DNA of 52,882 nt from Candidatus Dadabacteria bacterium. GTDB taxonomy: Bacteria > Desulfobacterota_D > UBA1144 > Nemesobacterales > UBA2774. The position numbers and the translations under genes are program-made. Each line of letters opens with the position of its first letter. Positions within the stretch are counted from its first letter, which is position 1. The notes under the pieces are model-generated. The model saw nothing but the letters and a program-made list of their open reading frames with translations. It was not told the DNA's origin and did not search any database. The DNA lies in contig JADLGH010000057.1 of NCBI GenBank assembly GCA_020849425.1, positions 1 through 52,882 on the forward strand, in the 5' to 3' direction. Positions 1-52,882 of the stretch are shown here, one piece after another.

Positions 1-1
1 A

Positions 2-2467
2 CCACACGAAATAGAGAAAAAACGCCAGGACGCCTGGGACGAAAAAAGGCTCTACGAAGTCCGCGCCGAAAAGGGGAAGGACAAATACTACGTCCTCGAA
101 ATGTTCCCCTATCCCTCGGGCCGCATCCACATGGGCCACGTCCGTAACTACACCATCGGCGACGTCATCGCCCGCTTCAAGAGAACCATGGGCTACAACG
201 TCCTCCATCCCATCGGATGGGACGCGTTCGGCCTCCCGGCAGAGAACGCCGCCATCGAAAGGGGCGTCCATCCCGCCAAGTGGACCTACGAGAACATCGC
301 CCAGATGAAGGCCCAGCTCAAAAAGCTCGGCTACAGCTACGACTGGACGCGCGAGATCGCCACCTGCGACCCGACCTACTACAAGTGGGAGCAGATGGTC
401 TTCACACGCATGTACGAGAAGGGGCTCGCCTACAGGAAATCGACGACGGTCAACTGGTGCCCCTCGTGCGAAACGGTTCTCGCGAACGAACAGGTCGAGG
501 ACGGCTACTGCTGGCGCTGCGGCTCCGAAGTCGTCCAGAAGGAGATGGAAGGGTGGTTCTTTAAAACGACTGCTTATACGGACGAGCTCCTCGAATTTAC
601 CGAAAAGCTCAAAGACGGCTGGCCCGAACGCGTCCTCGCCATGCAGAAGAACTGGATAGGCAAGAGCACCGGGGCCGAGATCGAATTCCCCCTCGAAGAG
701 CCCGCCGGCGGCGAAAAGAGTCTCGGCATATTCACGACGCGCCCCGACACCGTTTTCGGCGTAACATACATGGCAATCGCCCCCGAGCATCCCCTCGCGG
801 CGGCTCTCATCAAGGGCAAGCCCGAGGAAGAGAAAGCGCAGGAATTCATAAAGAGGGTCATAAGACAGACGAGCCTCGAGAGGATCGCCGAAGGCGCGAA
901 GAAAGAGGGCGTCTTCACGGGCTCCTACGCGATAAACCCGTTCAACGGCGCGCGCATCCCGATATACATCGCCAACTTCGTCCTCTACGCCTACGGCACC
1001 GGCATCATCATGTCCGTCCCCGCGCACGACCAGAGGGATTTCGAATTCGCCGCCGAGTACGGTATCCCCATCATCCCGGTCATAGCGCCCGAGGGGGCGA
1101 GCCTCGTGGCCGAGGACATGACGGCGGCGTACGAAGAACCGGGCGTAATGATCAACTCCGGTCAGTTCACCGGCGTCCCGTCCGAAGAAGGAAAACAGAA
1201 GATAATCGAGTGCGCCGAGGAAAAGGGCTTCGGCGGGCGTCAGATAAATTACAGGCTGAGAGACTGGGGCATTTCCCGCCAGAGATACTGGGGCACTCCG
1301 ATACCGGTCGTTTACTGCGGCGCGTGCGGCGTCGTGCCCGTCCCCGACGAGGACCTCCCCGTCGAGCTCCCCCTCGACATAGAATTCTCCGGGAAGGGGG
1401 GCTCCCCTCTCGCGAAGGCCGAGGGCTTCGTCAATACCGTATGCCCGAAATGCGGCGGCCCGGCCCGGCGCGAGACGGACACTATGGACACGTTCGTCGA
1501 ATCGTCGTGGTATTTCCTGAGATACGCGTCCCCCCATTTCGGCGAAGGGATATTCGAAAGGTCCGAAGTCGATTACTGGCTCCCCGTCGATCAATACATA
1601 GGCGGCATCGAGCACGCGATACTTCATCTGCTTTACGCGAGGTTCTTCACGAAGGCCCTCCGCGACCTCGGCTTCTGCGGGCTCGACGAGCCTTTCTCGA
1701 ATCTTCTCACGCAGGGCATGGTCATAAAAGACGGGGCCAAGATGTCGAAGTCCCTCGGCAACATCGTCGACCCCGACGACATGATAGCCAGGTTCGGCGC
1801 CGACACCGTAAGGGTCTTCATGCTCTTCGCGTCCCCCGTACAAAAAGACCTCGACTGGAGCGACGAGGGCATCGAGGGCGCGTTCAGATTTTTGAGCAGG
1901 CTCTGGAGGCTCATATACGACAGGTCCGAAAGGATCGAAAACGCCGCGGCCACGCCCGACCCGGCCTCCGTTTCCGGCGCGGGCAAGGCCCTCCGCGTCA
2001 AGGTCCACAAGGCGATAAAAAAGGTCACCGCCGACCTCGAAAAGTTTCAATTCAATACGGCCATCGCCGCCGTGATGGAGCTTTTAAACGACACGTCCCG
2101 CTTCGAGCCCGAAGGGGAGGGCGATGCCTCCGTCTTAAGGGAATCGATAGAGGCGATGGTAAGGCTTCTCTATCCCATCGCCCCCCACGTAACTGAAGAG
2201 CTCTGGGCAGAGCTCGGGTACGACGAAACCCTCGTCGACAAGCTGTGGCCGGCGTGGGACAGGGGCCTCGTCGCCGGGGCCGCCATAACCGTCGTCGTCC
2301 AGATAAACGGGAAGGTGAGGGCGCAGCTCGCGCTCGAGCCCGACGCAACCGAAGAAGACATGAAAGAGGCGGCGTTCGCAGACGAGAAAATCCAGGGACA
2401 TATGGATGGTAAAGAGCCCCGCAAGGTCATAGTCGTGCCTAAAAAGCTGGTGAATATAGTCATGTAA
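2..2467 (+). CDS. leuS: Leucyl-tRNA synthetase, 5' end outside window
   Basis: Class I aminoacyl-tRNA synthetase that charges tRNA-Leu in the cytoplasm. The open frame runs upstream of the ORF-track ATG at 101 to the window edge and encodes typical LeuRS N-terminal sequence ([13 protein letters not shown]), so the true start lies outside the window and the ATG at 101 is internal. The HIGH motif appears as HMGH just after it. A Cys cluster (CPSC...CWRC) fits the zinc-binding insertion, and KMSKS lies near track residue 547. The C-terminal anticodon-binding and tail regions are complete, ending [13 protein letters not shown]. About 820 visible residues match a nearly full-length bacterial LeuRS. 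No neighbour upstream is visible. Confidence 0.97.
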
Positions 2468-2501
2468 AACGGCTCCACCGTCTTTTTAGCGTTATGCGCA
2501 G

Positions 2502-2517
2502 CGCGCCTGTCGGCGCG
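2502..2517 (+). terminator. GC-rich hairpin downstream of leuS
   Basis: CGCGCC and GGCGCG pair over a 4-nt TGTC loop 35 nt after the leuS stop. A weaker ACGG/CCGT hairpin followed by five T's lies immediately after the stop (about 2469-2486) and looks more like an intrinsic terminator. Neither is strong, so the terminator call is tentative. Confidence 0.35.
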
Positions 2518-2591
2518 TGGGGCGCCTCGTAAAAAGCGCACCCGCCGACCAAACCGGTTTCCGGCCGGCTCAAAAGTGTGGTAAAGTGAAA

Positions 2592-2975
2592 ATGGATATG
2601 TCCTTCAAAAAGACTATACCGCTCCTTTTCATTCTGGCGTCGCTTACGCTTGCCACGCTATTTGGCCATGAAAGCGGCGGTCCGAAACACAACATCTACC
2701 TCGAAGCCCCCTGCCTCACCGGGGTTCTCCATGCCGATACGAGGGATTTGTCCGGGAATATGCGTAATGAAACCGCCCCCGGAAGAAGCATTATTTACAG
2801 CCTCGATCAGGACGCTGTCTCGGGCACATATTTCCAGTCGGCCGGAATTCCCTGGTTCCAGGCCTTTGCCGTCCCCGGCGCCGCAAGGAAGCCCTATACG
2901 TACAGGGGCGAAGCGAAGCACGATTTAATCACCTCCAGCATCGGCAATAAATCCCCTCCCGAATACCTCCTTTAG
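2592..2975 (+). CDS. Small predicted secreted protein, unknown
   Basis: I do not recognise this 127-residue protein. The ATG at 2592 was chosen over the track start at 2517 because it begins a clear signal peptide: Lys-Lys followed by a hydrophobic run (IPLLFILASLTLATLFG). The rest has no transmembrane segment and only one Cys, with no obvious domain. The ribosome site upstream is weak (GGTAAAGTG). It stands alone between leuS and a glutaredoxin-like gene in the same direction and is followed by a strong hairpin. Coding status rests on the signal peptide and the open frame. An opposite-strand ORF at 2658-2921 is less convincing. Confidence 0.5.
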   Translation: MDMSFKKTIPLLFILASLTLATLFGHESGGPKHNIYLEAPCLTGVLHADTRDLSGNMRNETAPGRSIIYSLDQDAVSGTYFQSAGIPWFQAFAVPGAARKPYTYRGEAKHDLITSSIGNKSPPEYLL

Positions 2976-3002
2976 TCCGGCAGTCGAAATTGCATGCCTT
3001 AA

Positions 3003-3032
3003 CCGTGAAAAGACATCGGTCTTTTTACACGG
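3003..3032 (+). terminator. Strong hairpin between secreted protein and glutaredoxin genes
   Basis: CCGTG plus AAAAGAC pair with GTCTTTT plus CACGG across an ATCG tetraloop, with a 2-nt TA bulge, giving 12 base pairs. It lies 28 nt after one stop and 28 nt before the next start. The T-run is inside the stem, so it could end transcription of the upstream gene or shield the downstream leader. Confidence 0.5.
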
Positions 3033-3059
3033 GGTCATATGGATTTGAAGGAGAGTGCC

Positions 3060-3368
3060 ATGTCTATAGTAAATAATACGAGAACTGCAGAGGGTTCCGA
3101 TCTCAAGGGAGTAACCATATTTACCAGGGAGAACTGTATTTACTGCGACGCCGCGAAGGCCGTGCTCGAAAGGGCCGGCGTTTTATATCGTGAGATCCCG
3201 ATCGGCTCCTATCCCGAGATGTGGAAGCTTATATGCCTTAAATACAAATGGAAGGGGGCCCCGCTCATATTTATGGGCGATAAACCCGTCGGCGGTTTTC
3301 CCGAGCTATGCATCCATTTCGGGAGGAAGGGCATATTCGAAAGGGCAAAGCGCTCCATCGAAATGTGA
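3060..3368 (+). CDS. Glutaredoxin-like thiol-disulfide protein
   Basis: A 102-residue thioredoxin-fold protein, expected to reduce disulfides or glutathionylated proteins in the cytoplasm. It has the beta strand VTIFTRENCIYC with a CxxC pair (CIYC) at the first helix, the cis-Pro loop (KGAPLIFMGD) and the following GGFPEL segment that corresponds to the glutaredoxin GG motif. The ATG at 3060 is preferred over 3039 because AAGGAG sits 6 nt upstream of it (3048-3053). The roughly 20-residue N-terminal extension before the fold is unusual for a minimal glutaredoxin. It is convergent with thiE. The exact substrate cannot be told. Confidence 0.8.
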   Translation: MSIVNNTRTAEGSDLKGVTIFTRENCIYCDAAKAVLERAGVLYREIPIGSYPEMWKLICLKYKWKGAPLIFMGDKPVGGFPELCIHFGRKGIFERAKRSIEM

Positions 3369-3419
3369 GATTGCGGCTCCGGGCCGGGTTCGTTTGTGGC
3401 GGCGTCGGGGCTCCAGTTA

Positions 3420-4070
3420 TCAATTACGGCCGTCGGGTTTTACGTATTTCGCTGCTATCAGGGAGAGCTCCCGCGCGGCCTTTTCCGGGTCGGCGGCCCC
3501 GAAAACGCTCGTGATTACGGCTATACCCGAGACCCCGGTATCGAGAACGTCCGCCGCGTTCTCCGCCGTTATGCCACCGATGGCAAATACCGGTATGCCC
3601 TTTATCCGCGCCGACGCCTCCCTCAGCACCTCGAACGGCGTCGGCGTCCTTCCGGGCTTCGTCGGCGTGTTGTAAGGCGTCCCGACTGCGACGTAATCCG
3701 CCCCCCCGGCCAGTGCGTCGAGCCCCCGTTCCATCTTCCCGTAGCAGGATACGCCTATGATGGCGTCCTCGCCCAGCACGCTCCTCGCGTGGGATATGCC
3801 GGCGTCTCCCTCTCCGAGATGCACCCCGTCGGCCCCTATCTCGGCGGCGAGCTCCGGGGAATCGTTTATAATCAGCGGGATTCCATGACGCCCGGTGATG
3901 CCGAGGAGCTTCTTCCCGAGCATGACAACCTCATCACGCGGCGTGCCCTTTTCCCGGAGCTGTAGTATGCTCGCCCCGCCCCTAACCGCCGCCTCGACGG
4001 TCTCCTCGAAGCGCCCCCTCGGGATGAGTTTCCGGTCCGTAATCAGATAAAGCCCGCCGCTTACTTTCAT
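3420..4070 (-). CDS. thiE: Thiamine-phosphate synthase
   Basis: Joins the pyrimidine and thiazole phosphates to make thiamine phosphate. It is a (beta/alpha)8 protein with the family blocks GLYLITDR at the N-terminus, GASILQLREK, INDSPELAAEIGADGVHLGE, TPTKPG and the phosphate-binding FAIGGI. The start was moved to the internal Met at 4070, giving 216 residues (usual family size), because the 28 upstream residues in the track ORF are not ThiE-like. The usual GPxFxTxTK loop reads GTPYNTPTK here. No other thi gene or TPP riboswitch was seen nearby, so it is a solitary gene. Confidence 0.93.
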   Translation of the reverse strand: MKVSGGLYLITDRKLIPRGRFEETVEAAVRGGASILQLREKGTPRDEVVMLGKKLLGITGRHGIPLIINDSPELAAEIGADGVHLGEGDAGISHARSVLGEDAIIGVSCYGKMERGLDALAGGADYVAVGTPYNTPTKPGRTPTPFEVLREASARIKGIPVFAIGGITAENAADVLDTGVSGIAVITSVFGAADPEKAARELSLIAAKYVKPDGRN

Positions 4071-4122
4071 ACCCGGGAAATCTATCCGATCGCGCCTGAA
4101 TGGGCAAATGCTTCCGACCCGG

Positions 4123-4151
4123 TTTAAATTCAGGGCAAAATTCTTTGTAAA
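4123..4151 (-). promoter_or_regulatory. Candidate thiE promoter
   Basis: Read on the minus strand, TTTACA is followed after 17 nt by TTTAAA, with the thiE ATG about 50 nt further on. It lies in the AT-rich gap shared with the divergent outer-membrane protein gene. Only a moderate match to sigma70 consensus. Confidence 0.4.
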
Positions 4152-4213
4152 CATAAATTATTTACAATATGTTATGTAATTAAAGCCCATTGCAGTATAA
4201 TCTTAGAAATTAC

Positions 4214-4242
4214 TTGAAATATTTACACCCCTGTTATAAAAT
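4214..4242 (+). promoter_or_regulatory. Promoter of outer-membrane protein gene
   Basis: TTGAAA, 17-nt spacer, TAAAAT, followed about 30 nt later by the ATG at 4272. A GGAGG ribosome site (4258-4262) lies between. The spacing is ideal for a sigma70-type promoter. Confidence 0.6.
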
Positions 4243-4271
4243 GAATCCTAAACGGCCGGAGGCATGACTGA

Positions 4272-5162
4272 ATGAAACAGGAAAACCGCCCTGACGGGGT
4301 ACTCGTTATTACACTCTCGTTGATACTTGCATCATCCCTCTCGGCGGCCCTGATGCCGCTTAAAGAGGCCCGCGCCGCGGGCGGGAACGTCCCGTACTCG
4401 TTCTTTTTGGAGCATCCCTACAGCTCGACGGGCCTTAAGGGCAATCTCGAGATATCATCCGTCGATGGCGGCGGCGCACTCGTTATGAACCAGCTCAGGC
4501 TCGACATCGATCTATCGAATAACTACTTCGGTCTTTACGGCAAATTCCCGTTCGCGGGCGTGACGGACGGGGTCTTCGGTGACGGCGATTACGATTTCGG
4601 GAACATAGGCATCGGAACCAAATACGCCCTTCACTCTTCCGGGAAGAGCGTCTTCACCGTCGGGTTCGAAGCGATCCTTCCCACGACCGGAAACGACCTC
4701 GGTGCGCTCGGCGCCCGCTCCTATTTCCGTGACTTCGCCTACTTCACGGACGACGCATACACCTTCGTCCCCTACGCCGTCTTCGCCATAAGCGGCAACA
4801 TGTTCGCGCTCCAGGCGAACCTCGATTTCGACATAATGACCAATGCGAAAAAGGCCGACGCCAGTCCGTTCGATACGGGCGGCGACAGCACCGAGCTGAT
4901 ACTCAAATACGGCGTGGCGGCCAGCCTGACGCCCGACTTCGGCGTCCCCTTCACGACCTCCTTCCTTCTCGAGGTGCTCCTTGCGTCCTCGGCGACGTTC
5001 GAAAATAACGTAACGGGGGCGTACGTAACTCCTGGCGTCAGGGTAGGCGGCCGGATGTTCAGCTTCGGGGCCGGCGTTCAGATACCATTCGGCAGCAGCG
5101 AGATCACGAGCTTCGCCGGCGTCGATTTTCTGGTTGACATGCTCGTAAGATTCGGCGGCTGA
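4272..5162 (+). CDS. Predicted outer-membrane beta-barrel protein
   Basis: A 296-residue protein with a long signal peptide (hydrophobic stretch VLVITLSLILASSLSAALMP, likely cleavage near ARAAG). It then has alternating amphipathic strands rich in Gly, Phe and Tyr, such as NYFGLYGKFPF and DFGNIGIGTKY, and ends in aromatic/Gly sequence (LVRFGG). This pattern fits an outer-membrane barrel of the kind often labelled transporter or MetA/phenol-degradation-like (PF13557). That family name is inference from general appearance. It has a good promoter and GGAGG ribosome site. It is monocistronic, convergent with thrC and divergent from thiE. Substrate unknown. Confidence 0.7.
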   Translation: MKQENRPDGVLVITLSLILASSLSAALMPLKEARAAGGNVPYSFFLEHPYSSTGLKGNLEISSVDGGGALVMNQLRLDIDLSNNYFGLYGKFPFAGVTDGVFGDGDYDFGNIGIGTKYALHSSGKSVFTVGFEAILPTTGNDLGALGARSYFRDFAYFTDDAYTFVPYAVFAISGNMFALQANLDFDIMTNAKKADASPFDTGGDSTELILKYGVAASLTPDFGVPFTTSFLLEVLLASSATFENNVTGAYVTPGVRVGGRMFSFGAGVQIPFGSSEITSFAGVDFLVDMLVRFGG

Positions 5163-5238
5163 GGCGTGGCTTCCGTCCGGGGATTTAACGCGCGGAAGGA
5201 CGGCGGGTCGAAACGGTTCCCGCCGGGCGAGGACCGTT

Positions 5239-6573
5239 CTACTTCTCTATGGATTTGAAGATCGTCTCTGTGATCGCGTCGTAATCGGGCGGGAGCTCTA
5301 CCGGCCTGTTCGCGTACTTCGAGAAAACGCCTTCGAGCTGGCCCATGTGGTAGCCGATCTTGAACTCGACGAACTTGAGCCCGTGCGCGGTGGATACTAT
5401 GACGACTCGGTCCGACTTCTTAAATACCTTCCTTTCCTTTAACTTGAGGAACGCCGCCAGCGCGACCCCCGTGTGGGGGCAGTTAAAGGTCCCGGTCTTG
5501 TCGACGAGGGCGGCCGCGTCGGCGAGCTCCTGCTCGCTCGCCTGCTCGACTATACCGTCAAACTCCCTGAGCGTCCTTATCGCCTTGTTCACGCTCACCG
5601 GGTTTCCGATCTGTATGGCGTTGGCGAGAGTCTTCTTCGCCTTTACCGGGTGGAATTCCTCGAAATTCTTCAAATAACTCTGGTAAAGAGGGTTTGCGTG
5701 CTCGGCCTGTGCGCACACGAGGCGCGGCAGCTTGTTTATGAGCCCGAGCTCGCGCATCATGAGAAATCCCTTTCCGAGCGCCGATATGTTCCCCAGGTTC
5801 CCGCCCGGGATCACTATCCAGTCGGGCACCTCCCAGTCGAACTGCTGGCAGAGCTCGATGCTTATCGTCTTCTGCCCCTCGATCCTGAGGGAATTTATCG
5901 AATTGGCCAGGTATATGTTGTTCCGCGTGCAGACCTTCTGCACCATCTCCATGCACCCGTCGAAGTCCGTATCGAGCGACAGGACGAGCGCCCCGTTCGA
6001 TATTGGCTGGACGAGCTGCGCGACGGACACCTTATCCTTCGGCAGGAACACTATCGCCGGTATCCCCGCCGAGGCGCAGTAGGCGGCGAGCGCCGCCGAC
6101 GTGTCCCCCGTCGAGGCGCAGGCCACGGCCGGTATGCTCTTCCCGTCGGCTGTCATCTGCTTGACGACGGACACGAGCACCGTCATGCCGAGGTCCTTGA
6201 ACGAACCCGTGTGGCTGTTTCCGCACATCTTCAGCCAAATATCTTCCATGCCTATCTGCGAGCCGAACCTCTCGGCCCAGAAGAGGTTGGTCGCCCCCTC
6301 GTACATCGATACGACGTTTTCGTCCTCGACGTAGGGGCACACCCACTCCTTCTTCCCCCAGACGGAGCTCCCGTGCGGCCACGACTGCTTCCTGTAGCGG
6401 TTGTCGAAAAGCTCCCGCCACTCGTCGGCCGACTTTTCCTTCAGCTGTCCCATGTCGTGCCGGACTTCGAGGAGGTTTCCGCACTTCCTGCAGCGGTAAA
6501 TTATCTCGTCAAGAGAGTAGGTTTCGCCGCACTCGTCGTCTATACAGGCAAACCACGCCCTAAACTCGCTCAT
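5239..6573 (-). CDS. thrC: Threonine synthase
   Basis: PLP enzyme converting O-phosphohomoserine to threonine. The 444-residue protein has an N-terminal zinc-ribbon-like Cys set (ACIDDEC...CRKC), the PLP-lysine segment [10 protein letters not shown] (Lys 126), a [14 protein letters not shown] block that binds substrate phosphate, and IPGGNLGN for the PLP phosphate. The start was moved from the track position 6609 to 6573, because 6581-6609 is a consensus promoter whose -10 box ends 7 nt before this ATG. The message is therefore probably leaderless. It is solitary, with no hom or thrB adjacent. Cysteate synthase is a close relative, but threonine synthase is the likelier role. Confidence 0.93.
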
Positions 6574-6580
6574 GGCTAAC

Positions 6581-6609
6581 AAAATACCCCTTTGGTTTTT
6601 GACTGTCAA
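6581..6609 (-). promoter_or_regulatory. thrC promoter, leaderless type
   Basis: On the minus strand: TTGACA, 17-nt spacer, TATTTT, then 7 nt to the thrC ATG. No Shine-Dalgarno fits between the -10 and the ATG, so transcription would begin at or next to the start codon. Confidence 0.65.
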
Positions 6610-6793
6610 ACAACGATCCCGGTGGGTCTCCCGGGGTCGGAATTCCCCTTCGGTCCACTTTTTTCCACTCTTATTAATAAAGGTACTGGAAATTCATTTA
6701 AAAGTGTTGTACTGTGTTTTTATTACAGACACGCTTTAAGGCGTATATTCTAAGTCTCCGGTTTGCCGGAATTTATCGGTTTAGGGTGCGTGG

Positions 6794-6822
6794 TTGACAG
6801 CCCGACGGCGTTTCGGTAACCT
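6794..6822 (+). promoter_or_regulatory. acyP promoter, leaderless type
   Basis: TTGACA, 17-nt spacer, TAACCT, then 9 nt to the ATG at 6832. No purine-rich ribosome site lies between. It is the same architecture as at thrC, coaE, gltX and trpE. Confidence 0.6.
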
Positions 6823-6831
6823 GAGCCTTGT

Positions 6832-7107
6832 ATGTTGCTTGCGAGGGCGCACCTCATCGTAAAAGGCAGGGTCCAGGGGGTCTTCTTCAGGGCCTCTGCC
6901 AGGCGCAGGGCCGGGGAGCTCGGGCTGACAGGGTGGGTGAGGAACAACCCGGACGGCACGGTAGAGGCAGTGGTGGAGGGTGATGTGGACATGGTTGAGA
7001 AATTCGTAAGCTGGTGCCGCGAAGGGCCTCCGAATGCGAGGGTGGCCGCCGTCGATGTAACGAGGTCGGGGGCCACGGGCGAGTTTACGCATTTTAAAAT
7101 AGACTGA
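6832..7107 (+). CDS. acyP: Acylphosphatase
   Basis: Hydrolyses acyl phosphates such as acetyl phosphate in the cytoplasm. The 91-residue length is typical. The catalytic Arg lies in the signature GRVQGVFFRAS, and the catalytic Asn in GWVRNNPDGTVE. The remaining strands (EAVVEGD, DVTRSGATGEFTHFKI) match the small alpha/beta fold. It is first in a run acyP-MBL hydrolase-ftsB-diguanylate cyclase, with gaps of 20, 3 and -29 nt, which looks like one transcript. The gene appears to be transcribed without a leader. Confidence 0.95.
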   Translation: MLLARAHLIVKGRVQGVFFRASARRRAGELGLTGWVRNNPDGTVEAVVEGDVDMVEKFVSWCREGPPNARVAAVDVTRSGATGEFTHFKID

Positions 7108-7127
7108 CTTCGGAGAAGATTAAGCGA

Positions 7128-7772
7128 ATGATCCTTAGATGCATACCCGGCGGTATTTTTCTTACGAACTGCTACATACTGGGCGACGAAAAGACGAACG
7201 AGGGAATACTCATAGACCCTGGCGAGCAGATCGGCGACATACTCCGCGAGGTCGAGAAATCGGGCTTGAAAATAACTAAAATCGTGAATACCCATACGCA
7301 CATAGACCACGTCGCAGGCGCCGAAATCGCTAAAAAGGCCCTGGGAGTCGGCTTCTACATACACCCCGAGGAGGTGCCGGTCCTGGAGGCGCTCCCCGAG
7401 GCGGCCATGAGGTTCCCCCAGTTCGGCGACGTCGAGGTCCCCGATGTCGAGGGTTTCGTCGAGGAGGGCGACGAGGTCGGGATAGGAAGCCTCCGCGCGA
7501 AGGTCCTCCATACGCCGGGGCACACGTGGGGCAGCATATGCCTCGTCATAGGCGACGTGGTAATCTCGGGCGATACGCTCTTTGCCGGCAGCGTCGGCAG
7601 GGTCGATCTCACCGGCGGGACGTCCATGGCCGAGCTCGTCGGATCGATAAAATCCAAGCTCATGCCGCTCCCTGACTCCTACAAGGTCTACCCCGGTCAC
7701 GGCCCGTCTACTACGATAGAGATAGAAAGAAAATCCAATCCCTTCATAGCGGGAGGGTTCAGTTTCCTCTAA
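7128..7772 (+). CDS. Metallo-beta-lactamase-fold hydrolase (glyoxalase II-like)
   Basis: A 214-residue single-domain hydrolase with the dinuclear metal motif THTHIDH (His56, His58, Asp60, His61). Further ligands are in HTPGHTWGS and SGDTLFAGSVGR, and the last His is in YPGHGPST. This is the compact glyoxalase II-like/YcbL subtype, which hydrolyses thioesters such as S-lactoylglutathione or related acyl thiols. The true substrate is unknown. It lacks the C-terminal domain of full glyoxalase II. It sits in a tight operon between acyP and an FtsB-like gene. Confidence 0.9.
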   Translation: MILRCIPGGIFLTNCYILGDEKTNEGILIDPGEQIGDILREVEKSGLKITKIVNTHTHIDHVAGAEIAKKALGVGFYIHPEEVPVLEALPEAAMRFPQFGDVEVPDVEGFVEEGDEVGIGSLRAKVLHTPGHTWGSICLVIGDVVISGDTLFAGSVGRVDLTGGTSMAELVGSIKSKLMPLPDSYKVYPGHGPSTTIEIERKSNPFIAGGFSFL

Positions 7773-7775
7773 ACA

Positions 7776-8045
7776 ATGGAAAAGCTGGCATTCAGGGTAA
7801 TTATAATTCTGGCCGCGGTCTCCTTCGTGGTTTACCTCTTCGCGAGGGAGGTTTCCCACGTCTACGCGCTCCATCAGGAAAACGAAAGGGTAAAGATGCA
7901 GGGGGAAGAGCTGGAACAGGCCAACGCGGAGCTCAGGAAAAGAATTGACCTTATAAAAACGGACAAGGCTTACATGGAAAAAATAATACGGGACGAGCTG
8001 GGGATGATAAAGACCGGTGAAAAAATCTATCGATTTAAAGAATAA
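7776..8045 (+). CDS. ftsB: FtsB/DivIC-family cell division protein
   Basis: An 89-residue septum-formation initiator. It has one N-terminal membrane helix (FRVIIILAAVSFVVYLF), a periplasmic coiled coil (ENERVKMQGEELEQANAELR) and the family-typical tail (YMEKIIRDELGMIKTGEKIYRF). FtsB works with FtsL and FtsQ to activate septal peptidoglycan synthesis. It starts 3 nt after the previous stop, and its last 29 nt overlap the GTG start of the diguanylate cyclase, which suggests translational coupling. Assignment to the family is clear. The symbol is by analogy. Confidence 0.85.
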   Translation: MEKLAFRVIIILAAVSFVVYLFAREVSHVYALHQENERVKMQGEELEQANAELRKRIDLIKTDKAYMEKIIRDELGMIKTGEKIYRFKE

Positions 8046-10152
8046 GATAACGTATTCGAACTACCTTCTCGGCAAGGTGTTCACGGTGCTCCTCTCGGTG
8101 CTGGTTGTAGTGCTCCTGCTGAGGGATAGTCTCCGGTCCCTGAACGCCTTCTCCATACTCGCATTCCTTCTTCTGATTCCGGCCGCGGCATACAAGCCGG
8201 TGAATTTAATAAACTCCGGCCGCAGCGAAATCCCGCTCCAGGACCGTCTCGAATTCGCGCTCCTCTTTACCCTCGTTTTCGAAGTGCTGCTCGAAATATT
8301 CGGCAACGCCTTTTTCCCGCTTTCCTACATCATGGTGCCCCTTGTAATTCTGTATTTCGGATGGGAGGCGGGCCTCCTGTCCTTTTTCGTCGTGGCCATG
8401 CTCCAGGCGGTGCAGCGCCCGGGCCCGTCCCTCCCCGCCGAGCTTCTTTTGCTCCTCGTTTCGGCGGCGGTATTCGGATTTCTTCTCAAGGGAGGCGGTG
8501 AGCGCTTCCCCGCGGGATTTCTCAGGAAAAACAAAAACGATAACCTCGTCCTTCCGGGTTCCATTTCCGGCGCCCCGTCCAGGGGCCCGGACGACGATTC
8601 CCTGGGCATGGTCGAGCTCAAGAACGAGATAGCGAATTCGCTCAGGGTTCTCGGCGAGCTCGTGCCCGGGCACAGCATAATCCTCTATCTCAAGATGGAC
8701 GACGGGCTCTTCGGCATCGCCGACTTCGTCTCCAAGAGCGGGAATTACGTCGATAGCGGACAGAGGCTCAACTTCCGGGGCGGCTACCTCGGCTGGGTGT
8801 TCAAAACGAAAACCCAGGTTCATATAACGAGCATAAAGAACGTCAGGAGGAATCTCCTCTACTATAATCAAAACGTTCCCGTAAAATCGCTTCTCGCGAC
8901 CCCGCTTCTCCTCAAGGCCGGGAAGGGTGCGGACGAATCCGGTAAGGAAGTCTTCGGCCTCCTCATAATCGACAGCCTCCACCAGGACGCCTTCGGCGAC
9001 AAGGAGAAGATGATAGTTTCCCTCGTTTCCGACAGAATCGTCGAGATGATAGACAGGTTTCAGCTCTCCGAAAAGGTATACCTCAGCTCCCAGGAGCTTA
9101 ATTCCTTCTACGATTTCGCCCAGAGACTGAGCTCCACGAGCGACATAGAGGTCATCTTAGACCACGTGGTCGATACGTTCGGAAGGATATACGAATCCGA
9201 CCTCATAGGCATATCGCTCGTCGAAAAGGATAGCGGCGTAAGCCGCCTCAAGAGAACGAGCGACGGCATGAAGGGGCACCTGGAAGACATCGACATAACG
9301 CACGGCGATACGCTCGTCGGCCTCGTCGCCGGCACGGGCGGCGCATTTCACTTCGAGGATCTCTCGTCGAGGTCCCGCTACAGGAGCGTCTTCGGGAAGG
9401 AGATCGACTTCGGCCTCGGCATAAAGAATCTGAAGTCCGTCCTGATATGTCCCTTCCACGAGACGGCGCAGGGCATGGAAGGCGACGAGCGGACGGTCCT
9501 CGGGTGCGTCGTCATCGGGCGTAAATCCAAGAGCCCGTTCAACGAGGGCGAGATAAGCCTCGCGAAAATCATATGCAACGAATCGGCGAAATCCATGACG
9601 GCGTCCCTCAACTTCCAGAAGGTAAAGGAGCTCGCCATAAGGGACGGTCTTACGGGTCTCTACAACCACAGGCATTTCCAGGAGATGCTCTCGTACACGA
9701 TATCCCACTCCGACAGGTACTCCACCCGCGCCTCGCTCCTCCTGATCGACCTCGACAACCTGAAGACCATAAACGATTCCTTCGGTCACCAGGCGGGCGA
9801 CAGGGTGCTGACGGCCGTCGGCGACGTTCTGTCGAGCTCGCTCCGCAAGATCGACATACCCGCCAGGTACGGCGGGGACGAATTCGCGGTTATACTTCCC
9901 AATACCGACAAGGACGGGGCGCTCGCGGTATCCGAGAAAATTCGCGCCGGTCTCTTCAGGGTGCCGCTTAAATCGGCCGACAGGGATATCGAGGTTTCCC
10001 TCAGCATAGGCATCTCCACGTACCCGGTCTCCGCCTCCGACAAGGATTCCCTCATCTCCAGGGCCGACCGCGCCCTTTACGAATCGAAGAACCACGGTAA
10101 GAATAAGGTCACCCATTTCGAGGACGTTCCTTTAAAAGAGCTCGGAAGCTGA
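8017..10152 (+). CDS. Membrane GAF-GAF-GGDEF diguanylate cyclase
   Basis: Makes cyclic di-GMP from GTP. The 711-residue protein starts at a GTG inside ftsB. It has an N-terminal membrane region of about five helices (residues 20-165, e.g. VFTVLLSVLVVVLLL), a GAF-like domain (about 205-350), a second GAF (about 365-535) and a GGDEF domain (about 545-705). The catalytic site is intact as RYGGDEF (GGDEF at 619-623). An RxxD product-inhibition site (RKID, 610-613) sits exactly five residues before it, so feedback inhibition by c-di-GMP is expected. There is no EAL domain. The overlap with an ftsB-like gene links it to a division operon. Its input signal is unknown. Confidence 0.92.
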   Translation: MKKSIDLKNKITYSNYLLGKVFTVLLSVLVVVLLLRDSLRSLNAFSILAFLLLIPAAAYKPVNLINSGRSEIPLQDRLEFALLFTLVFEVLLEIFGNAFFPLSYIMVPLVILYFGWEAGLLSFFVVAMLQAVQRPGPSLPAELLLLLVSAAVFGFLLKGGGERFPAGFLRKNKNDNLVLPGSISGAPSRGPDDDSLGMVELKNEIANSLRVLGELVPGHSIILYLKMDDGLFGIADFVSKSGNYVDSGQRLNFRGGYLGWVFKTKTQVHITSIKNVRRNLLYYNQNVPVKSLLATPLLLKAGKGADESGKEVFGLLIIDSLHQDAFGDKEKMIVSLVSDRIVEMIDRFQLSEKVYLSSQELNSFYDFAQRLSSTSDIEVILDHVVDTFGRIYESDLIGISLVEKDSGVSRLKRTSDGMKGHLEDIDITHGDTLVGLVAGTGGAFHFEDLSSRSRYRSVFGKEIDFGLGIKNLKSVLICPFHETAQGMEGDERTVLGCVVIGRKSKSPFNEGEISLAKIICNESAKSMTASLNFQKVKELAIRDGLTGLYNHRHFQEMLSYTISHSDRYSTRASLLLIDLDNLKTINDSFGHQAGDRVLTAVGDVLSSSLRKIDIPARYGGDEFAVILPNTDKDGALAVSEKIRAGLFRVPLKSADRDIEVSLSIGISTYPVSASDKDSLISRADRALYESKNHGKNKVTHFEDVPLKELGS

Positions 10153-10236
10153 ACGGCGGGCGGGGCGCGTGCTTCGACCGTGAGCCGCTCCGGCTAGCCG
10201 GTTCCGGCGGCGTCCTCACCTTACCCTTGATGAAAA

Positions 10237-11091
10237 ATGGCTGAAGAAAACGGAAGCGAATTTAAACCCAGGGACTATTTTTCGGCCGAGAACGCCCGGC
10301 CCAGCAAAAGCCTCGGGCAGAACTTCATCACCGACAAAAGGGTCATCGAGCGCATAATGTCCGAGGCCGGCATAACGTCCGACGACGAGGTGCTCGAAAT
10401 AGGCCCGGGCCTCGGCGCGCTTACGTTCGCGCTCGCCCGTAAGGCCGCCCGCGTCGTCGCGGTCGAAAAGGACGCACGCCTCGCCGAAAGGCTCGGGGGG
10501 GTTCTCGCGGGATGGCCCAACGTCGAGCTCATCTGCCGCGATGCGCTCGACGTGGACTTCGGGGCCCTCTACAAGGGCAGGAGGCTCAAGGTCACAGCCA
10601 ACCTTCCCTACAGCGTCTCGTCGCCGATTCTCATAAGGCTCCTCCGGAACAGGGGCATGTTCTCGACGCTCGTCCTCATGCTCCAGCTCGAAGTCGGCGA
10701 AAGGATATCCTCCCCGCCCGGCAGAAAAGAATACGGCTCTCTCTCTGTCCTCGTTCAAACCTACTTCGACGTGAAGCTGCTCTTCCGCGTGCCGCCCTCT
10801 TCGTTCTGGCCCGCGCCCAGGGTCGATTCCGTCGTACTGAAGCTCACCCCCCTGTCCGAGCCCCGCGTCCCGATCCCCGACGAAGCCGCGTACGAAAAAA
10901 TACTACGGGCCTCCTTTTCATCCCGGCGGAAGATGCTCGGGAACTCCCTCGGCTCCTTGCTGAAAAAAGGCGCCGCCGACAAAGTCCTCGCCGCCGCCGG
11001 TATCGACAGAACGCGCCGCGCCGAAACCCTCTCGGTCAAGGAATTCGGCGCTATCTGCCGCGAAGCCGTAAAGTCGGGCGAGCTCGCCTGA
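10237..11091 (+). CDS. rsmA: 16S rRNA (adenine1518-N6/adenine1519-N6)-dimethyltransferase
   Basis: KsgA/RsmA methylates two adjacent adenines in the 3' hairpin of 16S rRNA late in small-subunit assembly. The 284-residue protein has SLGQNFITDKRV at the N-terminus, the SAM-binding motif LEIGPGLGALT, an acidic ribose-binding VAVEKDARL and the catalytic NLPYSVSSP (the NLPY motif). The C-terminal helical domain contains SFSSRRKMLGNSL. It lies 84 nt after the diguanylate cyclase, so it may be separately expressed. No unusual feature. Confidence 0.96.
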   Translation: MAEENGSEFKPRDYFSAENARPSKSLGQNFITDKRVIERIMSEAGITSDDEVLEIGPGLGALTFALARKAARVVAVEKDARLAERLGGVLAGWPNVELICRDALDVDFGALYKGRRLKVTANLPYSVSSPILIRLLRNRGMFSTLVLMLQLEVGERISSPPGRKEYGSLSVLVQTYFDVKLLFRVPPSSFWPAPRVDSVVLKLTPLSEPRVPIPDEAAYEKILRASFSSRRKMLGNSLGSLLKKGAADKVLAAAGIDRTRRAETLSVKEFGAICREAVKSGELA

Positions 11092-11111
11092 CACTGGCCC
11101 GCGCCGCCCCG

Positions 11112-11140
11112 TTGCCCGGACAAACTTACGGTTATATAAT
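11112..11140 (+). promoter_or_regulatory. Promoter of duplicated-domain secreted protein gene
   Basis: TTGCCC, 17-nt spacer and a perfect TATAAT, about 31 nt before the ATG at 11172, with GGAG (11162-11165) as ribosome site. Confidence 0.55.
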
Positions 11141-11171
11141 TCACTCTACTCACCGTTCAACGGAGACCGCG

Positions 11172-11735
11172 ATGAAAAAATACGCGTTCCTTTTATTTCT
11201 TTCCATGTTACTGTCGGTGTCCGCGTCCTATTCGAAGGACTCGGATCTCGGCGGCGTCTGGTACCACGACGGCAGGGAAACCCGCATAAGCGTCAGGGAT
11301 AAGAACGACGTCGTCTTCGTCAACGAGAACGGCGACAGGGCGACGGGATACTTTACGGACCCCTGGCACGTCAAGGTCCCCAAGTGGAACGTCACGGGTG
11401 CGATAAAAGAGGGCGGGAATTCCATCTCGTGGTCGAATAACACCGTATGGACCCGGCAGCCCGGCGGCGAAAAGACGCACATTAGCGGCAGGTGGTACCA
11501 CGATAACAAGCCGACGTGGATCGAGGTCCACGGCGACGGGTGGAAGTTCACTATCACGAACGAGCAGGGCCGGAAAAGCAGCGGCGAGGCCAAAAGCGCC
11601 CGCGAGCTCTACATACCCTCCCTCGGGATCACAGGTCACGTGAGCGGCGACGGCAATAAAATTAAATGGAGTAACGGCACCGTATGGACGCGCTCGCCCT
11701 CTGGGTCGGGTCCGCTGTCGGCGCCGCTCGAATAA
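11172..11735 (+). CDS. Secreted protein with two tandem copies of a ~70-residue unit
   Basis: This gene is hidden in the track inside a long shadow ORF starting at 10512. The ATG at 11172 follows GGAG and begins a signal peptide (KKYAFLLFLSMLLSVSASYS). The mature protein consists of two repeats. Each starts with a Gly-x-Trp-Tyr-His-Asp motif (GVWYHDGRETRI; GRWYHDNKPTWI) and ends NTVWTR or GTVWTR after an ISWSN/IKWSN strand. The 187-residue product is rich in Trp and beta strands. I do not recognise the family. The repeat pattern suggests a small extracytoplasmic beta protein, perhaps a ligand-binding fold. It is monocistronic and convergent with the carboxylase operon. Confidence 0.8.
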   Translation: MKKYAFLLFLSMLLSVSASYSKDSDLGGVWYHDGRETRISVRDKNDVVFVNENGDRATGYFTDPWHVKVPKWNVTGAIKEGGNSISWSNNTVWTRQPGGEKTHISGRWYHDNKPTWIEVHGDGWKFTITNEQGRKSSGEAKSARELYIPSLGITGHVSGDGNKIKWSNGTVWTRSPSGSGPLSAPLE

Positions 11736-11770
11736 TCCGGGCGGTCGCCTCCTGGATCGGGCGGGATATT

Positions 11771-12280
11771 CTATTCGGCGGGCGGGGTGTCCGACGCGAC
11801 GACCATCAGCACCGTCCCGGTTTCTATGGCGTCCCCTTCCTTGGCCATTACGTTCCTCACCTTCCCGGCTATGGGCGACTTGAGCTCGCTCTCCATCTTC
11901 ATGGCCTCGATGACAACGACGCCCTCGTCCCTCTTAACCTCGTCCCCCTCGCTCTTCAGCACCTTCACCACCCTGCTCGGCATCGGCGCCTTTATCTCCT
12001 GCACGCCCGATGCCGCGAGCGAAGACTTCCGCTGCTCCCTTTCGGAAATGGACTCGAGGTCGTAAAGGTCACCGTCGAGGAACACCTGTATCTTCTTTCC
12101 CTTCTTGAATACACCGAGCGTAACGGACCGCCCGTCGAGTATGATAGAATAAAGGTTGTCCTCGATTTTTTTGTAATCGACGGGAATCTTCTCCCCGTCG
12201 ATCTCTACCTCTATCTGGCCGTCGCTCTCTTCGAGCGTTATTTTGAATATCCGGTCGTTAAGCTTAAAGGTGTATGTCAT
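11771..12280 (-). CDS. Biotin carrier subunit of acyl-CoA carboxylase
   Basis: A 169-residue biotin/lipoyl attachment protein. The C-terminal domain carries the biotinylation motif EAMKM (Lys 128) in a hammerhead fold with typical flanks (IKAPMPSRVVKVL, PIAGKV). The N-terminal part (about 1-80) resembles the BT-like linker domain of propionyl-CoA carboxylase alpha. Its ATG overlaps the TGA of the biotin carboxylase gene (ATGA at 12277-12280), so the two should be translated together. The start was set here, not at the track start 12478. Together with its neighbour it makes up what is a single alpha chain in many bacteria. Confidence 0.93.
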   Translation of the reverse strand: MTYTFKLNDRIFKITLEESDGQIEVEIDGEKIPVDYKKIEDNLYSIILDGRSVTLGVFKKGKKIQVFLDGDLYDLESISEREQRKSSLAASGVQEIKAPMPSRVVKVLKSEGDEVKRDEGVVVIEAMKMESELKSPIAGKVRNVMAKEGDAIETGTVLMVVASDTPPAE

Positions 12281-13773
12281 GCGAGCGGGCTCCTCATAAT
12301 ACCGGATCTCCTTGCGAAGAGCTTCCAGCTCGACGCGGCTGCCGTCTGCGACTGCGGGCCGCTCGCGGTGGAATTTTCCATGGCTATCGCCGCGGCTATA
12401 AGCGCGGGCCTGAGGTCGCGCTCCCCGGGGCTTATGAGCTCGGGATGCCTTTCGATGTAGCCGGTGTCTATCTTGCACTGCCTGAATTCCTCGTCGGCCA
12501 TGACGCGCCTCAGGAACCCTATATTCGTCTTCACTCCGAGCACGATATATTCCCTGAGCGCCGAAGCCATTTTATCTATCGCCGCTTCCCTCGTGTCGGC
12601 CCACACTATGAGCTTCGACAGCATGGGGTCGTAAAACGAAGTGATCTCGCATCCGTTGTATATCGCCGAATCGTCCCTGATGCCCGGGCCGGACGGCGTG
12701 CTCAGGTACTCGATGGTCCCCGGGGACGGCATGAAGTTCGTTCCGGGGTCCTCCGCGTACACCCTGCACTCGACGGCGTGCCCGTTCATCTTTATATCGC
12801 CCTGCTTGAAGGGGAGCTTCTCCCCGGCGGCGATCCTTATCATCCACTTCACGATGTCGAATCCCGTGATCATCTCCGTCACGGGGTGCTCGACCTGGAC
12901 CCTCGTATTCATTTCGAGGAAGTAAAAATTCTGCTTCTGGTCCATTATGAATTCTATGGTCCCCGCGCCCTTGTACTTTACGGCCTTGGCGATCTTTACC
13001 GCGACGTCGCCCATCTTCTTTCTGGTCTTCGCGCTGATGAAGCCCGAGGGGGCCTCCTCGATAACCTTCTGGTGACGCCTCTGTATCGAGCATTCGCGCT
13101 CGAAGAGATGAAGCACGTTGCCGTAAGAATCCGCAATGAGCTGTATCTCGATGTGCCTCGGCTGCTCGACGAACCTCTCGACGTACACCGATTCGTCGCC
13201 GAACGCCGACCTCGCCTCGCTGCGGGCCATGCGGAGCGCGCTCTCGAAGTCTTCCTTCGACCTCACGAGCCTCATTCCCTTTCCGCCGCCGCCGGCCGAC
13301 GCCTTTATCATGAGCGGGTACCCTACCTCCCCCGCCACGACGGACGCCTCTACGTCGCTCACCGCCCCTTCCGAGCCCGGCACCAGCGGCACCTTGGCGT
13401 CGTATGCGATCTTCCTCGCCGTGATCTTGTCCCCCATGAGCCTTATGGCCTCGGGCGTGGGCCCGATGAAGACTATCCCCGCCTTCTCGCACATCTCGGC
13501 GAACTCGGCGTTCTCTGACAGAAACCCGAATCCCGGGTGAACGGCCTCGGCCCCGGACTTACGCGCGGCGTCTATGACATTTTCCTTCTTGAGATAACTT
13601 TCGCCCGGCGCGGATCCGCCGATGTGATAGGCCTCGTCGGCCAGTGCAACGTGGAGAGAGCGCCTGTCGGCGTCGGAATAAACGGCCACGGTGCTCACGC
13701 CGAGCTCCCTGCAGGCCCTTATGATCCTTACCGCAATCTCTCCCCTGTTCGCAATCAGAATCTTTTTGAACAT
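12277..13773 (-). CDS. accC: Biotin carboxylase subunit of acyl-CoA carboxylase
   Basis: An ATP-dependent enzyme that carboxylates biotin on its carrier. The 498-residue protein begins FKKILIANRGEIAVRI, has the ATP-grasp loop KASAGGGGKGM, the catalytic region EMNTRVQVEHPVTE and the C-terminal biotin carboxylase domain. Residues after about 450 (RPALIAAAIA...SSWKLFARR) extend beyond the usual AccC length and resemble the linker of propionyl-CoA carboxylase alpha chains. It lies 16 nt after the beta-subunit gene and overlaps the carrier gene by 4 nt. Propionyl- or acetyl-CoA could be the eventual substrate. That is decided by the beta subunit. Confidence 0.95.
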   Translation of the reverse strand: MFKKILIANRGEIAVRIIRACRELGVSTVAVYSDADRRSLHVALADEAYHIGGSAPGESYLKKENVIDAARKSGAEAVHPGFGFLSENAEFAEMCEKAGIVFIGPTPEAIRLMGDKITARKIAYDAKVPLVPGSEGAVSDVEASVVAGEVGYPLMIKASAGGGGKGMRLVRSKEDFESALRMARSEARSAFGDESVYVERFVEQPRHIEIQLIADSYGNVLHLFERECSIQRRHQKVIEEAPSGFISAKTRKKMGDVAVKIAKAVKYKGAGTIEFIMDQKQNFYFLEMNTRVQVEHPVTEMITGFDIVKWMIRIAAGEKLPFKQGDIKMNGHAVECRVYAEDPGTNFMPSPGTIEYLSTPSGPGIRDDSAIYNGCEITSFYDPMLSKLIVWADTREAAIDKMASALREYIVLGVKTNIGFLRRVMADEEFRQCKIDTGYIERHPELISPGERDLRPALIAAAIAMENSTASGPQSQTAAASSWKLFARRSGIMRSPLA

Positions 13774-13789
13774 GAAGCGTCCTTTAATT

Positions 13790-15334
13790 TTATAGTGGTA
13801 TGTTCCCGTGTTTCTTCGGGGGATTCGTCTGTCTTTTGCCGTCGAGCATCTCGAACGCCGAGATAATGCGCGGCCTCGTGTCCTCGGGCCTTATTACCTC
13901 GTCTACAAACCCGAGGTCCGCCGCCCTGTAGGGGTTCGCGAACCTCTTCTTGTAATCATCGATGAGCCTGGCCCTTTCGGCCTCCTGGTCCTCGGCCTGG
14001 AGTATCTGGGCGCGGGATATGATGTTCACCGCACCGTCCGAGCCCATGACGGCGATCTCCGCCGTCGGGTACGCCATCACTATATCGCCCCTCACGTGCT
14101 TGGACGACATGACGTCGTACGCGCCGCCGTAGGCCTTTCTCGTTATGACGGTCACCCTCGGGACGGTCGCCTCGCTGTACGCGTACAGGAGCTTCGCCCC
14201 GTGCTTTATGATTCCGCCCCACTCCTGCGAGGTCCCGGGGAGGAATCCGGGGACGTCCTCGAACGTCAGTATCGGTATGTTAAAGCAGTCGCAGAACCTG
14301 ACGAACCTTCCGGCCTTCAGGGATGCGTCTATGTCGAGGCATCCCGCGAGGACGTTCGGCTGGTTGCCGACTATCCCGATGACGCGCCCCGCGAGCCTCG
14401 CGAACCCGACTACTATATTCTGTGCGTAAAGCTCCTGCACCTCGAAGAAATACCCGTTATCGACGACGGCGGATATGACGTCCTTCACGTCATACGGCTT
14501 ATTCGGGTTTTCGGGGACTATCGCCCGGAGTGCCGTCGCCTTTCTGTCCGCCGGGTCGTCGGTGGCGCCCCTCGGCGGGTCTTCCATGTTGTTCGAGGGA
14601 AGGAAGCTCAAAAGCTCCTTTATCAGTGCGATGCATTCCTTGTCGTCTTCGGTCGCGAAGTGCGCGACGCCGCTTTTCGAGTTGTGAAGGTCGGCCCCGC
14701 CGAGCTCCTCGGCGTTAACCTCCTCGTGCGTTACGGCCTTTATGACGTCCGGCCCCGTGATGAACATGTAGCTGGTGTTTCTCACCATTATCGTAAAGTC
14801 CGTTATGGCGGGGGAATAAACCGCTCCGCCCGCGCACGGGCCCATGATAGCCGATATCTGCGGCACTACGCCCGACGCGAGCACGTTCCTGCAGAATATC
14901 TCCCCGTAGCCCCCGAGGCTTTCGACGCCTTCCTGTATCCTCGCGCCGCCCGAATCGTTAAGCCCGATTATCGGCGCGCCTACCTGCATCGCGAGGTCCA
15001 TGACCTTGCATATCTTCTTCCCGTGCACCATTCCGAGCGAGCCGCCGAATACCGTGAAGTCCTGTGCGTATACGAACACCTGCCTTCCCTCGACCTTCCC
15101 ATACCCCGTGACGACGCCGTCGCCGAGGAACTTCTTATTGTCCATGCCGAAGTCCGTGCACCTGTGCACGACGAACTTGTCGAGCTCGACGAACGTGTTC
15201 TTGTCGAGAAGGATATCTATCCTCTCCCTCGCCGTAAGCTTGCCGCTCTCGTGCTGTTTTTTTATTCTGGCCTCGCCTCCTCCTGCCTCGGCTTCTTTCT
15301 CTTTCTCTTCCAGAATTGCAATCTTTTCCTTCAT
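13790..15334 (-). CDS. pccB: Acyl-CoA (propionyl-CoA type) carboxylase beta subunit
   Basis: Carboxyltransferase that moves CO2 from biotin to an acyl-CoA. It is 514 residues from the ATG at 15334, chosen over the track start 15397 because GAAGGAG sits 6 nt upstream. Two crotonase-like halves are visible. The N-terminal one has [13 protein letters not shown] and the Gly-rich oxyanion loop [17 protein letters not shown]; the C-terminal one has [26 protein letters not shown] and [10 protein letters not shown]. It is first in an operon with accC and the carrier gene. The family also covers methylmalonyl-CoA decarboxylase-like and acetyl-CoA carboxylases. Propionyl-CoA is the likeliest substrate, but this is inference. 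Confidence 0.9.
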
Positions 15335-15368
15335 TATCGGCTCCTTCGGAGGTTCTTGGGAATCCAAA

Positions 15369-15397
15369 AAAATACTATGTAAATACCTATTATGCAA
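15369..15397 (-). promoter_or_regulatory. Candidate carboxylase operon promoter
   Basis: On the minus strand TTGCAT, 17 nt, TATTTT, about 35 nt before the pccB start, in an AT-rich pocket of the 214-nt gap below coaE. The -35 match is poor. Confidence 0.35.
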
Positions 15398-15548
15398 ATT
15401 GGGCGAGGGTGGGCGAAAGGGTGTCTCGGACGGCGATTACCCTCCGCATGAATGTACCTGCATGCACCCCGGCGAAGGGCGGAGAACCGCCGCAATATCG
15501 TGTGGAACGGCTCTGGCGTTTTGGCGTCCGGGCCCGAACGGCGCTCTC

Positions 15549-16151
15549 TTATCCTTCCCGGATTATCTCCTCCCAGAGCTTTTTCACCTCTGCCTCAGTC
15601 TCCTCTTCCGTGCCGGAATTATCTATAATGTAATCCGCGTGAAGGGCCTTCTCCCCGGCCGGCATCTGCGAGCCTATCCTCGCGAGCGCCTCCTCCCGCG
15701 TATGCGCGCTGCGGTTCATGAGCCTCTCTATCTGCGACTCCTCGTCCGCCGTCACGACAATAAGCCCGTCGAGAAATTCCCTGAGCCCCCCGCTCTCGAC
15801 GATAAGCGCAGCCTCTATTACGACGACGGGAGCGTTCTCCTCCCTGTACCCGGAGAGCCTCTCCCTGACGGCCTCCTTTATCCTCGGGTGGGTTATGTCC
15901 ATAAGCAGCTTTCTCTTGCCCTCGTCCGCAAATACGATCTCGCCGAGCCGCCGCCTGTCCACCGTACCGTCCGCGCCCAGTACCCCCGGCCCGAATTTTC
16001 TCACTATATCCGCCCACGCCGGCTTTTCGGGCTCGACGACCTCGCGCGCTATCAGGTCTGCGTCGATTATACGGGCCCCCGACCTCTCCAGCATCCGCGC
16101 CACTGTGCTTTTGCCCGATGCTATGTTTCCCGTAAGTCCCAAAACCTTCAT
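15549..16151 (-). CDS. coaE: Dephospho-CoA kinase
   Basis: Last step of coenzyme A synthesis: phosphorylates the ribose 3' hydroxyl of dephospho-CoA. The 200-residue protein has a P-loop GNIASGKST right after the start, IDADLIAREVVEP for the CoA-binding helix region and the DITHPRI motif typical of CoaE. The start at 16151 replaces the track start 16208, whose extra 19 residues overlap the promoter. The -10 box ends 7 nt before this ATG, which indicates a leaderless mRNA. It precedes the carboxylase operon in the same direction by 214 nt. The acyl-CoA setting is fitting but may be coincidental. Confidence 0.95.
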   Translation of the reverse strand: MKVLGLTGNIASGKSTVARMLERSGARIIDADLIAREVVEPEKPAWADIVRKFGPGVLGADGTVDRRRLGEIVFADEGKRKLLMDITHPRIKEAVRERLSGYREENAPVVVIEAALIVESGGLREFLDGLIVVTADEESQIERLMNRSAHTREEALARIGSQMPAGEKALHADYIIDNSGTEEETEAEVKKLWEEIIREG

Positions 16152-16158
16152 TGCCGGT

Positions 16159-16187
16159 ATTTTAATTCCCCCGCGTGCTTCTTTCAA
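16159..16187 (-). promoter_or_regulatory. coaE promoter, leaderless type
   Basis: On the minus strand: TTGAAA, 17-nt spacer, TAAAAT, then exactly 7 nt to the coaE ATG, with no ribosome site between. Confidence 0.65.
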
Positions 16188-16226
16188 ACGCACACGGGGC
16201 CTTTTCACGGGCCGTCCGCCGGGGTC

Positions 16227-16253
16227 TTGATAAAATTACCCATAAGGTATAAT
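16227..16253 (+). promoter_or_regulatory. hbd promoter
   Basis: TTGATA followed after 15 nt by a perfect TATAAT, about 41 nt before the ATG at 16295. The spacer is short by 2 nt, but the -10 is consensus. The AGGAGGG ribosome site (16284-16290) lies in the leader. Confidence 0.5.
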
Positions 16254-16294
16254 TAACCCAGACTTCGCAGTTGCGAATAAAACAGGAGGGCGGT

Positions 16295-17158
16295 ATGTCG
16301 AAAAAAGTCGAAGACATAAAAAGGGTAGGCGTCGTCGGAGCGGGCACCATGGGTTCCGGTATAGCTCAGGTAGTGGCGTCCAGCGGAAGGGAAGTGGTGC
16401 TCGTTGACGTATCCGACGCGGCGCTCGAAAGGGGCCTCAAGGGCATAGGGAGCAGCCTCGGAAGGCTCGTAAAGAAAGAGACCATAACCGAGGAAGAGAG
16501 CGGCGCAATATTTTCCCGTATATTCAAAACCACCGAATTTGCGGATTTAAAGGACGTAGACCTCGTTGTGGAGGCCGTTTTCGAGGACATGGGCGTAAAA
16601 AAGGACATATACAAGAAGCTCGACGAGGCCGTCGCGCCCGACGTCGTCCTCGCCACCAACACCTCGTCCCTCCCTATAGTCGAGATCGCGGTCGGCACCA
16701 AGAGAGCCGACAAGGTCGTCGGCATGCACTTCTTCAACCCGGCCCCGGTCATGAAGCTCGTCGAAATCATAAAGGCGCTCACTACGTCCGAAGAGACGCT
16801 CCAGTTCGCCTACGACTTCGCAGTTGCTCTCGGAAAGGACCCCGTAAAGACGATCGACCACCCCGGGTTCATAGTCAACAGGATTCTCGTCCCGATGCTT
16901 AACGAGGCCGTCTTCGCCTACTCAGACGGCGTCGGCACCCCTGACGATATCGACAAGGCCATGAAGCTCGGCACCAACCAGCCCATAGGGCCGCTCGCGC
17001 TCATAGACCTCATAGGCCTCGACGTTACCATAAACATAATGGACGTATTCTACGAAGAGTTTCAGGACCCGAAATACCGCGCCGCACCGCTCCTCCGCCA
17101 GATGGTAAGGGCAGGCTGGCTCGGCAGGAAAACCGGAAAGGGATTCTATCAATATTAA
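16295..17158 (+). CDS. hbd: 3-hydroxybutyryl-CoA dehydrogenase
   Basis: NAD(P)-dependent oxidation or reduction at carbon 3 of short-chain 3-hydroxyacyl-CoA. The 287-residue length is the stand-alone bacterial form. It has a Rossmann motif GAGTMGSGIAQVVA, the catalytic-His segment GMHFFNPAPVMKLVEI, DHPGFIVNRIL, and the C-terminal dimer domain ending GRKTGKGFYQY. The ATG at 16295 is chosen because AGGAGGG precedes it; the track start 16271 is a TTG with no site. It is the only beta-oxidation-type enzyme in the window, and a hairpin follows the stop. Confidence 0.95.
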   Translation: MSKKVEDIKRVGVVGAGTMGSGIAQVVASSGREVVLVDVSDAALERGLKGIGSSLGRLVKKETITEEESGAIFSRIFKTTEFADLKDVDLVVEAVFEDMGVKKDIYKKLDEAVAPDVVLATNTSSLPIVEIAVGTKRADKVVGMHFFNPAPVMKLVEIIKALTTSEETLQFAYDFAVALGKDPVKTIDHPGFIVNRILVPMLNEAVFAYSDGVGTPDDIDKAMKLGTNQPIGPLALIDLIGLDVTINIMDVFYEEFQDPKYRAAPLLRQMVRAGWLGRKTGKGFYQY

Positions 17159-17172
17159 TAGCTTGGTTTGCG

Positions 17173-17194
17173 GGACAGGCTTAACGGCCTGTCC
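17173..17194 (+). terminator. Hairpin just after hbd
   Basis: GGACAGGC pairs perfectly with GCCTGTCC over a 6-nt loop, 14 nt after the hbd stop. No strong T-run follows, so it may act as a 3' stabiliser instead of a classical terminator. Confidence 0.55.
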
Positions 17195-17258
17195 TTAACG
17201 CTATGGAGACTCGGAATCCGCCGTTTCGAGCGCAGCGAGAAATCACCACATTTCTGTC

Positions 17259-17279
17259 ATCCTGAACTTGATTCAGGAT
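17259..17279. repeat. Hairpin repeat, GTCATCCTGAA type
   Basis: ATCCTGAA, CTTGA loop, TTCAGGAT: a perfect 8-bp stem preceded by GTC. The same sequence recurs at 24887-24907. A weaker relative with a GAGC-type loop lies just upstream at 17223-17243. Confidence 0.75.
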
Positions 17280-17321
17280 CTCGTTTTTAGATTCTCTAAA
17301 AACATTAACAGAAAACGGATT

Positions 17322-17345
17322 CTACTTTTCTTTGACCAAAAGTAG
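17322..17345. repeat. CTACTTTT/AAAAGTAG hairpin repeat
   Basis: A perfect 8-bp stem with an 8-nt loop, followed by an AGCAAAA-TCACGGGCCGG flank. The same stem, with a different 8-nt loop and inverted orientation, is at 25166-25189. Stem kept while loop changed suggests selection or recent spread of the stem. Confidence 0.7.
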
Positions 17346-17354
17346 CAAAAGTCA

Positions 17355-17428
17355 CGGGCCGGGGACACGTAGTGTCGTTTTCGACGTAGCACCGAAGTTG
17401 CTGAAACCATTTGAAGCGCGGCTGGTGG
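17355..17428 (+). repeat. Module Q, copy 1
   Basis: A 74-bp segment starting CGGGCCGGGGACACGTAGTG. Its inverted copy is at 25293-25366 with 5 mismatches by eye. It contains the small inverted repeat GACAC-GTA-GTGTC, intact in both copies. Confidence 0.75.
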
Positions 17429-17474
17429 CAATAGCAGGGCGATGCCACTTCGAATTCCAGTGGGCGTGGCCCAC

Positions 17475-17553
17475 CTAAAAATCATCGTTCCTTCGCTAAA
17501 TCTTCCACCCACCCCATCCCCTGATAAGATTTTTAACGCTCATCCACTCGATT
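17475..17553 (+). repeat. Module P, copy 1
   Basis: A 79-bp segment starting CTAAAAATCATCGTTCCTTC. Its inverted copy is at 25059-25137 with 5 mismatches by eye. Copy 1 is separated from the CTACTTTT hairpin by module Q, but in copy 2 it follows the hairpin flank directly, so the order is modular. Confidence 0.75.
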
Positions 17554-17791
17554 ATCTCGACGGGGCAAGACTGGTAATTAAACAGTATAGACAACCGGCC
17601 AATGCTATAAATTATCAACCCAACTACGTCGATTTCCAGCGGACGTTGTCCGCCCAATTTTGACGTCCCGGAAAGGTATCGCTTCGCTGCAATAGCAGCT
17701 CGCAATATGAAAGGTATTACTACGGAGAGTCAAGCCGGTCCATCATTTCTCGCTACGCGAGAAATCTCCTTAATTCTTGTCATTCCTGCAA

Positions 17792-17815
17792 CGAATGCGG
17801 GCAAGTGAGTATTCG
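17792..17815. repeat. GTCATTCC hairpin repeat, variant CGAATGC
   Basis: CGAATGC, 10-nt loop (GGGCAAGTGA), GTATTCG. Relative to the common CGATTCC/GGAATCG form, two stem positions changed on both sides so pairing is kept. Preceded by GTCATTCCTGCAA and followed by GACGCC, as in the other copies. Confidence 0.75.
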
Positions 17816-17998
17816 GACGCCCCCGGCCGACTGCAATTAAGTACCTCCGGTACAGCTCGAAAGCGGCTCAAATCAAAATAGCAGGAATCCATTCAGTTTA
17901 TCCCTCTATTGTCCAAACCTATTAGAATCAGAGAACAATGCCGAGCGAAGTAAGAAATTTATTTTTTAGGTTTTTACCACGGATTGGACTGTTTCGGA

Positions 17999-19396
17999 TT
18001 ACCCCTTTTCGGAAATATATGCGACGGCCCTTCCGAGTCTCTTCAAGACCTCTTCCTTCCCCAGTATCTCCATCACCTCGAAGATGCCCGGGCTCACGGT
18101 CCCGCCGGTAAGCGCAACCCTGACTGGCTGCGCGACGGCCCCCATCTTCATTCCCCTCTCCTCCATTATCTTCTCGAAGGCGGCGTGAAGCCCGTCGCCC
18201 GTGAACTCGCCCGCCGCCAGCCTTTCCGTAAGGTCCCTGAGCGCCTCGCCCGTTTCCGGGGTAAGGAACTTCGCCGCGGCCTTCTCGTCGAAAGTAATCT
18301 CGTCCGCGTAGAAGTATCCGATCGAATTCACTATATCCAGGAGCGTCTTCGCCCTCTGCCCGAGCTCCTTTACTATCATCTCCAGCTTCCGGCCGGGCTC
18401 GGCGTTTATTCCCCTTTCTTTCAGCATCGGCAGTACGAGCGCCGCTATCTCCCCTGCGGGCCTGTTCCTTATATACCACCCGTTAAGCCAGTCTAGCTTC
18501 TCCATGTTAAAGACGGCTGCCGACTTCCCGACGTTATCCAGCGTGAATTTCCCGACGAGCTCCTCCCTCGTGAAAATCTCCTGGTCCCCGAACGACCACC
18601 CGAGCCTCGTGAGGTAATTTACGAGCGCGTCGGGAAGGTATCCCTGGTCCCTGTACGCGATGACAGACGTATCCCCATGCCTCTTGCTGAGCCTCTTTCC
18701 GTCGGGGCCTAGTATCATCGAGACGTGCGCCATCTCCGGCATGTCGAGCGAGAGCGCTTTATATATCAGCGCCTGCCTCGGCGTGTTGGTGAGGTGGTCG
18801 TCCCCCCTTATCACGTGCGTGATGTTCATTTCCGAATCGTCGGCGACGACGGCGAAGTTATAGGTCGGAAACCCGTCCGTCTTCAATATGACGAAGTCGT
18901 CTATGTCGGCCGCGTCGAAGCGGACGACGCCCCTCAGCAAATCCGTGACCTCTATCGCCCCCTCGTCCGGCGTCCTGAGCCTGACGGCATAGGGTTTTCC
19001 CGGCGCAGCGTTCACTTCCGCCCATTCGCGCCTGTACCTGAACACCTCGCCCCTTTCCTGCGCTTCCTTTCGCCTGGCTTCTAGCTCCTCTGAGCTCACG
19101 TAACACCTGTACGCGTCGCCCGATTCTATGAGCTTCCCGGCGAGCGACTTGTACACGTCCAGCCTGTCCGACTGCCTGAACGGCCCCTCGTCCCAATCCA
19201 GCCCGAGCCACGTCATCCCCGCGATTATCTCGTCTATGGATTCCTCGGTCGAGCGCTCGCGGTCCGTGTCCTCTATCCTGAGGACGAACGCCCCCCCGTA
19301 GTGCCTCGCGAAGAGCCAGTTGAATATGGCGGTCCTTGCGCCGCCTATGTGTAGCGAGCCGGTCGGGCTCGGTGCGAAACGGGTTCTGACTGTCAT
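17999..19396 (-). CDS. gltX: Glutamyl-tRNA synthetase
   Basis: Charges tRNA-Glu. The 465-residue class I synthetase begins TVRTRFAPSPTGSLHIGGART (HIGH as HIGG, residues 16-19). It has the tRNA- and Glu-binding LRIEDTDRERS, FPTYNFAVVADD, and the KMSKS equivalent KRLSKRHGDTS. The C-terminal anticodon-binding domain is complete. Discriminating or non-discriminating charging (Glu or Gln tRNA) cannot be judged by eye. The promoter lies right at the start codon and no ribosome site is seen, so it is probably leaderless. Its 3' end faces a repeat-rich gap. Confidence 0.96.
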   Translation of the reverse strand: MTVRTRFAPSPTGSLHIGGARTAIFNWLFARHYGGAFVLRIEDTDRERSTEESIDEIIAGMTWLGLDWDEGPFRQSDRLDVYKSLAGKLIESGDAYRCYVSSEELEARRKEAQERGEVFRYRREWAEVNAAPGKPYAVRLRTPDEGAIEVTDLLRGVVRFDAADIDDFVILKTDGFPTYNFAVVADDSEMNITHVIRGDDHLTNTPRQALIYKALSLDMPEMAHVSMILGPDGKRLSKRHGDTSVIAYRDQGYLPDALVNYLTRLGWSFGDQEIFTREELVGKFTLDNVGKSAAVFNMEKLDWLNGWYIRNRPAGEIAALVLPMLKERGINAEPGRKLEMIVKELGQRAKTLLDIVNSIGYFYADEITFDEKAAAKFLTPETGEALRDLTERLAAGEFTGDGLHAAFEKIMEERGMKMGAVAQPVRVALTGGTVSPGIFEVMEILGKEEVLKRLGRAVAYISEKG

Positions 19397-19405
19397 GGGG
19401 GTTTA

Positions 19406-19434
19406 ATGTTAATTTAGAGTCCGGGGTCCGTCAA
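19406..19434 (-). promoter_or_regulatory. gltX promoter, leaderless type
   Basis: On the minus strand: TTGACG, 17-nt spacer, TAACAT, then 9 nt to the gltX ATG. The intervening nine bases end in a C run, with no Shine-Dalgarno. Confidence 0.6.
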
Positions 19435-19460
19435 ATACGGCCCCTCCGGCCGGGGAGGCT

Positions 19461-19766
19461 TCATTCCTGCGGTTCTTCTCCCCTTAAAAGCGCGTCGAGG
19501 GCGCCGCTTTTTTCGAGCTTCGAAAGCTCGGCGAACCCGCCTATGAACCTCTCACCTACGAGTATCATCGGAACCGTCCTCCAGTTGTGCTTCTTTTTGA
19601 GCCCGGCTTTCCGCTCGGGGTCCGAGGTGAGGTCTATTTCGGTGAATTCGACGCCCATTTTCCCGAACAGCGCTTTTGCGGCGCGGCAATACGGGCATGT
19701 GTCGATTGTATAAACGGTTATACTGACCACTTCTATTCTGCGCCCCTTGCGCGACGGGCGCCCCAT
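19461..19766 (-). CDS. Glutaredoxin
   Basis: Small cytoplasmic thiol oxidoreductase, about 101 residues. It has VYTIDTCPYC with the classic dithiol CPYC site, the cis-Pro loop WRTVPMILV and GGFAEL for glutathione binding. The start is uncertain: the ATG at 19766 adds a basic 12-residue leader, while a GTG about 36 nt inside would start directly at the first strand. The longer track start (19829) is unlikely because it runs into the divergent lipoprotein promoter region. It lies 64 nt upstream of gltX in the same direction, but gltX has its own promoter. The C-terminus is Glu-rich. Confidence 0.9.
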   Translation of the reverse strand: MGRPSRKGRRIEVVSITVYTIDTCPYCRAAKALFGKMGVEFTEIDLTSDPERKAGLKKKHNWRTVPMILVGERFIGGFAELSKLEKSGALDALLRGEEPQE

Positions 19767-19886
19767 AAGGTTTAATATGCTTGGTTTCCCGGGAGATTCA
19801 AGTAAGATTGAAATCCCCGACGGCCTCAAATCTGTATAATGTACGGATTTGGCTGTATCTTTAAGGTTCGTATGTCATTTTGTCCT

Positions 19887-20429
19887 ATGAAAAAGAACAT
19901 TGCCGCGCTCACGCTCGCGCTCCTGTTTCTGACGTCATGCTCGCTCACTAAATTCGTGGGCTACTACAGGTCGGCGGGCCAGGAAGACAGCGGGAATCTC
20001 AGCGGTCTCGTCTACACCACGGACGACACCTCGTACAAAATCGGCGAGCTCCCGCCCGGCTGGTCCCGTGTCGATATAAAAGGCGGCGACCTCGCGTTCG
20101 GCGACGCGTCCGGCGACTCGACCATCACGGTCAACTCCACCTGCGACGAAAGGAAAATGCGCTACAGCTTAAAGGCCCTCTCCGAATCCCTCATAATCGG
20201 CATCTCGGGGAAGGAAGCCGAGTCCCGCGAGCCGATAACCATAGACGGGCAGGAGGCGCTCCGGACGATATACACTGGCTCCCTCGAAAACGTCCCGGTG
20301 AAAATAGACGCACGTGTTTTTAAGAAAGGAATTTGCATATATGATTTCACTTACGCATCGTCGCCCGAAGGCTTCGGTGCGGGAGAGGCTGCATACGACA
20401 GCTTCGTCTCACAGTTCAGGGTCCTTTGA
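19887..20429 (+). CDS. Predicted lipoprotein upstream of mlaE
   Basis: A 180-residue protein with a lipoprotein signal peptide: KKN, a hydrophobic stretch and lipobox LTSC, so it should be lipid-anchored in the cell envelope. The ATG at 19887 is chosen because the signal peptide begins there. The mature part has IGELPPGWSRVDIKGGDLAFGD, resembling domains of unknown function in envelope lipoproteins. I do not recognise a named family. The stop (TGA, 20427-20429) lies 2 nt before the mlaE ATG, so the two are almost surely co-translated. A lone TATAAT at 19835-19840 may be the -10 for both. Confidence 0.8.
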   Translation: MKKNIAALTLALLFLTSCSLTKFVGYYRSAGQEDSGNLSGLVYTTDDTSYKIGELPPGWSRVDIKGGDLAFGDASGDSTITVNSTCDERKMRYSLKALSESLIIGISGKEAESREPITIDGQEALRTIYTGSLENVPVKIDARVFKKGICIYDFTYASSPEGFGAGEAAYDSFVSQFRVL

Positions 20430-20431
20430 CT

Positions 20432-21214
20432 ATGGTCGCGAGCTACATAACCAGGTTCGGAGATTACTTCATATCCCTCATCGAGCAGATGGGCGAGATC
20501 GGTCTTTTCATTTACAGCGCCGTGGTCGCGTCCGTGACGCGCCCTTTTAACTTCCGTCTCGTCATGGAGCAGATAGACGAAATCGGCTTTAAATCCATTC
20601 CGATAGTAATAGCCTCCGCCATGGCCATAGGCATGGTCATGGTGGTCCAGCTCGCCTGGGGATTCGCGTGGTTCGGGGCGAAGGGCATAGTCGGCCCGGT
20701 GGTTTCCCTGTCGTTCGTAAGGGAGCTCGGCCCCGTGGTCGCGTCCCTTCTCGTCGGGGGCAGGGTAGGCTCCGGTATAACGGCGGAAATAGGCTCGATG
20801 AAGGTGACCGAGCAGATTGACGCGATAAGAACCCTCGGCGCCGACCCGGTCCGGAAGCTCGTCGTCCCGCGTCTCATCGCTTCCGTTATAGCGTTCCCGT
20901 TCCTCACGGTTATAGCCGACTTCACGGGCATCTTCGGGGCGCTTTTAATGTCCATGATCGACCTCGACGTTCAGCCCCGACTCTTCATTTCGAGCATCCT
21001 CGAATGGGTGACGATAAACGACTTCATAAGCGGTATATCCAAGACCTTCTTCTTCGGGATTATAGTCGCGATAACGGGCTGCTACATTGGCATGCGGGCC
21101 GACGGCGGCACCCAGGGCGTCGGCAGGGCGACGACCCAGACCGTGGTCGTATCGCTCCTCCTCATCATCATAGGGGACTTCCTTCTTACGAAGCTCTTCC
21201 TTCTTTTACCCTAA
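20432..21214 (+). CDS. mlaE: MlaE-family phospholipid/ABC permease
   Basis: Inner-membrane permease of the Mla-type lipid transport systems. The 260-residue protein has five or six hydrophobic segments and the family core SFVRELGPVVASLLVGGRVGSGITAEIGSM followed by EQIDAIRTLGADPVRKLVVPR (coupling region for the ATPase). The ATG at 20432 is preferred to the TTG at 20426. MlaE normally works with the ATPase MlaF and the MCE protein MlaD, but neither lies next to it. Its only operon partner is the lipoprotein gene just upstream, and the following gene is convergent. The partners are presumably elsewhere. Confidence 0.93.
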   Translation: MVASYITRFGDYFISLIEQMGEIGLFIYSAVVASVTRPFNFRLVMEQIDEIGFKSIPIVIASAMAIGMVMVVQLAWGFAWFGAKGIVGPVVSLSFVRELGPVVASLLVGGRVGSGITAEIGSMKVTEQIDAIRTLGADPVRKLVVPRLIASVIAFPFLTVIADFTGIFGALLMSMIDLDVQPRLFISSILEWVTINDFISGISKTFFFGIIVAITGCYIGMRADGGTQGVGRATTQTVVVSLLLIIIGDFLLTKLFLLLP

Positions 21215-21253
21215 GATAAACGGGGTCAATCGGGTGGGGCGGACTTTACTGCT

Positions 21254-21748
21254 CTACCTTCCCGAATCGAGCTTTATCCTGAGCGCCTCTTCGTATTCGA
21301 GATATTTCCTATAGGCCTTTTCCGCGTCGCCCGTCCTTCCCTCGTTTTTCGCCGCGGCGTACTCGTTCTTCCAGTACTCGCTGCTACGCCTGAGCGAGTC
21401 CGCCGTGCTTCCGCCGGCGAGCCTGTAAGCGCCGCCGTTCTCCCCGCCGCCGTCCACGGCTCCGTATGTCTGGCCCCATATAGCGCCCTTGTGCGGGCCT
21501 TCCGGAGTAGTCTCCTCCGGCCGTGTGGGCTTTAAGCTCGCGTACTCCCGCCTTTCGCCCCGGGGTTTGGACGGGGTTTGATAAAAGGCTTCGTCCGGCA
21601 TGTCGGTTTTCGAATCCGACGTGTAGGTGACCGGAGCCGTTTCGAAGACAGAGGATAGTATGCCGTTATCGACGAGATAAATCGTCCCGGCAGCCGATCC
21701 GAATATAGTAAGAATGGTTATGCTCAGTATCTTCCCTATAGTCTCCAT
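21254..21748 (-). CDS. Membrane-anchored protein, unknown
   Basis: A 164-residue protein with one N-terminal membrane helix (ILSITILTIFGSAAGTIYLV), a long low-complexity middle rich in Pro, Gly, Glu and Thr (about 50-115), and a charged C-terminal helix rich in Ala, Glu, Lys and Tyr (YWKNEYAAAKNEGRTGDAEKA). The ATG at 21748 has GAGAGG 6 nt upstream; the track start at 21778 lacks support. No family recognised. The C-terminal helix looks coiled-coil or TPR-like, but there is only one unit. It is monocistronic and convergent with mlaE. Confidence 0.7.
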   Translation of the reverse strand: METIGKILSITILTIFGSAAGTIYLVDNGILSSVFETAPVTYTSDSKTDMPDEAFYQTPSKPRGERREYASLKPTRPEETTPEGPHKGAIWGQTYGAVDGGGENGGAYRLAGGSTADSLRRSSEYWKNEYAAAKNEGRTGDAEKAYRKYLEYEEALRIKLDSGR

Positions 21749-22074
21749 TGCACACCTCTCAAGGTTTTCGAACCCCATGAAAGGCCTACCCGCCCCTTCC
21801 CCATCCTTCCTTATCCGGCCCGACGAGCCGCTTAAAATATTCTACCCTATTTTAGATATTTGGAGACATAAATTGACTCATCTTCGCATCTACGGGACAA
21901 TTAATTTAATAAATAAAGTAATCTGTGACAAATACTAGTCAATATTGCGCAAATTGTCAATAAAGGCAAATATTGCCCACGCGCACCTAAAATTGCCAAC
22001 TCGCTCATAAATAAGGATTTCTTCACTCCCGGCCCGCGTGAAGTTATACTACCTCCAGGGGTAAACTACCGTCC
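21749..22074. promoter_or_regulatory. AT-rich divergent control region before pncB
   Basis: A 326-nt gap with no gene. It is AT-rich near 21840-21990 and has small palindromes (TTGCGCAA near 21946; GGCAA-ATA-TTGCC near 21965-21977). Next to pncB, CTTCAC (22021-22026) and GTGAAG (22038-22043) form an inverted repeat with an 11-nt spacer that abuts TATACT (22045-22050), a plausible -10. The inverted repeat would overlap RNA polymerase and could be an operator. Confidence 0.4.
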
Positions 22075-23631
22075 ATGAACAATAACCTTTCAGAAGGAAT
22101 ACTATTTACAGACCAGTACCAGCTCACGATGGCCCAGCTTTACTACAGGTTCGGGCTTCATGACATGCACGCACAGTTCGATCATTTCTTCAGAAGCTAC
22201 CCGGACTACGGCACGCACAAATCCGGCTACTGCGTGAACGCCGGGCTCGAATGGCTCCTCGACTGGATGAAGGAATCCCGTTTCGGCGAAAACGAGATCG
22301 CGTATCTCAGGTCCCGCAAGGGAAGCTCCGGCTCCCCCATATTCGGCGGCGACTTCCTCGCCTGGCTCCAAAAGAACGGCGGCTTCGAGGGCATAACGCT
22401 CCAGTCTGTCCCCGAGGGCAGGGTAGTCCATCCGAACGTCCCGATAACGGTAATCCAGGGGCCGCTCCCTATGGCCCAGATACTCGAATCCCCTCTCCTT
22501 AACAAGCTCAACTACCAGGTACTCATCGCGACGAAAGCGGCGAGGATAAAAGAGGCGGCGCGCGGCCGCCCGATACTCGAGTTCGGTATGCGCCGCGGGC
22601 ACGACAAGGGCGTAAACGCCGGCGTCAGGGCCGCGCTCATAGGCGGGGCGGATTTCTCCTCGGGCGTCGGCATATCGGCGGTCCTCGGCTTTCCGCCCAA
22701 GGGCACCCACGCCCACAGCATGGTGCAGGTCTTCATGGCCTTGGGCGAGGGCGAGCTCGGGGCGTTCAGGGCCTACGCCGAGGTCTACCCCGACGACTGC
22801 CTCCTCCTGGTCGATACGATCAACACGCTCGAAAGCGGCGTCCCGAACGCCATAAAGGTCTTCGAGGAGCTAAGGCGCAAGGGCCACAGGCCCGTCGGCA
22901 TAAGGCTCGATTCGGGCGACCTCGCCTTCCTCTCGATCCAGGCCGCGCGTATGCTTAACGAGGCCGGCTTTCCGGATACGAGCATCGTCCTCTCGAACGA
23001 GCTCGACGAGCTCGTCATATGGCAGATAATCACGCAGATCGAAGAGGAAGCCCCCCGCTACGGCGTCGAGCCCGACAGCCTCGTAAAAAGGCTCGTCTAC
23101 GGCGTCGGCACGAGGCTCATCACGTCCAGGGGCGACTCCGCCCTCGACGGCGTATACAAGCTCGTCTCTGTGAAGGAAGACGGCAAATGGGTGCCCGCGA
23201 TAAAGATATCCGAAACCCCCAAGAAAACCCTCAACCCCGGCAACAAGCTCGCCTGGCGCATATACGACAAGAGAGGCAAGGCCACGGCCGACCTCCTGAC
23301 GGTGGACGGGGAAGAAGTCCGCGGCAAGGACGTCCTTAAGCTCCGGCATCCGTTCGACATCTCCAAGTTCAGGATCCTCCGGGGGGGCGACATAAGCGCC
23401 ATCGAGCCGCTCCTCGTCACTGTGCTCGACGAGGGGAAGCTCGTCTGCGACCTCCCTTCGATAGAAGAGATGAGGGCGCGCAGGATATCGGACATCGAGC
23501 GGCTCGACCCCGGCGTAAGGCGGATAATGAACCCCCACTTCTACCACGTCTCCCTCTCGGAAAAACTCTGGAGCTTAAAGCACGACCTCATACACTCGGT
23601 CGAAAGCGGCGAGGGCAAAACCATCCCCTAG
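22075..23631 (+). CDS. pncB: Nicotinate phosphoribosyltransferase
   Basis: First step of NAD salvage from nicotinate: nicotinate plus PRPP gives nicotinate mononucleotide, with ATP use. The 518-residue protein opens [17 protein letters not shown] (family N-terminus). It contains [12 protein letters not shown] around the catalytic region, [19 protein letters not shown] and the PRPP/phosphate-binding [14 protein letters not shown]. This layout is of the longer NAPRTase type, related to the animal enzymes. The ribosome site is poor: AGGGG lies 14 nt upstream. It is monocistronic, convergent with nitrilase 1, which has no obvious functional link. Confidence 0.93.
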
Positions 23632-23729
23632 GCGGCCCGGCGTGCTTTGTACCCGCACCGGGCCCACCGTCATGTGATTTTTTATCGGAACGATGCTATG
23701 TAAGTGAAACGTATAAACGCGTCCGTGCT

Positions 23730-24740
23730 CTATTTCGCCGCGTTTCTCTCGGCCGCCCTGGCGGCCGCCCCGTTCTTCCTGGCCGGCGCCGCCTCGGGCT
23801 CCTTCTCCGGCTTCCCGTCCCGGGACGGGTCGTAACCCTCGATTTCTAGCCTGAGTATGTCGGGACGCGAGAAATGCCCGACCCCGTCTATGACGGCCTT
23901 CGCCCTTATGATGAGGCTTGGGTCTATCTCCGCGTAAACGATGTCTTCCTTATCGTATATCGGGCCCGCGAGGTAATCCCCCCTCGGGCTTATGATCCCT
24001 GTCCCGCCCGGGAAGTCCCAGGGCGTATGTTTCTTTAACGGGAAGCTGTCCGGGACCATGTCTTCCGTTATGTAGGCAGCCGAGGCGATGACGAAGACCT
24101 GGCCCTCGAATGCGTACTCGCGGCTGGCGAAATCCATCGTCGGCTTCACGAACCCGTGCCCGGCCCAGAGCCCCGCGTGTATCTGCTCTCCCTTTAAGAA
24201 CATGGCGGCCTTGGCCAGCGTCATGTGGTGCTCGTAACAGAAAAACCCGCCGACCTTCCCCAGGTCCGTGTCGAACACGCCCAGGTCCTCGGCCGTGCCC
24301 ATGCCCCATATGCACTTCTCGCTGTCGATGGACATCAGCTTCCTGTGCCTGCCGAGTATCGTCCCGTCCTTGTCTATATACAATATAGTGTTGTATAGGG
24401 TGCCGCCCTCTTTCTCGTTCACCCCGATGACGACGTACGCTCCGGCTTTCTTCGCCGCCTTGCAAAGCTTCTCCGTGTCCGGGCCCGGTATCTCGACCGA
24501 GTTCCTGTGGAGCTCCACGTATGCGTCCAGGATGAGCTTCCTCCCTTCCGCCGATCCCAGGTCCTTGGGCCAGTAGGGATAGGTCGGGATAATGGCCTCC
24601 GGGAACACTATGATGCTCGCCCCGTTCCCGCCCGCCTCTTCAATGAGGCTTACGACCTTTCCTATCGTTTCGGCCTTGTTGAGGAACACGGGGGACATCT
24701 GAACGGCGGCCGCCGTGAATTTTCCTGTTTCGTTATTCAT
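23730..24740 (-). CDS. Nitrilase-family hydrolase 1
   Basis: Carbon-nitrogen hydrolase, 336 residues, of the nitrilase branch. The catalytic triad is present: Glu48 (FPEAIIPTYPYW), Lys134 (GRHRKLMS) and Cys168 (GGFFCYEHHM). The Cys loop reads CYEHHM where nitrilases usually have CWENxM, which may alter the substrate pocket. The IPTYPYWP segment after Glu is typical of true nitrilases rather than amidases. The C-terminal 30 residues are Ala/Pro/Lys-rich and likely disordered. It likely turns a nitrile into an acid plus ammonia, but cyanide-active relatives exist. It has its own promoter and a leader hairpin, with GGGAGG as ribosome site. Confidence 0.88.
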   Translation of the reverse strand: MNNETGKFTAAAVQMSPVFLNKAETIGKVVSLIEEAGGNGASIIVFPEAIIPTYPYWPKDLGSAEGRKLILDAYVELHRNSVEIPGPDTEKLCKAAKKAGAYVVIGVNEKEGGTLYNTILYIDKDGTILGRHRKLMSIDSEKCIWGMGTAEDLGVFDTDLGKVGGFFCYEHHMTLAKAAMFLKGEQIHAGLWAGHGFVKPTMDFASREYAFEGQVFVIASAAYITEDMVPDSFPLKKHTPWDFPGGTGIISPRGDYLAGPIYDKEDIVYAEIDPSLIIRAKAVIDGVGHFSRPDILRLEIEGYDPSRDGKPEKEPEAAPARKNGAAARAAERNAAK

Positions 24741-24757
24741 ATTGGTGCCTCCCGACT

Positions 24758-24774
24758 CTCCCGATGCGCGGGAG
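24758..24774 (-). promoter_or_regulatory. Leader hairpin of nitrilase 1
   Basis: CTCCCG and CGGGAG pair over a 5-nt loop inside the predicted 5' leader, about 10 nt upstream of the GGGAGG ribosome site. It could influence initiation or mRNA stability. Confidence 0.45.
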
Positions 24775-24798
24775 CTGTTGTTATCGCTCGCAAAGTCA

Positions 24799-24828
24799 AT
24801 TATCGCACGACTGCAAACGAAGTGTCAA
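24799..24828 (-). promoter_or_regulatory. Nitrilase 1 promoter
   Basis: On the minus strand: TTGACA, 18-nt spacer, GATAAT. The transcript would have a leader of about 50 nt. Confidence 0.55.
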
Positions 24829-24886
24829 TCAAATAACTATTATACACACTCGCTGCGGTATCCAGCCGCGACCCCACATTTCCGTC

Positions 24887-24907
24887 ATCCTGAACTTGAT
24901 TCAGGAT
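24887..24907. repeat. Hairpin repeat, GTCATCCTGAA type, second copy
   Basis: Same ATCCTGAA-CTTGA-TTCAGGAT hairpin as at 17259-17279, in the same direction and also followed by CTCGTTTTT. Confidence 0.75.
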
Positions 24908-24939
24908 CTCGTTTTTCGTCTTTCTTGTTTTAAAAACTG

Positions 24940-24964
24940 GATTCCCGATTAAGGCGCTCGGGAA
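24940..24964. repeat. ATTCCCGA/TCGGGAAT hairpin repeat
   Basis: A perfect 8-bp stem with a 9-nt loop, ending GAATGAC. Read on the other strand it is GTCATTCC...GGAATCCA. That is the shape of ATTCCC-N-GGGAAT intergenic repeats known from other bacteria, such as the Neisseria dRS3 elements. Confidence 0.65.
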
Positions 24965-25058
24965 TGACGCACTTAGGAGCACTGACAAATCATAATATTG
25001 CAAGCCGTGCGAGCGGCGAAGCAATACCCCTCCGGGCCGTCAAAATTGGCGTTAAGAA

Positions 25059-25137
25059 AATCGAGAGGATGAGCGTTAAAAATCTGACCAGGGGATGGGG
25101 GAGGTGGAAGATTTAGCGAAGGAACGATGATTTTTAG
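25059..25137 (-). repeat. Module P, copy 2 (inverted)
   Basis: Reverse complement of 17475-17553 with 5 mismatches in 79 bp by eye. Confidence 0.75.
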
Positions 25138-25165
25138 CGTAATTTTTCCCGGCCCGTGATTTTTG

Positions 25166-25189
25166 CTACTTTTCATCTAGGAAAAGTAG
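25166..25189. repeat. CTACTTTT/AAAAGTAG hairpin, copy 2
   Basis: Same 8-bp stem and 8-nt loop length as 17322-17345, with loop sequence CATCTAGG instead of CTTTGACC. Confidence 0.7.
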
Positions 25190-25292
25190 AGAACCCTTTC
25201 TCCATATCTACCAGCTACCACAGAACGTCCCCCGCAAGGCCGCCAACCCCGCAGACTCTACCAGCTTTCGAAGTAGCAGCACACTGCTACTA

Positions 25293-25366
25293 CCACCAGC
25301 CGCGCTTCAGATGATTTTAGCAACTTCGGCGCTACGCCGAAAACGACACTACGTGTCCCCGGCCCG
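25293..25366 (-). repeat. Module Q, copy 2 (inverted)
   Basis: Reverse complement of 17355-17428 with 5 mismatches in 74 bp by eye. This copy also forms the perfect stem TTCGGCG-TAG-CGCCGAA, which is broken at two positions in copy 1. Confidence 0.75.
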
Positions 25367-25463
25367 GCGGCTCGCAGCCGCTGGCAATCGAAGTAGCCAC
25401 CTTCCGCTATCACCTCCAAACGCGCTCCCGATGCATATGTTTCCGAATGTGATTCGTCGAGAA

Positions 25464-25479
25464 ACACACGTACGTGTGT
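25464..25479. repeat. 16-bp perfect palindrome
   Basis: ACACACGTACGTGTGT is self-complementary across all 16 bases. It lies directly before a GTCATTCC hairpin unit. Confidence 0.7.
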
Positions 25480-25490
25480 GTCATTCCCAA

Positions 25491-25514
25491 CGATTTCGAG
25501 CGAGCGAGGAATCG
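25491..25514. repeat. GTCATTCC hairpin repeat, CGATTTC form
   Basis: CGATTTC, loop GAGCGAGCGA, GGAATCG: seven pairs with one T-G wobble. It is followed by GACGCC and, 15-35 nt on, by the TGAAGCGCAAGCGCTCATCC module found also at 39.7 and 51.8 kb. Confidence 0.75.
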
Positions 25515-25682
25515 GACGCCACAACCATGAAGCGCAAGCGCTCATCCGGTACTGCTCAGAACCCGCCTAAATATCGGGGATCAAGCTTTTGCTTTTGCCT
25601 TCTTCCTCCCTTTAGAAAAAGGGGGGTACGGGGGGATTTAATCTTTTGCCTTATCTTTTAATGAAAACAAGCGGAGAAAAAA

Positions 25683-26549
25683 CTACAGCACCTCCTCCCT
25701 CAAAACCCTCATAGTCCTGAGCACCCCTTCGAACTCCCCGCTCAGCACATAAAGTATAAGGTGCTCGACCCCTGCCTCCCTGTATGCTTCGATCCCGTCC
25801 CTTATCTTTCCGAGCCCCCCGCGGAGCGTCTCTCCGTCGCCGAATTCCCTTCCCTCGTTTATCTCGACGTTTCGTCTCAGGGATATGACGAAGCTTTCCT
25901 TTTTATCGTCCGGAAGGAGGCTCCTCACCTCCCGCGCCTTGGCCTCCACCTCCCCGGGCCCGAGCCCTACGGGATGCCATCCGTCCCCGTGCCCGGCGGC
26001 CCTCTCTATGGACTTCGGGCTCTCGCCCCCCACCCATATCGGCGGGTGGGGCTTACGCCCGGGCTTGGGCTCGAACCTTATCCCCGAGAAAGAGAAATAC
26101 TCCCCCTCGTACGACGGGCTCCCGCTCGTCCAGAGCTCCTTCATTATCTCTATGTATTCGTCGGTCATCCGGCCTCTCTGGTTATAATCGACGCCCAGCG
26201 CCTCGAACTCTCCCCTTAGCCACCCCGAGCCGACGCCGAGCACGACCCTCCCGCCCGAAAGGGCGTCCAGGCTCGATACGGACTTTGCGAGAACGAGGGG
26301 GTTTCTGTACGGAAGCACCAGGACACTCGTCCCGAGCTCTATCCTGCTCGTGACGGACGCTATGAACCCGAGGGAGATGAGCGGATCGTAGAAGACGTCC
26401 CCGAAGACGTTGTGGGAATCCGGCACGACCACGTGGTCGCTGACCCAGACGGAGTCGTACCCGAGCGCCTCGGCGGCGAGGGCGGCCTCCAGGATTTCGT
26501 CCCTGCCCGCGTATTTCCCGAATATGGGGAGGGCTATTCCGATTTTCAT
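25683..26549 (-). CDS. LLM-class (luciferase-like) oxidoreductase, probable F420 type
   Basis: A 288-residue TIM-barrel protein of the luciferase-like monooxygenase superfamily. It begins KIGIALPIFGKYAG and has GYDSVWVSDHVVVP, ELGTSVLVLPYRNP, a LDALSGGRVVLGVGSGWL block and HPPIWVGGESPKSIERAA. This pattern matches the subgroup annotated as F420-dependent oxidoreductases (TIGR03619-like), though FMN use cannot be excluded by eye. The substrate is unknown. It is the second gene of a possible transcript after the lytic transglycosylase (54-nt gap, same direction). No F420 biosynthesis gene is in the window. Confidence 0.88.
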   Translation of the reverse strand: MKIGIALPIFGKYAGRDEILEAALAAEALGYDSVWVSDHVVVPDSHNVFGDVFYDPLISLGFIASVTSRIELGTSVLVLPYRNPLVLAKSVSSLDALSGGRVVLGVGSGWLRGEFEALGVDYNQRGRMTDEYIEIMKELWTSGSPSYEGEYFSFSGIRFEPKPGRKPHPPIWVGGESPKSIERAAGHGDGWHPVGLGPGEVEAKAREVRSLLPDDKKESFVISLRRNVEINEGREFGDGETLRGGLGKIRDGIEAYREAGVEHLILYVLSGEFEGVLRTMRVLREEVL

Positions 26550-26603
26550 GGCTGGATGGCGGGCCCGTCCGCACGAATCCGCGCGAACGGGCGCTTAATC
26601 CGA

Positions 26604-27341
26604 TTAACCCTTTTTGGCAAGTATAATGCTTTCTTCTTCGAGATAGCTCTTGAAGCTGAGCACCTTATTTACGTACCGGGTCGGAATGTCGTTCGCGTTG
26701 AGTCTCTTTTCGAAATTCGAGGGGCCGTGATTGTATGCGTTAAGCGCGCTCTCCACGTTTTCGTACCTCTCTTCCAGAGACGACAGGTAGCTGATTCCGA
26801 GCTTCACATTGATAAACGGATCGTAAAGAGACTTCCTCCCCCTGTACGATATACCCATTTCCTTTGCAACGTACTCCCCGGTCCCGGGCATAACCTGCAT
26901 CAGCCCTATTGCACCCCTTTTCGATACGGCGACAGGCGAGAATTCGCTTTCGACCTTTATCACGGCCAGTATGAGATAGGGGTCGAGGTCGTGGCTCTTG
27001 CACTCCCCGACGATTATCTTCGCCAGCTTCCTGGCGTTCATCGTCGACATTCCTTCCGAGAACCTGAGCACGAAAAGAAACACCTCGGCCTCTTCGGGCG
27101 TCATGTCCTCTATGTCCGCCGCCTGGACATCGGCGTCCGGCCCCTGGTTCAGCGCGTTTTTAATATTCTCCGTATTTCCGGGATTGGTCAGAAGACCGGC
27201 ATACGCCGGCTTGTCGGATATTGTGAAATCCTTCGATTTCATGAAGAACAACATTCCAAAGCAGAACAGGAAAACGAAAAGCGAAACCTTTACGGCACCC
27301 ACAACGAAAAGCATCGTGAAGTCGTAAACAGTCTTTAACAT
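26604..27341 (-). CDS. Lytic transglycosylase (SLT domain), membrane-anchored
   Basis: Cleaves the glycan strands of peptidoglycan. The 245-residue protein has a membrane anchor (residues about 10-35, VGAVKVSLFVFLFCFGMLFF) and a spacer. The SLT domain starts near 120, with catalytic Glu in VIKVESEFSP, then GAIGLMQVMPGTG and the ALNAYNHGPS motif. The ATG at 27341 is chosen over the track GTG at 27350 because GGGGTG lies upstream at good spacing. The anchor probably places the enzyme on the periplasmic face. It may be co-transcribed with a very small upstream ORF and the LLM gene downstream. Confidence 0.9.
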   Translation of the reverse strand: MLKTVYDFTMLFVVGAVKVSLFVFLFCFGMLFFMKSKDFTISDKPAYAGLLTNPGNTENIKNALNQGPDADVQAADIEDMTPEEAEVFLFVLRFSEGMSTMNARKLAKIIVGECKSHDLDPYLILAVIKVESEFSPVAVSKRGAIGLMQVMPGTGEYVAKEMGISYRGRKSLYDPFINVKLGISYLSSLEERYENVESALNAYNHGPSNFEKRLNANDIPTRYVNKVLSFKSYLEEESIILAKKG

Positions 27342-27403
27342 GATTGTCACCCCATTGTTAACAAGGAAGCGTAAGGAAGCAGAACTGCGGCAGGCGGACT
27401 ACA

Positions 27404-27586
27404 CTATCTGGATTTGACCGGCTTAACCATTTTTTCTGACTTCTCTCTAACACAGCCTTCCGGTTCACCCGATCCGCTGAAATCGTATTCGGAGATCGTG
27501 CACTCGTGCACCGGACTTCCTGTTATTATCTGATAGTCATAAAAATCTTTAACCTTAAGCACATGTACTTCGGATTTGTGTTTCAC
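27404..27586 (-). CDS. Possible 60-residue small protein
   Basis: An open frame starting at GTG (27586), 62 nt upstream of the lytic transglycosylase and in the same direction. The product is polar, with Tyr/Asp-rich sequence (VKDFYDYQIITG) and a Lys-rich tail, two Cys and no membrane segment. A GGGAA stretch lies upstream of the GTG, a poor ribosome site. No family is recognised, and it may be non-coding leader sequence. Confidence 0.3.
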   Translation of the reverse strand: MKHKSEVHVLKVKDFYDYQIITGSPVHECTISEYDFSGSGEPEGCVREKSEKMVKPVKSR

Positions 27587-27941
27587 TAATTATTCCCGCT
27601 AACTCCAGGATTGTCTATACAAATTTAATCCGGGCTAATACTAACAGGCAGGGGCCGCTTGTCAAGGATTCTCTTCGCGTTCGCGATATCACAATTGGTT
27701 GAAATCTTTGACGTTTTCAAATTTCCGGTCCCTCACTGTAACGCATTTGCTAATGCTTTCCCTCTTCCTGCGCCCCGAAAACAGAGGGCGTTTCGCGGCC
27801 CTGGGTGTCGTACAAAACGGCTTCAACCATGCATTTCCTCATAAGTCGGGTATATTTCCAGATTGCGGTCAGGTGCGGAAATCGTCCGTTTTTCCCGTTC
27901 TTGACCGTCAAATCTTTTCGTGTTAGCTTTTAGGGCGCATT
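27587..27941. other. Divergent gap before rpmH
   Basis: A 355-nt stretch without a convincing gene between the leftward transglycosylase unit and rightward rpmH. A candidate rpmH promoter, TTGACC (27901-27906), 17 nt, TAGCTT (27924-27929), lies very close to the gene. AGGG (27932) would serve as ribosome site, so the fit is uneasy. I looked for DnaA boxes, since rpmH often neighbours dnaA and oriC, and saw none. Confidence 0.4.
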
Positions 27942-28091
27942 ATGAAAAGGACTTATCAACCACACGTTAAAAAGAGATTAAGGACGCACGGATTCCGCGA
28001 GAGGATAAGCACCAAGGCGGGCAGGCGCACCCTCAAGAGGCGGATAGCTAAGGGCAGGCACAGTCTGACTGTGCAGCGCTGGAAGAAATGA
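27942..28091 (+). CDS. rpmH: 50S ribosomal protein bL34
   Basis: Not in the ORF track because it encodes only 49 residues. It begins [12 protein letters not shown] and continues [21 protein letters not shown], the unmistakable L34 pattern, with KGRHSLTV near the end. The tail QRWKK extends beyond the usual LTV end by a few residues. Its TGA overlaps the ATG of rnpA (ATGA at 28088-28091), a tight version of the conserved rpmH-rnpA arrangement. AGGG 6 nt before the ATG is the ribosome site. Confidence 0.97.
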
Positions 28092-28441
28092 GCTTTGACT
28101 TGAGTTTTTCTTTCCCAAAAGATTTAAAAATCCGAAGGACGTCTCAGTACGAAGCGATTTTTGGGAAGAGCAGAAAGCTCAACGGAGAACATTTCCGAAT
28201 ACTATACGTCCGGAATTCCCTTGGACACCCGAGGCTCGGCATGGTCGTTGCCAAAAGAAGCATTCCGGGCTCCGTCGAGAGGAACCGCGTCAAGAGGGTG
28301 CTCCGCGAGGTCTTCAGGCGGAACAAGTCCCTTTTCGGCTCGATGGATTTGATCATTATAGCCAAAAAGGGGAGCGAGGAGCTCGATTATGCTCAGGCTA
28401 AGGGAGAGATCGAGGCGGTAATCGGGTCCAGGTTCTCATGA
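28088..28441 (+). CDS. rnpA: Ribonuclease P protein component
   Basis: Protein subunit that helps the RNase P RNA trim tRNA 5' leaders. The 117-residue protein has the conserved basic helix [15 protein letters not shown], and upstream [18 protein letters not shown]. It overlaps rpmH by 4 nt at its start and yidD by 4 nt at its end, so rpmH-rnpA-yidD are translationally coupled. The N-terminus has the usual F-P-K-D-L-K-I entry into the central cleft strand. Confidence 0.96.
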
Positions 28442-28662
28442 CATCCAAACTTCTCGTATACCCCGCATTTCTTCTGATAAGAGCTTACAAATATTTCATA
28501 TCGTCGCTGCTGCCCCCTTCGTGCAGGTTCTATCCCAGCTGCTCCTGCTATGCGGAGGACGCGCTCCGGAAGTATGGATTCATCAAGGGCTCGTGGCTTG
28601 CGATAAAGAGAGTGTCTAAATGCCATCCGTTTTCTGCGGGCGGCTACGATCCGGTCAGGTAA
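28438..28662 (+). CDS. yidD: Membrane protein insertion efficiency factor
   Basis: A 74-residue small membrane-associated protein of the YidD family, which supports YidC-dependent membrane insertion. It has the amphipathic start [21 protein letters not shown], the Cys-rich core [16 protein letters not shown] and the conserved [18 protein letters not shown] end. It lies in the standard place between rnpA (4-nt overlap) and yidC (11-nt gap). Confidence 0.97.
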
Positions 28663-28673
28663 AGGACTATTGA

Positions 28674-30353
28674 ATGGGCGACAACAAGCTGAACTACGTA
28701 ATATTCCTTATATTATCTATAGCCGTTATCTTCGGTTATTCGTATTTTTTCACGGGGCCCCAGCCCCCCGGGCCCGAAGCGCAGGTCCGGGGCGGCGCGG
28801 CGTCTCCGGCCCCGGGCGCGAGCCCCACGCCCCAGGCGGACGTATTCGACGGGGGTGTTCCCACGCAGTCCGTCGAGCGCGAGCCGGCCGGCAGGGTGAT
28901 TACGATAGACACGCCCCTCTACACCGGAACGATAGACACGACGGGCGCCCGCATATTCAAATGGGATCTCAAGAAATATAAAGCGAGCACGAAAGACGAC
29001 TCGGGCCCCGTCGACCTCTTCGAGGGCGCGCCCCTCGCGTTCAGCACCCTTCTCAGGCTCGACGGCTACGACATCCCGAGGAACATGCCGTTCGAGTTCG
29101 GCGGCCCCGACATGGTCACGGTCAACGACGGCACGAAGGAGATAACCTTTTCCTGGACTTCTCCCGAGGGCATCGTCGTAAAGAAGATTTACGAAATAAA
29201 CGCCGCCTCGTATGCCCTGAAACAAAGATTCGAGGTCACGAACCCCACTTCCGCTTCCCTCCGCGAGAAGCTAGACATCGTCTGGGACGGGCACATAGAG
29301 CACCACGACAGGGGAGGGAACACGATGAGCTTCGTCGCTCTCGTGTCGAGCGACCTCGAGAAGGTAGACAAGAAGCCCAAGTCCGAAAACCGGTATTCCG
29401 GTGTCGTGGAATGGTTCGGCTATTCACAGAAATACTTCATATCGACGTTCCTGCCGGAGACGGGGGCCGACACGACATTATCCGTGGACGGGCTTTCCGA
29501 GGAGGGCCTCGTAAGGGCCGTCTACAGCTATCCCGAAGACACTATACCGGCCGCCAAAACGTCGACCCGGAGCTGGGAGGTTTATCTCGGCCCGCTCGAG
29601 TACGACATAGTAAAGGCCGTCGGCTACAACCTCCAGGAATCGGTGAATTACGGATGGGTCGAGTTTCTCGCAAAGCCGCTCCTCGATTTCCTCAAATGGC
29701 TTAACGGCTACTTCCATAATTACGGCGTCTCCATCATCGTCATAACCATAATCATAAGGCTCGTCTTCCTCCCGCTCACTATAAAGAGCATGATCTCGAT
29801 GAAGAAGACGCAGTTCCAGATGGAGAAGCTCAAGCCCAAGATGGACGCCATCAAGGAAAAGTTCAAGGACGACAAGGCGAAGCAGAATGCGGAAATAATG
29901 AAGCTCTACACGAGCAGCGGCGTCAATCCCCTCGCCAGCCTCGGCGGATGTTTCCCGCTCCTCATCCAGCTTCCGGTCTTCATAGCGCTCTACGACGTTC
30001 TCCTTCACTCGATAGACCTCAGGCACAGCTCGTTCCTCTGGATTCAGGACCTTTCCGAGCCTGAAACGCTGTTCGACATACCGGGCATCGGGATTCCGTT
30101 CAGGATACTCCCGCTGCTCATGGGGGTATCGTGGTTCATATCCCAGAAAATGACGCCCATGACGCCGGCTGCGGGCGGCGAAAACATGCAGCTCCAGATG
30201 AAAATGATGCAATTTATGCCTATAATTTTCACTGTGATGTTCTGGGGCCTGCCATCGGGCCTGATACTCTACTGGACTGTGAGCAATATACTCTCCATAT
30301 TCCAGCAGATGTACGTGAACCACAAGGTCAGCAATTTGCAAGGAGTATCATAA
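28674..30353 (+). CDS. yidC: Membrane protein insertase YidC
   Basis: Inserts proteins into the inner membrane with or without SecYEG. The 559-residue protein has an N-terminal membrane helix (YVIFLILSIAVIFGYSYFF), a Pro/Gly-rich linker and a large periplasmic domain (about 60-335, the Gram-negative form). The conserved membrane core has GVSIIVITIIIRLVFLPLT with the hydrophilic-groove Arg, KMDAIKEKF in the cytoplasmic hairpin and NPLASLGGCFPLLIQLPVF. The C-terminus is complete. It sits in the rpmH-rnpA-yidD-yidC-jag operon, and its stop directly abuts the jag ATG. Confidence 0.97.
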   Translation: MGDNKLNYVIFLILSIAVIFGYSYFFTGPQPPGPEAQVRGGAASPAPGASPTPQADVFDGGVPTQSVEREPAGRVITIDTPLYTGTIDTTGARIFKWDLKKYKASTKDDSGPVDLFEGAPLAFSTLLRLDGYDIPRNMPFEFGGPDMVTVNDGTKEITFSWTSPEGIVVKKIYEINAASYALKQRFEVTNPTSASLREKLDIVWDGHIEHHDRGGNTMSFVALVSSDLEKVDKKPKSENRYSGVVEWFGYSQKYFISTFLPETGADTTLSVDGLSEEGLVRAVYSYPEDTIPAAKTSTRSWEVYLGPLEYDIVKAVGYNLQESVNYGWVEFLAKPLLDFLKWLNGYFHNYGVSIIVITIIIRLVFLPLTIKSMISMKKTQFQMEKLKPKMDAIKEKFKDDKAKQNAEIMKLYTSSGVNPLASLGGCFPLLIQLPVFIALYDVLLHSIDLRHSSFLWIQDLSEPETLFDIPGIGIPFRILPLLMGVSWFISQKMTPMTPAAGGENMQLQMKMMQFMPIIFTVMFWGLPSGLILYWTVSNILSIFQQMYVNHKVSNLQGVS

Positions 30354-31001
30354 ATGGCAATCAGTATAGAGAAAGAAGGCAAGACGGTATCCGACGCCAC
30401 CATAAGCGCCTGCGAGGCCCTCGGCGTCGCCAGGAGCGAAATAGAAGTCGAAGTCCTAGACGAGGGCTCCAGGGGCGTCTTCGGCATAGGCAGCCGGAAC
30501 GCCAGGGTCAGGGCCACATTGAAAAACCAGAATCTCAGCGACAAGGGCCTTAAATCCAAAAAAGCCCTCGAAGACATTCTCGGTTACCTGATCCCGACGT
30601 TCCAGGTGGGCCTCCGCGAAAACCAGGACAGGATAAGGCTCGAAATCCGCGACACGAACGACAAGGGCCTCCTCATCGGCAGGAGGGGCGAGATGATAAA
30701 GTCCCTCGAATACCTCGTGGGAAAAATAGCCGCCAGGGACTGCGAGACCGGCAAGGAAAAGAGGGTCTCCATCGACATCGACGGTTACAAGAGCAAAAAG
30801 GACAACAAGATATCCGATCTCGTCAGGGAAACGATAGAAAAGGTAAGAAAGACGAAAAAGCCCGTATCCCTGGGCCCGCTCTCGGCGGCCGATAGAAGGA
30901 CGGCCTATCTTACGCTCAAAAGAGAAAGGGGCGTCAGCTACGAGACAAAAATCGAAAACGATGAAAAAACCATAATAATCACGCCGTCGTCCAGGGGCTG
31001 A
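30354..31001 (+). CDS. jag: Jag/KhpB-type RNA-binding protein
   Basis: A 215-residue cytoplasmic RNA-binding protein with three parts. They are an N-terminal Jag_N domain (about 1-55, with EVEVLDEGSRGVFGIGSR), a KH domain (about 75-150, GLLIGRRGEMIKSLEYLV) and a C-terminal R3H domain (about 155-215, LSAADRRTAYLTLKRERGV). The R3H signature Arg-x3-His appears as Arg-x3-Tyr (RRTAY), an unusual substitution. The start codon follows the yidC stop with no gap, and AAGGAG inside yidC serves as ribosome site. Confidence 0.93.
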   Translation: MAISIEKEGKTVSDATISACEALGVARSEIEVEVLDEGSRGVFGIGSRNARVRATLKNQNLSDKGLKSKKALEDILGYLIPTFQVGLRENQDRIRLEIRDTNDKGLLIGRRGEMIKSLEYLVGKIAARDCETGKEKRVSIDIDGYKSKKDNKISDLVRETIEKVRKTKKPVSLGPLSAADRRTAYLTLKRERGVSYETKIENDEKTIIITPSSRG

Positions 31002-31066
31002 GAACCGTCGGCGCTTAGGGCGCGCGCCCGGATACATGTTGAACGGATGCAAATCAGGAGATCGAG

Positions 31067-31381
31067 ATGAGCGACAAGCGTAGCAAACCCGAAGAAGAGT
31101 ATTTCGCCAAGGAAGAATCGGAAAAAGCCAAGAGACTAAAAGAAAAGCTCAAGGAAGAAACAGAGGCCGAAGAAAGGGAGCGCATAAAGGCGGCATGCTA
31201 CATGAAATGCCCCAAGTGCGGCGGGCAGCTCCACGAGGTCACGTTCCGCGGCGTCAGCATAGACCGCTGCAGCTCCTGCGGGGGCGTATGGCTCGACGCG
31301 GGCGAGCTCGAAAAGCTGGCGGGCGAAGAGGACAAGAGCGTAATAACCGATATCCTCGGATTCTTCAGCGGAAAGAAATAA
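31067..31381 (+). CDS. Zinc-ribbon (TFIIB-type) protein
   Basis: A 104-residue protein with a highly charged coiled-coil-like N-terminus (EESEKAKRLKEKLKEE, about 1-42). It is followed by a zinc ribbon with two Cys pairs, CPKCGG and CSSCGGVWLDAGELE, the hallmark of the zf-TFIIB family (PF13453). The function of these small proteins is unknown. AGGAG precedes the ATG. It lies 65 nt after jag and could be the last gene of the yidC operon. Its stop is 1 nt from the end of convergent tadA. Confidence 0.85.
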   Translation: MSDKRSKPEEEYFAKEESEKAKRLKEKLKEETEAEERERIKAACYMKCPKCGGQLHEVTFRGVSIDRCSSCGGVWLDAGELEKLAGEEDKSVITDILGFFSGKK

Positions 31382-31382
31382 T

Positions 31383-31853
31383 TCACGTATCCCTGGCCCT
31401 GAGAGTCCTGAAAAACTCGCGGAGGAGGGAAGAGCTCTCTCCCTCCAGGACGCCCTCGCGCCATTCCACCCTGTGGTTAAGTCTCTCGTAATCCGCGGGG
31501 TTCATCACCGACGCGACCGCCCCCGCCTTTGGGTCCCTCGCCCCGAAAACGAGCCTTCCTATCCTAGCGTTTATAATCGCACCCATGCACATCATGCACG
31601 GCTCCAGCGTAACGTAGATAGCCGCTCCCTCGAGCCTCCAGCTTCCGAGGGTGCGCGAGGCTTCCCGTATTGCAATTATCTCTGCGTGGTCCGTGGGGTT
31701 TTGGGAGGATTCCCTCATGTTTCGCCCGGTGGAGAGGACTCTCCCCGAGCCGTCGACGATTACCGCGCCTACCGGAACTTCGCCCATGCGCCCGGCCTCC
31801 TCTGCTTCCGCGAGGGCCAGACGCATGAGCTGTTCGTCTTTTTTCAATATCAT
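31383..31853 (-). CDS. tadA: tRNA-specific adenosine deaminase
   Basis: Deaminates A34 to inosine in the wobble position of tRNA-Arg(ACG). The 156-residue protein has the zinc and catalytic motif DHAEI (His56, Glu58) and the PCMMC pair (Cys86, Cys89), preceded by VPVGAVIVDGSG and followed by NARIGRLVFGARDPKAGA, all typical of TadA. It follows acyl-CoA synthetase 1 by 41 nt in the same direction, so it may share that transcript, an odd pairing. Guanine deaminases are a related alternative, but the motif context favours TadA. Confidence 0.94.
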   Translation of the reverse strand: MILKKDEQLMRLALAEAEEAGRMGEVPVGAVIVDGSGRVLSTGRNMRESSQNPTDHAEIIAIREASRTLGSWRLEGAAIYVTLEPCMMCMGAIINARIGRLVFGARDPKAGAVASVMNPADYERLNHRVEWREGVLEGESSSLLREFFRTLRARDT

Positions 31854-31894
31854 CGGTTGCGAGCGGCGGCCCGATGAAAGCGCCGCGCCGTTCG

Positions 31895-33622
31895 TTACTT
31901 CCTTGCGCTGAATTTAAGCCCGGCTTTCTGCCTGTCCCAGGTCTTGTCGGTGATTTCCTTTATCTCGGCGACCTTGATTTTCTGCGTCGCCGTCACCGGG
32001 AAGCCGTCTTCGTAGACCTCTATAAACCTCGGGACCATCGCGACCATGACCTTCTCGGCCATCCACTTCGAAAACTCCACGGGATCGAAGGTCGCGCCCT
32101 GCTTTAAGGTCACGTTCAGCTTTATCTCGTCGTCCGATACGTTCGGGAGCCTTATGCCGACGGCCACGGCCTCCTGAATTGCCTCGTACTGCATCGCCAC
32201 GTCCTGAACGGCGATTGGGTCAACGTTCTCGCCCGAGACCCTTATCCTGCTGAACCTTCCGACGAAGTAATACCTGCCGTCTATGCCCCTCGCGAAGAGG
32301 TCGTCCGAATTAAAGAAGCCGTCGTCGTCGAAGGCCTCCCTCGTTCTCCTCTCGTCCTTGAAGTATTCGTTAAGCGTGGTGTGCGGTATGAGCGGCTTTA
32401 TGTAAAGAAGGCCCTTGGCCTCGTCCGGCGGAACCGGGTTCTCGTACGGGTCCCAGAACGGCCTCATTACCTGCGACGGATCGGCCGGGTCCCTGAGCTC
32501 TACGTAATACCCCTCCATGGGGAATCCCGAGGAGCCCGGGCGGTGGTCCTCCGGGTCCTTCCAGAGCACCATTCCCATCTCGGTCGAGCCGTACCCGTCT
32601 ATAACCCTGACGCCGAACCTCTCCTGGAACTCCGGGAGGTTCCTCGGCGCCGGGGAGCCGAGCATTATTCTTACCTTGTGCTTCTTGTCCCATTCCGAAG
32701 GCTCCGCGGCCCAGAGGTATTCCGCGACTGCCCCGAGCATGTTGATCGACGTCGCTCCGCAGCCCGCCGCCCATTTCCAGAAGCTCGACGCCGAGAACCT
32801 GGGGAAAAACACTGCCGTCGCCCCTGCGCCCATAGCGCTGAAGAGGCACATCACCTGGGCGTTTGCGTGCCCGAGCGACAGTATGCTCATGAGAACGTCC
32901 CCGCTCCTTATGCCCTGCTGCTGGAGATACGAGCGCACCGTCAGCACGACGCCGCCGTGGTTTCTCGCGACGCCCTTGGGCATGCCGGTCGTTCCCGACG
33001 TGAACATGCACCTTTCCATGTCCTGCGTCGTCACCTCTACCCCGGTGTTATTGCCCGAAAACTTGTCGAACGTCGAGAACGGGAGCGTCTTTATGCCGCC
33101 GATCTCAGCCGGCACGGCCGCCGGGTCGCCGGTCATGAATATTACCTCGAGGCCCGTTAAATCCTTTCCTATCTCTTCTATAAACGGCACGCTGCCCGGG
33201 TCCATGACGAGCGCCTTCATTTCGGAATAATTGATAACGTATGCGAGCCTTTCGCCCTTTTCGTCCTTGTTTATCGGTACCGGGACGGCCCCGGTCTTAT
33301 GTATTGCAAGGATGGATACCACGTATTCGGAGCAGTTCAGCATGTACATGCCTACCTTGTCGCCCTTCTTTACACCGAACTCGTCCTTAAGACCGTTAGC
33401 CACCCTGTTGGCCCATTCGTTCGTCTCTTTGTAGGTATAGCTTTCCGTTATCTCTCCCTCGGGGTTGCCGACCCTGAACATGGTCTTCTCCGGGAAACGT
33501 TCGGCTCCTGCTTCGAGGCACTTGGTTATAGGCTGCCATTCGGACGTATCCTCGAATTTTCCGAAGGGTAGGGTGCCCTCGCCGAGGTACATCGCATCGC
33601 GGGGTTTAAACAATAAAAGCAT
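31895..33622 (-). CDS. Acyl-CoA synthetase (AMP-forming), copy 1
   Basis: ANL-superfamily ligase that activates a carboxylic acid through an acyl-adenylate and passes it to CoA. The 575-residue protein has the P-loop-like CMFTSGTTGMPKGVARN, GYGSTEMGM, the hinge region YYFVGRFSRIRVSGENVDP (Arg where many have RxK) and the C-terminal catalytic Lys in TQKIKVAEI. It is closely similar throughout to copy 2 upstream, including a 125-bp identical DNA tract. It has its own TTGACA promoter with a palindrome. The acid substrate is unknown. The family includes carnitine-, bile-acid- and fatty-acid-CoA ligases. Confidence 0.9.
   Translation of the reverse strand: MLLLFKPRDAMYLGEGTLPFGKFEDTSEWQPITKCLEAGAERFPEKTMFRVGNPEGEITESYTYKETNEWANRVANGLKDEFGVKKGDKVGMYMLNCSEYVVSILAIHKTGAVPVPINKDEKGERLAYVINYSEMKALVMDPGSVPFIEEIGKDLTGLEVIFMTGDPAAVPAEIGGIKTLPFSTFDKFSGNNTGVEVTTQDMERCMFTSGTTGMPKGVARNHGGVVLTVRSYLQQQGIRSGDVLMSILSLGHANAQVMCLFSAMGAGATAVFFPRFSASSFWKWAAGCGATSINMLGAVAEYLWAAEPSEWDKKHKVRIMLGSPAPRNLPEFQERFGVRVIDGYGSTEMGMVLWKDPEDHRPGSSGFPMEGYYVELRDPADPSQVMRPFWDPYENPVPPDEAKGLLYIKPLIPHTTLNEYFKDERRTREAFDDDGFFNSDDLFARGIDGRYYFVGRFSRIRVSGENVDPIAVQDVAMQYEAIQEAVAVGIRLPNVSDDEIKLNVTLKQGATFDPVEFSKWMAEKVMVAMVPRFIEVYEDGFPVTATQKIKVAEIKEITDKTWDRQKAGLKFSARK
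32277..32401 (-). repeat. 125-bp identical tract, copy in synthetase 1
   Basis: Identical base for base, as read by eye, to 34225-34349 in synthetase 2, including third codon positions. It encodes the block around PHTTLNEYFKDERRTREAFD. Flanking coding DNA differs at many positions. Confidence 0.85.
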
Positions 33623-33677
33623 AGTACTCCTCCTTTGGTGGCTTCATTTTTTGGTCTTTTCCTGTCTCAGACTTATT

Positions 33678-33706
33678 ACAATAAGAAAGTCGACAAAATT
33701 TGTCAA
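33678..33706 (-). promoter_or_regulatory. Acyl-CoA synthetase 1 promoter
   Basis: On the minus strand: TTGACA, 17-nt spacer, TATTGT, with AAGGAGGAG just before the ATG of synthetase 1, giving a leader of about 50 nt. Confidence 0.6.
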
Positions 33707-33707
33707 C
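33689..33707. promoter_or_regulatory. Operator-like palindrome at synthetase 1 promoter
   Basis: GTCGACAAAATTTGTCAAC is a 19-bp inverted repeat with one mismatched pair and a single central base. It covers the -35 and most of the spacer, so a bound repressor would block RNA polymerase. TetR- or GntR-type acyl-CoA sensors are candidates by analogy only. Confidence 0.45.
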
Positions 33708-33845
33708 CTGAAAATAATCAAAAAATGTAATGTTTAGTGGAGATTGGTGAATTATCTAAGCATCTATATGCTTGCCCCTCTCCCGCTTTCTAACCACCCC
33801 CCGGTATCCGCCGCGTCTCCGCAGGCGCCGGTTTTAAGGAAAAGT

Positions 33846-35570
33846 TTACCTCGCCCTGAACTTTAACCCCACCTTGTTTCTGTCCCACGTCTTTTCCGTT
33901 ATCTCTTTAATCTCGGCGACCTTTATCTTCTGGGACGCCGTCATCGGAAACCCGTTTTCATAGATTTCTATAAACCTCGGCACCATGAACACCGGGTTTC
34001 GCTCCGCCATCCACTTCGAAAATTCGACCGGGTCGAACTCTGCCCCCTTTTCGAGCGTTACGTTCAGCTTTATCTCGTCGTCCGATATGTCGGGGAGCCT
34101 TATGCCGACCACTATGGCCTCGTGTATGCCCTCGTACATATTCGCCGCGTCCTGAACGGCTATGGGGTCCACGTTCTCGCCCGAAACCCTGATCCTGCTG
34201 AACCTCCCCTGGAAGTAATACCTTCCGTCTATGCCCCTCGCGAAGAGGTCGTCCGAATTAAAGAAGCCGTCGTCGTCGAAGGCCTCCCTCGTTCTCCTCT
34301 CGTCCTTGAAGTATTCGTTAAGCGTGGTGTGCGGTATGAGCGGCTTTATAAACAGAAGCCCCTTGGCGTCGTCGGGCGGTCTCGGCGATTCGCCCGGGTC
34401 CCAGAACGGCCTCATGACCCTGCTCGTGTTCTCGGGGTCCCTGAGCTCGAGATAATATCCCTCCATCGGGTATCCCGAGCCCCCGGGGCGCGTGTCCTCG
34501 GGGTCGTTCCAGAGCGCCATCCCCATCTCGGTCGAGCCGTACCCGTCTATGACGCGCGTGTTGAAACGCTCCTGGAATTCCTTGAGCTGCTTCGGGGCAG
34601 GCCCCGAAAGGACCATTCTCACCCTGTGCCTCTTGTCCCATTCGCCGGGCTCGGCCGCCCACAGGTATTCCGACACCGCTCCCAGCATGTTAACGCACGT
34701 CGCCTCGCACTCCGCCGCCCACTTCCAGAAATTGGACGCCGAGAACTTCGGATAAAAAACTGCCGTCGCGCCCGCGCCGATGGCTGTAAACAGGCACATC
34801 ACCTGGGCGTTCGCGTGCCCGAGCGTAAGGACGCTCATAAGCACGTCCCCGCTCCTTACGCCGTGCTGCTGTATGTATCCCCTGACGGTCAGTATCACAC
34901 CGCCGTGGTTCCTGGATACGCCCTTCGGCATGCCCGTCGTCCCTGACGTAAACATGCATCTCTCCACGTCCGACACCTTCACGTCCACGCCCGGGTTCCC
35001 GCTCGAATATTCGTCGAATACGGAAAAGGGGAGGGCCTTTACGCCGCCTGCGGATTCCGGAACGGCGTTCGGGTCCCCGGTGACGAATACATACTCTAAC
35101 TTATCCAGATTCTTTGCTATTTCGTCCAGCATTGGGATGCTCTCGGGGTCTACGACGAGGGCCTTCATCTCCGAGTAATTTATAATGTAAGCGAGCCTGT
35201 CGCCCTTCTCGTCCTTGTTTATGGGCACCTGCACCGCGCCCGCTTTATGTATCGCGATTATCGAAATGACGTACTCCGACGAGTTCAGCATGTATATGCC
35301 GACCCTGTCGCCCTTCCTCACGCCGTAATCCTTTATGAAGCCGTTCGCAACGCGGTTGGCCCATTCGTTCGTCTCGCGGTATGTCTGGGTGTTTATGAGA
35401 TTCCCGTCCCTGTCCGCGACGCGGAACATGTTCTTTTCCGGGAATTCGGCCGCGCCCTGTTCGAGGTATCTGGTAATCGGAAGCCATTCCGACGTATCGT
35501 CGTAGCTTCCGAAAGGCAGGTTTCCCTCTCCTATATATTTCTGGTCACGCGGTTTGAATAAAAGCAGCAT
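33846..35570 (-). CDS. Acyl-CoA synthetase (AMP-forming), copy 2
   Basis: A 574-residue paralog of the next gene, sharing the start MLLLFKPRD, FTSGTTGMPKGVSRNHGG, GYGSTEMGM, the hinge FQGRFSRIRVSGEN and the C-terminal Lys in SQKIKVAEI. Differences cluster around the putative acyl pocket and linker (for example ECEATCVNMLGAVSEYLW against GCGATSINMLGAVAEYLW in copy 1), so the substrates may differ. GAGGTG 8 nt before the ATG is the ribosome site. The two genes are a tandem duplication with separate promoters. Confidence 0.9.
   Translation of the reverse strand: MLLLFKPRDQKYIGEGNLPFGSYDDTSEWLPITRYLEQGAAEFPEKNMFRVADRDGNLINTQTYRETNEWANRVANGFIKDYGVRKGDRVGIYMLNSSEYVISIIAIHKAGAVQVPINKDEKGDRLAYIINYSEMKALVVDPESIPMLDEIAKNLDKLEYVFVTGDPNAVPESAGGVKALPFSVFDEYSSGNPGVDVKVSDVERCMFTSGTTGMPKGVSRNHGGVILTVRGYIQQHGVRSGDVLMSVLTLGHANAQVMCLFTAIGAGATAVFYPKFSASNFWKWAAECEATCVNMLGAVSEYLWAAEPGEWDKRHRVRMVLSGPAPKQLKEFQERFNTRVIDGYGSTEMGMALWNDPEDTRPGGSGYPMEGYYLELRDPENTSRVMRPFWDPGESPRPPDDAKGLLFIKPLIPHTTLNEYFKDERRTREAFDDDGFFNSDDLFARGIDGRYYFQGRFSRIRVSGENVDPIAVQDAANMYEGIHEAIVVGIRLPDISDDEIKLNVTLEKGAEFDPVEFSKWMAERNPVFMVPRFIEIYENGFPMTASQKIKVAEIKEITEKTWDRNKVGLKFRAR
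34225..34349 (-). repeat. 125-bp identical tract, copy in synthetase 2
   Basis: Perfect direct repeat of 32277-32401, 1948 bp away. See the gene-conversion finding. Confidence 0.85.
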
Positions 35571-35579
35571 TGGAATTCA

Positions 35580-35640
35580 CCTCGGTTGATTAAACGGCTT
35601 TAGGAATATATAAATTACGGCCTGAAATGTCAAACCGAGG
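35580..35640. promoter_or_regulatory. Inverted repeat flanking synthetase 2 promoter
   Basis: CCTCGGTT (35580-35587) and AACCGAGG (35633-35640) are perfect inverted 8-mers that bracket the promoter. One arm overlaps the -35 and the other the GAGG ribosome site. This could be a two-site operator or chance. Confidence 0.35.
35605..35633 (-). promoter_or_regulatory. Acyl-CoA synthetase 2 promoter
   Basis: On the minus strand: TTGACA, 17-nt spacer, TATATT (5 of 6 consensus), one of the strongest promoters in the window. Confidence 0.65.
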
Positions 35641-35688
35641 CGCCCCGTGCGGGGCTTGTAAGATGCGGCTCGGAGGGGAATACGGGGG

Positions 35689-36273
35689 TCAGCCCCCGGC
35701 CCTTTCCCGTGCAAGGTTTATGAAATTCCGGAGTATGTCCTTACCGTGCCTGGTGAGTATGGATTCCGGATGGTACTGCACCCCTTCCATCAGGTGCTCT
35801 TTATGCCTTATCCCCATTATCTCCCCTTCGTCGGTCCACGCCGAGACCTCGAAGTCGTCCGGGAGCGTCCCCTTATCTACAAGTAGCGAATGGTACCTCG
35901 TCGCCTCGAAGGGGTTCGGTATATCCTTATATATACCCTTCTCGTCGTGCCTTATGGGCGACGTCTTCCCGTGAAGGAGCCTCCCCGCGCGCACTATCTC
36001 CGCCCCGTAGGCGTACGCCATCGACTGGTGCCCGAGACAAACCCCCAGTATCGGCGTCCTCCCGGCGAACTCCTTTATCACGTCCACCGAAATCCCGGCC
36101 TCCCTTGGCGTGCACGGCCCGGGCGAAACGACTATTATCTCCGGGCCCATCCTTCCCACGTCCTCGAGGCTTATCTTGTCGTTACGCGCCACGGTAACTT
36201 CCTCTCCGAGCTCCGAAAGATAATGGACCAGGTTATAGGTGAAGGAATCGTAGTTGTCTATCATCAGTATCAT
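35689..36273 (-). CDS. trpG: Anthranilate synthase glutamine amidotransferase
   Basis: Supplies ammonia from glutamine to TrpE (or PabB). The 194-residue class I amidotransferase starts ILMIDNYDSFTYNL, has the oxyanion loop VSPGPCTPREAG, the nucleophile elbow GVCLGHQ (Cys79) and the His-Glu pair in GVQYHPESI. It is separated from trpE by 18 nt and translated after it. In many bacteria one such protein serves both tryptophan and folate synthesis (PabA), and no other trp or pab genes are adjacent to settle this. Confidence 0.94.
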   Translation of the reverse strand: MILMIDNYDSFTYNLVHYLSELGEEVTVARNDKISLEDVGRMGPEIIVVSPGPCTPREAGISVDVIKEFAGRTPILGVCLGHQSMAYAYGAEIVRAGRLLHGKTSPIRHDEKGIYKDIPNPFEATRYHSLLVDKGTLPDDFEVSAWTDEGEIMGIRHKEHLMEGVQYHPESILTRHGKDILRNFINLARERAGG

Positions 36274-36291
36274 GATATTTCTCCGCCCGGG

Positions 36292-37773
36292 TCAGAGTCC
36301 CGACTTGGCGACCTCTATCGCCCTCACTAGGGCCTTCACCTTGTTCACCGTCTCCTGGTATTCCTTCTCCGGGTCCGAATCGGCCACTATGCCCGCCCCG
36401 GCCTGAACGTAGATCTCGCCGTCCTTTATGACGAAGGTCCTTATGGTTATGCATGTGTCCATGTTCCCCGAAAAGCTGAAATACCCCACCGCGCCGCCGT
36501 ACGCCCCCCTCCGCGAAGGCTCCATCTCCTCGATTATCTCCATCGCGCGCACCTTCGGCGCCCCCGAGAGCGTCCCCGCCGGGAACGTCGCCTTTATGAC
36601 GTCGAGCGCGTCCCTGTCCGGGCGGAGTTTCGCGATTACGTTCGACACTATGTGCATTACGTGCGAGTATTTTTCGACGATCATGAGCTCGTCCACCTTC
36701 ACGGTGCCCGTCTCGGCGATTCTCCCGAGGTCGTTCCTCGCCAGGTCCACGAGCATTATATGCTCGGCCCGCTCCTTGGGGTCGGCCAGGAGCTCGTCTT
36801 CGAGCTCCGAGTCCTCCGCCTCGTTCTTTCCCCTGGGCCGCGTCCCGGCTATGGGCCTGCTCTCGACCATCCCGTCCTCTACCCTCACCATAACCTCGGG
36901 CGACGATCCCACGAGCGTTTCCGAATCCGTTTTCAGATAGAACATGTACGGCGAGGGGTTTAAAACCCTGAGTGCGCGGTAAAGATCGAACTCGTCCACG
37001 TCGAGCTTCGTCTTCCATCTTTGTGATATGACGGCCTGTATTATGTCGCCCGCGTTTATGTATTCCTTCGTTTTCTCTACGGCTTTTTTGTAGTCCTCGG
37101 GCCTGAAGTTCGACACCAGCTCCGTCGCCGCTCCGGCTTCGGACTTGCCGTTCCTCTCGTAATATTCACCCGAAGGTTTTCTCAGCCTCCCGATGATCGT
37201 ATCTATCTTTTCGAGCGCCGCGTTATATGCGTCCCCGGCCTTCCCGGCGTTGGGCACGAACGCGTTGCAAATGATTTTTATTTTGTGGTTGACGTTGTCG
37301 AACACGAGCACCGAATCCGTTACCATGAAAAGCGAATCCCAGAGCCCGAGCTCGTCCTTTCCGGTCTCCGGCAGGTCCTCGAAGAACCTCACAATGTCAT
37401 AACAAAAATACCCTACCGCGCCACCGTGAAACCTCGGGAGCTCCTCCTCGACAACGGGCTTGTAACGGGACAACAGCTCCCTCAGGGTGTCCGTCGGGTC
37501 GCCGTTCTTCTTCGTCGTTACGCCGTCCTCTATAATCTCGATATCCCGGCCGCGAGACCTTATAATCACCGAAGGCTCCGCCCCTAAAAAGCTGTACCTT
37601 CCCCACTTCTCGCCGCCCTCGACGCTTTCGAGAAGGAACGCGAAATCGCCCGTCTCTATTTTTTTAAACGCCGAAACGGGCGTGTCGAAATCGGCGAGCA
37701 CCTCCCTCCATACGGGGACGAGGTTGCCCTTTTCGAGTTTCTTTTTGAACTCCTCGAACGTCGGGAAAATCAT
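36292..37773 (-). CDS. trpE: Anthranilate synthase component I
   Basis: Converts chorismate and ammonia to anthranilate. The 493-residue protein has the N-terminal tryptophan-feedback element FAFLLESVEGGEKWGRYSFLG (LLES), which favours TrpE over PabB. The chorismate-binding domain carries SPEVMVRVEDG, RPIAGTRPRG, HIMLVDLARNDLGR and FPAGTLSGAPKVRAMEII. The upstream region has TTGACA and TATTCT with the -10 ending 7 nt before the ATG, so there is no room for a trp leader-peptide attenuator. Regulation must be at initiation or by feedback. Only trpG follows; trpD, C, F, B and A are not in the window. Confidence 0.94.
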   Translation of the reverse strand: MIFPTFEEFKKKLEKGNLVPVWREVLADFDTPVSAFKKIETGDFAFLLESVEGGEKWGRYSFLGAEPSVIIRSRGRDIEIIEDGVTTKKNGDPTDTLRELLSRYKPVVEEELPRFHGGAVGYFCYDIVRFFEDLPETGKDELGLWDSLFMVTDSVLVFDNVNHKIKIICNAFVPNAGKAGDAYNAALEKIDTIIGRLRKPSGEYYERNGKSEAGAATELVSNFRPEDYKKAVEKTKEYINAGDIIQAVISQRWKTKLDVDEFDLYRALRVLNPSPYMFYLKTDSETLVGSSPEVMVRVEDGMVESRPIAGTRPRGKNEAEDSELEDELLADPKERAEHIMLVDLARNDLGRIAETGTVKVDELMIVEKYSHVMHIVSNVIAKLRPDRDALDVIKATFPAGTLSGAPKVRAMEIIEEMEPSRRGAYGGAVGYFSFSGNMDTCITIRTFVIKDGEIYVQAGAGIVADSDPEKEYQETVNKVKALVRAIEVAKSGL

Positions 37774-37780
37774 CGAAACT

Positions 37781-37808
37781 AGAATATAAGGCGGCCTGTC
37801 AATGTCAA
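37781..37808 (-). promoter_or_regulatory. trpE promoter, leaderless type
   Basis: On the minus strand: TTGACA directly repeated as TTGACATTGACA, then 16 nt from the first copy to TATTCT, then 7 nt to the trpE ATG. No ribosome site lies between. Confidence 0.6.
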
Positions 37809-37956
37809 GAAACGGGGGAGAAATACGGCGTTCCCCTCGCGCTCCACTTCCGGTATCCGTCTTCTTGAAGCCGGCCCTTTACTTATGCGTCGCTCCTTGC
37901 CTTTGAGCGAATTTAGGCAATAGTATTGAATCCCCGGGAGCTAAAAGGTGCATTCG

Positions 37957-39342
37957 ATGAAAACGATAAACCCCGCTATATTCCGCGAATACGACATAAG
38001 GGGCGTCGTCGACGCCGACCTCGACGAAGGCGTCTACGAGACGATAGGTAAGGCGTTCGGCACATACGTAAAAGACCACGGCGGAAAGGTCCTGTCCCTC
38101 GGCCGCGACTGCCGGCTGAGCTCGCCCGGCTATGCCCGCGCGATGACGAGGGGCATAACCTCTACGGGCATAGACGTCGTGGATCTGGGAATGGTAACGA
38201 CGCCCATGCTCTACTTCTCCCTCTACAACCTCCCCGTTGACGGCGGCGTCATGATAACCGCGAGCCACAACCCCGGGGAATATAACGGCGTAAAGCTCTG
38301 CCTCGGCCGTGACTCCGTCTTCGGAGAAGAGATTCAAAAGATAAGGGAAATCGCCGACAGGGGCGAAGTCCACACCGGGGCCGGAACGGCGGCCGAAACA
38401 TCTATAGAAGAAAAGTACGTCGAGTTCTTAAAATCCAACGTCGAGATAAAGCCCGGCCTACGCCTGGCCGTCGATTACGGGAACGGCATGGTCGGTGTCA
38501 TAGGCCCCCGCGTGTTCGGGGAGTTCGGCTGCGACGTAAAAGAGCTCTACGTCACTCCCGACGGCACGTTCACGAACCACCATCCGGATCCCACGATCGA
38601 GGAGAACGTCGCCGAGCTCGCCGAAACGGTGGTCGGCGAGGGTTTCAGCCTCGGGATAGGTTTCGACGGCGACGGCGACAGGGTGGGCGTCGTGGACGGG
38701 GAGGGCCGCATAATATGGGGCGACATGCTCGTCCTCATATACGCGAGGGACGTCCTCTCCCGTAAGAAAGGGGCTGAGATAATAGGCGACGTCAAATGCT
38801 CGAACCGCCTCTTCGAGGGTATCGAGGCGGCCGGCGGAAAGCCCGTCATGTGGAAGACCGGCCACTCCCTCATCAAGAACAAGATGAAGAAGGACGGCGC
38901 GGCGCTCGCCGGCGAGATGAGCGGCCATATATTCTTCGCCGACAAGTTCTTCGGGTACGACGACGCCCTTTACGCCGCCCTCCGCCTGCTCGAAATCATC
39001 TCCTCCTCGGGAAAGACGATCCCCGAGCTCCTCGAAGGCGTCCCCCCGGCCGTATCGACGCCCGAAATAAGGCTCGACTGCCCCGAGGCCATCAAATTCC
39101 CGGTTGTCGAGCTCGTAAGGAAAAAGCTCGGCGAGAATTACAGGGTAATCGACATAGATGGGGCGCGTATAGAATTCCCCGACGGGTGGGGGCTCATAAG
39201 GGCGTCGAATACGCAGCCGGCCCTCGTTCTCAGGTTCGAGGCCCGGAGCGAAGAAAGAATGGCCGAAATCCGCTCTATCATAGAGCAGGCGCTTGCATCC
39301 GCTATGGAAGAATTATCCCGGGCAGGATTGGAACGGATGTGA
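37957..39342 (+). CDS. Phosphomannomutase/phosphoglucomutase
   Basis: Alpha-D-phosphohexomutase that interconverts hexose 6- and 1-phosphates for surface polysaccharide or glycogen precursors. The 461-residue protein opens INPAIFREYDIRG. It has the phosphoserine loop MITASHNPGEYNG (Ser103), the metal loop GFDGDGDRVGVVD (about 235-247), the sugar-binding GEMSGHIFF and a C-terminal phosphate-binding RASNTQPALVLRFEA. The ATG at 37957 is preferred to the GTG at 37948 because AAGGTG lies 6 nt upstream. It resembles the ManB/AlgC type that takes both mannose and glucose. It diverges from trpE. Confidence 0.94.
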   Translation: MKTINPAIFREYDIRGVVDADLDEGVYETIGKAFGTYVKDHGGKVLSLGRDCRLSSPGYARAMTRGITSTGIDVVDLGMVTTPMLYFSLYNLPVDGGVMITASHNPGEYNGVKLCLGRDSVFGEEIQKIREIADRGEVHTGAGTAAETSIEEKYVEFLKSNVEIKPGLRLAVDYGNGMVGVIGPRVFGEFGCDVKELYVTPDGTFTNHHPDPTIEENVAELAETVVGEGFSLGIGFDGDGDRVGVVDGEGRIIWGDMLVLIYARDVLSRKKGAEIIGDVKCSNRLFEGIEAAGGKPVMWKTGHSLIKNKMKKDGAALAGEMSGHIFFADKFFGYDDALYAALRLLEIISSSGKTIPELLEGVPPAVSTPEIRLDCPEAIKFPVVELVRKKLGENYRVIDIDGARIEFPDGWGLIRASNTQPALVLRFEARSEERMAEIRSIIEQALASAMEELSRAGLERM

Positions 39343-39421
39343 TTTCTCTTTCACTTTTCTTTTTCCCCGGTGGAAGAGGGGCATACGGGGATTTATTCTT
39401 TTTAGTCTGTCATTCCTGCAA

Positions 39422-39445
39422 CGATTCCGAACGAGTGAGGAATCG
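39422..39445. repeat. GTCATTCC hairpin repeat, CGATTCC form
   Basis: CGATTCC, loop GAACGAGTGA, GGAATCG, perfect 7-bp stem, flanked by GTCATTCCTGCAA and GACGCC. Confidence 0.75.
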
Positions 39446-39643
39446 GACGCCCTCGAACAACTAAGAGGAAGGCCATCCAGTGCCGCTCGAAAGTAACCGA
39501 AATTAAAATAGCAGGCACCCATTCAGTCTTCCGCCAGCAATCTGTCAAGAATTCCTTGACATCTACAATTGCGAGGGAGCGCCCCACGCGACCGCGGCAA
39601 TCTTCTTTTAATCCGCAATCCTTATAGCGTGTCATTCTCAGCA

Positions 39644-39663
39644 ATTCCGAGCGAGCGAGGAAT
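39644..39663. repeat. GTCATTC hairpin repeat, shortened stem
   Basis: ATTCC, loop GAGCGAGCGA, GGAAT: 5 bp, followed by CACCACC, as in the copy near 17243. Confidence 0.65.
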
Positions 39664-39670
39664 CACCACC

Positions 39671-39831
39671 CTTCTGTCATTCCCAACGGTTCTGAGCGTG
39701 CGCAAGAACCGGACGACTACGCCCTGAAGCGCAAGCGCTCATCCGGTACAGCTCAGAACATACCTTCTTTAGTATCAATGCCTGTATCGGGAATACATTA
39801 CCGCCAGCAATTAATCAAGTGCTTTTGTCAT
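39671..39831 (+). repeat. 161-bp direct repeat, copy 1
   Basis: Matches 51726-51885 with seven substitutions and one 1-nt deletion by eye. It contains hairpin CGGTTCT-(11-nt loop)-AGAACCG (39687-39711), the tight hairpin AGCGC-AA-GCGCT and an ACCTTCTTTAGTATCAATG segment. The two copies lie 12 kb apart in the same orientation. Confidence 0.85.
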
Positions 39832-39840
39832 TTCGACCAA

Positions 39841-39864
39841 CGATTTCGAGCGAGCGAGGAATCG
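39841..39864. repeat. GTCATT hairpin repeat, CGATTTC form
   Basis: CGATTTC, loop GAGCGAGCGA, GGAATCG, identical to the hairpin at 25491-25514. Confidence 0.75.
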
Positions 39865-39998
39865 GACGCCCTGGACTGATTGCAAGAAAGCATATCCAGT
39901 ACTGCTCGGAAATACCTCAAATCTAAACAGGAGAAATCCATCCTTTGTCTTTATAAGAAGGGTATGGGGGTTTATTCTTTTATCCGACGGGGCCGGGA

Positions 39999-40229
39999 TC
40001 AGACGACGTTTTCCTTCAGAACGTCCCTGTCCTCGGCCTGGTTCTTTAAAGAGTAGTAAATCCGTTCGAAGTCCTGGCGCGGTATGACGCCTTTCTGGAA
40101 GAGTGCCCCGACGAGGGTCCAGGTAAAGCTCTTGTCGTCTATCTCCACCCCGCTCTTTTTCAGGATGGCCAGTATCGCATCCACGGCCTCCTGAGCCGAG
40201 AACTCCCCGTACTCGTCCCTGAAATTCAT
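39999..40229 (-). CDS. Small helical protein, unknown
   Basis: A 76-residue acidic, probably all-helical protein without signal or membrane segment (e.g. FSAQEAVDAILAILKKSGVEI). The ATG at 40229 has a strong AGGAGG 9 nt upstream; the track start 40262 is rejected. It has a consensus promoter of its own. I do not recognise the family. It lies downstream of nitrilase 2 in the same direction, 183 nt away, so a functional link is possible but unproven. Confidence 0.75.
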   Translation of the reverse strand: MNFRDEYGEFSAQEAVDAILAILKKSGVEIDDKSFTWTLVGALFQKGVIPRQDFERIYYSLKNQAEDRDVLKENVV

Positions 40230-40277
40230 CACCCGACCCTCCTTTGCATGGCCTTCAGGCATTCTCCCTTGAATTGG

Positions 40278-40306
40278 TTTATATAACGTTTCGATAGTAA
40301 TGTCAA
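40278..40306 (-). promoter_or_regulatory. Promoter of small helical protein gene
   Basis: On the minus strand: TTGACA, 17-nt spacer, TATAAA, about 48 nt before the ATG. Strong sigma70-type match. Confidence 0.65.
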
Positions 40307-40412
40307 GGAGATAAATATGGGGAAGTACCTTGTTCGGGCTGTAAAACGGGCGGATAAAGGGATAACTTTCCCGATAGCCGCGCGGCCGAAACGTTGTAGA
40401 AGGAGGCCTCTT

Positions 40413-41573
40413 CTACTCGCCCGGCCGCCCGCCCGCCCGGAGCGCATTCAATTCTTCGAGAAGCGCCTCCAGGCTCTCTGTTTCTATTTCGTACTTTTCC
40501 GAAATCCTTCTGAGCTCGCCCGGCGAAAGCTCCGCCGCCCGGGCCGCACCGTTCCCCGTCCCGGCTTCCGGCTCCCATCCCTCGCTCCTCACCTCCAGCC
40601 GCGCGATGTCCCACCTCGAATAATGCCCAAGCGAATCGAACACGGCCTTCACAGCCTTTATCTGGTTCGCGTAACATTCGGCGTATAGTATTGCGTCCTT
40701 CTCGAAACTGGGCTCGGCCAGGTACCTCCCCGCCGGGTTTACTATCGAGCTCCCGCCGCAGGCCCATCCGTAATTTATATGATCGCCGTCCCTTATGTAA
40801 TGCCACTTCTCGGGAAAGTCGTCGGAATCCAGGTACCCGCACCCGCTCAGGACGAACGCCCCCGCCTCGAACGCGTGGACCTTGATCAGCGACTGTAGAT
40901 TGCACATCGCTCCCCCGGGGCTCGTATCCGGGTCGAGGAGGCTGTCGGTCCCCCTCTTCCAGTTCCCCGGCCAGACGGCGACGTGAAAGTCCTCGCCCCT
41001 GTGTATCATGGCCGCCCGCAGCAGCGTCATGTGGTTCTCCCAGCATATGAGCCCGCCGATGCGCCCTATGTCCGTATCGAAAACCCTTATGTCCCTTCCG
41101 TCTCCCTTCCCCCAGTACAGCCTCTCCGTGTAGGTCGGCATCGTCTTCCTGTGCCTTCCCAGCACCTCTCCGTCTTTCCCTATGAAAAGAAGCGTGTTGT
41201 AAACCGTCCTGCTTCCGGGCCTGTCGGCGAGCTCGTTACAGCCCATGACGACGTAAGCGCCGGCGTCCCTGGCCGCCTCACCGAGCGCCCTCGTGTCCTC
41301 GCCCGGTATGGAAATGGAGTTATCCTGGAGGGCTATCATGTAGTCGGTCCACTCGTGGGCCGGCGTTTCGTATCCGACGGTGTAGTAAGCGGGGTACGCC
41401 GGGATGAAGGCTTCGGAGAACGTGACCAGCTCGGCCTTGTTTCTGCCGGCCTCCCTTATCAGGGCGCACGCCTTCTCGACCGTCCTCTCCCTGTCCATGA
41501 AGACAGGCGACGCCTGAACTACGGCTACCTTTACGCTTTCCCGCCCGCCGAGGGGTCTGGTTGTCGCTTCCAT
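40413..41573 (-). CDS. Nitrilase-family hydrolase 2
   Basis: A 386-residue carbon-nitrogen hydrolase with triad Glu54 (TFSEAFIPAYP), Lys143 (GRHRKTMPTYTE) and Cys177 (GGLICWENHM). The Cys loop CWENHM and TYTERLYWGKGDG are classic for aliphatic or aromatic nitrilases. It is related to nitrilase 1 but clearly diverged: the Cys loop differs, and there are insertions near 65-85. The C-terminal 40 residues form a charged helix (ISEKYEIETESLEALLEEL). It starts 10 nt after a 131-residue unknown protein, so the two are likely co-translated. Nitrile hydrolysis to an acid is expected. The substrate is unknown. Confidence 0.9.
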   Translation of the reverse strand: MEATTRPLGGRESVKVAVVQASPVFMDRERTVEKACALIREAGRNKAELVTFSEAFIPAYPAYYTVGYETPAHEWTDYMIALQDNSISIPGEDTRALGEAARDAGAYVVMGCNELADRPGSRTVYNTLLFIGKDGEVLGRHRKTMPTYTERLYWGKGDGRDIRVFDTDIGRIGGLICWENHMTLLRAAMIHRGEDFHVAVWPGNWKRGTDSLLDPDTSPGGAMCNLQSLIKVHAFEAGAFVLSGCGYLDSDDFPEKWHYIRDGDHINYGWACGGSSIVNPAGRYLAEPSFEKDAILYAECYANQIKAVKAVFDSLGHYSRWDIARLEVRSEGWEPEAGTGNGAARAAELSPGELRRISEKYEIETESLEALLEELNALRAGGRPGE

Positions 41574-41583
41574 TCCATGCTCC

Positions 41584-41979
41584 TCACGGTGTGACTATCG
41601 TGCCGCCCGGAGGGCCGCCCTGTCCCGACATCTGCTCCTGGGTCTTGAGAGCCCTTTTCTCGATGAGGCTTAAAAGCTTGTTCTTGAAGTCCTCTTCGTA
41701 GGCGCATACCGAAGGTATTATATACCCGAGAAGGGCGATCTGAAGAAAGTACTCCGTATTGGCCCTCAGGTAATCGTCCTCCAGCTTGTTGCCGTAAACC
41801 TGCGACAGGTTCGTATATATGTTGTGCCCGAGCTCGCCCGAAACCTCCGTTATGCTCTTGAGCCCGCCCGACTGCTGGTGATACGAAACGCCCAGGTTAA
41901 AGGCCATGAGTATAGAGCTCTGGAGCTGGGTCAGCTCCTGCATCTGTCCCGCTCCCTGCGGGTTTCCCTCGTCAGACAT
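41584..41979 (-). CDS. Unknown protein co-transcribed with nitrilase 2
   Basis: A 131-residue protein, mostly helical, with a Gly/Pro/Gln-rich tail (MSGQGGPPGGTIVTP). No signal peptide; one moderately hydrophobic helix (FLQIALLGYIIPSVCAY). AAGGAGGG about 7 nt upstream is an excellent ribosome site. It is the first gene of a unit with nitrilase 2 and is divergent from the ThDP enzyme gene. I do not recognise a family. A small accessory or regulatory protein for the enzyme is one possibility, with no direct evidence. Confidence 0.8.
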   Translation of the reverse strand: MSDEGNPQGAGQMQELTQLQSSILMAFNLGVSYHQQSGGLKSITEVSGELGHNIYTNLSQVYGNKLEDDYLRANTEYFLQIALLGYIIPSVCAYEEDFKNKLLSLIEKRALKTQEQMSGQGGPPGGTIVTP

Positions 41980-42118
41980 ATATCTCCCTCCTTGAATTTT
42001 GAGCTTATTCTAACACATATCGGGTTTAAAGCCGAAGGCCGCCGCCCCGCCGGCGTCTTTTTTTATTTGCGCCGGGATTTTCAAAGGTGTAAAAGTATAG
42101 ATAAACGGAGGTAAGTCC

Positions 42119-43810
42119 ATGGTCATGTCAGAGGGCGGCCGTCTCGTCGCGAGAACGCTTCACGAGCTCGGCGTAACCGATATATTCTCACTCGCCGGGG
42201 GGCACATCAACCCCGTCTACAGGGCCTGTCCCGATTTCGGCATAAGGATAATCGACACGCGGCACGAGCAGGGGGCGTCCATGGCCGCCGACGCCTACGG
42301 AAGAGCGGGCCGAAGGCCGGGGGTCTGCCTCGTCACGGCGGGGCCCGGCTTCACGAACACCCTCACGGGCATGGCGGCGTCCCGTCTCGCGAACTCGCCG
42401 CTCCTCGTAATATCCGGCAGGTCGGGCGTCGAGGAAAATGACAGGCTGTCGCTCCAGGAGATAGACCAGGAGGGCATGGCGGCCCACGTCGCCAAGTGGG
42501 CGAAGACGGTCTACGACACGCGGCGCATCCCCGAGTACGTCTCGAACGCCTTCAGGATAGCGTCCTCGGGGAGGCCGGGGCCGGTATATCTCGGCATGTC
42601 CTACGAAGTCCTCTATCCTTCATGTTCCGAAGAAGAAATAATTTCCTACGACACTTCCATCCACTCCGTAAGAACGAGGCCCTCCGAGGACGCCGCGGCC
42701 GGCCTCGCGCGCCTCCTCGCCACGGCCGAAAGGCCCGTTGCCATAGCCGGGAGCGGCGCGTGGTACTCCCGTGCCGAGGAGGACCTACGCCTCTTTTTAG
42801 AAGCCGCCCCCATGCCGCTTTTTACGCTCAACGCCGGGCGTGGAATAATCCCCGACGGCGGGCCGCTTTCCTTCGGGGCGGCAGGCCCCTCGGCCCCGAA
42901 CGGCTTTCGCGAAATCACGCAGTCGGCCGACCTCGTCATCCTCATGGGCGTTCGGCTCTCGATATACATCGGCTTCGGGCGGACGTTGAACCCCGAAGCG
43001 AAGATAGCCCAGATAGACATCGACCCGGGAGAGATAGGCAGGAACCGCCCCGCCGACCTCGGCATCGTCTCCGACCTCGGCGGCGCGCTCTCTGCGGTAA
43101 CGGGATATCTCCGCGAAAACGATATAAGGCCCGACTACTCGGGCTGGGTGAGCGACTGCAGGACGGTAAGGGATAAAAGACTGAAGGAATCGGAGCCGCT
43201 CAGGCTCCCGAAATCCCCGATGCACCCGGTCGCAATCGCCGCCGCCGTCGAGGACGTCCTCGGCCCGGACGGCACGCTGGTCGTCGATGGCGGCGATACG
43301 CAGGCGTGGGTGGACGGTCACGTCCGCGTCAGGCGTCCCGGCGGCTACATCAAGTGCGGCCCACTCGGGTGCATGGGCGTCGGCGTGCCGTTCGCCATCG
43401 GTGCGAAGGCCGCCCGGCCCGGCAGCCCCGTCGCGCTCATAACCGGCGACGGCGCAATGGGGATGAACTTCATGGAGTTCGACACGGCCTTACGGCATAA
43501 TCTGCCGTTCGTCGCCGTCGTCTGCAACGACGCCGCCTGGGGGATGACGAAGCACCAGATCGAGATAACATACGGCGAGGGGGCGAAAGCCCCGGGCGTC
43601 GAGCTCGGCCGAACGCCCTTTCACGAAATCCTGAAAGCGCTCGGAGGCCACGGAGAATTCGTCGAAAATCCCGAAGGCCTCGCGCCCGCGCTCGAAAGGG
43701 CGTTCGCTTCGGGGAAACCCGCGCTCGTAAACGTCGTCTCCGACCCCGGCGCCGTAAGCGGCGCGACCCGCGCGATTACCGAAATGATGATGTCCGCGAA
43801 TAAAAGATAG
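42119..43810 (+). CDS. Thiamine-diphosphate-dependent enzyme (acetolactate synthase/2-hydroxyacyl-CoA lyase-like)
   Basis: A 563-residue ThDP enzyme of the three-domain decarboxylase family. Catalytic Glu50 is in DTRHEQGASMAADAYGR. A FAD/ADP-type middle domain lies at about 190-340. The ThDP/Mg motif starts GDGAMGMNFMEFDTALRHN (GDG 443-445) and ends in CND, where the family usually has NN. Acetolactate synthase, benzaldehyde lyase-like enzyme or 2-hydroxyacyl-CoA/oxalyl-CoA lyase are all possible. There is no ilvH small subunit next to it, so biosynthetic acetolactate synthase is less likely. GGAGG 7 nt upstream supports the ATG at 42119. It is divergent from the nitrilase 2 unit. Confidence 0.88.
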   Translation: MVMSEGGRLVARTLHELGVTDIFSLAGGHINPVYRACPDFGIRIIDTRHEQGASMAADAYGRAGRRPGVCLVTAGPGFTNTLTGMAASRLANSPLLVISGRSGVEENDRLSLQEIDQEGMAAHVAKWAKTVYDTRRIPEYVSNAFRIASSGRPGPVYLGMSYEVLYPSCSEEEIISYDTSIHSVRTRPSEDAAAGLARLLATAERPVAIAGSGAWYSRAEEDLRLFLEAAPMPLFTLNAGRGIIPDGGPLSFGAAGPSAPNGFREITQSADLVILMGVRLSIYIGFGRTLNPEAKIAQIDIDPGEIGRNRPADLGIVSDLGGALSAVTGYLRENDIRPDYSGWVSDCRTVRDKRLKESEPLRLPKSPMHPVAIAAAVEDVLGPDGTLVVDGGDTQAWVDGHVRVRRPGGYIKCGPLGCMGVGVPFAIGAKAARPGSPVALITGDGAMGMNFMEFDTALRHNLPFVAVVCNDAAWGMTKHQIEITYGEGAKAPGVELGRTPFHEILKALGGHGEFVENPEGLAPALERAFASGKPALVNVVSDPGAVSGATRAITEMMMSANKR

Positions 43811-43828
43811 CCCGGGCGGCGGGACCGC

Positions 43829-45622
43829 TCAGGTCTTAAGGACCGCGAGGAAGGCTTCCTGCGGTATCTCTATCTTCCCGATCTGCTTAAGGCGCTTCTT
43901 TCCTTCCTTCTGCTTTTCGAGGAGCTTCCTCTTTCTCGTGACGTCCCCGCCGTAGCACTTCGCCGTAACGTCCTTTCTCACGGCCTTTACGGATTCGCGG
44001 GCGACGATCCTGTTCCCGATCGCGGCCTGTATCACGACCTCGTAGAGCTGCCTCGGTATAAGGCTCCTTAGCTTCGCGATAAGCTCCCTTCCCCTCTCGA
44101 ACGCCTTCTCCTTGTGGACGATTATCGAGAGCGCGTCCACCGGGTCGCCGTTCACGAGAACATCGAGCTTGATGAGGCTTGACTGCAGGTACCCGATGGG
44201 CTCGTAGTCCATCGACGCATACCCGCGCGTGGCCGACTTCAGCTTGTCGTAAAAATCGAACACTATCTCGGAAAGCGGTATCTCGTACTCGATGATGACC
44301 CTGTCCTGCGTTATATACCTTATATCCTTCTGTATGCCGCGTTTCTTTATGCAGAGGTCGAATATCGCCCCCAGGTAGGTATTCGGCGTATGTATCGATA
44401 TCTTTACGTAGGGCTCCTCGATCATCTCCGTCTTGTCGGGCGTCGGGAGCTCGCTCGGATTGTTGACGTACGTAACCTCTCCCTTCTTGCTTGTCGCCCT
44501 GTAGACGACTGTCGGCGCGGTCGTTATGAGCTCCAGCTGAAACTCTCTTTCAAGCCTTTCTTTTACGATCTCTAAATGCAGGAGCCCGAGGAACCCGCAC
44601 CTGAATCCGAACCCGAGCGCAATCGACGTCTCCGGCTCGTATACGAGCGACGAGTCGTTAAGGCCCAGCTTTTCGAGAGCCTCCCTCAGCTTGTCGTAGT
44701 CCCCGGGGTCTATAGGGTAAAGCCCGCTGAACACCATCGGCTTCATCACCCTGAATCCCGCTAGCGGCTTCCCGGTGGGCCGCGCCGCGCTCGTTATCGT
44801 GTCGCCGACCTTGGCCTCGCTTATGTCCTTTATCGACGCCGACACGAACCCGACCTCGCCGGTCCCGAGCTCTTCCACCTCGACGGCCATCGCCGAGAAC
44901 ACCCCGAGCTTCTTCACCTCGAAGGTCTTCCCCGTGGACATGAACTTTATCTCCTCGCCGAGCCTCATCTTCCCCTCGTACACCCTTATCAGCATCACGA
45001 CGCCCTGGTACGAGTCGAACCAGCTGTCGAATATGAGGGACTTCAGCGGCAGGCCCGACTTGTCCTCGGGAGGGGGTATCCTCTTCACTATCGCTTCCAG
45101 GATATCCTTGGTCCCCGTCCCGGCCTTCGCGCTGGCCGGTATCGCGTCCTCGGCGCTTATTCCTATAACGTCCTCTATTTCTTTCTTGACCCTCTCCGGG
45201 TCGGCCGAGGGGAGGTCTATCTTGTTTATGACCGGTATCAGCTCCAGCCCCTCGTCGGCGGCGAGGTATGCGTTCGCCACTGTCTGTGCTTCGACGCCCT
45301 GCGACGCGTCCACGACCAGGAGCGCCCCCTCGCACGCCATCAGGCTCCTCGACACTTCGTAGCTGAAATCCACGTGCCCGGGGGTGTCTATGAGGTTAAA
45401 CTCGTACCTTATTCCGTCGTCGGCCGTGTAATAGATCCTCACGGCCTGCGCCTTGATCGTTATGCCCCTTTCCCTTTCGAGGTCCATCTTGTCGAGGAAC
45501 TGCTCGGTCTTCTCCCGCTCGGACAGCGTCCCCGTGAATTCGAGCAGCCTGTCCGCGAGCGTGGATTTCCCGTGGTCCACGTGCGCAATAATAGAAAAAT
45601 TCCTTATGTATCTGGGTTCCAT
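43829..45622 (-). CDS. lepA: Elongation factor 4 (LepA)
   Basis: Ribosomal GTPase that acts on stalled or assembling ribosomes. The 597-residue protein has the P-loop [10 protein letters not shown], the switch region [18 protein letters not shown] and NKIDLPSA. Domains II, III and V follow, then the LepA-specific C-terminal domain ([28 protein letters not shown]). Full length and unremarkable. It is convergent with the ThDP enzyme. Its mRNA would carry a leader of about 40 nt with a hairpin and no clear ribosome site. Confidence 0.97.
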
Positions 45623-45641
45623 AAAATTGAGCTGAGAACAG

Positions 45642-45657
45642 CCGCCTCTCGCGGCGG
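45642..45657 (-). promoter_or_regulatory. Hairpin in lepA leader
   Basis: CCGCC and GGCGG pair over a 6-nt loop, about 20 nt before the lepA ATG. No Shine-Dalgarno is seen between the hairpin and the start codon. Confidence 0.4.
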
Positions 45658-45666
45658 AAAAGAGCT

Positions 45667-45694
45667 AGTATATAGGAAAAAGGAGCATATTCAA
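45667..45694 (-). promoter_or_regulatory. Candidate lepA promoter
   Basis: On the minus strand: TTGAAT, 16-nt spacer, TATACT, about 45 nt before the lepA ATG. Confidence 0.45.
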
Positions 45695-45770
45695 CCGGGG
45701 GATGGAAATGCCGGCGGGGTCTGCGCCCGGCGCCGTGGCCGCCCGCCCTTTCAGGAGTGCGGTCGGGGTA

Positions 45771-48700
45771 TCAATGCCCCCCGCCAAGGACCTCGTACAA
45801 CACCCTGCTCAGCTCCTCTATGCTGTAGGGCTTCGTAACCACGCCCTTAAATCCATACTCGTCGGACTTCGCCATGACGGGGTCGTTCGAATAGCCGCTC
45901 GAAACTATGGCCCTTACCCCGGGGTCCATTTCCAGAAGCCTCGCGAACGCCTCCTTCCCTCCCATGCCCCCCGGCACTGTAAGGTCGAACATAACGGCGT
46001 CGAAGGGCTCTCCCGCCTCTTTGGCTTCCAGGTATTTCGTTATTGCCTCCTGCCCGTCCGCCGCCGCTTCGACCCTGTACCCGAGGCGCTTCATCATATC
46101 CCCGGCCACCTGCCTCACCGTCTCCTCGTCGTCCATTACGAGGATCTTTCCCTCCCCGTTCCTGATGCCGCTTTCGCCGTCCATGAGCGCGGCCTTTCCG
46201 GCCGCCGCCGGCAGGTCTACGTCGAACTTCGTCCCCACCCCGATCTCCGACTCCACTTCGATCCGCCCGCCGTGGTTTTTCACTATCGAATACACGGTCG
46301 CGAGGCCGAGCCCGCTTCCCTTCTGCTTCGTCGTAAAGTAGGGGTCGAATATCTTCTCCACGAGATCGTCCGTCATGCCGATCCCGCTGTCGGCGATGGA
46401 TATCTTTATGTGCTTGCCGTCCTCGCCGCCGTCCGGCCCTTTCCGGCCCGTGTTCGCGGCGCTTACGGTTATGACTCCGCCGTCCGGCATGGCCTGGTCC
46501 GAGTTTATAACGAGGTTATGTATAACCTGGCTTATCTGCCCCCCGTCCACTTCCGCCGGCCAGAGGTCGTCGGCTATATCGAAGTCGCATCTCACCTTCG
46601 ACCCGCTCACCGCGAACGAGGCCGTGTCCCTTATGAAGTCCCCCAGGGTATGCACGTACTCCTTCACGGGGGCCCCGCCCTTCGAGAACGTCAGGAGCTG
46701 CGAGGTGAGGTCCCTCGCCCGCGCGGATGCGTTCTCCGCCTCCGTAAGCCTCGTGAATATCCTGTCCGAGGGCTTTAAATGCATCTTCGAGATCGAGATA
46801 TTCCCCAGTATTACGGTAAGCAGGTTATTGAAGTCGTGGGCTATCCCGCCCGCGAGAACGCCAAGGGATTCCAGCTTCTCCGCCTTGAAAAGCTCGTCCT
46901 CGTATCTCTTCCTGTCGGTTATGTCCCTCAGCACCCCTACGTACCTGAGCTCCCCGGCCGCGGTTTCGAACGCCCTTCCCGAGCTTTCGAGCCATCTCCA
47001 CGTCCCGTTCCTGTGCCTGTATCTGAATACCGTCTTTCCGGGAGAGCGCGTGCTTATTATCCTGCTGAATTCTTTCATCGTGTTCGGGGTGTCGTCCGAA
47101 TGGACGTTTCCGAACATACTCTTTCCGAGCAGCTCGTCCGGGTCGTAGCCGAGCGATTCCCCGAAGTTGGGGCTCAGGTAAAGGAATTCCCCTTCCTCGC
47201 TCGATTCCACTATTATGTCGTAATTATTCTCGACGAGCGTTCTGTATCTCTCCGCGCTTTCGAGCAGCAGGTCCTCGGCCTTTTTAAGGTCGGTTATGTC
47301 TATCATTATCCCCTTGAGGCTGACGGCCTTCCCGTCCTCGACGCCGACGCTGACTATATCCCGCACCCACACGACCCTCTCGTCGGCCGCGATCATCCTG
47401 TATTCGACTACGTGGTCCCTGAGCGATTCCGTCGAAGCCCTGCAGTAATTCACCACCCTCTCGCGGTCCTCCGGATGGAGCTTCTCGGTCCAGAATTTAT
47501 CGTTCCCGAGCCACTCCTCTGCGGTGTATCCGAGTATGCGCTCGGCCTGCCTGCTTACGAACGTGAACCTGAAGGACCCCGGCTCGGCCTCCCAGACTAT
47601 ACCCTCGACCGTATTGACGAGGTTCTCGTACTGCTGCTGTGATTGGAGGAATGCTATTTCCGCCTTCTTCCGCTCGGTCATGTCCTCGACGACCGACATC
47701 CCGCCGATTATGTTCCCCGATGCGTCGCGGAGCGGGGCGGTCGAAACCATTATGTAAAGCGAGACATCCCCCGTCGTAGACCTGTAAAATCCCTCCCTGC
47801 CGGCGCTTTCGCCGCGTACGGCCTTCTCGTGTATCTCGTTGAACGACTTGTCGATGAGGTCGTTTACATCGAGCCCGATTATCTTCTCCCTGGAAGACTT
47901 CATTATCTCCGCGTGGCGCTCGTTGGTGTGCGTGATGACGAGGTCCTTGCCGTATGTGTATACGCCCACGGGGGTCTGCTCGAAAAGGGTCCTGTATCTT
48001 TCCTCCGATTCCTTGAGCGCCTCCGCCTGCCTCGCGTTGTTGACCGCTATTTCTATCTGCGAGGCTATGAGCTTAAGAAGGTTGAGCTCTTCCTCGTCGA
48101 AGGCGTTCGTTCCGAGCGAATTGATATTGATGCAGCCTATGGTCTTCCCCATGTACTTTATGGGCATCGAGGCATAGCTCTTGGTGCCGGCCTCCCTCCC
48201 CGCCGCCCCGATAACCGTATCGTTTTCTACGTCCGGGCAATATATATCCTCCCCCTCGATTATCGTCTTCCACGTAAAGCCCAGGGGGTGGGGTATCCTC
48301 TTCATCTTCTCCGTGAACCACTCCGGGTAGCCGCAGTGGGCCTTGATCACCGCTTCGTTTCCCTCAGCGAAATAGATGGATATGAAGTCCGTTCCCTCGA
48401 TGCTCCGGTGCATGGTATCGACAGCGTTTTCCATGACCTGCTCCAGGTTTATCGAGCTGTGAACGCTTCTGGTTATTGCGCTCAATATCTCCTCGTACTT
48501 CTTTTTCTTCGACAGCTCGCCGAGCTTCTGTTTTATATCCTCCTCGGATTTCCTGAGCGCTTCGGCCTGCCTTGCGTTGTTTACCGCCACTTCGAGCTGC
48601 CTCGCCACTATCTGCAGCATGTCGAGGTCTTCGACGGAGAATGCGTCCTTTTCCTGTGAATGTATGTGTATGCATCCGACGGTCCGGTTGTCGGACCATA

Positions 48701-50399
48701 TGGGCATCGACAGATAGCTCTTCGTCCCGAATTCCCTTCCGGCCGGGCCGATCGCCTCGTCGAGATCCGTGTCGGGCACGTATCTCGCGCTCCCGTCGAG
48801 AATCGTTTTCCACGTGGCCCCGACGGGATATGGGATACTCCTGACCCTCTTCACGTACCAGTCCGCATGTCCCCTGTTGGCCTTCATAACGGCGTCCGCG
48901 CCTTCCACCATGAAAATTACGACGTTCGCCGCCCCCTCCACGTTCCTGTTGAGGGCGTCTGCGGCGTTGTCGAAAACATTCCCGAGGTCGAGCGACCTGT
49001 GAACGCTTTCCGTTACCGCCCTTATGATCGATTCGTACCTGCTCTTTCTCGACAGCTGCTCGACGTGCTGCTTAAGCTCCTCCTCCGTCTTTTTGAGGTC
49101 GGTCACGTCTATCACGTTCGCGACAAACACGCGGAGCCCCTTATAGTTCGACAGCTGGATATACGCCTCGACCGGGTACCCGGCGCCGTCCTTCCGTCTG
49201 TGGACGCACGTGAACCTCATCTTCTCCCTTCCGCCGTGAACGAGAGGTTCCAGCTTCCTGAAAAAATCCGGCGTAAGGCCGGGGTTCAAATCCTCCGGGG
49301 TCATCCTGCTCAATTCCTCGCGCGTATACCCCAGGTTATCCCGCGCCCCTTTATTGACCTGGAGGAACCTGAAAGTCCCGGCGTCGAATATGTATATCTC
49401 GTTAATGGCTTCTTCGAGTATCTCGGCGAAGTGGGTGACCATCTCCCGTGCGCCCGTTCTTTCTATCGCTATCATCGCGAGCCTTACCGCCGTATCGACG
49501 AGGACCGTCTCCCCCGCGGCAGGCGAGCGCGGCTCCCTGTAATACATCGCGAACGTTCCGAGGACTTTGTCTTCGGATGACATAATCGGTATCGACCAGC
49601 ACGCGCGGAGCGAATGTTCGAGGGCAAGGCGCCGGTAGTCGTCCCAGAGAGTGTCTTCGGCTATGTCGGTCACTATAACCGGCTCTTTTCTGTATGCGGC
49701 GGTGCCGCACGAGCCCGTTGCGGGCCCTATCTCCGAGCCGTCGATGGCTCTCACGTATTCTTCCGGGAGGCTCGGGGCCGCACCGTGCCTGAGGCGCTTC
49801 CCGCTTTCGTCTATAATCAGGAACGAGCAGAGCATTCCGTTTGCCAGGCCCTCTATCTCGCTGCATATGAGCTCCAGCGTTCGGTAAAGCGGGTCGTTTC
49901 CGGCCATGCTCTCGAACACCTTCTTTTCCATGCTCAGCATCGAGAGGGCCAGTTTTTGCTCCGTTATGTCTTCGCCCGCGATCCTGGTGAATACCTGTCC
50001 GCTATCGGTTCGGACGGTCCTGGCGTTTTCCCTCACCCATATAACGCTCCCGTCCTTCCTGATATTTCTGGCCTCCCACCTGTACTCGACTCCGTGGTTT
50101 TCGAAGGAAGCCCCGAGCCTCTCCGCCGCCCTTTCCCTGTCGTCCGGGTGAAATATGTCCAGTATCGGTTTCCCGGCGAGCTCTTCCTCCGAAAAGCCGA
50201 GGCCCCCCGGGGCGGAATTCATGCCGACGATTATTCCGTGGCCGTCTACCGTGACGTGCATTAACGAGCCGAATTCGTAAGAGGGTTCGGAGGAGGGGTC
50301 CTTATCGGCATGGAATTCCTTCCCGGGAGGAGTCTCTCCCGCCGCCGGTCCCGAAGATGAAGCCGGCTTTCCCGGCCGCTCTGTAAAGGGTTTCCTCAT
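45771..50399 (-). CDS. Multi-PAS/GAF hybrid sensor histidine kinase
   Basis: A 1542-residue cytoplasmic signal protein with no membrane segment. Approximate order: PAS (45-150), GAF (165-315), PAS (320-440), GAF (455-620), GAF (640-800), three PAS (810-930, 935-1060, 1065-1185), HisKA with His1188 in GIAHDFNNLL, HATPase with NLVINSDQAM, DSGIGM and GSGLGLATV, then a receiver (about 1415-1535) with Asp1472 in MFDLTVPGG and Lys in VTKPYS. The second and third GAF units are near copies (WKTILDG... and WKTIIEG...; KSYLSMPI and KSYASMPI). The fused receiver implies a phosphorelay. No partner regulator is adjacent, and its ligands are unknown. Confidence 0.93.
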   Translation of the reverse strand: MRKPFTERPGKPASSSGPAAGETPPGKEFHADKDPSSEPSYEFGSLMHVTVDGHGIIVGMNSAPGGLGFSEEELAGKPILDIFHPDDRERAAERLGASFENHGVEYRWEARNIRKDGSVIWVRENARTVRTDSGQVFTRIAGEDITEQKLALSMLSMEKKVFESMAGNDPLYRTLELICSEIEGLANGMLCSFLIIDESGKRLRHGAAPSLPEEYVRAIDGSEIGPATGSCGTAAYRKEPVIVTDIAEDTLWDDYRRLALEHSLRACWSIPIMSSEDKVLGTFAMYYREPRSPAAGETVLVDTAVRLAMIAIERTGAREMVTHFAEILEEAINEIYIFDAGTFRFLQVNKGARDNLGYTREELSRMTPEDLNPGLTPDFFRKLEPLVHGGREKMRFTCVHRRKDGAGYPVEAYIQLSNYKGLRVFVANVIDVTDLKKTEEELKQHVEQLSRKSRYESIIRAVTESVHRSLDLGNVFDNAADALNRNVEGAANVVIFMVEGADAVMKANRGHADWYVKRVRSIPYPVGATWKTILDGSARYVPDTDLDEAIGPAGREFGTKSYLSMPIWSDNRTVGCIHIHSQEKDAFSVEDLDMLQIVARQLEVAVNNARQAEALRKSEEDIKQKLGELSKKKKYEEILSAITRSVHSSINLEQVMENAVDTMHRSIEGTDFISIYFAEGNEAVIKAHCGYPEWFTEKMKRIPHPLGFTWKTIIEGEDIYCPDVENDTVIGAAGREAGTKSYASMPIKYMGKTIGCININSLGTNAFDEEELNLLKLIASQIEIAVNNARQAEALKESEERYRTLFEQTPVGVYTYGKDLVITHTNERHAEIMKSSREKIIGLDVNDLIDKSFNEIHEKAVRGESAGREGFYRSTTGDVSLYIMVSTAPLRDASGNIIGGMSVVEDMTERKKAEIAFLQSQQQYENLVNTVEGIVWEAEPGSFRFTFVSRQAERILGYTAEEWLGNDKFWTEKLHPEDRERVVNYCRASTESLRDHVVEYRMIAADERVVWVRDIVSVGVEDGKAVSLKGIMIDITDLKKAEDLLLESAERYRTLVENNYDIIVESSEEGEFLYLSPNFGESLGYDPDELLGKSMFGNVHSDDTPNTMKEFSRIISTRSPGKTVFRYRHRNGTWRWLESSGRAFETAAGELRYVGVLRDITDRKRYEDELFKAEKLESLGVLAGGIAHDFNNLLTVILGNISISKMHLKPSDRIFTRLTEAENASARARDLTSQLLTFSKGGAPVKEYVHTLGDFIRDTASFAVSGSKVRCDFDIADDLWPAEVDGGQISQVIHNLVINSDQAMPDGGVITVSAANTGRKGPDGGEDGKHIKISIADSGIGMTDDLVEKIFDPYFTTKQKGSGLGLATVYSIVKNHGGRIEVESEIGVGTKFDVDLPAAAGKAALMDGESGIRNGEGKILVMDDEETVRQVAGDMMKRLGYRVEAAADGQEAITKYLEAKEAGEPFDAVMFDLTVPGGMGGKEAFARLLEMDPGVRAIVSSGYSNDPVMAKSDEYGFKGVVTKPYSIEELSRVLYEVLGGGH

Positions 50400-50666
50400 A
50401 TGTACCGTCTGACATTAAGACCCCGCGAATTCGCCGGCGGGTATGGGGATGATGGTCGTCGGTCGGTATGAGCCGGCTTTTTGGAGGATCCCGGTCTCCT
50501 TATGCCCGAGTGAGCTTTCTCTTTACCCCTGTCGGCCTTATGCGGGCGCCCGCCCTATGGACACTTCTACTAATTCTATGCCTGATACTGTCCCGTTTCA
50601 ATACTAATTATGCCGTTGTCGGCTCCGGGGGAAGTCGCTGCCGGGCGTGTATAATTATCACGGACA
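50400..50666. other. Divergent gap between sensor kinase and TlpA-like gene
   Basis: A 267-nt gap without a believable gene. TATAAT at 50650-50655 lies 11 nt before the TlpA-like ATG. No -35 box is found at 16-18 nt spacing (the nearest TTGTCG is 28 nt away), so promoter status is uncertain. Confidence 0.4.
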
Positions 50667-51284
50667 ATGAAGGCATCTCGTTTTCGAAAGATCGCGTATC
50701 CGATTTTCGTGCTGATGCTTGCCGCGCTCCTTCCCGCCGCGGCCCGCGGCGAGGATTCCGGTCCCCTCTGGCGGCCCTCCGAGGGAGCCGAGCTCATAGG
50801 CAGGCCCGCGCCCGCCCTTTCCGGCCTCACGTGGCTCAACTCGGAGCCCATCGGCCTCGAAGACCTGAGGGGCAAGGTCGTCCTCATACGCTTCTGGCTT
50901 GTCGGCTGCCCCTACTGCGTGAATACCGCTCCGGCCCTCGCCGGGCTCTACGAAAAGTACGGCGGCGAGGGGCTCGTGGTCATAGGGATTCATCACCCGA
51001 AATCCGAAAGGACGAAGGACGACGCCCTCGTCCTCAAAGCGGCGAAGGGTCTCGGATTCGAATTCCCCATCGCCCAGGACAGGGACTGGAAGGTCATAAA
51101 CGCGTACTGGCTCGGCGGCGCACGGCGCTCCTACACATCGTCGAGCATACTGATAGACAAAAAGGGGATTATAAGATTCGTCCACGACGGCGGGGAATTT
51201 TACAGGAGCGAAGACAACCCCGACGCCGACCTCGCGTACAAAACCATAGACCGCAAAATAAGAGAGCTCCTGGCCGAAGACTGA
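50667..51284 (+). CDS. TlpA/ResA-like thioredoxin-fold protein, exported
   Basis: A 205-residue protein with a signal peptide (RKIAYPIFVLMLAALLPAAARG). It has a redoxin domain with RGKVVLIRFWLVGCPYCVNTAPAL, CxxC as CPYC, and GLVVIGIHHPKSER. The cis-Pro is not obvious: the usual strand reads RRSYTSSSILIDKKG, with Thr/Ser where Pro is expected, so redox chemistry may be modified. It probably acts in the periplasm as a thiol oxidoreductase, by analogy with TlpA, ResA or alkyl-hydroperoxide-like family members. It is monocistronic, and its message may have a very short leader (TATAAT 11 nt upstream of ATG). Confidence 0.85.
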   Translation: MKASRFRKIAYPIFVLMLAALLPAAARGEDSGPLWRPSEGAELIGRPAPALSGLTWLNSEPIGLEDLRGKVVLIRFWLVGCPYCVNTAPALAGLYEKYGGEGLVVIGIHHPKSERTKDDALVLKAAKGLGFEFPIAQDRDWKVINAYWLGGARRSYTSSSILIDKKGIIRFVHDGGEFYRSEDNPDADLAYKTIDRKIRELLAED

Positions 51285-51460
51285 TGCACTGTCTTAGCGT
51301 TTTATCCCCTTTGGAAAAGAGATGCACAGTTTGCGTTGACACCTGACATCGCAGGAGACTTTGCCATTCTGATCCCTGCGCGTCCCTACCTTTAATCTCT
51401 TTCCTCACCTCTCATGGGGAGGACCAAGATGGGGGTTGCCTCAAGCGCTGTCATTCCCAA

Positions 51461-51484
51461 CGATTCCGAGCAAGTGAGGAATCG
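51461..51484. repeat. GTCATTCC hairpin repeat, CGATTCC form
   Basis: CGATTCC, loop GAGCAAGTGA, GGAATCG, perfect 7-bp stem, preceded by GTCATTCCCAA. Confidence 0.75.
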
Positions 51485-51725
51485 GATGCCGCCACCTTGA
51501 AGCGCAAATGTTTATCCAGTCCCGCTCGCAACTTACCATCTTTAACATAAGGCTTGTATCGGTAATCCGGATCAATCCACAGTCGCGGCTCTGCCGCGAC
51601 TCCACCCTTCCGTCATTCTTCTAGTCTGTCATTCCCTAATGCTTGTATAGGGAATCCACTTCCGCAAGCAATCCATCAAGAGTTTTGTCATCCCGAACAA
51701 CGATTTCGAGCGAGGAATTTCCACA

Positions 51726-51885
51726 CTTCTGTCATTCCCAACGGTTCTGAGCATGCGCAAGAACCGGACGACTACGCCCTGAAGCGCAAGCGCTCATCCG
51801 TACAGCTCAGAACATACCTTCTTTAGTATCAATGCTTGTATCGGGAATCCACTTCCGCCAGCAATTCATCAAGCGCTTTTGTCAT
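51726..51885 (+). repeat. 161-bp direct repeat, copy 2
   Basis: Matches 39671-39831, same orientation, about 95 percent by eye. It contains the CGGTTCT/AGAACCG hairpin at 51742-51766. Confidence 0.85.
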
Positions 51886-51993
51886 GCGAGCGAAGCGAAG
51901 CAATCTATCCTTTAATCCGTCATCCAGTACCATCTTATAAGAAATAAAGCCGGGGTAATGGTGCGTCTCGCCCTTCGGTTTTCGCCGCCATCC

Positions 51994-52882
51994 CTACCAC
52001 GACCCTCCGCCCCCGCCTCCGAATCCTCCTCCGCTCGAGCCGCCCCCTCCGAGCCCGCTCCCGCCCGACTTCCTCGGAGCCGAAGCGAACGTGCTGTTCA
52101 TCACCCCGAGGCTCCTTCCGATGTCGGCGGCGAAAATCCTCGGTGTAAAGGAATTCGTATATCCCGGCGACGAATACCAGCCCGGCGGCTCCCTGTATAT
52201 ATCCTTGAACGCGTCGGCCCACTTCTCTTCGAGCCCGAATACGAGCGCAAAGGGCAGGACCCTGTCGAAGAGCGTAGGGTCGTCCTTCGCCAGCGCCTCT
52301 ATACGGTTTTTCTCGGCCTTGTCGATGAATTCCTTAAAGCCGAGGAGCTCTTCGTTCGCGAGCGTCCCCTCCCTCGTCTTTCTCGGCATGAATCCCGACC
52401 ACGCGAGTATTATCACCCCCGACAGGGCGATAGAGATCTTGAGCGGAAAGTTCGTGAAGAGGGCAAAGCCTATTATGATCAGTATGATCCCCGCCCACTT
52501 GTAAATCCCCTTCACCTTCTCCGGGTCCCCGGGGAAGTATCCGCCCCCGACCAGCTCGTCGTAAAGGGACTTCTTTATCCCGGGAAGCTCCCTGTAGAAC
52601 TTGTTCCTGAGGTCCGATATCTCGACCTCTTCCCCGCCCTTGAAAATCCCGTTCAGCACCCTGACTTCGTGGGGCTTGAGCTCCCCCGGCCCGGGCTGCT
52701 TCGTCTTTATGAGCTTGTAATCCCTGTCCGAGAAGAAAAAGAACTTCGTCGAAGCCTCCTCCTCGATTCTGAGATACCCCCTCACGGCCAGGTCTATGAC
52801 TGTGGACGTTATGTCGGCGACGTCCGCCCTCTCGTCTATGAGCGTCCCGGCTTCGGCCGGGGTGAATCCCTCGGGCGGGCTG
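51994..52882 (-). CDS. DUF2207-family membrane protein, 5' end outside window
   Basis: C-terminal part of a membrane protein of the DUF2207 family. The frame is open to the window edge, upstream of the track GTG at 52785, and encodes PPEGFTPAEAGTLIDERADVA followed by DLAVRGYLRIEE, a conserved DUF2207 segment, so the real start lies outside. After that come two membrane helices (AGIILIIIGFALF, ISIALSGVIILAWSG), a cytoplasmic domain and the typical Gly/Ser-rich end GGGGGGSW. The N-terminal extracytoplasmic half is missing. The function of the family is unknown. A poly-Gly tail after a short soluble domain is normal for it. Confidence 0.92.
   Translation of the reverse strand, partial: SPPEGFTPAEAGTLIDERADVADITSTVIDLAVRGYLRIEEEASTKFFFFSDRDYKLIKTKQPGPGELKPHEVRVLNGIFKGGEEVEISDLRNKFYRELPGIKKSLYDELVGGGYFPGDPEKVKGIYKWAGIILIIIGFALFTNFPLKISIALSGVIILAWSGFMPRKTREGTLANEELLGFKEFIDKAEKNRIEALAKDDPTLFDRVLPFALVFGLEEKWADAFKDIYREPPGWYSSPGYTNSFTPRIFAADIGRSLGVMNSTFASAPRKSGGSGLGGGGSSGGGFGGGGGGSW

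Follow-up and report, generated by a model that had tools for sequence, protein, structure and literature searches.

A scattered element of about 91 bases that breaks into the middle of palindromes suggests a very small mobile element seeking foldable DNA. We consider it probable, for the explanation taken as a whole, that the hairpins described here form the 5' terminus of a non-coding, non-autonomous and scattered element of about 91 bp (hereafter the core), which targets palindromes and would be moved by an enzyme provided in trans. The window, that is, the whole stretch of 52,882 nucleotides that was analysed, is contig 57 of a 2.02-Mb Candidatus Dadabacteria MAG (G000, 78% complete). A covariance model built from 46 hairpins out of seven genomes finds seven full core hairpins in the window, with E values from 2e-16 to 7e-11, together with a partial copy at 39644; a truncated copy is also present at 51699. 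Throughout the window's genome, a 76-nt unit gives 41 matches by blastn, and at least 77 core copies are found by the covariance model.

The core and the repeats that it interrupts

Aligned copies of the core share one layout, which runs from AACG(A/G)(A/T)T.., the beginning of the stem, through a 10-11-nt loop, the returning stem and the motif GGACGCC, to a tail of about 55 nt that finishes in AAAACA or AAAATA. Both ends are fixed in these copies, AACG... at the 5' side and ...AAAACA/AAAATA at the 3' side, and the length is near-constant, being 91 nt in most of the complete copies of the core1 alignment. The hairpin, with a stem of 7 bp whose first bases are CG, forms the 5' end. Since most copies are 80-90% identical, no recent movement is seen. 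The bases flanking the core are variable, yet they vary as a pair, which corresponds to the two halves of separate repeats. The features of the window are the following, with the strand in brackets.

17256-17283 (+): empty (uninterrupted) type C host repeat, GTCATCCTGAACTTGATTCAGGATCTCG
17779-17789 (+): left half of a type A host, GTCATTCCTGC
17790-17880 (+): core, 91 nt, stem CGAATGC/GTATTCG at 17792; covariance model match 17790-17821, blast match 17790-17880
17881-17896 (+): right half of a type A host, GCAGGAATCCATTCAG; in the predicted RNA fold it forms an outer stem of 8 bp with 17779-17789
24884-24911 (+): empty type C host repeat
24938-24968 (-): empty type B host repeat
25480-25488 (+): left half of a type B host, GTCATTCCC
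25489-25574 (+): core, short-tailed form, stem CGATTTC/GGAATCG at 25491; covariance model match 25489-25520, 56.3 bits; block missing at the orthologous place of the sister genome
25575-25582 (+): right half of a type B host, decayed, CGGGGATC
39409-39419 (+): left half of a type A host, GTCATTCCTGC; pairs with 39511-39515; the empty form GTCATTCCTGCGCAGGCAGGAACCC is present in the genome
39420-39510 (+): core, 91 nt, AACG...AAAATA, the copy that carries the hairpin at 39422 (core1 alignment); covariance model match 39420-39451, 53.5 bits
39422-39445 (+): hairpin CGATTCC-GAACGAGTGA-GGAATCG, 7-bp stem and 10-nt loop; folds alone as RNA, z = -2.2
39511-39526 (+): right half of a type A host, GCAGGCACCCATTCAG; same host repeat as 39409-39419
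39631-39664 (+): short recombinant form, host left half plus hairpin ending in GGAATC, without GGACGCC and tail; partial covariance model match 39644-39663
39676-39684 (+): left half of a type B host, GTCATTCCC; the orthologous gap of the sister genome has the uninterrupted GTCATTCCCGAGTGCTTTAATCGGGAATCCA
39685-39776 (+): core, long-tail form, stem CGGTTCT/AGAACCG; covariance model match 39685-39717
39777-39794 (+): remaining host loop and right arm, AATGCCTGTATCGGGAAT
39827-39838 (+): left half of a type D host, GTCATTTCGACC
39839-39929 (+): core, 91 nt, stem CGATTTC/GGAATCG at 39841; covariance model match 39839-39870, 56.3 bits
39930-39940 (+): right half of a type D host, GGAGAAATCCA; arms ATTTC/GAAAT, as against ATTCC/GGAAT in types A and B
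51450-51458 (+): left half of a type B host
51459-51548 (+): core, long-tail form, stem CGATTCC/GGAATCG at 51461; covariance model match 51459-51490
51549-51568 (+): remaining host loop and right arm, CGGTAATCC
51628-51658 (+): empty type B host repeat, GTCATTCCCTAATGCTTGTATAGGGAATCCA
51687-51720 (+): host left half GTCATCCCGAAC with truncated core
51731-51739 (+): left half of a type B host
51740-51830 (+): core, long-tail form, stem CGGTTCT/AGAACCG at 51742; covariance model match 51740-51772
51831-51850 (+): remaining host loop and right arm, CGGGAATCC

The initial annotation had described at least eight hairpin units starting with GTCATTCC. All the stems that it quoted are present (39422, 51461, 25491, 39841, 17792 with one G.T pair, 39687 and 51742), and the window has seven full units besides the partial and the truncated one. 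However, the unit had been cut in the wrong place, as GTCATTCC lies outside the hairpin element. It belongs to a separate palindromic repeat (dRS3-like, or 'CGTC REP') and makes up its left half; the right half follows some 90-105 nt downstream with the core in between. The likeness to Neisseria dRS3 is therefore real for the interrupted host (GTCATTCC ... GGAATCC), but it is not a feature of the hairpin. That first reading had recognised neither the insert structure nor the pairing of the host halves, which were found in the follow-up.

Apart from the core, the window contains inverted copies of another, longer composite intergenic repeat at 17355-17562 and 25050-25366 (88-100 nt, 89-91% complementary, 7.5-7.8 kb apart), and a pair of neighbouring, minus-strand paralogous genes at 31895-33622 and 33846-35570, with a DNA identity of 73-86%.

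The same core interrupts at least seven repeat families that are unrelated to each other, intrastrand-triplex motifs among them, at one fixed point per family and, according to a coarse pattern test, in a single orientation relative to the host. These are listed below with the host bases replaced at the insertion point, where these were read by eye.

Type A: GTCATTCCTGC / core / GCAGGAACCC; GCAG replaced
Type B: GTCATTCCC / core / ..CGGGAATCC
Type C: GTCATTCTGAAC / core / TTCAGAATCTCG; TGA replaced
Type D: GTCATTTCGAAC / core / GTGAGAAATCT; GAAC replaced
Type E (triplex type): CCCCCTTAGGAAAAGGGG / core / GGGGGATTT; GTAC replaced
Type F (triplex type): CCCTCTCCCTTGAGGG / core / GGGACAGGGTGAGGGTG; AGA replaced
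Type G: GTCATTGCGAGC / core / GCGCGGCAATC
More hosts, seen in G003, G004 and G012: for example AAAATCGTTCA / core / TGAACGATTTT and AAAATGTTTT / core / AAAACATTTT

Empty versions of each type from A to G were found in the loci read, and these are usually 3-4 nt longer at the insertion point. No consistent target-site duplication was observed; palindromic hosts have none, and 3-4 nt are replaced instead. When each flank was classified independently, the 5' and 3' halves came from the same host family in 49 of the 53 classifiable copies (permutation mean 13.8, maximum 24 in 10,000), and in 26 of 30 after dropping the copies whose two flanks both carry the commonest type. This class test took over from an earlier test of arm complementarity, which was weak because one host type dominates. 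In G000/G001 the arm-pairing score was only slightly above that of shuffles (6.97 vs 6.61), owing to the dominance of type B. In the other genera, the flanks belonging to one copy pair better than shuffled ones, with 8.02 vs 6.91 (sd 0.15) and 0/10,000 permutations reaching that value.

The alternative that survives best, and which we nevertheless regard as unlikely, is that these structures are mosaics formed by recombination only, with no insertion activity. Gene conversion, or replication template switching at hairpins, would let repeats that share a GAGCGAGCGAGGAATC stretch swap their halves, and duplication would have spread the long units, which would be old composites. In agreement with this, hosts with unlike halves exist (5'B/3'C in locus L018, 5'C/3'A in L011 and 5'E/3'D in L017), as do short hybrid forms, and the window copies at 39685 and 51740, whose core stretches are 93-96% identical (repeats D9 and D11), are one duplicated block. 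Repeats also cluster in one-strand islands: in those of G003 and G004 (L254-L293), where host repeats and cores are found side by side and share a direction over 20 kb, 104 of 128 pairs are on the same strand, against 68.6 expected, and the hosts behave likewise (35 to 11). This strand preference also correlates with GC skew (p 0.003-0.005). As the host repeats share the orientation of the cores, such a strand-of-replication effect says nothing specific on insertion, and a joint spread of both by recombination is possible. However, recombination needs homology and would not yield so many matched halves, and the same core, with the same ends, is present in hosts without shared sequence (types E, F and G, and AAAATCGTTCA...TGAACGATTTT in G003) and within a conserved gene. 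The mosaics, together with the short tail-less forms, show that recombination took place later.

Presence and absence at orthologous sites

The presence or absence of the core at orthologous sites, which marks a mobile element, was observed both against the sister genome G001 and within a protein-coding gene. The gap that holds 24847-25691 in the window measures about 130 bp in G001 and is free of repeats. In the gap at 39342-40303, a short hairpin precedes a type B repeat in G001, and this repeat is uninterrupted; in the window, its two halves flank the 39685 core. This G001 counterpart is likely, and not certainly, an empty site, because such dimers are common.

Even though most core copies are intergenic, the second case involves a conserved single-copy gene compared in six genomes of one genus, plus G003. 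The gene has the uninterrupted form MGRIE-HITTQQ in G006, G009, G011 and G013, whereas in G002 and G015 it contains 84 extra bp, in frame and bearing the hairpin, with the MGRIE duplicated. This insert is flanked by a direct duplication of 15-16 nt, and is the only case with a duplication. In G003, a separate core copy ends the gene at its 3' end. The supposed link of the hairpin to this small conserved gene in G002 and G003 is thus really insertion into the gene. The gene itself (L237-L245; MGRIEHITTQQIIGEWGS..., about 119 aa) has no Pfam match and is limited to this family among the genomes searched.

Conservation of the hairpin and the folded strand

The 5' hairpin is the sole part of the core kept across genera, the interval 3' of it being hardly conserved between them. 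In 46 distinct hairpins from seven genomes, a set chosen for clear copies, helix 1 is paired in 99.4% of the cases and five of its seven pairs change on both sides. Considering helix 1 and the small loop helix together, 38 cells are changed on both sides, compared with 9.2 in shuffled data (0/500); as a control, sliding of the partner lowers pairing from 98.3% to 18-42%. A tree-based null over 142 hairpins and 56 columns gives stem pairs as the two best covarying column pairs, with E values of 0.06 and 0.11 over all pairs, and of about 0.0004 over the seven stem pairs; stem pairing reaches 94.3%, the null maximum being 90.6% in 150 simulations. The compensatory stem changes of the initial annotation thus hold across genera in both analyses. 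Inside the genus alone covariation is not significant (best pair E = 0.45), because few subfamilies carry the variation, a source that the annotation had itself named as speaking against its reading.

Within the loop, columns 12-13 can form two further pairs with columns 16-17, which are paired in 94.6% of the cases, with G-C, A-T and C-G combinations seen. In the loop GAGCNNGC (columns 12-17 of A1), these two pairs take the form GC-NN-GC, reminiscent of the very stable DNA mini-hairpins of the GCGAAGC type.

Regarding the molecule that folds, changes from a Watson-Crick pair led to G.T in 40 tree events and to A.C in 19 (p = 0.009), and full copies contain 70 G.T vs 8 A.C cells. Since a cruciform would be indifferent to this difference, the written strand folds as RNA or single-stranded DNA, assuming the absence of strand-biased mutation. 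From the proposal of selection on a folded RNA or DNA, the folded single strand is therefore retained; it may be RNA or single-stranded DNA, the long forms folding no better than shuffles and the orientation to neighbouring genes being without significant bias.

A structured RNA, either a 3'-UTR element or a small RNA whose copies are kept for their RNA function, would account for the two-sided changes and for the one-strand G.T preference, and three of the four repeat-bearing gaps of the window lie between convergent genes. We find this explanation quite improbable, as the Rfam scan of the window gave nothing at the gathering score, the long forms fold no better than shuffles (z from -0.02 to -1.5), whole-unit RNA structure is convincing only at the 5' hairpin, the one part conserved between genera, and the orientation of the core relative to neighbouring genes has no significant bias (18 convergent, 12 divergent, 16 sense and 9 antisense).

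In the palindrome-targeting explanation that we favour, the core would move via a single-stranded intermediate, and the 5' hairpin together with GGACGCC would be the recognition signal for the mover enzyme. The landing site of the core would be the loop exposed when a hairpin or triplex is extruded, where it would replace loop bases, and the copies would afterwards recombine, both among themselves and with plain repeats, generating the mosaics and short forms. As a tentative extension, possible at best, this minimal element may pick its targets by DNA shape and not by sequence, any extruded hairpin or intrastrand triplex loop being suitable, with 3-4 loop bases swapped via an enzyme class not yet tied to REPs or host hairpin-processing or repair machinery.

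Distribution, candidate movers and known systems

Besides the window's genome, core copies amount to at least 51 in G001, 115 in G003, 42 in G004, 39 in G007, 52 in G010 and 89 in G012, all of these being lower bounds (completeness is 59% in G001, 86% in G012, and 92-96% in G004, G007 and G010). The full model-based set exceeds 400 copies. With the first 118 candidates of each genome scored, two other genera of the family have few or no copies, G009, G011 and G013 being copy-poor, 45 more distant genomes give only two weak matches, and the core is confined to one family of Dadabacteria. In an exact pattern scan, all MAGs with the motif were named Candidatus Dadabacteria, and blastn against plasmid and phage records gave no matches. 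A 30-kb contig from a viral collection (IMGVR_UViG_3300028845_000195; L252, L253), with terminase, portal and tape-measure genes, contains at least nine full cores within some 22 kb, a density about 10 times that of G000; it may be an element-rich prophage from a related bacterium, or possibly a carrier.

An association with RAYT/TnpA-REP transposases, which the initial annotation had proposed to look for, did not appear. A REPIN/RAYT system, where REP hairpins are moved by a tyrosine (Y1/HUH) transposase, would fit a hairpin with a conserved edge motif and the folding of the written strand, and a RAYT gene of G003 (NF047646) lies about 1 kb from a core copy. Nevertheless, this is highly improbable: Y1_Tnp is missing in G000, G001, G004, G007, G010 and G012, all of them copy-rich (G000 and G001 being incomplete), and was detected only in G003 and in G011, the latter without core copies; no GTAG-type tag is present beside the hairpin in the aligned copies; and the G003 gene appears to adjoin a GTAG-type repeat of its own. 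That gene (L168 1276-1902, G003:C8; REP-associated tyrosine transposase, E 3e-34) is the only one found in the family, and it is the upstream reading frame that suggests the adjoining GTAG...AGCGGCTTCCAGCCGC-type repeat.

Other candidate movers were also rejected. Group IIC introns target hairpins and rely on a reverse transcriptase; the distribution of reverse transcriptases (RVT_1) does not match copy number, and neither IS110, IS4/5 (DDE_Tnp_1) nor IS3-type (rve) transposases follow it. Two contigs of G011 (C66 and C87) have frames longer than 2,000 aa in which RVT_1 and rve are both matched; their resemblance to eukaryotic retrotransposons points to possible contamination of this MAG. In the loci read, no longer copy of the core, such as a full-length insertion sequence, was met, and the five enzyme families searched do not follow the copies.

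The CGTC-tagged REPs, among them Neisseria dRS3, are defined by a CGTC/TGTC tag, an 8-9-bp stem starting with AT and a 4-5-nt loop; they were described without a known mover, some families lying inside larger palindromes (Di Nocera et al. 2013, PMC3733652). Host types A-D are of this kind by their (T/C)GTC-AT start, with empty copies such as GTCATTCCTGCGCAGGCAGGAACCC and GTCATTCCCGAATGCTTGTATCGGGAATCC, and by being short palindromes in mosaic intergenic clusters with no known transposase; the CCA tail is present in types A and B only, and the loops of type B are longer than those described. That the whole structure is an ordinary REP of this kind and nothing beyond is scarcely credible, since the description fits the interrupted hosts only, the core having a 7-bp stem from CG, a loop of 10-11 nt and, behind it, some 55 nt of tail, with the tag belonging to the host half. 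Furthermore, where one REP family per palindrome was reported (PMC3733652), the core has at least seven host families, with empty copies in the same genomes.

Insertion sequences that target REPs, such as IS1397, ISKpn1, IS621, ISPsy8 and ISPpu9/10, likewise interrupt palindromic repeats at a single precise position (PMC1525189), but they carry a transposase gene and have one REP target, whereas the core is non-coding, of about 91 bp, and enters hosts without shared sequence. MITEs are also short, non-coding, dispersed and of high copy number; contrary to them, the core lacks terminal inverted repeats, its ends AACG... and ...AAAACA not being complementary. No regular target duplication is seen, the gene insert having one of 15-16 nt and the palindromic hosts none. 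The Rickettsia palindromic elements are short non-coding palindromic inserts, some of them in frame in genes (PMC3733652), which may be compared with the in-frame insert of the MGRIE gene in G002 and G015; these elements are not known to prefer other palindromes. Finally, the intrastrand triplex repeats of E. coli, TM_ECO (PMC4666352), have the same motif as host type F (CCCTCTCCCTTGAGGG...GGGTGAGGGT), which is here an insertion target of the core. The closest precedents are the insertion sequences that interrupt REPs, the REPs lying within larger palindromes and the Rickettsia elements; in the open-access literature, no element was found described that targets many unrelated palindromes.

Being clearly inserted, with fixed ends, tens to more than 100 copies in each genome and hosts limited to one bacterial family, the core offers a tractable route to the mover of CGTC-REPs (PMC3733652). 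If the explanation is true, its preference for the middles of unrelated palindromes would be genomic evidence of hairpin and triplex extrusion in living cells, which has long been disputed.
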